Source: a virus. From it: a DNA stretch of 25,688 nucleotides. The first letter of the stretch is position 1; every line of letters starts with the position of its first letter. Shown here piece by piece: positions 1 to 25,688 of the stretch. The DNA is taken from the IMG/VR virus record IMGVR_UViG_3300032315_000913, positions 1-25,688 of that record. One strand, given 5' to 3'. The translations under genes were made by a program, and so were the position numbers. The notes beneath the pieces are model-generated. The model was not told where the DNA came from, did no database searches, and saw nothing but the letters and a program-made list of their open reading frames with translations.

Positions 1-423
1 TCCTTGAGTGCCCTGTAGACCCTGAGTACCTTGTAGTCCTTGAGTACCCTGTAGACCCTGAGTACCTTGTAGTCCTTGAGTACCTTGGAAATTACTTAAA
101 GCCCCCTGAAGACCTTGAGTACCCTGTGTTCCTTGAGTGCCCTGTAGACCCTGAGTACCTTGTAGTCCTTGAGTACCCTGTAGACCCTGAGTACCTTGGA
201 AATTACTTAAAGCCCCCTGAAGACCTTGAGTACCCTGTGTTCCTTGAGTGCCCTGTAGACCTTGTAGTCCTTGAGTACCCTGTAGACCCTGAGTACCTTG
301 TAGTCCTTGAGTTCCCTGAAGTCCTTGAGTTCCCTGAAGACCCTGAGTACCTTGAACACCCTGTAATCCTTGAGTTCCCTGAAGTCCTTGAGTGCCTTGA
401 GTTCCTTGAGTACCTTGAACACC
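1..423. repeat. Collagen-like coding repeat with higher-order tandem copies
   Basis: A dense array of 9-nt units encodes GTQ/GLQ triplets on the minus strand. Larger identical blocks lie on top of it. The 68 nt at 2-69 recur exactly at 131-198. About 70 nt from 81 recur exactly from 192, an offset of 111 nt that includes the ALSNFQ interruption. Identity at third codon positions points to recent nucleotide-level duplication rather than protein selection alone. Confidence 0.9.
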
Positions 424-1719
424 AGTTTTGGTAAAAAATACTGCTACTCTTACACCATCCGCAATAACACCAATAAGACCACTAACATAAGCAACATTAA
501 TAACTACATCATCACTGCCCCCAGCTCCGTTAGCAGAAGTTACTTTATAAATTATTGAGAAATTACTACGGAGGTCAACAGTAGTAAGGCGAACATACCC
601 CCTATCTGTTCCTGGAGTATCGTCCCAAGTTGCAAACCAATCAGATTGGTTAGTACCTGAGAAATCGACATCATTAAAATATAATTGAGTAACAGCGTTG
701 GAGAAGCTAGCATTCTTTCTTAGTCTTCCAGGAAGACCTGTAGCGAGGTCTAATGCCGAAGTATCAAAAGTATAAATAACATCACCGGGGAAATAGGGAT
801 AAACCCAACTAACTCCCACACCTGTAGAGCTAAGAATTGATCCAGCAACACCTACATTTCCATAAAAATCTCTTAATCCAGCATCAAGTTCTAAAGTTCC
901 ACCAAAAGTAGAAGCACCAGATACTCTTACATCACCAACAACATCTAACTTTGCCCTTGGACTTGTGGTTCCAATACCCAAGTTTCCATTACCAGTAAGA
1001 ATCATCTTATTGGTGACATTTGGACTTGTTGCTACTTGTCCAAAAGTGCCAGAGGTATCTGTATTGATAGTATCAAATCTAAATTCACCTGCTGCTAAAC
1101 GAATCCTATCTGGTCCACTAACACCGGCAACATCATTTCCTTTAAATAATAAAAGTTCTGATCTTTCAGTAGAATCATATAATCTTTCACCAATAAATGT
1201 ATGTGTATAAGGTGTTTGGTTATCCGCAGAAGTTCCTCTAAAGGTAATATAGTTTTCTACATCAGAATTACCAACTCTTATATTACCATCAACTTGTAAT
1301 TTTTCTCCCGGATTTGTGTTTCCTATACCAACAGAACCACTTATATAAGTACCACCAGTAAATGGATTTATTTGAAATTTATCAGGTGAAACAAATACGC
1401 CAGGTTGAGAACCAGAAGTTACACTTGAAATTGCAACATACCAATTTTGGTTTGTTGTTGTGTCAGAACTTATTTTTACATTATAAAGATCGGCAGGTTT
1501 TGCCCAATATCTACTTCCAATTTCATTTGTTGTAGAAATTAAAGAATAATGATTTCCATCAAATAAACTTGGATGAGGTTTTGCACCAGTAGATGCTACC
1601 CCCACCACAGGATTTCCAAGATCTGGTTCTGCTTGTTCTAATCCAAGAAATTCATATCTATCTGAGGTAATCCCAGATTGTGGAAATTTTTTAACCCTAC
1701 CCGAAGTATATTTTGCCAT
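1..1719 (-). CDS. Collagen-like tail fibre protein, partial (C-terminus beyond window)
   Basis: The frame is open for 573 codons from the ATG at 1719 to the window edge, so only the N-terminal part is present. Residues 1-430 are a beta-rich, Gly/Thr/Ser-rich region. It contains two short phrases of the form GSVGIGNTNPGEKLQVDG and NLGIGTTSPRAKLDVVGD, typical of phage fibre shaft proteins. From about residue 433 it becomes a collagen-like run of GTQ/GLQ triplets, interrupted at least twice by ALSNFQ. Such triplets form trimeric rods in phage fibres, and the missing C-terminus would carry the receptor-binding tip. The gene starts 4 nt after a small structural gene, in the same direction as the second collagen-like fibre gene. 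Host-recognition fibre is inferred from composition and context; the exact T4 counterpart cannot be assigned. Confidence 0.8.
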   Translation of the reverse strand, partial: MAKYTSGRVKKFPQSGITSDRYEFLGLEQAEPDLGNPVVGVASTGAKPHPSLFDGNHYSLISTTNEIGSRYWAKPADLYNVKISSDTTTNQNWYVAISSVTSGSQPGVFVSPDKFQINPFTGGTYISGSVGIGNTNPGEKLQVDGNIRVGNSDVENYITFRGTSADNQTPYTHTFIGERLYDSTERSELLLFKGNDVAGVSGPDRIRLAAGEFRFDTINTDTSGTFGQVATSPNVTNKMILTGNGNLGIGTTSPRAKLDVVGDVRVSGASTFGGTLELDAGLRDFYGNVGVAGSILSSTGVGVSWVYPYFPGDVIYTFDTSALDLATGLPGRLRKNASFSNAVTQLYFNDVDFSGTNQSDWFATWDDTPGTDRGYVRLTTVDLRSNFSIIYKVTSANGAGGSDDVVINVAYVSGLIGVIADGVRVAVFFTKTGVQGTQGTQGTQGLQGTQGLQGVQGTQGLQGTQGLQGTQGLQGTQGLQGTQGLQGLQGTQGTQGTQGLQGALSNFQGTQGLQGTQGLQGTQGLQGTQGTQGTQGLQGALSNFQGTQGLQGTQGLQGTQGLQGTQGLQGTQG

Positions 1720-1723
1720 TCAC

Positions 1724-2077
1724 TTATTGTTTTGCGGTTTCTAAAATACTTAAAACTAATTCTAGTTTACTATTTGCATCTGCCTTTATTTTAATCACAT
1801 CACTTGTTTCTAAAACTAATCTCCCATCAGGAATTAAATTAATACTATCATTTGCAGGAACACTAATTTGATTAGCAAATCTATAATCTGCCGGTGATTC
1901 ACTACTTCGTGAATGAAATGCCGTTACATTATGAATACTATTTGCTATCGATACATTTGTTACTTGACAAAGAATAACAATTGAAGCAACTCCGATTGGG
2001 CACGTATATATTCCAACATTTTCAGTTGTTACTCCAACTCGTATTGTTTTAAATTTATTAAGAGCAATTGCTGCCAT
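1724..2077 (-). CDS. Small virion structural protein, unknown role (117 aa)
   Basis: This 117-residue protein is rich in Val, Ile, Ser and Asn and has no signal peptide, membrane helix or catalytic motif that I can see. Short hydrophobic beta-like stretches predominate (for example VGIYTCPIGVASIVILCQV at residues 20-38), with a C-terminal segment LVLETSDVIKIKADANSKL. It lies between two collagen-like fibre genes, with a 1-nt gap on the upstream side and 4 nt on the downstream side, so it is surely co-transcribed with them. A fibre-associated or fibre-capping structural role is inferred from position. Small beta-sandwich proteins of this kind are common beside fibre genes of T4-like cyanophages, but I cannot name a family. 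Confidence 0.7.
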   Translation of the reverse strand: MAAIALNKFKTIRVGVTTENVGIYTCPIGVASIVILCQVTNVSIANSIHNVTAFHSRSSESPADYRFANQISVPANDSINLIPDGRLVLETSDVIKIKADANSKLELVLSILETAKQ

Positions 2078-2078
2078 T

Positions 2079-5000
2079 TTATTTACTTAATCCAAGTATT
2101 AAAGGTGTTACTGTATTTAACAAACTTTGATTGAATGATCTTCCAGAAATAGTACCATTTATCTGATTAATAACAATATCATCACCAATTCTGAAGTTTC
2201 CTGCTTGGTCAGTACTGGTATAAACAATTAACCCACCATTAGTCATTACAATTTCATTCTCTTGATTTACAACACCACCCAAAGATGGTTTTGCTTTGAA
2301 AATATCATTACCAGAACCAACCCATTCGAATGAATGTGATGATGTTATTTGTAAACTTATTCTACTAAAATAAACCGTTGTTCCTGATCCGACAGTATTA
2401 TTTAGATTAGTATTGAGAATAATAGTAGAAATTCCGGCACTTGGTAATGATGCACTTTCAATAGTATAATAAATTGGTTCTAATACAGCAGTAGCAGCTG
2501 CACCAGCACCGCCACCACCAGCAAATCCTACAGAAAAAGGACTAGATAAACGATATTGACTTCCAACACTAATTACATCAACAGATGTTACTTTGCCATT
2601 TTCAATATTTGAAATAGCTTCCGCAGTAATACCATCAGGTCCGGTAGGAGATGAAATAGTTACTAATGGAGGACTCGTATATCCACTACCTCCATTTGTA
2701 ACATTTATTTGAGAAACATTATAATATAGTTCACCAAAATACAATACTTGCCCGTCATATGGACGATAAGAACCAATATTACTTACAACTATCGTATCTT
2801 GTTCTATAGGAGATTCTGATAAAACTTCACCAGTATAACGATAAATTGATTTTGTACCACTATCCCCAATTCCATCCGCAACTAAACCTAATCTACCAAA
2901 TGAAGAGTTTGAGTTTGTAATGTCACATTGACCTCCAGATCCGGTAAAAATTGCAATGTCATTGCAAATTGTGAATATAGAAACTAATTGAGAATATGCT
3001 CCATTAGTTATTGAAACTCCGATTCCACCTTGATTATATTGAGTATATGAATCAACACTCATTGTTCCAGTCACACCAATATCATTTTGATCTCCCGGTT
3101 CAGCATCAAAACCATCAACCTTCATTCCAATACTATTAGGAATAAAATTAGTGCAGTTTCTTACATAAGGACCCTGAGTAATATTTCCAACTCCCTTAGA
3201 GTATGGAGGTAGAACTATACCTCCAGAAACATAAGTATGAGCAATTGTCGATGGACCAACATTTACACTAAACGTATTACCGATTGAAGTTAATACTCTA
3301 AAATCATATCCATTATTTCCTGTTGGATAAATTGTGGTTGTTCCGGCACCACTTAAGCAGGAAAACTGCAAATCTCTTATGGATACAACATCATTAACTT
3401 TTACTTTTATACCGGGTGCGGTAATTGTTGTAATTCCTGTTGTTTTATCGTATGATGCAGTTGTGACACCAATTGAACGATTGACTATGTATCCTCCAGA
3501 GACATAAGTATGTGGTATTGTGGAAATTCCAACATAAAGATCAAATGTTCCATTAGCATTAATTTTTTCTACATAAAACTCATACCCAAGATTTCCTGAG
3601 GGGAATTTTTGAGTTGTTATTCCGGGTCCACCAGAAGAACAAGAGAATAGTAAATCCCGCAATTCTATTATATCATTGTTTTTAACTGAAAATCCTGGTG
3701 CAGTTATAGTAGTTTTGCCAGTGCTTTCCTCATAAACTGCATTTGTAATGCCAATTATTGTCGTAAATCCGATACCAGAATTGCCAGGAAATGTTGTAAC
3801 GATACCGGCAGAGGGTCCTTGGTTAATTATAGTTGTAACTATTCCTATACAAGTGTTAACTGCGGATAAAACATTCGAACAAGAGTTAATGTTGGTGTTA
3901 GAACCAGTTATTGGGTCTGGTTGTATTGAAAGGTCCCTAACCTGACTTTCTATATTTTGATAATTTCCATTCCAGATTACATTATTGATACAAGAATTTG
4001 CAATACCAATCGCATATCTAATAGTATCAATTGTAGCTTGTTTTATACTATATCCATTTGCATCCGTCCCCGTAATGTGTTGAAGAGTATTTCCACTATA
4101 ATAAGATAATCCTGCTCCAACACATTTGGAGTTTCCACCTCTCGTAATGTCGTGACAAACTGCCTTAAAAATATCTTTAATATCATCAGAACAATCAGTG
4201 GGATCTCCAGTTGGAACTATAAATGCCGGATTCTTATAATCGGTGCTTGTTAAATATCCTACTGCTTCTTTTGCAATGAAATCTAAATTTAATCGAATTA
4301 TTCTAGACGCATCAAAATAACGATCTGATGAAACACCTAAAAGTGGTTGTAGTGATACAACTGCTGCACCATTAGACATTTCTTGACCAATAAAACTCAT
4401 ATCTGTAATATGACATCCATTATTCACATAAAATAAATCTCTATCGGGATTTTTTGGTGTTACAATACAATTGCGAAGTTCTGTTCCTTCTACTGATACT
4501 GTTTTGAAAAGGACGATAGGATTATTTTCCAGATAAGTTCCGGGAAAAACTTTAATAGTATCTCCAAATAAAGCAATTGCTGCTGCTGCTTTAATAGTTC
4601 TCTTAGGATAATTTTCTGCCAGACCACTATTACTATCGTTTCCTTTTTGAGAAACATAAATTGTCTTTCCAATTGGACTATATGCATCAATTGTTACAAC
4701 ACCTTTCCCAGAATCTTGAGTTGAAGTTATATCAATACCAATTCCAGGAACAAGTTGAGTGACAATTCCAACTAAATTAACACCACCACCAAAATATGAA
4801 GTAGCAGTTGCCGTACCAACAACTGTTAATGTATTGGAAATAATATTTGTGTTTATACCAAGACTTCCAGATGCTGGAATATATGTTAATTTTTGAGTAG
4901 AAACATATTCGGTACTGATAAATCCCGAAGTTTCTGTTATGAAGGTTGGATATAAAATGTTAGATGAAGTATTATCAATACTAACTTCTGGTGCCTTTCC

Positions 5001-5471
5001 TTGTGTACCCTGAAGACCTTGAAGTCCCTGAAGACCTTGAGTACCTTGAGTGCCTTGAGTTCCCTGAAGACCTTGAGTACCTTGAGTACCTTGGAAATTA
5101 CTTAGGGCTCCCTGAAGACCTTGAGTGCCTTGAGTACCTTGAAGTCCTTGTAGACCCTGTAGACCTTGAGTACCTTGAAGACCTTGTGTACCTTGAAGTC
5201 CTTGGAGGCCCTGAAGTCCTTGTAGACCCTGTAGACCTTGAGTACCCTGAAGTCCTTGAGTACCTTGTGTTCCTTGAGTACCTTGAATACCAGTTGCATA
5301 TGGCAGTTCATTCCAAGGAGTTACACCGTTACCAATTTTAAAATAAGATATTGTAGATATACCAGATATAACATTATCAAGTTCTACACCAAGTTCACCT
5401 TCAGATAGAATTGGATTTATATTAGTCCATTCTACTGAAATTCCCCTTCTAATTTGAATCTGAGTTGCCAT
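2079..5471 (-). CDS. Large collagen-like, beta-helical tail fibre/adhesin (1130 aa)
   Basis: Domains in order are as follows. Residues 1-58 form a phage-fibre N-terminal module (IQIRRG..VEWTNINPILSEGELGVE and FKIGNG). Residues 61-159 are collagen-like GTQ/GLQ triplets with one ALSNFQ interruption. Residues 160-265 are a beta-rich linker. From about 269 comes a DUF1565/pectin-lyase-like beta-helix start (GKTIYVSQKGNDSNSG and YPKRTIKAAA). Residues 572-661 and 666-752 are a tandem duplicated domain ending HTYVSGG. A Gly/Asn-rich beta region follows at 760-890, and a GGSGYTSPPLVTI motif at 927-939. Beta-helix plus collagen rod suits a receptor-binding or polysaccharide-interacting fibre at the baseplate. 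The stop codon is 1 nt before the downstream 117-residue gene, and the ATG shares 1 nt with the upstream gene's stop. Enzymatic activity cannot be claimed. Confidence 0.85.
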   Translation of the reverse strand: MATQIQIRRGISVEWTNINPILSEGELGVELDNVISGISTISYFKIGNGVTPWNELPYATGIQGTQGTQGTQGLQGTQGLQGLQGLQGLQGLQGTQGLQGTQGLQGLQGLQGTQGTQGLQGALSNFQGTQGTQGLQGTQGTQGTQGLQGLQGLQGTQGKAPEVSIDNTSSNILYPTFITETSGFISTEYVSTQKLTYIPASGSLGINTNIISNTLTVVGTATATSYFGGGVNLVGIVTQLVPGIGIDITSTQDSGKGVVTIDAYSPIGKTIYVSQKGNDSNSGLAENYPKRTIKAAAAIALFGDTIKVFPGTYLENNPIVLFKTVSVEGTELRNCIVTPKNPDRDLFYVNNGCHITDMSFIGQEMSNGAAVVSLQPLLGVSSDRYFDASRIIRLNLDFIAKEAVGYLTSTDYKNPAFIVPTGDPTDCSDDIKDIFKAVCHDITRGGNSKCVGAGLSYYSGNTLQHITGTDANGYSIKQATIDTIRYAIGIANSCINNVIWNGNYQNIESQVRDLSIQPDPITGSNTNINSCSNVLSAVNTCIGIVTTIINQGPSAGIVTTFPGNSGIGFTTIIGITNAVYEESTGKTTITAPGFSVKNNDIIELRDLLFSCSSGGPGITTQKFPSGNLGYEFYVEKINANGTFDLYVGISTIPHTYVSGGYIVNRSIGVTTASYDKTTGITTITAPGIKVKVNDVVSIRDLQFSCLSGAGTTTIYPTGNNGYDFRVLTSIGNTFSVNVGPSTIAHTYVSGGIVLPPYSKGVGNITQGPYVRNCTNFIPNSIGMKVDGFDAEPGDQNDIGVTGTMSVDSYTQYNQGGIGVSITNGAYSQLVSIFTICNDIAIFTGSGGQCDITNSNSSFGRLGLVADGIGDSGTKSIYRYTGEVLSESPIEQDTIVVSNIGSYRPYDGQVLYFGELYYNVSQINVTNGGSGYTSPPLVTISSPTGPDGITAEAISNIENGKVTSVDVISVGSQYRLSSPFSVGFAGGGGAGAAATAVLEPIYYTIESASLPSAGISTIILNTNLNNTVGSGTTVYFSRISLQITSSHSFEWVGSGNDIFKAKPSLGGVVNQENEIVMTNGGLIVYTSTDQAGNFRIGDDIVINQINGTISGRSFNQSLLNTVTPLILGLSK
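3216..3758 (-). repeat. Tandem duplicated 87-90-residue domain inside fibre gene
   Basis: The two units (3489-3758 and 3216-3476) encode homologous segments. Both run from IGxTxAxY, through TGxTTITAPG, ND(I/V)(I/V)xIRDLxFSC and a short PxGNxGYxF(Y/R)V stretch, to a shared ending STIxHTYVSGG. The copies differ at many residues, so this is an old protein-level duplication. Confidence 0.8.
4998..5291. repeat. Collagen-like coding repeat, second fibre gene
   Basis: Nine-nt units encode GTQ/GLQ triplets (residues 61-158 of the 1130-residue fibre) and are interrupted once by the ALSNFQ insert. The units and the insert closely match those at 1-423 at the nucleotide level and lie in the same orientation about 4.6 kb away. 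Confidence 0.9.
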
Positions 5472-5794
5472 TATATAATACCTCCTCCATCTATTGCCAT
5501 AATTCCACCATAATTAGAGTTGGGGATTCCTCCATCAATATTTGCTGGTATTTTTATTGTAATCGTTGATTTTTTAATTGATTCTTCATGAACTATAGAA
5601 GTAACTCCGCCACCTTTAAAGTTTAATATTCTTGATGGACCTCCAATATTTCTACCAAGATATTGTAATTGAACTTGACCAAATGAAGATCCATCCTCAG
5701 ATTCCACATCACCAAATACTTTAAGACCTTTAAAAAAGGTCGCTTTCTCATTAAAATATGCCTCTTGCCCCGTTACGCTAATGTTGTTGGACAT
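5471..5794 (-). CDS. Small fibre-associated structural protein, unknown (107 aa)
   Basis: This 107-residue protein has an N-terminal segment ISVTGQEAYFNEKATFFKGLKVFGDVE. That pattern resembles the start of fibre shaft modules in T4-like cyanophage structural proteins. A Gly-rich C-terminus follows (NFKGGGVTSIV and a final IMAIDGGGII). No enzymatic motif or membrane segment is visible. Its TAA stop overlaps the ATG of the large fibre gene by one base, indicating translational coupling. It is the first gene after a 56-nt non-coding gap with a late-promoter-like CTAAATA, so it probably opens the fibre transcript. Function is inferred from position only; it may be an attachment or assembly protein for the fibre. 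Confidence 0.7.
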   Translation of the reverse strand: MSNNISVTGQEAYFNEKATFFKGLKVFGDVESEDGSSFGQVQLQYLGRNIGGPSRILNFKGGGVTSIVHEESIKKSTITIKIPANIDGGIPNSNYGGIMAIDGGGII

Positions 5795-5815
5795 TAAAAT
5801 CTTTATCGATAAAAA

Positions 5816-5822
5816 TATTTAG
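5816..5822 (-). promoter_or_regulatory. Candidate late promoter box CTAAATA
   Basis: The minus strand reads GCTAAATATT, ending 21 nt before the ATG at 5794, in the only sizeable gap of the fibre/hub region. T4 late promoters use a TATAAATA box, and cyanophage late genes use relaxed versions. The assignment rests on position and on recurrence of the same box before other structural genes here. Confidence 0.5.
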
Positions 5823-5850
5823 CCTTGTTTAAATAAAAAAATTTTATTTA

Positions 5851-6477
5851 CTATAGACCTATAATTGAAGTTACATTACCAATGATGCCACTGCCACCGA
5901 TGCCACCAATCTCACCACTTTCAACGAAGACATCAGCAATATTAAATGCTGCATCAAGAACATCAGAACCAACAAATGTTCCGGCAAAGACTTGAGCACC
6001 CCAATTAGTATTTTTTGGTACTAGATTTCCGGTTAGTGCATCACAATCTGCCTTATTTGCTTTGAGTAAGATTCTTCCAGAACCAGAATCTAATGTAATA
6101 TTTCTTCCTGCTTTAATATCTACATCTTCATCTGCATCAATCATAATATTTTGAGCACGAATTCTTACTCTTCCATTTTTTTCTGCAGTTATACAAACAT
6201 CACCATTTCTCCCACTAATAATAATATCTACGCCATTTGACTCACTTTTTTGTCCGGCAATAATTTCTATTGACCGGTCATTATATAGTCTATAATTTCC
6301 ACCTTCGGTCAATCCAGTAAGACAAACATCATTATTATTAGTTACGGCATAAAGATTATAAACTTCAGTACCATTACAACCCATTTGAGGGTTATTCATA
6401 TCTATTCTGAACTTAGGTCCAAAACTTGTTAGACTTCTTCCCTGCCAGTTTTGTTTATCAAAAGGTCTTTCTGCCAT
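5851..6477 (-). CDS. Baseplate needle-like beta-helical protein (gp5 C-terminal-like)
   Basis: Residues about 70-140 form a run of short beta repeats: SIEIIAGQ, DIIISGRNGDVCITAEKNG, RVRIRAQNIMIDADEDVDI and NITLDSGSGRILLKA. This matches the triple-stranded beta-helix or needle pattern of T4 gp5 C-terminal and VgrG-type spike proteins. The N-terminus (GPKFRIDMNNPQMGCNGTEVYNLYAV) would attach it to the hub, and the C-terminal 50 residues are Gly-rich. It starts 1 nt after the gp5-like OB-fold protein ends. In T4 these parts belong to one polypeptide, so here the puncturing device appears to be encoded by separate adjacent genes. It would form the tip of the tail that pierces the outer membrane. 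The fold is inferred from repeat pattern. Confidence 0.75.
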   Translation of the reverse strand: MAERPFDKQNWQGRSLTSFGPKFRIDMNNPQMGCNGTEVYNLYAVTNNNDVCLTGLTEGGNYRLYNDRSIEIIAGQKSESNGVDIIISGRNGDVCITAEKNGRVRIRAQNIMIDADEDVDIKAGRNITLDSGSGRILLKANKADCDALTGNLVPKNTNWGAQVFAGTFVGSDVLDAAFNIADVFVESGEIGGIGGSGIIGNVTSIIGL

Positions 6478-6478
6478 T

Positions 6479-8557
6479 TTATGTTACACAATCGATTACT
6501 TGTTTTACTTCACCTTGGAAATCTGCTGATGGTGTATCTAGTATGGGTCGTAATATAGCACCAGAACCAGTATCAGATTCAATAGTAATTATTGGAAGAT
6601 CGTTCACAATAACTATAGTATTTATTGGTTGTATCTTAGTAATAGATCCCTCAAATATTTCAATAGAGTATTCATTAGCAAATTGATCTGTTGCCGTGTC
6701 TCCGCTGATATAATTTTGACCTGGATTTTGAATGATAATCTTATTCACACTATAATTTCTGGCAACTAATGATTGTGTTTGATTTTCTGTTGAACTATTA
6801 ATTACTGTGTTTGCAGTTGTAGATACTGAATTATCATATAAATCTCCCGTTGGATAATTTTCACCTTCGGATACAATATAAATTGAATCAACTTCTCCGG
6901 CATCATTAATAGTTGCTCTGGCAACGACACCATATCCTTGATTACAATTATCTCTAATCTCCACGAATGGTGGAAATCTATATCCAGAACCTCCATCTGT
7001 TACTTTTGCACCAATAATACTTCCGGTTGAACCAGAAATTGCCCCAATTAATGGTATTGCAGTTGCTCCTGTTCCACCACCACCAAAAATAGTCGCAACA
7101 GGGGCACTACAAAATAGTGGTGGTCCAGTATAACAACCACCAATTTGATTTGGAATGTTGTTTATTGCACTAAATGCACCCGCAACTCCACCAACAATAT
7201 CCGTAACTGCTCCAACAGCACCTTGTATTCCACCTAATATATCACCAGCAGTTGCTATTGCATTAGTAACATTTGCATTTTCTAAAATTTCATCAAAATT
7301 AGGTGTAGGTGCATTCGTGGGTCCGCAACCAATTATCCATTCATCAACAATACCATTAGATTTTCCTTTACTTTGGTTACAATCAAATAGTCCAACAAGA
7401 CCTTTGATTGAATCTATACTATTACGCAAAAATCCATCAACACTAAATGATGGAATAAATTCTAAAATTGCCTGAATTCCTCCAAGTGAGGCACTCAATC
7501 CACTTGATATTTTACCAATAATATCATTAACGAGTACTCCAGTAAATTGATTTGCGGCACAAGACACAAAATTTTGAACATTATCAACTACAGAATTAAG
7601 TATCTCTTCTATGAGACTGCCAAGACCACTTATGATTGCACCAGCAACACAAGGCATTGCCTGTTCTACTGCCTTAATTGGATTAACCATCGCAGTTTGT
7701 GCGGCAACACCAGCAAGATGTGCCTCAGCAGGATTTTGAGTTGCTGCCAGAACTATACTATAAACTGAATTATAAAGTAATTGAAGACCACTATTCAATA
7801 TTGGTATCATACCTTTGTATAAACCATTAACCATATTACCAACAAGACCATTTGTAATTGCCTGTATCTTATCGGTTACACGAGTAATTTCATTTGCAAT
7901 ATTTGTAAAGATTGCCGGTGCCTTAATTTTATTCAGTAAATTACCAACCTCAGTAGATATTTTACCAATAATAGTATTATTTACCGTATTTCCAAGTAGA
8001 ATTTTATCACCAATTGCACTAAAAGAGGAAATCTCATCATCTGCAATTGCTTCTGCTTGTTGCGGTGAAACACTTCTTGGAGACTTTCCAGATTCTGCAT
8101 TTTGTTCAAGTGATTGGTCAGGTTTCAGTGTACCATTTGGTTTTTTAACCTTGCCAGTATATCCAGTAAAAGGTTGAAATGGTCCTGCATAATCTCCGGA
8201 AGGAACTTGTGAGGTTCTTCCAAAACATCCCATAATAACTGGAATCTGAGCATTATCACCATCCAAGAAGAATCCAAATACAGTATCTCCGGGAGATACT
8301 TTTACTGAGGTTGAATTATTTCCTGCACCAGTACCTGAAGTTGTAGGTAATAAGCACTGTGCCCAGGGTAAATCTTCATTAGAAAGTTCTACCGTATTAT
8401 AAGGATGATATCCCATAATACGAACTTTAAATCTATTTCCCCATCCTGCTCCATTTATTTGCCCACCATGAGAACTCTCCGGGGGAATCTGACCTATCCA
8501 CCAACGAAATCCATCTCTTCCTATAAAATTACTTTTGAGTAGTGATTCGTCTATCAT
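6479..8557 (-). CDS. gp5: gp5-like baseplate hub protein with OB-fold, no lysozyme domain (692 aa)
   Basis: The first ~120 residues match the gp5/VgrG OB-fold module: RWWIGQIPPE, then NRFKVRIMGYHP, LPWAQCLLPTTSGTGAG, VSPGDTVFGFFLDGD and PVIMGCFGR. That module sits between the hub ring and the needle. Residues 170-470 are long amphipathic, Ala/Ile/Gly-rich helices unlike T4 gp5, and no catalytic lysozyme motif is visible. Residues 485-690 are beta-rich and contain GGSGYRFPPFVEI (522-534), a motif also in the large fibre. At 692 residues it is longer than T4 gp5 (575), although both the lysozyme and the needle are elsewhere. The ATG at 8557 overlaps the upstream hub gene's stop by 4 nt. Confidence 0.8.
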   Translation of the reverse strand: MIDESLLKSNFIGRDGFRWWIGQIPPESSHGGQINGAGWGNRFKVRIMGYHPYNTVELSNEDLPWAQCLLPTTSGTGAGNNSTSVKVSPGDTVFGFFLDGDNAQIPVIMGCFGRTSQVPSGDYAGPFQPFTGYTGKVKKPNGTLKPDQSLEQNAESGKSPRSVSPQQAEAIADDEISSFSAIGDKILLGNTVNNTIIGKISTEVGNLLNKIKAPAIFTNIANEITRVTDKIQAITNGLVGNMVNGLYKGMIPILNSGLQLLYNSVYSIVLAATQNPAEAHLAGVAAQTAMVNPIKAVEQAMPCVAGAIISGLGSLIEEILNSVVDNVQNFVSCAANQFTGVLVNDIIGKISSGLSASLGGIQAILEFIPSFSVDGFLRNSIDSIKGLVGLFDCNQSKGKSNGIVDEWIIGCGPTNAPTPNFDEILENANVTNAIATAGDILGGIQGAVGAVTDIVGGVAGAFSAINNIPNQIGGCYTGPPLFCSAPVATIFGGGGTGATAIPLIGAISGSTGSIIGAKVTDGGSGYRFPPFVEIRDNCNQGYGVVARATINDAGEVDSIYIVSEGENYPTGDLYDNSVSTTANTVINSSTENQTQSLVARNYSVNKIIIQNPGQNYISGDTATDQFANEYSIEIFEGSITKIQPINTIVIVNDLPIITIESDTGSGAILRPILDTPSADFQGEVKQVIDCVT

Positions 8558-9897
8558 TTTCTTTCTTTGTTATTGACTCCAAAAGTATCTCTCAGTAATT
8601 TCATAGAAGTATAGGAATTATTGACATTAAAATGGTGGCAAAGTTCCTTAATCATATATAGACCACTTGTTTCCGAATCGTGTTCGCTTTTATCCGATTT
8701 ACTATTATTTGGAAATAAGCACTCGATGACATCACCTGCTCTTAAATCAGTATTTACGGGAATCATTACACTCAAAGCTTGTGTAAAAAGAATATTGTAT
8801 CTCATTAAAGATTGAGATTGATATAATGATGGATCTGCGTTTTCAGATTTTGATACTTCTTTTTCTACGGTTCCAATATCCAAAATAGCAGTAATAATTC
8901 TTGAAGGGGCATCTCCGAGAGATAAATCAGATCCCTCTGATATTTTAGGAAGTCTTAAATCCGTACCACCAAGATTATTAGATTTATTGGCATAGTCTTC
9001 CAGTTTAAAAAGTCCTTCTTTGGGATCGGTAAATGTAAAATCTAAAGGATTAAAAAATGTTCTTTGACTTGCATAAGTACCAAGACGAAGTTTCTCAATT
9101 AAATTTTGATTTTTTTGTGTACTATAATTCAGAATCTTAAATTCATTATCAACTTTTTCATTATTATCATTATAAGAAACTGTCGTTGGACTATAAACAT
9201 ATGTTGCCTTTGATTTTTGAGAGATTAAATTATCAATTGCACGAAACTGAAATCCATCCTGAGTTTGATAAAATACAAATCCGGCAGTTGCATCTCCAGA
9301 AACTACCGGCACACCTTTAGATGCCAACCAAATTAATGTTGTGAATGGTTTTCTCATATTTCCAATAAATCCATACTTATTGGAAGTCTCATCAATTGTT
9401 CCGATACTATCAGTTTTTAGAACATCTGTTAATATTTTACGAACTGACTCACTAATTTTTGATGATGTTGAATATTTTCTTGATACTCGTGAAGTTTCAT
9501 TCGTGATTGCCTCTCTTGAAACTAGATTTAAAGTAAAACTTTCTTGCTGTGCTTCTGAGATTACATCGGTAATACTAGAAACATAAAGATATTTTTTTGG
9601 ATTATTTGAGAAGTCCAGTGATTCTCTTCCCGGAACATTACCCGCAATTTTCATTGAAAGTCTTTCACCTCCACGAAGAGGAAGACCATTATAAATTGAT
9701 TGCTTTTCTCCGTCTTGGTCCTTAAAAGATGTAATGGTATTTCCGGTATTAACCACCTTGACTCTGGCAGTAATTGTTGGGGAGAAAATATCCTCAAAAT
9801 ATTCGAGTGCGATTGTTCCATTTTTAATATCAACCGTCCTTTTCTGGTCGTTTGATTCAAGAACTAATTCTTCATATATAGATTTACTAATTGACAT
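8554..9897 (-). CDS. gp27-like baseplate hub protein (447 aa)
   Basis: This 447-residue protein sits directly upstream of the OB-fold hub protein, the position and size class of T4 gp27 (391 residues), which forms the hub ring under gp5. Its sequence fits a two tail-tube-domain hub protein. Residues 18-55 are beta strands of the type VDIKNGTIALEYFEDIF followed by ITARVKVVNTG, and a late phrase VMIPVNTDLRAGDVIECLFP resembles the second barrel of gp27/gpD-like hubs. It shares a base with the preceding lysozyme gene and overlaps the following gp5-like gene by 4 nt, implying coupled synthesis of hub parts. I see no enzymatic motif. The gp27 equivalence is inferred from order and beta pattern, not from a recognisable family signature. 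Confidence 0.6.
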   Translation of the reverse strand: MSISKSIYEELVLESNDQKRTVDIKNGTIALEYFEDIFSPTITARVKVVNTGNTITSFKDQDGEKQSIYNGLPLRGGERLSMKIAGNVPGRESLDFSNNPKKYLYVSSITDVISEAQQESFTLNLVSREAITNETSRVSRKYSTSSKISESVRKILTDVLKTDSIGTIDETSNKYGFIGNMRKPFTTLIWLASKGVPVVSGDATAGFVFYQTQDGFQFRAIDNLISQKSKATYVYSPTTVSYNDNNEKVDNEFKILNYSTQKNQNLIEKLRLGTYASQRTFFNPLDFTFTDPKEGLFKLEDYANKSNNLGGTDLRLPKISEGSDLSLGDAPSRIITAILDIGTVEKEVSKSENADPSLYQSQSLMRYNILFTQALSVMIPVNTDLRAGDVIECLFPNNSKSDKSEHDSETSGLYMIKELCHHFNVNNSYTSMKLLRDTFGVNNKERK

Positions 9898-11762
9898 TAT
9901 AGGTAAGCGAGGTCGAGTAGAAGTTTATTTTTTATAAAATTATTTAACAAAGTAAATTCACTTATTTGTGAAGACCCTCCACCAGAAGAACCTCCACCAC
10001 CAGACGACATCATTTGTCGTGCCGGTGATGAAGGATTTTGAGAAACAATCACCGTTGGTCCGGTTCTTTCTGGTGCTAATGATTGACTTATTTGTGGATT
10101 TTGTGGAGTTCCGGTTGATGATATTTGTGCTGGTGTTGGGGATTGCTGTCTTGTTGGTGTTGGGGGTTTTGATTCTGAATAAGATGTATTAAAGGGGGCA
10201 AACTTACTATATTTGTTAAGGGGATCAAATCTTCCAGTTATTACACCACCATTCCAACCAGTTCCTGCTTCCCAGTGTAAATGAGGTCCACTAGTTCTTC
10301 CAGTCATTCCAACTTTACCTATTACCTCACCCCTTTTAACTGGACCACTACGCTTATATCCAGATTGCATATGTCCATATAAATGATAAATCCCACGATC
10401 ATCTTTCATCACTAAAAAGTTTCCCCAACCATTTTCATAATCTGAATCAACAATTACACCATCAGAAACTGCCCTTAATGGAGTTCCATTATTAACTGCT
10501 AAATCTGTTCCGCCATGATTTCTCCCAGCCCCAAGTCTATCTCCAACTATTGGATTTATTTTTCCTGGAGGAACTTGAACTATTTGAGTTGGCGTTGATT
10601 GTTGAGGTGGTGATGTTGAAGAAGAAGATCCAAACGGTGTTTTTCTTGCTTTTTCAACAATTGCCAATTCCTGTTTAGAATATTTTGATCCTCCTACCGT
10701 CCAAGGTTGAATACCTCTATCCTGCATTAATGCTGCAGCCATCAAATCTTGATTTTCTGGACTAAATTTATCTCCTGGAGATAAACCAGCAGATTTCATA
10801 GAAACCGGAAGTTGAATAGGAATAAACTGATATCTTCCAGCAGCATACACACCATAATCACTAATCTGTGGATTACTTTTATTCATTAACCATTTCTGCC
10901 TTTGAAGGACCTCACCAATAGTCATATCAGTAAGATTTTTTTTTATTTTAGTTTTAGAATCCAAAGTAGATCCAACAATATCATCATTAATAGTCCCCTG
11001 ATTCATCGCATTATAGCTTCCGCCGCTTTCTGGGCCCGATATAATATCTAATGCTTGTTTATGAATTGGTAAAAGTTTTCCTCCAGCAGATCCACCACTA
11101 CCACTATAAGGTGCTGTTCGTTCATAGGCACCCTCATTAGTATTTTCAGTTCCAAGTGGTCTGGCATCCTCACCAGAAGCAATACCTTCAGTTAATGGAG
11201 TTGTTATTAATTTAATGACATTCTCAAAATCAGTACCCCAATTCTCAACACTTAAATTTAGTTCATCAAAAGCAGTACTAACTCTTCCAGAAGTATCAAG
11301 AAAATCAAATTTCATTAAATTTGTTAAACCCGCACCTAAAAGTTTTGTAAAATTTTTAAATATATCCGTGCTATTTGTAATAAAACCTCCAAGTATCTTA
11401 CCCATCTGCTGAGTTCTGGCAATAAATTCTTTACCCATCGAAATCCAAGTAGGTAGATTATTAATTATCCATCCTGCAGTCAAATAACTAAGGAATCCCA
11501 CCAATCTTTCAAAAAATCCCTTGGCACTACCTGCAATTAATCCTGCTGCTCCACGAGGTTTTGTTACAAGATTTGGTGCCTCAAGTTCATCCTCTCTTTG
11601 TTTTCTTCTTTCATTTTCTATTCTACGATTTTGTAAGATTGTTTGCTTTTGAAATATTTCTCGTTTAACTTTTGTTCTATTGAGTAGAATAGTCTGTAAC
11701 TTTCTAATCGTTTTTGAGGACCCAACTGGAACTTTTGATTGAAGTGGTGATGAGATTGCCAT
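9897..11762 (-). CDS. Tail-associated dual muralytic protein: lysozyme-like plus M23 peptidase (621 aa)
   Basis: Residues 20-65 are a basic coiled-coil-like helix. Residues 83-150 are amphipathic helices with AGWIINNLPTWI, shared with the neighbouring tape-measure-like protein. Residues 230-360 look like a lysozyme/transglycosylase domain: SGPESGG with candidate catalytic Glu245, GVYAAGRYQF (304-313), and FSPENQDLMAAALM. Residues 400-520 are an M23 (LytM) endopeptidase: HGGTD gives His416 and Asp420, YGHM gives His464, and GPHLHWE gives His494/His496, a complete zinc-site set. The C-terminus is Pro/Ser/Gln-rich, then Gly/Ser-rich. It would cut glycan and peptide bonds of the cell wall during injection, taking over the lysozyme role that is part of gp5 in T4. 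It could also be viewed as a second tape-measure protein. Confidence 0.85.
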   Translation of the reverse strand: MAISSPLQSKVPVGSSKTIRKLQTILLNRTKVKREIFQKQTILQNRRIENERRKQREDELEAPNLVTKPRGAAGLIAGSAKGFFERLVGFLSYLTAGWIINNLPTWISMGKEFIARTQQMGKILGGFITNSTDIFKNFTKLLGAGLTNLMKFDFLDTSGRVSTAFDELNLSVENWGTDFENVIKLITTPLTEGIASGEDARPLGTENTNEGAYERTAPYSGSGGSAGGKLLPIHKQALDIISGPESGGSYNAMNQGTINDDIVGSTLDSKTKIKKNLTDMTIGEVLQRQKWLMNKSNPQISDYGVYAAGRYQFIPIQLPVSMKSAGLSPGDKFSPENQDLMAAALMQDRGIQPWTVGGSKYSKQELAIVEKARKTPFGSSSSTSPPQQSTPTQIVQVPPGKINPIVGDRLGAGRNHGGTDLAVNNGTPLRAVSDGVIVDSDYENGWGNFLVMKDDRGIYHLYGHMQSGYKRSGPVKRGEVIGKVGMTGRTSGPHLHWEAGTGWNGGVITGRFDPLNKYSKFAPFNTSYSESKPPTPTRQQSPTPAQISSTGTPQNPQISQSLAPERTGPTVIVSQNPSSPARQMMSSGGGGSSGGGSSQISEFTLLNNFIKNKLLLDLAYL

Positions 11763-11763
11763 A

Positions 11764-13581
11764 TTATATTACCACATTATAATTCAGTTGAGAGTAAAGA
11801 ACATAAAAATTATCAGGATTGGAGGAACTAATCAAAGGAGTATCGGTTCCATTCGTTGGTGCCTGTGAAATAGAAGATTGTTGATTGTTACTTTGACCCG
11901 ATGGCATCATTACCACATTCGGTGCCGGTTCGGTAAGTTCTCCTACATTTTGAGTCGGTTTAGGAAGTGGTTGAACTTGTGCCGATGGTAGTGGTACTGC
12001 TTGAACTGTAGATGGTTTTTCGACCAACTTCATTTCAGTCCAATCCTTACCTGTTGATTTTGCCCATTCCTTTGCCTGCTGCTGTTGCTCAACAGTCATA
12101 TTGTTCCAGGCAGATTCAATTCTGCCTCTTGCATACCCCCTATTTCTATTATCCCAAGCCGCTTGGAAGTTTTTAGTCATTTCAGGACTTGGTGGAGGAA
12201 TTATAGGTGTTTGTGGTTGTACTTCTGCTGGTGCCGTGGATGCAGTAGTTGCAGCAGATGATGGTAACATTTTTGCATCTAGTGCTGCTGAAGTAATGGA
12301 GGCACCAGAATCAGAAGTAGGTTGAATATTTGCACTTCCGGATACTGGTCCAGGAGGTCCAGGAGTCATATTTTTTGGGTCAGTTTCAGATTTTTCATCC
12401 TTTTTATTTCCCATCAGCGGAGTTTGTGCGGTTGATGCTGATGTAACTTTTGCTGCTGTTGTTGATGTTGTTGATGTTGTTGATTTTTCTTTTGGATTTT
12501 GTTCTTTCTGTTGTTTTTTTGCTTCTGCTACAATTTCTTTTGCTTTTCTTTCATCGTTTGGATTTTTAAAACCAAAAAGATTACCACCAAATACTTCTAT
12601 AACATCATCTAAAACAAATCCAAGTGTCGCTAAACCTTTAATAATTTTTCCTGGTCCAAACGCACCCAATGCAATCATAGCAACATCTACATATTCCCCA
12701 TTTTTTGCGTTCATGAAAGCTTGTATGGCTCCCGTAGCAAGACCAAAAATTCCTGGACCTCCTCCACCACCACCAGGTTTTTTTGGACCAGGAAAAATAT
12801 TTTGTAAAAGAGGAGCACCTCGAAGAGTATTTGTTAAAGCTTTTATGGGTGCCAGAGCAAGTTTAGTCACAAAACCAGCAATTTTTGCAGTAATACCAGT
12901 AATAGTCTTAATTACTAAATTAAATCCTGTTTTAATTGCAGTGAATACTTTTATGGCATCTCCAATACCTTTAAGAACATTATCTTTTATTTCTTCTAAT
13001 TTTTCTTTATTTCCTTCTGATGCTGCCTTAAGTGCTTCTATTCCTTGATTAGTCAACCATCCAGCAAATAATGTAGTTAGAGCCTCTCCTATTCTCGCAA
13101 ATATATTACCAACTTTCTGCTGAAGAGCCTGAACCGGCGTAACAAGAGAATTTGTAATTCTTTGTTCCAATTGAGATTCTTTTCCCAGTCTAACATTTGT
13201 TTCGGCAAGTTTTCTTTCACTTTCTGCCTTTTCTACTTCCTGCTGTTTTTCTACGGCACTATCTTGCTGTATTAAATTCGAAATAGATACAAGACCTTTA
13301 TTTAAAGTTGTTGTCTCTGTTCGTAAAGCATCTACTGCACTTCTAAGAGCAGAAATCTCTTGAGTTTGTTGAACATTTTGAGTGGTTTGAACCTCTAAAT
13401 TTCTTTCAACATTAACTAAATTTGCCTGAGGTTGTACGGCAAGAGCACCACCTCTTCCTCCACCTCCGCCGCCGCCAGGAATACCACCACCTCCACCGGC
13501 ACCACCACTTATGGCAGAACTAGAAACCGTTCTTGCCACAACACCTATAGTAGGTCCGATTGGAGATGATAGACTAGCCAT
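11764..13581 (-). CDS. Tape-measure-like / gp29-like baseplate hub protein (605 aa)
   Basis: A Gly-rich N-terminus (26-45) is followed by a long predicted coiled coil (about 52-145, with heptad-like NLEVQTTQNVQQTQEISALRS). Amphipathic helices at 146-270 include LTTLFAGWLTNQGIEAL and ALAPIKALTNTLRG. The C-terminal half is low-complexity Pro/Ser/Thr/Gln (residues 350-605). This fits a tail-length or hub-tail protein such as T4 gp29, which is 590 residues. It follows gp26 and the small ORF, as tape-measure genes follow tail-assembly chaperone pairs in other phages, and precedes the hub genes. The ATG lies inside the end of the 57-residue ORF (8-nt overlap). T4 gp29 homology is an inference; the helical, low-complexity character is what I can see. 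Confidence 0.65.
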   Translation of the reverse strand: MASLSSPIGPTIGVVARTVSSSAISGGAGGGGGIPGGGGGGGRGGALAVQPQANLVNVERNLEVQTTQNVQQTQEISALRSAVDALRTETTTLNKGLVSISNLIQQDSAVEKQQEVEKAESERKLAETNVRLGKESQLEQRITNSLVTPVQALQQKVGNIFARIGEALTTLFAGWLTNQGIEALKAASEGNKEKLEEIKDNVLKGIGDAIKVFTAIKTGFNLVIKTITGITAKIAGFVTKLALAPIKALTNTLRGAPLLQNIFPGPKKPGGGGGGPGIFGLATGAIQAFMNAKNGEYVDVAMIALGAFGPGKIIKGLATLGFVLDDVIEVFGGNLFGFKNPNDERKAKEIVAEAKKQQKEQNPKEKSTTSTTSTTAAKVTSASTAQTPLMGNKKDEKSETDPKNMTPGPPGPVSGSANIQPTSDSGASITSAALDAKMLPSSAATTASTAPAEVQPQTPIIPPPSPEMTKNFQAAWDNRNRGYARGRIESAWNNMTVEQQQQAKEWAKSTGKDWTEMKLVEKPSTVQAVPLPSAQVQPLPKPTQNVGELTEPAPNVVMMPSGQSNNQQSSISQAPTNGTDTPLISSSNPDNFYVLYSQLNYNVVI

Positions 13582-13747
13582 TCTGCTGGTTCTTTAGATT
13601 TTGCTCTTCAATATATTGAGAAAGAAGAGTAATATAAACTTCTTTTTCCCAAGGTATAAGATTTTCTAGTTCGGTCAAAGAGTATTTATGATGCTGCATT
13701 AACTGAAATGTAGTCTTATAGTATGACTCCAACGAAGTATGAGCCAT
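13574..13747 (-). CDS. 57-residue ORF after gp26, candidate frameshift extension / small tail chaperone
   Basis: The ORF (MAHTSLESYYKTTFQL to LKNQQNG) starts 2 nt after the gp26 stop and overlaps the tape-measure-like gene by 8 nt. Its core, MQHHKYSLTELENLIPWEKE, is helical with a conserved-looking HHKYSL..LENLIPWE segment. Position is that of T4 gene 51, next to gene 26, or of the T part of G/GT tail chaperones. It lies in the -1 frame of gp26, and the frame is open upstream through CGC TTA GGA to a T TTT TTC heptamer at 13762-13756. It may therefore be made mainly as a gp26 fusion. The GGAGGG upstream is 24 nt from this ATG, too far for a normal ribosome site, which also favours frameshift or reinitiation. 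Confidence 0.7.
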   Translation of the reverse strand: MAHTSLESYYKTTFQLMQHHKYSLTELENLIPWEKEVYITLLSQYIEEQNLKNQQNG

Positions 13748-13749
13748 TC

Positions 13750-14469
13750 CTAAGCGAAAAAAGATGTTAATCCCTCCAATACGACCTCACTTTCCACATT
13801 AGTATTTGGATTCTTCAATTTAATAGTATAAGAAAGTTTAGGCATCGTCTCAAAAAACTTCTCAATTTCCTTAAACTGATTAGTAGTTAGTTGTTCCAAA
13901 AACTCATTTAGTTCTTTTTTAGTCGTATCAGAAGCATTCCAAGATTCTTCTTCACTATAAATCTGCTCTACACAGGCAGAAATCATCTCAAAAGTATCAT
14001 CCACACTCACAGATTCATTATTATTAAAGTTGTTCTTAATGAACTCCTGCATAGATGGATATTTCATACGAAGAGTCAAAACATCATCAAGTTTAATATC
14101 CTTTGAATGATTTTCATCTACATTTACTTTAATTTCATCCAGATTGATTGAAACTGGAACTTGTGTGGTTCCATCATCGGGGCAGGTAATTAAAACATCC
14201 ACCGACTCTCCAACTGACTTTCCACGAACATTCAGGAACAAATATTCAATATCAAAAGTTGATAATTGCTCTACTTTGATTCCTTTCGTAATAATACAAT
14301 TAGAAATTACGGTTTTTACTGCTTGTGCAATTTGTTTTGTATCCTCACTTTCCATCGCAATAATTAAAATCTTTTCTTCTCTAACCAGAAAAGGTCTGTA
14401 TTTAATTTCCTTTTTAATAGATGGTATTTCTAAACTATATGTTGGTACTGAAATTTTTGGTAAAGGCAT
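13750..14469 (-). CDS. gp26: gp26-like baseplate hub / tail assembly protein
   Basis: This 239-residue protein matches the T4 baseplate (gp26) family. It starts with IPSIKKEIKYRPFLVREEKILIIAMES, followed by AVKTVISNCI, the hallmark FDIEYLFLNVRGKSVGE (68-84), and a ..TCPDDG. turn. T4 gp26 is 208 residues. It takes part in hub assembly in the cytoplasm and may not be a major virion component. It precedes the small ORF and tape-measure-like gene, and follows gp54 after a 32-nt gap with a CTAAATA box. The end of the gene, reading ACA TCT TTT TTC GCT TAG, contains a canonical -1 slippery heptamer. A fraction of ribosomes could read through into the next ORF, giving a 298-residue product. Confidence 0.85.
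   Translation of the reverse strand: MPLPKISVPTYSLEIPSIKKEIKYRPFLVREEKILIIAMESEDTKQIAQAVKTVISNCIITKGIKVEQLSTFDIEYLFLNVRGKSVGESVDVLITCPDDGTTQVPVSINLDEIKVNVDENHSKDIKLDDVLTLRMKYPSMQEFIKNNFNNNESVSVDDTFEMISACVEQIYSEEESWNASDTTKKELNEFLEQLTTNQFKEIEKFFETMPKLSYTIKLKNPNTNVESEVVLEGLTSFFA
13756..13762 (-). promoter_or_regulatory. Candidate -1 ribosomal frameshift site T TTT TTC
   Basis: In the gp26 zero frame the minus strand reads TC[T TTT TTC] GCT TAG, an X XXY YYZ heptamer three codons before the stop. A -1 slip continues CGC TTA GGA ATG GCT into the 57-residue ORF without a stop. A Shine-Dalgarno-like GGAGGG (13777-13772) lies 9 nt upstream with no start codon at normal distance, like the internal stimulator of dnaX. 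No strong downstream hairpin is obvious. Confidence 0.55.
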
Positions 14470-14493
14470 TTTTTAATTCAAATCACTTAATTT

Positions 14494-14500
14494 TATTTAG
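14494..14500 (-). promoter_or_regulatory. Candidate late promoter box CTAAATA before gp26
   Basis: The minus strand reads AACTAAATAAAA immediately after the gp54 stop, ending 24 nt before the gp26 ATG. The spacing matches the other late-box candidates in the window. The region is AT-rich, so a single box carries moderate weight. Confidence 0.45.
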
Positions 14501-14501
14501 T

Positions 14502-15308
14502 TTAGTTATTTAAAATCGTAGGCAACACACTTCCTTGATTTGGAATTGTGCCCCTTACTCCACTTTCACCAAGAGATTGCCCAGTTCTATAAACAACTCT
14601 TTGATTATTGCTTTGATTATTGTTCTGATTGTTATTATTGTTTTGATTGTTATTATTATTACCAATAATTTCATTCAAACTTAATGATTTCCCTGCAATA
14701 TAACGATCATACTCAAAAGTCACTGACATCTTAAGAATCTCGGATGAACTATAACTTACTGGAATTGAAGACATTGCTGATGGGAATAGTCCAATAAAGG
14801 TATATTGTATTTCTTGATTATAATCTCTATCAAACTTCGTAATTGTAGTTCTATCAGACTTATAATATTCTGGATATTGCATTCTAGAAATATAATCTTT
14901 ACGATTCTGCCCTATTGGAGCAAGTGGACTTCCAATTGGATTATTGGAACCACTTGCAATAAACTCCATCCAACTTTCCATAAATTTAATAGCATTATAA
15001 TTTTTATCCACATAAAAATCTAAACTGATTGGCGAATATTGTCTAGTATGTGCAAAGTTCTCCGTTATACCCATAAAGTTCCCACTAACATTGGCAGTTG
15101 CAAAAGAACTTGTTGGAAGAGATGCAGAAAAACAAAGTAATCCCGCATCTTCGGCAATAAATCTTTGACTAATTCCTTTACGAAAAAGATATGCCATTAG
15201 TGGTCCTCCAAGAGGTCCTACACCGCCAAATCTTACCTCATAATGAGAAGTCTGTGCAAGATTTGTAAAGAGTGGTTTAAAATCTGATATTTTGCGGATA
15301 CTAGGCAC
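14502..15308 (-). CDS. gp54: gp54-like baseplate-tail tube initiator (268 aa)
   Basis: The start is GTG at 15308 (GTG CCT AGT ATC), with AAAGG about 10 nt upstream; no ATG is available nearby in frame. Residues 20-200 resemble the gp19/gp54 tail-tube fold: HYEVRFGG, LLCFSASLPTSSFAT, then TRQYSPISLDFYVDKNYNAIKF (88-109), MESWMEFI, and MSVTFEYDRYI near 200. T4 gp54 (320 residues) caps the baseplate and starts tail-tube polymerisation together with gp48. An Asn/Gln-only tract (217-236) followed by a flexible tail ends the protein. It is divergently transcribed from gp4 across a 42-nt spacer. It could instead be a diverged tube paralogue, but the presence of gp48 nearby and the gp26 neighbour favour gp54. 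Confidence 0.7.
   Translation of the reverse strand: MPSIRKISDFKPLFTNLAQTSHYEVRFGGVGPLGGPLMAYLFRKGISQRFIAEDAGLLCFSASLPTSSFATANVSGNFMGITENFAHTRQYSPISLDFYVDKNYNAIKFMESWMEFIASGSNNPIGSPLAPIGQNRKDYISRMQYPEYYKSDRTTITKFDRDYNQEIQYTFIGLFPSAMSSIPVSYSSSEILKMSVTFEYDRYIAGKSLSLNEIIGNNNNNQNNNNNQNNNQSNNQRVVYRTGQSLGESGVRGTIPNQGSVLPTILNN
14601..14660 (-). repeat. Asn/Gln homopolymeric tract in gp54-like gene
   Basis: Codons 217-236 are almost entirely AAT/AAC with interspersed CAA/CAG, encoding runs of four or five Asn separated by Gln. The trinucleotide nature makes it prone to length change by slippage. Confidence 0.85.
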
Positions 15309-15309
15309 T

Positions 15310-15316
15310 CTAAATA
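15310..15316 (+). promoter_or_regulatory. Late promoter box CTAAATA for gp4 (divergent pair)
   Basis: The plus strand reads CTCTAAATACC, ending 34 nt before the gp4 ATG at 15351. It forms one arm of a perfect 8-nt inverted repeat (15310-15317 with 15343-15350), the other arm being the box for gp54. This mirrored arrangement is the best internal support that CTAAATA is the late promoter element. Confidence 0.65.
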
Positions 15317-15343
15317 CCTTTTTATGAGTCTTATTAGTATAAG

Positions 15344-15350
15344 TATTTAG
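15344..15350 (-). promoter_or_regulatory. Late promoter box CTAAATA for gp54 (divergent pair)
   Basis: The minus strand reads CATCTAAATACTT, ending 35 nt before the gp54 GTG start at 15308 and directly abutting the gp4 start codon on the other strand. It is the mirror arm of the box at 15310-15316. Confidence 0.65.
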
Positions 15351-15788
15351 ATGTCTTATAAGGGAAAATTTAAACCATCATTTCCGGAAAAGTATGTTGG
15401 CGACCCGACCAATATTATATACAGGTCTCTATGGGAACTTAAGTTTCTAAAATATTGTGATACGAATAAGAATATTTTAGAGTACGCATCTGAAGAACTT
15501 GCGATTCCTTATCGTTCTCCGGTAGATGGGCGTATTCATAGATATTTTCCTGATGCTTATATAAAAGTCAAAGAACCAGATGGAAGTACTAAGAAATATC
15601 TGATTGAGATTAAACCTTATAAGCAAACGATGCCACCACCAAAACCAAAAAAGCAGACCAAAGGATACATTTATGAGGCATATGAGTATGCCAAGAATCA
15701 ATCAAAGTGGGAAGCAGCAAGAGAATATTGTAAAGACAGAGGATGGACATTTAAGGTGATTACGGAAAATGAACTTTATGGAAAATAA
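15351..15788 (+). CDS. gp4: Head completion protein gp4
   Basis: This 145-residue protein is close in size to T4 gp4 (about 150) and has the same plan: SYKGKFKPSFPEKYVGDPTNI, then YRSLWELKFLKYCD, IPYRSPVDGRIHRYFPDAYI, LIEIKPYKQTMPP and a final YCKDRGWTFKVITENEL. RYFPDAYI..(12 residues)..LIEIKP is the PD-(D/E)XK-type core (Asp65, Glu83, Lys85). T4 gp4 (gp50) joins DNA-filled heads to tails after packaging. It is the first gene of the plus-strand island, driven by the divergent late box at 15310. No strong ribosome site precedes the ATG, which sits directly on the opposite-strand promoter box. Identification is secure from the conserved blocks. Confidence 0.9.
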   Translation: MSYKGKFKPSFPEKYVGDPTNIIYRSLWELKFLKYCDTNKNILEYASEELAIPYRSPVDGRIHRYFPDAYIKVKEPDGSTKKYLIEIKPYKQTMPPPKPKKQTKGYIYEAYEYAKNQSKWEAAREYCKDRGWTFKVITENELYGK

Positions 15789-15791
15789 ATA
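15785..15791 (+). promoter_or_regulatory. Candidate late promoter box (A)ATAAATA
   Basis: The plus strand reads AAATAAATAAT across the gp4 stop codon, ending 26 nt before the ATG at 15818. It matches the NATAAATA form of T4-like late promoters. The AT-rich gap makes chance occurrence possible. Confidence 0.45.
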
Positions 15792-15817
15792 ATATATCAA
15801 TCTATGATGAATCCTTT

Positions 15818-16399
15818 ATGGCACTCACGGGATATGAAAAACCATTAGGAGATTATACAAAAGATGAATTAATTGAGATTGCAGAATTTCACACAATTTA
15901 TTATACAACTGCCAGTGGAAAAGGATCAACAAGTGGATATAAAAGATTAAAAAAAGAACAATTGATCAGTATCATTAAAAATGATCGTGATTATATTAGT
16001 AAAAATCCAAAAGCACCCAGAAGAATTGATGGGAAGATACTTACAAATCGTTTTAGCGATTTCAAAAAATCATTAAATGGAAGTGAGAAACCGGATAAAT
16101 TAATGAATGAAATTATGACAATATTAAGTGGAACTGAAAGTGCATATCCATTACAGGGAAGATACTATACCTACATTTATTATGCAAAAACTCCAAAAAT
16201 TCTTTATGATCAACATCCACTGATTCTGGCAGGAGGTCCATATCTAAATGGATTCATAGGATTTAATTATCATCTTGGAAAAATTAGACAATATAATACG
16301 ACAGATGGTGATAGATTAGTCAGTGGGTTATATGAATTGAGTCAACAAGAATTTGCAACATTAAGATCAGTTCCATATAGAAAATTAATACAAAATTGA
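15818..16399 (+). CDS. Unknown late protein with SAP/HeH-like N-terminus (193 aa)
   Basis: I do not recognise this gene securely. Residues 10-55 read DYTKDELIEIAEFH, then GYKRLKKEQLISIIKND. This helix-loop-helix pattern resembles SAP/HeH-type DNA-binding modules. The C-terminal half has TYIYYAKTPKILYDQHPLILAGG, then FIGFNYHLGKIRQ. That resembles a YYxPKT..LPYYDxFPL..GLNxHY phrase I associate with DNA-end or structural proteins of T4-like phages, but I cannot name the family. No membrane segment or signal peptide is present. It sits between head completion gp4 and baseplate gp48, after a NATAAATA box, so late expression is likely. A role in DNA-end handling during head completion (the T4 gene 2/4 neighbourhood) is a guess from context. 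Confidence 0.65.
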   Translation: MALTGYEKPLGDYTKDELIEIAEFHTIYYTTASGKGSTSGYKRLKKEQLISIIKNDRDYISKNPKAPRRIDGKILTNRFSDFKKSLNGSEKPDKLMNEIMTILSGTESAYPLQGRYYTYIYYAKTPKILYDQHPLILAGGPYLNGFIGFNYHLGKIRQYNTTDGDRLVSGLYELSQQEFATLRSVPYRKLIQN

Positions 16400-16400
16400 G

Positions 16401-16407
16401 ATAAATA
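16401..16407 (+). promoter_or_regulatory. Candidate late promoter box (G)ATAAATA before gp48
   Basis: The plus strand reads TGAGATAAATAACT directly after the upstream stop codon, ending 14 nt before the gp48 ATG at 16422. It matches NATAAATA. Confidence 0.45.
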
Positions 16408-16421
16408 ACTAAAAACTATAA

Positions 16422-17426
16422 ATGGCGTTCCCAACTCAATTCTCATCAGCCACTCAAAATGCCGTTACTGCCGGATATAAAGTAGCAGCAAATAGAGCAC
16501 CATCATCAAAAATATTTCGTTATCCATTAAAGAATATTGATGCATCTGATGATTATTTGCAGATTGAATCTTATGAGTATCTTCCACCGGGATTAACTCT
16601 TAGTGAGACAACTTTTGCACAAAGAAGTTCTGATAATGTTGTTGAAGAAGGTGGATATGGAACAAAAAATATCAGAGGAACCGTAATACTACCAATTCCA
16701 GAAGGTATTCAGGATAGTAATAGTGCAAGTTGGGGTGAAGGTAATATGGGACCTATAGAAACTGCAACGATGGGAGCAGCGATGGGTATAATTGGAGGAT
16801 CTGACCCATTAACGGCAGGAGCAAACGCAATAACAAAACTTTTTGAAAAATTAGGTGCGGCATCAAAAACAGCAATCGGACAGGATTTATCGCAAACATT
16901 TTTTGCCAGTAAGGCAACACAGGCACTAACCGGAAGTGGAGATTTTAATCAGGCACTATCAAGACAAACCGGAGCAGTTTTTAACTCAAACACAGAACTT
17001 CTTTTTAATGGTGTATCATTAAGAAGTGGGTTTTCATTTTCATTTGATATGGTTCCTCGTTCTAAAAAAGAATCGGATGAAATCAAAGATATTATCAGAT
17101 TCTTTAAGTCGGAATCTGCGGCACAAAAAGGAGCGATTGGTGGTGGTGCTGCCGGATTATTCCTCAAATCTCCAAGTGTATTTCGTCTTCGTTATATGAG
17201 TGGTGGAAAAGACCATCCATTCTTGAATCAATTTAAGATATGTGCCCTGAATGCCATGTCGGTCAATTATACTGCTTCGGGAACTTATGCAACATATTCT
17301 GATGCCACACCGGTTCATATGCAAATGACTCTAACATTCCAAGAACTCACACCAATCTATCGTGAGGATTATATGGAATCGGGCGGTAAAACATATAAGT
17401 CTTCAATTAAAGGAACCGGATTCTAA
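16422..17426 (+). CDS. gp48: Baseplate tail tube cap gp48
   Basis: This 334-residue protein (T4 gp48 is 364) starts with AFPTQFSSATQNAVTAGY and RYPLKNIDASDDYLQIESYEY, followed by GTVILPIPEGIQDSNSASWGE, the characteristic N-terminal strand of gp48. A Gly/Ala-rich central helix region (ETATMGAAMGIIGG, ANAITKLFEKLG) follows. The tube-like C-terminal half includes NTELLFNGVSLRSGFSFSFDMVPRSKKE, an IIRFFKSESAAQKG helix, LRYMSGGKDHPFLNQFKICAL and HMQMTLTFQELTPI. It sits on the baseplate as the platform for the tail tube, together with gp54. gp53 follows 2 nt later, consistent with joint production of baseplate parts. This is one of the firmer assignments in the window. Confidence 0.88.
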   Translation: MAFPTQFSSATQNAVTAGYKVAANRAPSSKIFRYPLKNIDASDDYLQIESYEYLPPGLTLSETTFAQRSSDNVVEEGGYGTKNIRGTVILPIPEGIQDSNSASWGEGNMGPIETATMGAAMGIIGGSDPLTAGANAITKLFEKLGAASKTAIGQDLSQTFFASKATQALTGSGDFNQALSRQTGAVFNSNTELLFNGVSLRSGFSFSFDMVPRSKKESDEIKDIIRFFKSESAAQKGAIGGGAAGLFLKSPSVFRLRYMSGGKDHPFLNQFKICALNAMSVNYTASGTYATYSDATPVHMQMTLTFQELTPIYREDYMESGGKTYKSSIKGTGF

Positions 17427-17428
17427 AA

Positions 17429-18076
17429 ATGTCATATTTCAGAGAATTACCCAATTTAGAATATCAATCATTCTTATCAAGTAGTAAAGGTTCCGATGAA
17501 TACTTATTGGTAAAAAATGTATTTCGTAGAGTTAAACTTCGTGATGACTTACAAAATGTTTTTACCATATTCAATAAGTATGAAATCCAAGAAGGAGCAA
17601 GACCTGATACGGTTGCCGAAGAACTCTATGGAAGTTCTCAGTATGATTGGGTTGTATTGATTGGTGCCAATATTATAAATGTAAGAAATGAATGGCCGCT
17701 TTCTGATAGAGACATCTATAGGTACTCGGAACAATTATACGGAAATGACATAAACGCAGTTCATCATTACGAAACCATAGAAGTCAAAGATTCCAGAGGA
17801 AGACTCATACTTCCGGCAGGTAAGATTGTAGATTCAGTCTTTACTATCCCAGACCCTAATATTTCCATACAAACTCTAAATCCAGTTGTTGGCATTAGTA
17901 ATTATGAATATGAAGTCCGAAAAAATAATAAAAAAAGAGACATTTATGTTCTCAAACCTTCATATCTTCAACAGGTTATTAATGATACAAGAAAAGCGAT
18001 GACTTATGATAGATCATCGCAATATGTAAATGATAAATTAATTCGTACCGAGAACACCAGAGTCACGATGCCATAA
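17429..18076 (+). CDS. gp53: Baseplate wedge subunit gp53
   Basis: This 215-residue protein (T4 gp53 is 196) starts with MSYFRELPNLEYQSFL and contains FRRVKLRDDLQNVFTIFNKYEI, then GARPDTVAEELYGSSQYDWVVLIGANI, a LysM-like wedge signature in which the tyrosine-aspartate-tryptophan segment is highly conserved. RNEWPLSDRDIYRYSEQLYG follows. The C-terminal third is a Tyr/Asn/Lys-rich extension. gp53 clamps the wedges together during baseplate closure. It is the last gene of the plus-strand late island, only 2 nt after gp48. The stop codon lies against the terminator that ends the opposing gp32 transcript, so transcription converges here. Confidence 0.88.
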   Translation: MSYFRELPNLEYQSFLSSSKGSDEYLLVKNVFRRVKLRDDLQNVFTIFNKYEIQEGARPDTVAEELYGSSQYDWVVLIGANIINVRNEWPLSDRDIYRYSEQLYGNDINAVHHYETIEVKDSRGRLILPAGKIVDSVFTIPDPNISIQTLNPVVGISNYEYEVRKNNKKRDIYVLKPSYLQQVINDTRKAMTYDRSSQYVNDKLIRTENTRVTMP

Positions 18077-18078
18077 AA

Positions 18079-18100
18079 AAGAGGAGATTTCTCTCCTCTT
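18079..18100 (-). terminator. Rho-independent terminator after gp32
   Basis: A perfect 9-bp stem (18079-18087 with 18092-18100) has a 4-nt loop. On the minus strand it reads AAGAGGAGA GAAA TCTCCTCTT followed by TTTT, giving a GNRA-type loop and a U-run. It lies between the convergent gp53 and gp32 stops. The plus strand lacks a full U-run, so it mainly serves the gp32 transcript. Confidence 0.85.
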
Positions 18101-18110
18101 CACTATATTA

Positions 18111-19025
18111 TCACTCGGCTAACTTTTGGAAGTATGATAAGGATTCATCATCAGAATCCTCATCATCAACCGCAACAGAACGAGTAGGTTTCAGGTTGCT
18201 AAGTTCGGTACGCAAATCTTCAGTCAGAGAAGGAGCAGGACCACGATAGTTGTCCTCATCCTCAACTTCAGAATCAATACGAGCAGACTTTCCGCCTAAG
18301 GCAACTTCAAGACGCTTCTTCATTTCTTCATAAGACTTGAACTGGTCAGGAGAAACAAACTCGGAAAGAGAAAACTGCTTCTTCCAGATTGCTTCCATAG
18401 CATCATCATCATTTAGAAGAGCACCCTGAGCAGAAAACTCACTGGAATCATAGTTTCTATAACCAGCAACACTCTTTGCCTTCAGTTTGAAGTTGGCACC
18501 AGTCCAGAAGTCAAACGGATCGATGGCAGTTTCATCTTCAAACTCAGGTTGCATTGCTTCCGTGAGTTTGTCAAAGATTTTCTTACCATACTTGAAGAGG
18601 AAGACTTTACCTTCATTATCAGGATTAGCAGGGTCCTTGACAACATAGATATTACTCACATAAGTCAGTTTACGCTTCTGCTTACGGGCAACTTCCTTAT
18701 TGGAGTCTATACCAGAGTTCCACAGTTGACCGTTGTGCTCACACACAGGGCACTTCTGGTTGAGGGTAGTGAGACACGAGTCTATCAACCAACCAGATGG
18801 ACCCTGAAAAGCGTGACTATAAATCTTTACAAATGGCAGGTCTTCACCATCAGGAGCAGGCAGGAAACGAATAACGGCATAACCATTATTTGCTTTATCA
18901 CATTCCAATTTCCACAGACGGTCATCAGAAGAATTACCAGAATTATTCATTTTTTCTACTTCTTTGACTAGTTTTTCAGTCAAAGAACCAAGTTTAGATT
19001 GCTTTTTTAAGTCCGAAAACGACAT
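18111..19025 (-). CDS. gp32: Single-stranded DNA-binding protein gp32
   Basis: I take the ATG at 19025 (MSFSDLKKQSK), giving 304 residues (T4: 301). A longer in-frame start at 19085 would lie upstream of the -10 box and adds 20 unrelated residues. The core shows WKLECDKANNGYAVIRFLP and a zinc site: His71, Cys84, Cys92 and Cys95 (KCPVCEHNG), equivalent to T4 His64/Cys77/Cys87/Cys90. The basic N-terminal DLKKQSKLGSLTEKL is the cooperative self-association segment. The acidic C-terminal tail (DDEDSDDESLSYFQKLAE) recruits replication partners. gp32 coats ssDNA for replication, recombination and repair. It has its own sigma70 promoter (19068-19096), a repetitive leader suggesting autoregulation, and a terminator directly after the stop. 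Confidence 0.93.
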   Translation of the reverse strand: MSFSDLKKQSKLGSLTEKLVKEVEKMNNSGNSSDDRLWKLECDKANNGYAVIRFLPAPDGEDLPFVKIYSHAFQGPSGWLIDSCLTTLNQKCPVCEHNGQLWNSGIDSNKEVARKQKRKLTYVSNIYVVKDPANPDNEGKVFLFKYGKKIFDKLTEAMQPEFEDETAIDPFDFWTGANFKLKAKSVAGYRNYDSSEFSAQGALLNDDDAMEAIWKKQFSLSEFVSPDQFKSYEEMKKRLEVALGGKSARIDSEVEDEDNYRGPAPSLTEDLRTELSNLKPTRSVAVDDEDSDDESLSYFQKLAE

Positions 19026-19033
19026 AAGATTTT

Positions 19034-19067
19034 TTGGGATAGTTTGGATTTGTTGGATTACTTGGAT
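19034..19067 (-). promoter_or_regulatory. 9-nt periodic leader repeats (ATCCAA) before gp32, candidate autogenous operator
   Basis: The minus strand carries ATCCAA three times at exact 9-nt spacing (19067, 19058, 19049) and a fourth variant ATCCCAA (19040-19034), just before the gp32 start. The segment is purine/pyrimidine-mixed, C/A-rich and poor in pairing potential. T4 gp32 is known to bind its own unstructured mRNA leader and repress translation; equivalence here is inferred. Confidence 0.5.
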
Positions 19068-19096
19068 ATTATAGCAAAAAATCACTCATTAGTCAA
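19068..19096 (-). promoter_or_regulatory. Sigma70-type promoter for gp32
   Basis: The minus strand shows TTGACT (19096-19091), a 17-nt spacer, and a perfect TATAAT (19073-19068). The -35 overlaps the stop codon of the DUF1825-like gene. Predicted initiation is near 19061, upstream of the 19025 start and downstream of the 19085 ATG. Confidence 0.8.
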
Positions 19097-19418
19097 GGTA
19101 CTTTTTGAGTGATTCAATTGTTTTTGTCATACTGCTGAAAAGAATGCTCATATCAGTATCTGGTGGAAATCCCATCAGAGCAACTGACTTTCTCAAGTTT
19201 TCTTTCATCTCAACTGCCTGAGGGTCATTAGAAAGAGAAAGTCTTGTGTACATAATACGCTGCTTTTCAAGCAGTATTGTCATTTTATCAATATGTTCCA
19301 GTTTATCTTCACGAGGCATCATACCAAAAGTTAAAATACTATTGTATATAAACTCTTGAAGTTGATTGATTTCTTTTAGTTCATCCTGAATAATATCAGA
19401 ATCAAAAAAACTACTCAT
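19089..19418 (-). CDS. DUF1825-like protein, cyanobacterial family of unknown function (109 aa)
   Basis: The all-helical 109-residue protein begins SSFFDSDIIQDELKEINQLQ. It continues with MPREDKLEHIDKMTILLEKQRIMYTRLSLS, then a segment with VALMGFPPDTDMS, and ends TIESLKKYL. This closely follows the layout I know for the DUF1825 family of cyanobacteria and their phages, which starts FFDSEIVQ and has a central helix with EKQRIxYxRLxLS. No function is established. It lies downstream of gp59 (8-nt overlap) and upstream of gp32, inside the replication and late-transcription cluster, so a role in replication or host takeover is possible. The family assignment rests on memory of the signature. Confidence 0.75.
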   Translation of the reverse strand: MSSFFDSDIIQDELKEINQLQEFIYNSILTFGMMPREDKLEHIDKMTILLEKQRIMYTRLSLSNDPQAVEMKENLRKSVALMGFPPDTDMSILFSSMTKTIESLKKYLD

Positions 19419-19998
19419 TTATAATGTCCCGTAAAAGTTTTTTGTACTGGAATATATCAGTATGTATAAAGGGTTTATATTTCCGAATTTTCAAACTTAC
19501 GGTTTCCCAAACAGGGTCCAGAAGTTTCTTGTCAAACTCACTAATATATGAAAATATTTTATCATAGATTACCATTATTTCAGGTGCCAATTCACTTTTT
19601 AGAAATGTTTTGAGAAGAATTGGATGTCCCTTCGAACAGTCGAATACATTCTCTAATTTTGTCTGAGAGAACAATTCGGTCGATTGCTCCTTGAATAAGT
19701 AAGTCAGACTCTGCTGCCTCTTCATCCACTCGGTATATGTTCTTTCTCCAGAATTTATAATTTGACCGATCCATATACTTTGGGGATTATCGGTTGCTAC
19801 AAAGTTTGATACTAGAAAATCTACTATTTCTTTATCATTATATTTTCTTGAAGATTTCTCGAAGAAGTATTTATCGGATCGACGGTTAAACGATGCGAGT
19901 GTTGCTCTTGTCTTTTTATATTTAAAGTAATCATATTTGGGATTTGAAAAATGATTCTTGATTCCCAAATATGCCTGATAAGTTTCAAATGGTGACAT
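19411..19998 (-). CDS. gp59: Loader of gp41 DNA helicase, gp59
   Basis: This 195-residue protein (T4 gp59 is 217) begins SPFETYQAYLGIKNHFSNPKYDYFKYK. Its key block RRSDKYFFEKSSRKY (39-53) corresponds to KRRDKYFFQKLSEKY in T4, followed by an IVDFLVSNFVATDNPQSIWIGQI block. The C-terminal helical half includes HPILLKTFL and WETVSLKIRKYKPFIHTD. gp59 loads the replicative helicase gp41 onto gp32-coated DNA at recombination forks, which fits its place between gp33 and gp32. The ATG overlaps the gp33 stop (TGATG), implying coupling, and its end overlaps the DUF1825-like gene by 8 nt. Confidence 0.88.
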   Translation of the reverse strand: MSPFETYQAYLGIKNHFSNPKYDYFKYKKTRATLASFNRRSDKYFFEKSSRKYNDKEIVDFLVSNFVATDNPQSIWIGQIINSGERTYTEWMKRQQSLTYLFKEQSTELFSQTKLENVFDCSKGHPILLKTFLKSELAPEIMVIYDKIFSYISEFDKKLLDPVWETVSLKIRKYKPFIHTDIFQYKKLLRDIINE

Positions 19999-20312
19999 CA
20001 GATAGGCAACTTCCCACGCGAAATTCTCTTCATAAAATTCAAATTAATCGCATCATACTTCAATCTTTCTTTAAGAGGTTTGGAAACTAACTTGGTAACC
20101 GATTCAATATCAATACCATTGACCTCACAATAATGGCAAATGGCATCAATATAATTACAGTTTTCTTCGGCAACTATTTTTTCGATTTCTATGGCAAACT
20201 TAGAAGGTGTAAGAAACTTATTTTCTATTGCCTTCTCTAATTCTTTATTTGATTCGGGTGATTCCATATCTTCTATATTAATCTCTAGGAATGTTGCTAG
20301 TATGTTTGTCAT
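19998..20312 (-). CDS. gp33: Late promoter transcription accessory protein gp33
   Basis: This 104-residue protein has the layout of cyanophage gp33: an acidic N-terminal region (ATFLEINIEDMESPESNKELE), a middle helix FAIEIEKIVAEENCNYIDAICHYCEVNGIDIESV (57-90), and a final LKYDAINLNFMKRISRGKLPI. In T4, gp33 bridges RNA polymerase and the sliding clamp to activate late promoters, working with sigma factor gp55. Its promoter (20334-20362) is sigma70-like, so it can be made by host polymerase before late boxes fire. It is the first gene of the gp33-gp59-DUF1825-like unit. The assignment rests on length, composition and position next to gp59. Confidence 0.75.
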   Translation of the reverse strand: MTNILATFLEINIEDMESPESNKELEKAIENKFLTPSKFAIEIEKIVAEENCNYIDAICHYCEVNGIDIESVTKLVSKPLKERLKYDAINLNFMKRISRGKLPI

Positions 20313-20333
20313 AGTTTAGCAGTAATAATATGT

Positions 20334-20362
20334 ATTATAAGATATAATAATCAATTAGTCAA
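20334..20362 (-). promoter_or_regulatory. Sigma70-type promoter for gp33-gp59 unit
   Basis: The minus strand shows TTGACT (20362-20357), a 17-nt spacer and TATAAT (20339-20334), in the 46-nt gap before gp33. The -35 overlaps the exonuclease stop codon. The decamer CTTGACTAAT is shared with the gp32 promoter. Confidence 0.8.
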
Positions 20363-21036
20363 GTAGACATCATCTCAAGTTTGTCATTCACAAACTTTTT
20401 GATATACTCGACCACAAGTTTCATATACTTTTTAAGGTCTCTTTCTTCATACACTACACATTCACCATCCTCACATGCCATAATGATTACTAGTTTCTTA
20501 ATCGGAATACCAGTCATTTCATAATATGCCATACCATAAAACATTGCCTGAACAAAATAGTTCTCAATCCAATTTCTGGGTTTTGGTTTTTTGGAAGTCT
20601 TGAAGTCAATTACCGCAAGTTCCTCATCAAACTCCCCAATACAGTCCGTTGTTCCTGCCACACCAAGTTGCCTACTATACATGGCACCTTCCAGACAGTG
20701 AATATTATTAATCTTATTCAGTTCTGTTTTAGCAATCCTAAAAAGAAAATCTGATAGAGGTTGAACTGTTGGAAGGTCTCTATTATAAAGATAATTTTCA
20801 ACCAAAGTATGCATATCAGTTCCACGACTTGTTGATGCTTTGGTTATTCGATCTGCTTCCTCATTACCGACTCTTTTACGCCATTTGACAAAGATTTCCT
20901 TATTAAAATGACTGGTTACGGAGGTAATGGAGACCATCTTGAGTAGTTGGTCTCCATCTGGGATGCTGTAATATCGGACCCCATCAATTGTTGCTCTCTC
21001 AAGTTTGGGAAGTACATTATCAAGATGATTAAACAT
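20359..21036 (-). CDS. PD-(D/E)XK exonuclease (RecB/Cas4-like)
   Basis: This 225-residue protein shows the RecB-like nuclease order: RGTDMHTLVE with His76, CLEGAMYS with Glu116, GTTDCIGEFDEELAVIDFKTSKK with Asp131 and the catalytic Asp144/Lys146 pair, then YFVQAMFYGMAYYEMTG with Gln163. This is the set expected for an active PD-(D/E)XK exonuclease. Cyanophages commonly carry one next to phoH, probably for recombination-linked replication or host DNA degradation. It starts 33 nt after phoH, with GGAG 5-8 nt before the ATG and an extended -10 box in the gap. The exact T4 equivalent is not clear; T4 dexA/gp46-47 are different folds. The family assignment is firm, the substrate unknown. Confidence 0.85.
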   Translation of the reverse strand: MFNHLDNVLPKLERATIDGVRYYSIPDGDQLLKMVSITSVTSHFNKEIFVKWRKRVGNEEADRITKASTSRGTDMHTLVENYLYNRDLPTVQPLSDFLFRIAKTELNKINNIHCLEGAMYSRQLGVAGTTDCIGEFDEELAVIDFKTSKKPKPRNWIENYFVQAMFYGMAYYEMTGIPIKKLVIIMACEDGECVVYEERDLKKYMKLVVEYIKKFVNDKLEMMST

Positions 21037-21055
21037 TATATCTCCATTTTTAAAT

Positions 21056-21064
21056 ATTATAGCA
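21056..21064 (-). promoter_or_regulatory. Extended -10 box before exonuclease gene
   Basis: The minus strand reads TGC TATAAT in the 33-nt phoH-exonuclease gap. The -35 is poor at 16-18 nt spacing, so activity would depend on the TGn extension. Confidence 0.45.
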
Positions 21065-21069
21065 CATTA

Positions 21070-21822
21070 TCACAAACCTAAAGATTTTTTAGCAATTACA
21101 AATTCACGAACTAAGTTTGAGCGGACAATATCATCAACACCAAACTCAATCTTCTCAAAAGAAGGCATAGCATCAATTACTCTTATAAAATCAATAATAC
21201 CAGTCTTTTCACTCATTTTAACTAAATCACTCTGTTCGATGTCCCCAGCAAACATAATTTTCGTATCTTCACCACATCTTGAGATTACAGAGAAACTCTC
21301 GTGTGCCGAACAATTTTGTGCCTCGTCTACAATAATAATACAATTATCTAATGTAATACCACGAATAAAAGAAGTACACCAAAAAGAAATAGTATTCTGT
21401 GCCTTTAAATTTCCATAAAGCATATCAAAATCTACATCACTAGGCATCTGAAACATATATTTCACCATATTCTTATAAGGAATCTCAAAGAGAGATTTCT
21501 TATCATCTTCCCCCCCTGGCATAAAACCAATTTCTCTAGTTTGCACCAAACTTCTCACAATATAAATTTTATCATAAGGAGTTCTTTCGTCTAAAACTTC
21601 TTTGAGTGCTTTATAGAGAAGACAAAAAGTCTTTCCAGAACCGGGAACACCGTGAGCAAAGATATTTTTACCTTCATCATAATACTTAAATAAAAGTTTC
21701 TGATTCTCTGTAAGTGGGTCAATATCTACTAGATATTCACTACTTAAAGGTTTTTTACGCTTTGCTTGACGAGTGGTAAGACCAACATCATTTTGTTGCT
21801 CTGCTCTTTTTCTTCTTGCCAT
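21070..21822 (-). CDS. phoH: PhoH-like P-loop ATPase
   Basis: This 250-residue protein has the PhoH core. Walker A GVPGSGKT is at 58-65. IYIVRSLVQTREIGFMPGG follows at 87-104. Walker B CIIIVDEAQNCSAHE is at 161-175. A sensor-like TKIMFAGDIEQSD follows. A basic N-terminal tail (MARRKRAEQQ and KRKK) precedes it. PhoH is nearly universal in cyanophages and is often called a phosphate-stress gene, although its biochemical role in phage infection is not settled; an RNA/DNA-related ATPase or helicase-like role has been proposed for the family. It lies 6 nt after the 80-residue gene, in the thyX-to-exonuclease operon. Identification is firm. Confidence 0.92.
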   Translation of the reverse strand: MARRKRAEQQNDVGLTTRQAKRKKPLSSEYLVDIDPLTENQKLLFKYYDEGKNIFAHGVPGSGKTFCLLYKALKEVLDERTPYDKIYIVRSLVQTREIGFMPGGEDDKKSLFEIPYKNMVKYMFQMPSDVDFDMLYGNLKAQNTISFWCTSFIRGITLDNCIIIVDEAQNCSAHESFSVISRCGEDTKIMFAGDIEQSDLVKMSEKTGIIDFIRVIDAMPSFEKIEFGVDDIVRSNLVREFVIAKKSLGL

Positions 21823-21828
21823 AAGTGT

Positions 21829-22071
21829 TTAAAGTTTTTTTACAGTTGATCCGGGAGCCTTGCTAGCTTTTTCCAAAACCGAGTTCCAAGAGGGGTGTTT
21901 TTGTGTTAATTTATCCCTCCAATCAGATGCCTCTCCAACATTCATTTGTGTTGGTATAAGAGGTTTCATATGAGTATTTTCTTTGAGATATGGGTCTTTT
22001 TCTGCCATAAGCATCCATTTCTCAAAGATTTCACCTGTTTCTGTATTCTCAAATCTGTAAGTTGGGCACAT
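21829..22071 (-). CDS. FmdB-like small protein lacking zinc cysteines (80 aa)
   Basis: The start CPTYRFENTETGEIFEKWM has the layout of FmdB-type zinc-ribbon proteins (M-PTY-F...GE-FE). The usual CxxC pairs are absent, however: the only Cys is residue 2. The remaining 60 residues are charged and Pro-rich (KPLIPTQMNVGEASDWRDKL) and likely disordered. Small proteins of this type are common between thyX and phoH in T4-like cyanophages, but I know no function. A CTAAATA box overlaps the thyX stop 21 nt before the ATG, and phoH follows after 6 nt. The fold call is tentative. Confidence 0.65.
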   Translation of the reverse strand: MCPTYRFENTETGEIFEKWMLMAEKDPYLKENTHMKPLIPTQMNVGEASDWRDKLTQKHPSWNSVLEKASKAPGSTVKKL

Positions 22072-22092
22072 AAGGTATAATAATTTACAAAA

Positions 22093-22099
22093 TATTTAG
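22093..22099 (-). promoter_or_regulatory. CTAAATA box before the 80-residue gene
   Basis: The minus strand reads CCCTAAATATTT across the thyX stop codon, 21 nt before the ATG at 22071. It is identical to the structural-gene late boxes but stands before a replication-cluster gene, so it may be chance or may give late expression of phoH and exonuclease. Confidence 0.3.
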
Positions 22100-23832
22100 G
22101 GACTCAACCTCGCACGATGAAGCCTTTTCTCTTCGTAATAACTGAAGATTTCCGGAACCCATTCTCTCATTACTGGAACCATACCCTCACATAATGCCTG
22201 AATTTCTACCTGAGCATCCAACTTTGCTCTTAGGTCTAGAAAGTGTAGTGCGGCACGGAGCGAGAACGAAACCACAAAGTTCTGGCGAATGTTTTGAGGA
22301 AGGTAATCACGAAGATGTTCCTCTGCCATACCACGAGTATTATAACCCTCAGCATACCTCTCAGATGCCGCCAGACAGAACTTTAGTTGCCTTTCGTAGT
22401 CTTCCTTCGTCCATTCGTATTTGTGCCCTTTACGGTCCAAATAGAGACCTTCTGGACGCACATAGAAAACCTCTTCTGGTTTCAGGTCACCAGTCGCAAC
22501 CTTCAATACACGACGACCGGTATAACGCTGAGACTGAACATCAAAAGAAACTCCAACACGGTGAGTTCGTGCCTGAACCATTACATTATGAACAAACCCA
22601 ACACAGTCCAAAGAAATGGCAGGATGCTCTAGACAATTTCCACAAATAACAACCTTACCGTTACGACGAACAATAAGAGCACCGGTAGAAACAGTAGCAC
22701 AGTGAATTTGCCCTTTGTAATTGACCCATTCTTCGATATAAGTTCTTGATCTTGAATTTTGAGATACTTCAACTCTTGGATAAATTCTATCAGTCAGTCT
22801 AAGAATGTATAAATCACTATGATTTGGATTCTCTCGCATTTCAACATTCAAAGTAAATTTTAGATCATTTACAGATGCAATTGCTTGCATTTGATCGGCA
22901 AGGGTTTTAGAAGTGGTGGAATACGCCCAAGTATTTCTACGAGTAGTGCCATCAGAGTTTCTCAAACCATCAAATAAGTTTTGAACTAAATTAGTTTCCA
23001 ATCTCATATAACCATTTGGAATTTTTTTATTACCACCATCGTCTAAGCAATTTTCCCTCATCCATTCTCCTATGTTTGGAAAAGAAACATTATACCTATC
23101 ATTCTCAGTGGTATAAACTTCAATTCCAAGAGAGTCACAAATAGATTTCAAATAATCAATTTTTCTTTGCAATCTTAGATGAAATCTAATAACATTAGTA
23201 CTATAATGTTTATCGCCATCACCAATCCAAAAACCAATCAAAGACCAAAATAAAGGATCTTCAATTGGAGTAGAAAACTCAACTCTTTCATTTTTGGAAA
23301 GATTTCCTGTTGTAATGTACCTGACCGGTTTCCCATACACCTCTTCGGCGGTAACAGCATAACTTTCACTCCAAGATCCATTTTTTTTTCTACTCTGAAC
23401 GATCATACGATGATCTGGACTTACTAGAAAGTCAAGTGCTTGCCCGTAAAGAGAATACATTTTATCATCATAATCCCATCTCTGAACTGCCGATGGTTTT
23501 TCAAATTCAACCACACCACTTTTGATGTTATATGCAGCGAGAACAGTTTCTTTTACGACTTCGTTCCAATAAGTCCATCCGTTTTCAGTTAATACTTCAG
23601 TATCTGAAGAATAACATCCCCAATGTCCTCGTTCATTTGCCAAAAGTCTTTCCACCGCCCATTTGCCACATTCCTTTTCCGCAGGAGGAAACTTGGTATG
23701 AATAGGGTCTTCACTATAATCATTCTTACCTGCCTGATAAACAAGAGTCTGTGGAAGTTGTGTCTGACGAATCATCACAACTTGCATATAACGGTCAAGT
23801 TCAAGAAGGTCTTTTGCTTTAATTGGTTTCAT
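22096..23832 (-). CDS. thyX: FAD-dependent thymidylate synthase ThyX, interrupted by an intein
   Basis: The 578-residue precursor contains two extein parts (1-72 and 400-578), which join to a 251-residue ThyX. The junction sequence is ERGHWG-CLEHPAISL, in the conserved HxxxxEH region. The C-terminal extein has ARTHRVGVSFDVQSQRYTGR (421-440), the flavin/dUMP signature in which the first Arg of RHR is replaced by Thr (THR at 423-425), and ends with the usual helical region. ThyX converts dUMP to dTMP using FADH2 and methylene-tetrahydrofolate, supplying thymidine for phage DNA. Its ATG overlaps the upstream small gene (ATGA), and AAGGA precedes it. The intein is described separately. Splicing is needed for activity because the insert splits the active-site region. 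Confidence 0.93.
   Translation of the reverse strand: MKPIKAKDLLELDRYMQVVMIRQTQLPQTLVYQAGKNDYSEDPIHTKFPPAEKECGKWAVERLLANERGHWGCYSSDTEVLTENGWTYWNEVVKETVLAAYNIKSGVVEFEKPSAVQRWDYDDKMYSLYGQALDFLVSPDHRMIVQSRKKNGSWSESYAVTAEEVYGKPVRYITTGNLSKNERVEFSTPIEDPLFWSLIGFWIGDGDKHYSTNVIRFHLRLQRKIDYLKSICDSLGIEVYTTENDRYNVSFPNIGEWMRENCLDDGGNKKIPNGYMRLETNLVQNLFDGLRNSDGTTRRNTWAYSTTSKTLADQMQAIASVNDLKFTLNVEMRENPNHSDLYILRLTDRIYPRVEVSQNSRSRTYIEEWVNYKGQIHCATVSTGALIVRRNGKVVICGNCLEHPAISLDCVGFVHNVMVQARTHRVGVSFDVQSQRYTGRRVLKVATGDLKPEEVFYVRPEGLYLDRKGHKYEWTKEDYERQLKFCLAASERYAEGYNTRGMAEEHLRDYLPQNIRQNFVVSFSLRAALHFLDLRAKLDAQVEIQALCEGMVPVMREWVPEIFSYYEEKRLHRARLSP
22636..23616 (-). other. Intein with LAGLIDADG homing endonuclease in ThyX (327 aa)
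   Basis: Precursor residues 73-399. Block A is CYSSDTEVLTENGW (Cys73 nucleophile). Block B is FLVSPDHRMIV, with His141 at the TXXH position. The endonuclease motifs are LIGFWIGDGD (198-207, Asp205) and LFDGLRNSDG (286-295, Asp294), the two DOD motifs. Block F is CATVSTGALIVRRNG, and block G is VVICGN, with Asn399 before extein Cys400. The penultimate residue is Gly (398) rather than the usual His. Both DOD acidic residues are intact, so homing could be active. Cyanobacterial ThyX inteins are known to me by recollection, suggesting exchange between phage and host genes. Confidence 0.92.
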
Positions 23833-23993
23833 TTTCCAAATCCTTTTGATGTTTTTGCTTCTAATTCCGCAAGTTCTTCTTTGACAACTCGCAATTGTGA
23901 TTTCATTTGCTTAAGTTCTTCATTAGAATATAAGTGATCTTGCTTAATCAATCTTTCTAGTAGTTTTACAAGTTTTTTTGCTCTTACGGACAT
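23829..23993 (-). CDS. Small coiled-coil protein upstream of thyX (54 aa)
   Basis: Too short for most ORF cut-offs, this gene runs from the ATG at 23993 to a TGA that overlaps the thyX ATG. The sequence (MSVRAKKLVKLLERL to LEAKTSKGFGK) is highly charged, with Leu/Lys heptad-like helices and a C-terminal KGFGK. GAGG lies upstream of the start, and the preceding gene ends 3 nt away. The overlap with thyX indicates translational coupling. The coiled coil suggests a small binding or regulatory protein; no function can be given. Confidence 0.7.
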   Translation of the reverse strand: MSVRAKKLVKLLERLIKQDHLYSNEELKQMKSQLRVVKEELAELEAKTSKGFGK

Positions 23994-23996
23994 CAG

Positions 23997-24140
23997 TTAA
24001 AAAACCTCATCATAGTCAATTTCCTCTGGTTTAATGTCATCATACTTATATTGTGGTATATCAGAATATATCTCTGCCTTGAGAGAATCTAAAAGCAATT
24101 CCATATTCCGAATAATGAGTTTTAATCTTTCAGTATCCAT
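23997..24140 (-). CDS. Small acidic protein, first gene of thyX cluster (47 aa)
   Basis: The frame runs from the ATG at 24140 (MDTERLKLIIRNMELLLDSL) to TAA at 23997. It is a helix followed by an acidic, Tyr-rich tail (YKYDDIKPEEIDYDEVF). It starts directly downstream of the consensus sigma70 promoter at 24162-24190 and is followed after 3 nt by the 54-residue gene. The ribosome site is weak. Small acidic proteins near phage early promoters are often host-interacting, but nothing specific is visible. Confidence 0.65.
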   Translation of the reverse strand: MDTERLKLIIRNMELLLDSLKAEIYSDIPQYKYDDIKPEEIDYDEVF

Positions 24141-24161
24141 TTAGATTGATATTCTGAATTC

Positions 24162-24190
24162 ATTATACAAAAAAAGAGAGGACTTGTCAA
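24162..24190 (-). promoter_or_regulatory. Perfect-consensus sigma70 promoter inside a terminator
   Basis: The minus strand has TTGACA (24190-24185), exactly 17 nt, and TATAAT (24167-24162). The -35 is the loop of the terminator at 24174-24199, and the second stem arm plus U-run form the spacer. Predicted initiation is near 24155, before the 47-residue gene and the thyX cluster. Confidence 0.85.
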
Positions 24191-24199
24191 TCCTCTCTT
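24174..24199 (-). terminator. Rho-independent terminator overlapping promoter
   Basis: The 9-bp perfect stem is AAGAGAGGA / TCCTCTCTT (24199-24191 with 24182-24174), with an 8-nt loop TTGACAAG and a following U-run TTTTT (24173-24169). It ends the transcript from the 24.3-25.7 kb genes. The same bases serve the promoter at 24162-24190. Confidence 0.85.
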
Positions 24200-24254
24200 G
24201 AAAACCCTTTTTGGGTGAATTTTTTGGGGGATTTTTTTCCGCCTTTCTAGGAAA

Positions 24255-24605
24255 TCACTTTCGCTTTTTCTTTTCGGGTGCTCTGTATCCCCATAGTCTA
24301 GGAGATACTCTTCCGTATCCAAAGTCAATTTTTTGAACCGATCCGGGTCCAAACTTATCATAGTACATATCAAAGATTTTAACTCTAGTTCCACGACATA
24401 AGTCTACATAATTCTCACCATCCACACGATAAAGAATTAGATAAGCATCATTTGGTAGAGAAGGATCTTTTACTTGAGCAAGATTAGTACGTTCAAAAAG
24501 AATTTCACAACCGTAACGAGAAGAAGTTTCTTTTTTTTCTTCTGGAGTCCACTGCATAATTTCTTCCTCTACTACTACAGTTTTACTCACGAACGACCTC
24601 CCCAT
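24255..24605 (-). CDS. Conserved cyanophage-type protein of unknown function (116 aa)
   Basis: This 116-residue protein has a central phrase MQWTPEEKKETSSRYGCEILFERTNLAQV. AYLILYRVDGENYVDLCRGTRVKIFDMYYDKFG and a basic C-terminus (GYRAPEKKKRK) follow. I recognise no enzyme motif; the beta-rich middle and basic tail suggest a small nucleic-acid- or protein-binding module. It overlaps the upstream 191-residue gene by 19 nt and is the last gene before the terminator at 24174. An internal ATG (residue 17, MQWTPEEK) could be the real start, because the first 16 residues lie entirely within the overlap region. Role unknown. Confidence 0.65.
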   Translation of the reverse strand: MGRSFVSKTVVVEEEIMQWTPEEKKETSSRYGCEILFERTNLAQVKDPSLPNDAYLILYRVDGENYVDLCRGTRVKIFDMYYDKFGPGSVQKIDFGYGRVSPRLWGYRAPEKKKRK

Positions 24606-25162
24606 ACAATTTCTGGGTATGCCTGAGAAACAAGTTCTTTTGTAATTTTATATTTCGTCTCAAGTTTTTTATCTTTTACCAAACACAGAATCTCTGCCTC
24701 TAAAGGATGAAGACCTTGTAGAACATTAATAAACATCGTTTCTCTACGAAGAGAACTCAGACTATCATTCCCACCCTTAATAAAATTATAAAACTTTGAA
24801 TATTCTTTACGAATTGATGAGAAACCTTGGTCTTGTGAACCAAGTGAATTAGAACCAATTTCGCTCATTTTACCCACGGCATCATCAATCTTTTCACTTA
24901 GGGTTCCACTAAATGAACCTTGCTCTCCCACACTTGAATAAGGAACAATACCTACTGGAAGAGCAGATGTCAAACTTTCATCAAAGTTCCAGATAAAAAT
25001 TGCCCTGAGTGATGGGTCATTATATTTTTGTAGAACTTCAATTTTTTTAATATTGGTTCTTTGCTTAGATACTAAATTCAGAACCTCAAAGGTAAAAGGA
25101 TTTGCTGGCAAATCAATACTTACCGTTGGAGTTGTTTTTGCTTTTGTTTTTGTCGCTGTCAT
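24587..25162 (-). CDS. DUF6433-like phage protein (191 aa)
   Basis: A low-complexity Thr/Lys N-terminus is followed by TFEVLNLVSKQRTNIKKIEVLQKYNDPSLRAIFIWNFDESLTSALPVG. A Gly/Ser linker comes next. The C-terminal region has SIRKEYSKFYNFIKGGNDSLSSLRRETMFINVLQGLHPLEAEILCLVKDKKL, and the protein ends VWGGRS. I associate this pattern with a conserved T4-like phage family annotated DUF6433, by memory only. Function is unknown; ExxF..LEGLHPxEAE is a hallmark segment. It is followed by the 116-residue gene with a 19-nt overlap. A CTAAATA box (25195-25201) precedes the ATG by 32 nt. Confidence 0.7.
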   Translation of the reverse strand: MTATKTKAKTTPTVSIDLPANPFTFEVLNLVSKQRTNIKKIEVLQKYNDPSLRAIFIWNFDESLTSALPVGIVPYSSVGEQGSFSGTLSEKIDDAVGKMSEIGSNSLGSQDQGFSSIRKEYSKFYNFIKGGNDSLSSLRRETMFINVLQGLHPLEAEILCLVKDKKLETKYKITKELVSQAYPEIVWGGRS

Positions 25163-25194
25163 AATTGTTTAATATGTAATTATAATCTTAATGA

Positions 25195-25201
25195 TATTTA
25201 G
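25195..25201 (-). promoter_or_regulatory. CTAAATA box before DUF6433-like gene
   Basis: The minus strand reads CTCTAAATATCA, 32 nt before the ATG at 25162. Spacing matches the divergent gp4/gp54 boxes. A TATAAT (25184-25179) also lies in the gap but lacks a credible -35. Confidence 0.35.
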
Positions 25202-25204
25202 AGT

Positions 25205-25450
25205 TTATTCTTCTTCATCATCATCCTCATCATCCATACTATCAAAGTATCCGGGTTCAAATCTTACGGAAACGATTTCTTCGTCAATAAGATCACCATC
25301 CTTATCATAAAACTCCGGATGATAGGCAATTTGCTTTGGTCCTTCCTGATGAGTCATCATATATTCTCTGCCGACCCAACCCAACATGAGACCCATTATA
25401 AAAAATAGTACGGTTAAGAATGAACCTATAACTAAACTAGTTGCCAACAT
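25205..25450 (-). CDS. Small membrane-anchored acidic protein (81 aa)
   Basis: Residues 4-26 (TSLVIGSFLTVLFFIMGLMLGW) form one strong transmembrane helix. VGREYMMTHQEG follows, then an acidic tail ending in DEDDDEEE. An AGGAG ribosome site precedes the ATG at 25450 by 7 nt. The topology suggests an inner-membrane anchor with a cytoplasmic acidic domain. Proteins of this type recur in T4-like cyanophages, but I know of no assigned role. It is co-directional with the small genes around it and separated from the DUF6433-like gene by 42 nt. Confidence 0.75.
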   Translation of the reverse strand: MLATSLVIGSFLTVLFFIMGLMLGWVGREYMMTHQEGPKQIAYHPEFYDKDGDLIDEEIVSVRFEPGYFDSMDDEDDDEEE

Positions 25451-25467
25451 TTTTTTCTCCTGGGAAA

Positions 25468-25644
25468 CTACTCGACTTTCCTTGACTTTATCGAAAATTC
25501 AAGATAGATGGTTATTTCTCGTTTGAGAAAGGAAATCATCTTCTCAAATATAAGATGAAAAAGTTTAGGTTGTTTTCTTTTTCCTCCAGTAAGTATAAGT
25601 TCTACACCACGGTTCGGTGTTATATCATTATTTATGTCTGACAT
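25468..25644 (-). CDS. Small basic protein, unknown (58 aa)
   Basis: The frame MSDINNDITPNRG to SIKSRKVE starts at 25644, where its ATG overlaps the stop of an upstream gene (TAATG). It is basic with a central hydrophobic helix (PKLFHLIFEKMISFLK). The stop lies 17 nt before the membrane-protein ATG. The tight overlap and the frame spanning the whole gap support a real gene; no function is suggested. Confidence 0.6.
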   Translation of the reverse strand: MSDINNDITPNRGVELILTGGKRKQPKLFHLIFEKMISFLKREITIYLEFSIKSRKVE

Positions 25645-25688
25645 TATACCATTTGTTGTTCCTTCAGAAACTTAACGGTGTCAGTGCA
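25644..25688 (-). CDS. C-terminal end of an upstream gene, partial
   Basis: Fourteen codons (..CTDTVKFLKEQQMV) run from the window edge to a TAA that overlaps the next ATG (TAATG). The start lies outside the window, so nothing can be said of function. Confidence 0.5.
   Translation of the reverse strand, partial: CTDTVKFLKEQQMV

Follow-up and report, generated by a model that had tools for sequence, protein, structure and literature searches.

A 38-bp element on the minus strand of the window (the whole stretch of 25,688 nucleotides analysed here) very probably serves as a compact bifunctional operon boundary, combining a terminator for a variable upstream module with a SigA promoter for a conserved thyX module. 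The -35 hexamer lies in the loop of the terminator hairpin, and the -10 hexamer directly follows the U-tract. Both signals are conserved among relatives with compensatory changes in the stem, the -35 hexamer and the extended -10 motif replace one another among orthologs, and the arrangement recurs at other loci. The preliminary description had assigned a terminator and a sigma70 promoter to one shared element ahead of the thyX cluster, and the relatives, which keep both, bear this out.

Anatomy of the Element

The minus strand from 24205 to 24160 reads GTTTTC AAGAGAGGA TTGACAAG TCCTCTCTT TTTTTG TATAAT, exactly the hairpin, U-run, and TATAAT described earlier, so that 38 bp on one strand hold both the stop and the start signals. 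The terminator hairpin AAGAGAGGA-TTGACAAG-TCCTCTCTT (24174–24199) is supported by the sequence, a terminator scan, and folding, as well as by the re-pairing of ortholog stems. Nucleotides 24199–24191 pair with 24182–24174 in a perfect 9-bp stem, with TTGACAAG as the loop between them; on folding, additional T-A and T-G pairs extend this to 11 pairs with a GACA tetraloop, and the RNA hairpin has a folding energy of -15.7 kcal/mol (z = -4.0). Seven Ts follow at 24175–24169, giving the stable hairpin and T-run of an intrinsic terminator, and transcripts of the upstream operon are predicted to end approximately here. Within the 20 kb scanned, this hairpin ranks first among terminator-like sites, and termination may be partial because the stem contains just four G-C pairs. 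At the site itself, there was no Rfam match at the gathering threshold.

The -35 hexamer TTGACA occupies positions 24185–24190 within the hairpin loop, and the -10 hexamer TATAAT lies at 24162–24167, directly after the U-tract. The two are exactly 17 nt apart, within the 16–18 nt of a sigma70/SigA promoter, and the promoter scan returned a 12/12 match, the only one in the 20 kb scanned; the promoter had thus rightly been called perfect. The stem had also been described as the promoter spacer, which holds for its 3' arm, since this arm and the U-tract form the spacer, and does not hold for the stem as a whole. Judging from the position of the -10 hexamer, transcription would start near 24155 and produce a short 5' leader (24141–24155). 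In Markov-1 random sequence, 0.027 occurrences of a perfect TTGACA-N17-TATAAT would be expected per window, and the 22-nt hairpin is present in one copy in the window, with 0 expected.

Gene Neighbourhood

The window is a fragment of a T4-like cyanophage, and its nearest named relatives are T4-like cyanophages. The element is located in a 114-bp gap separating two minus-strand genes (24605–24255 and 24140–23997). The upstream gene (24255–24605, 116 aa, phrog_485) is the predicted target of termination. On the downstream side, the first gene (23997–24140, 47 aa) belongs to phrog_878, to which no function is assigned; the second (23829–23993, 54 aa) is phrog_6449-like; and the third (22096–23832) is thyX, encoding a flavin-dependent thymidylate synthase that carries an intein-like insertion, all on the minus strand. 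Further minus-strand genes lie beyond thyX, among them a PhoH-like gene and one for a gp32-like single-strand binding protein.

The intein-like insertion in ThyX covers approximately residues 72–400 and matches a ribonucleotide reductase family, with LAGLIDADG_3 slightly below the cut-off; ThyX of the isolate S-SRM01 is far shorter and has no such insertion. Elsewhere in the window, minus-strand genes at 1–1719 and 2079–5471 contain long collagen-like GTQGLQG repeats and encode probable tail or fibre proteins.

Comparison of orthologous loci indicates that the element marks the edge of a variable region. Upstream of the element, 123 of 406 ortholog pairs are similar, compared with 390 of 406 downstream, a contrast that is exaggerated by the shorter upstream stretches. 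Freshwater relatives have an extra module inserted between phrog_485 and the nested element; it comprises a terminator-promoter of its own, small peptide genes, and a leader matching the Rfam glutamine riboswitch RF01739 (L052, 3496–3599; L057, 2771–2826; L059, 3496–3600). The nested element of these relatives is nearly unchanged and still adjoins phrog_878 on its upstream side; the window phage has no riboswitch module. The element thus travels with the downstream module, which it would insulate from whatever lies on the upstream side.

Conservation at the Orthologous Site

Orthologous sites were collected from IMG/VR loci encoding the phrog_878 protein, which were retrieved using a three-protein alignment; the set comprises 63 distinct upstream sequences, grouped into 30 clusters for statistics. 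A hairpin with U-tract and -10, whose loop holds TTGA or a variant of it, is kept in approximately 58 of the 63 distinct sequences. Four lack the element (L393, L416, L422, and L425), and L440 was anchored only spuriously. The stems themselves are diverse, as in GAGAGGA/TCCTCTC, GAGACCT/AGGTCTC, GGGAGAGT/ACTCTCCC, and AGAGGGTT/AACCCTCT, and they are still complementary, with a mean of 6.57 of 8 Watson–Crick pairs over the 30 clusters. When 5' arms were shuffled among sites, the mean fell to 4.97 of 8, with a maximum of 5.53 in 2000 shuffles; this comparison was used instead of the fixed-register paired fraction, which is not informative here, the 5' arms being rich in purines and the 3' arms in pyrimidines.

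In the isolate S-SRM01, the same place carries GGAGGG-TTGATT-CCCTCC-TTTTTTTATGA-TAAAAT, where TTTTTTTATGA is T7-ATGA; when TAAAAT and a longer gap were used in a pattern scan, one contig matched. In S-SKS1, the hairpin and TATAAT are kept, the loop is GCAA, and the -35 has been lost. Relatives that keep the stem and lose TTGACA or TATAAT had been named earlier as counter-evidence. Among the 30 clusters, 29 keep a -10 matching at least 5/6 positions, 28 the 17-nt spacer, and 23 the TTGA in the loop, and a weak -35 is nearly always paired with an extended -10. Fourteen clusters combine a -35 of at least 5/6 with the absence of TGn, fourteen combine a weaker -35 with its presence, and there is one exception of each kind. 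Both traits switch approximately 15 times on the tree of the downstream genes, which is a quick tree with one long branch (L424), and exchange of phage cassettes could contribute to the switching. For independent pairs on this tree, 10–11 of 12 show opposite changes and none a change in the same direction (p ~0.001).

An extended -10 relieves the need for a -35 in sigma70 promoters, so the trade-off is the expected mark of selection on promoter activity. The replacement is as expected of a working promoter, and initiation at the site is predicted on this basis. The trade-off is found only among orthologs: across all 82 cyanophage terminators followed by a -10, TGn and -35 quality show no anticorrelation (p = 0.54). 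Distant relatives keep the design at the same place despite the changed hairpin sequence, and the nested overlap, judged by this comparison, is selected and no accident. Chance overlap is ruled out by the rarity of the pattern, the permutations described below, and the conservation in orthologs with re-paired stems.

Occurrence in Other Phages and Genomes

The comparison set comprised 11 cyanophage genomes with 261 strong terminators, and T4, RB49, and KVP40 with 125 terminators; a site was counted as nested when a promoter of at least 10/12 lay nearby and its -35 started between positions -4 and +3 relative to the start of the loop. Twenty-six of 38 promoter-linked terminators in cyanophages are nested (approximately 10% of strong terminators), whereas none of the 17 in T4, RB49, and KVP40 is (Fisher p = 8e-7). 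The largest group in the latter three phages (9/17) has the -35 starting 28–31 nt after the loop start, in tandem beyond the U-tract. Permuting the cyanophage loops or the downstream sequence reduces the number of nested sites from 26 to 9.8 or 7.2, respectively (p ≤ 0.001); among the 180 permutations of its letters, TTGACA is the one most over-represented in cyanophage terminator loops. A -10 starts 3–15 nt after the beginning of the U-tract in 82 of the 261 cyanophage terminators, with a peak at 10–11; loop hexamers matching TTGACA in at least 5/6 positions occur in 16 of these 82 and in 7 of the 179 others (p = 9e-5).

In exact-pattern samples, among the matches listed, 13 of 76 in IMG/VR and 3 of 115 in bacterial genomes were nested (Fisher p = 7e-4), and shuffles gave 0.5–0.7 nested sites. 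Those viral contigs that were checked are similar to cyanophages and other T4-like phages of marine origin, except for Lactococcus phage WRP3 (KM677185), which has the -35 in the terminator loop at two sites (in L101 and L112). WRP3 is an unrelated phage with an unrelated host; the nested design is convergent there. Nesting is frequent in cyanophages, persists through complete stem turnover, and is also present in a Lactococcus phage, and it is therefore a repeatable solution for compact genomes.

Cultured Synechococcus phages that carry the nested element include S-SRM01 (186422, 13412), S-SKS1, and S-SM2 (167152). Several further arrangements were observed. A second conserved nested site occurs in S-SRM01 (179338), in the 234-kb relative, contig L076 (42393), and in S-SKS1 (61595); it consists of GGGGGCTTGACAAGTCCCC or a near variant, a U-tract, the -10 TAGACT, and then the conserved AGGTTTGTC. 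Just past the phrog_485 gene in L071, L072, and L073, a TATAAT -10 is centred in the palindrome GAGACAGATATTATAATATTTGTCTC. Approximately one-third of strong cyanophage terminators have a -10-like hexamer right after the U-tract, mostly with no recognisable -35, and there may be a -10-driven class of terminator-promoters in cyanophages.

Proposed Mechanism and Alternatives

Polymerase arriving from the upstream genes (phrog_461 and phrog_485) would synthesise the hairpin and U-tract and release its RNA at approximately 24169–24174. Host SigA (sigma70-type) holoenzyme would bind the -35 at 24190–24185 and the -10 at 24167–24162, and initiation near 24155 would lead to transcription of phrog_878, phrog_6449, and thyX. 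In this model, a loop of approximately 6 nt would hold the hexamer, the 3' arm (7–9 bp) and the U-tract (7–8 nt) would make up the spacer, and the -10 would come next; because arm and tract total 17 nt, the loop hexamer is at the right distance from the -10. The footprints of a terminating and an initiating polymerase overlap, and mutual exclusion of the two is thus predicted. The downstream operon is probably of the middle class, by analogy with another cyanophage. Middle genes of cyanophage Syn9 are reportedly driven by host-like promoters, a finding attributed to Doron in 2016. In cyanophage Ma-LMM01, ThyX is reported to belong to the middle genes and to have SigA-type promoters, and T4-like middle promoters as well as motA and/or asiA are reported to be missing from marine T4-like cyanophages (PMC5780444).

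Packing of stop and start together is the simplest account of these features. Observations that count against a bifunctional boundary are the mere four G-C pairs of the stem, the S-SKS1 site with its GCAA loop and no -35, the many cyanophage terminators with a -10 and no recognisable -35, and the 4 of 63 orthologs with no element. More elaborate readings can be considered. The terminating polymerase might stay over the -35 and -10, pick up or keep sigma, and restart, with upstream flux feeding initiation. Sigma is usually lost during elongation, compact packing already explains the geometry, and Straboviridae have the tandem form instead, all of which make such a restart unlikely, even though the terminator–promoter distance in nesting is the shortest possible. 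It has been reported that E. coli polymerase mostly remains on the DNA after intrinsic termination in vitro, diffuses, and re-initiates nearby (PMC6978380; PMC11347151), which favours the restart, and this evidence comes from E. coli and not from cyanobacterial polymerase. The broader proposal that marine T4-like phages hand polymerases on from one operon to the next by way of 40-bp stop-and-restart elements, without their leaving the DNA, is distinctly unlikely; the nested element offers a ready natural substrate for testing polymerase hand-over from a terminator to an overlapping promoter. Overlapping footprints on 38 bp, which the geometry dictates, could also set the order of expression, with upstream traffic occluding the promoter early and the initiating holoenzyme later blocking incoming complexes; the element stays the same in orthologs whose upstream modules are quite unlike one another, and such a switch is quite improbable.

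The element might also be retained chiefly as a short homology for module swapping, as proposed for the PeSL (promoter-early stem-loop) cassettes of T4-like phages. The variable upstream and conserved downstream sides and the riboswitch module inserted just upstream in freshwater relatives speak for this; since the stems within one genome have no sequence in common between loci, the homology would be very short, and single copies in the window and in the 234-kb relative further leave such a use unlikely. The persistence of TTGA in the loop even beside TGn could reflect RNA recognition of a hairpin UUGA kept for that purpose and not as a -35. This is very improbable, as it fits less well with the enrichment of TTGACA-like loops where a -10 follows and with the -35/TGn trade-off, which is a signature of a DNA promoter. 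Least credible is extrusion of a DNA cruciform or hairpin at the promoter, which had been raised in the preliminary description: the strand folds as single-stranded DNA (-7.3 kcal/mol), and nothing else favours it. The arms are short, conservation gives no pointer to extrusion, and ordinary RNA termination accounts for the stem, so that only an RNA hairpin is implied.

Comparison with Known Systems

Composite terminator-promoter cassettes are already known in T4-like phages. PeSL cassettes, said to have been described by Arbiol in 2010 and Comeau in 2014, combine a strong sigma70-like promoter with a stem-loop terminator between genes, at the boundaries of variable modules. The present element has the same composite parts and likewise lies at a junction of shuffled modules. 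The geometry differs: in the RB49 sites measured directly here, the composites are tandem, with the -35 starting 29–32 nt after the 5' arm, past the U-tract, whereas here it is inside the loop, and the element is not a PeSL of the RB49 tandem type. Unlike PeSLs, it has no repeated homologous copies (one in the window, and the other nested stems of the 234-kb relative differ), and it is probably middle, by analogy, while PeSLs are early. With an ordinary intrinsic (Rho-independent) terminator it shares the stem, short loop, and U-tract, but here the loop doubles as a promoter element. With the host SigA/sigma70 promoter, including the extended -10 form, it shares TTGACA-N17-TATAAT, and orthologs swap the consensus -35 for TGn; it differs from an ordinary SigA promoter in that the spacer is the terminator 3' arm and U-tract.

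The open-licence papers searched contained no account of a -35 placed inside a terminator loop; the loop-nested -35 is apparently new as far as could be found, and an earlier description may exist. For annotators, a hairpin with a TTGACA loop may mark a transcription start in addition to a stop. RB49 (AY343333) has approximately 20 promoters in which a hairpin, TTGACAGGGGATCGGTGATCCCCTATAAT, fills the -35/-10 spacer with no U-tract, for example on the minus strand at 115005–115033, 121708–121736, and 158941–158969.
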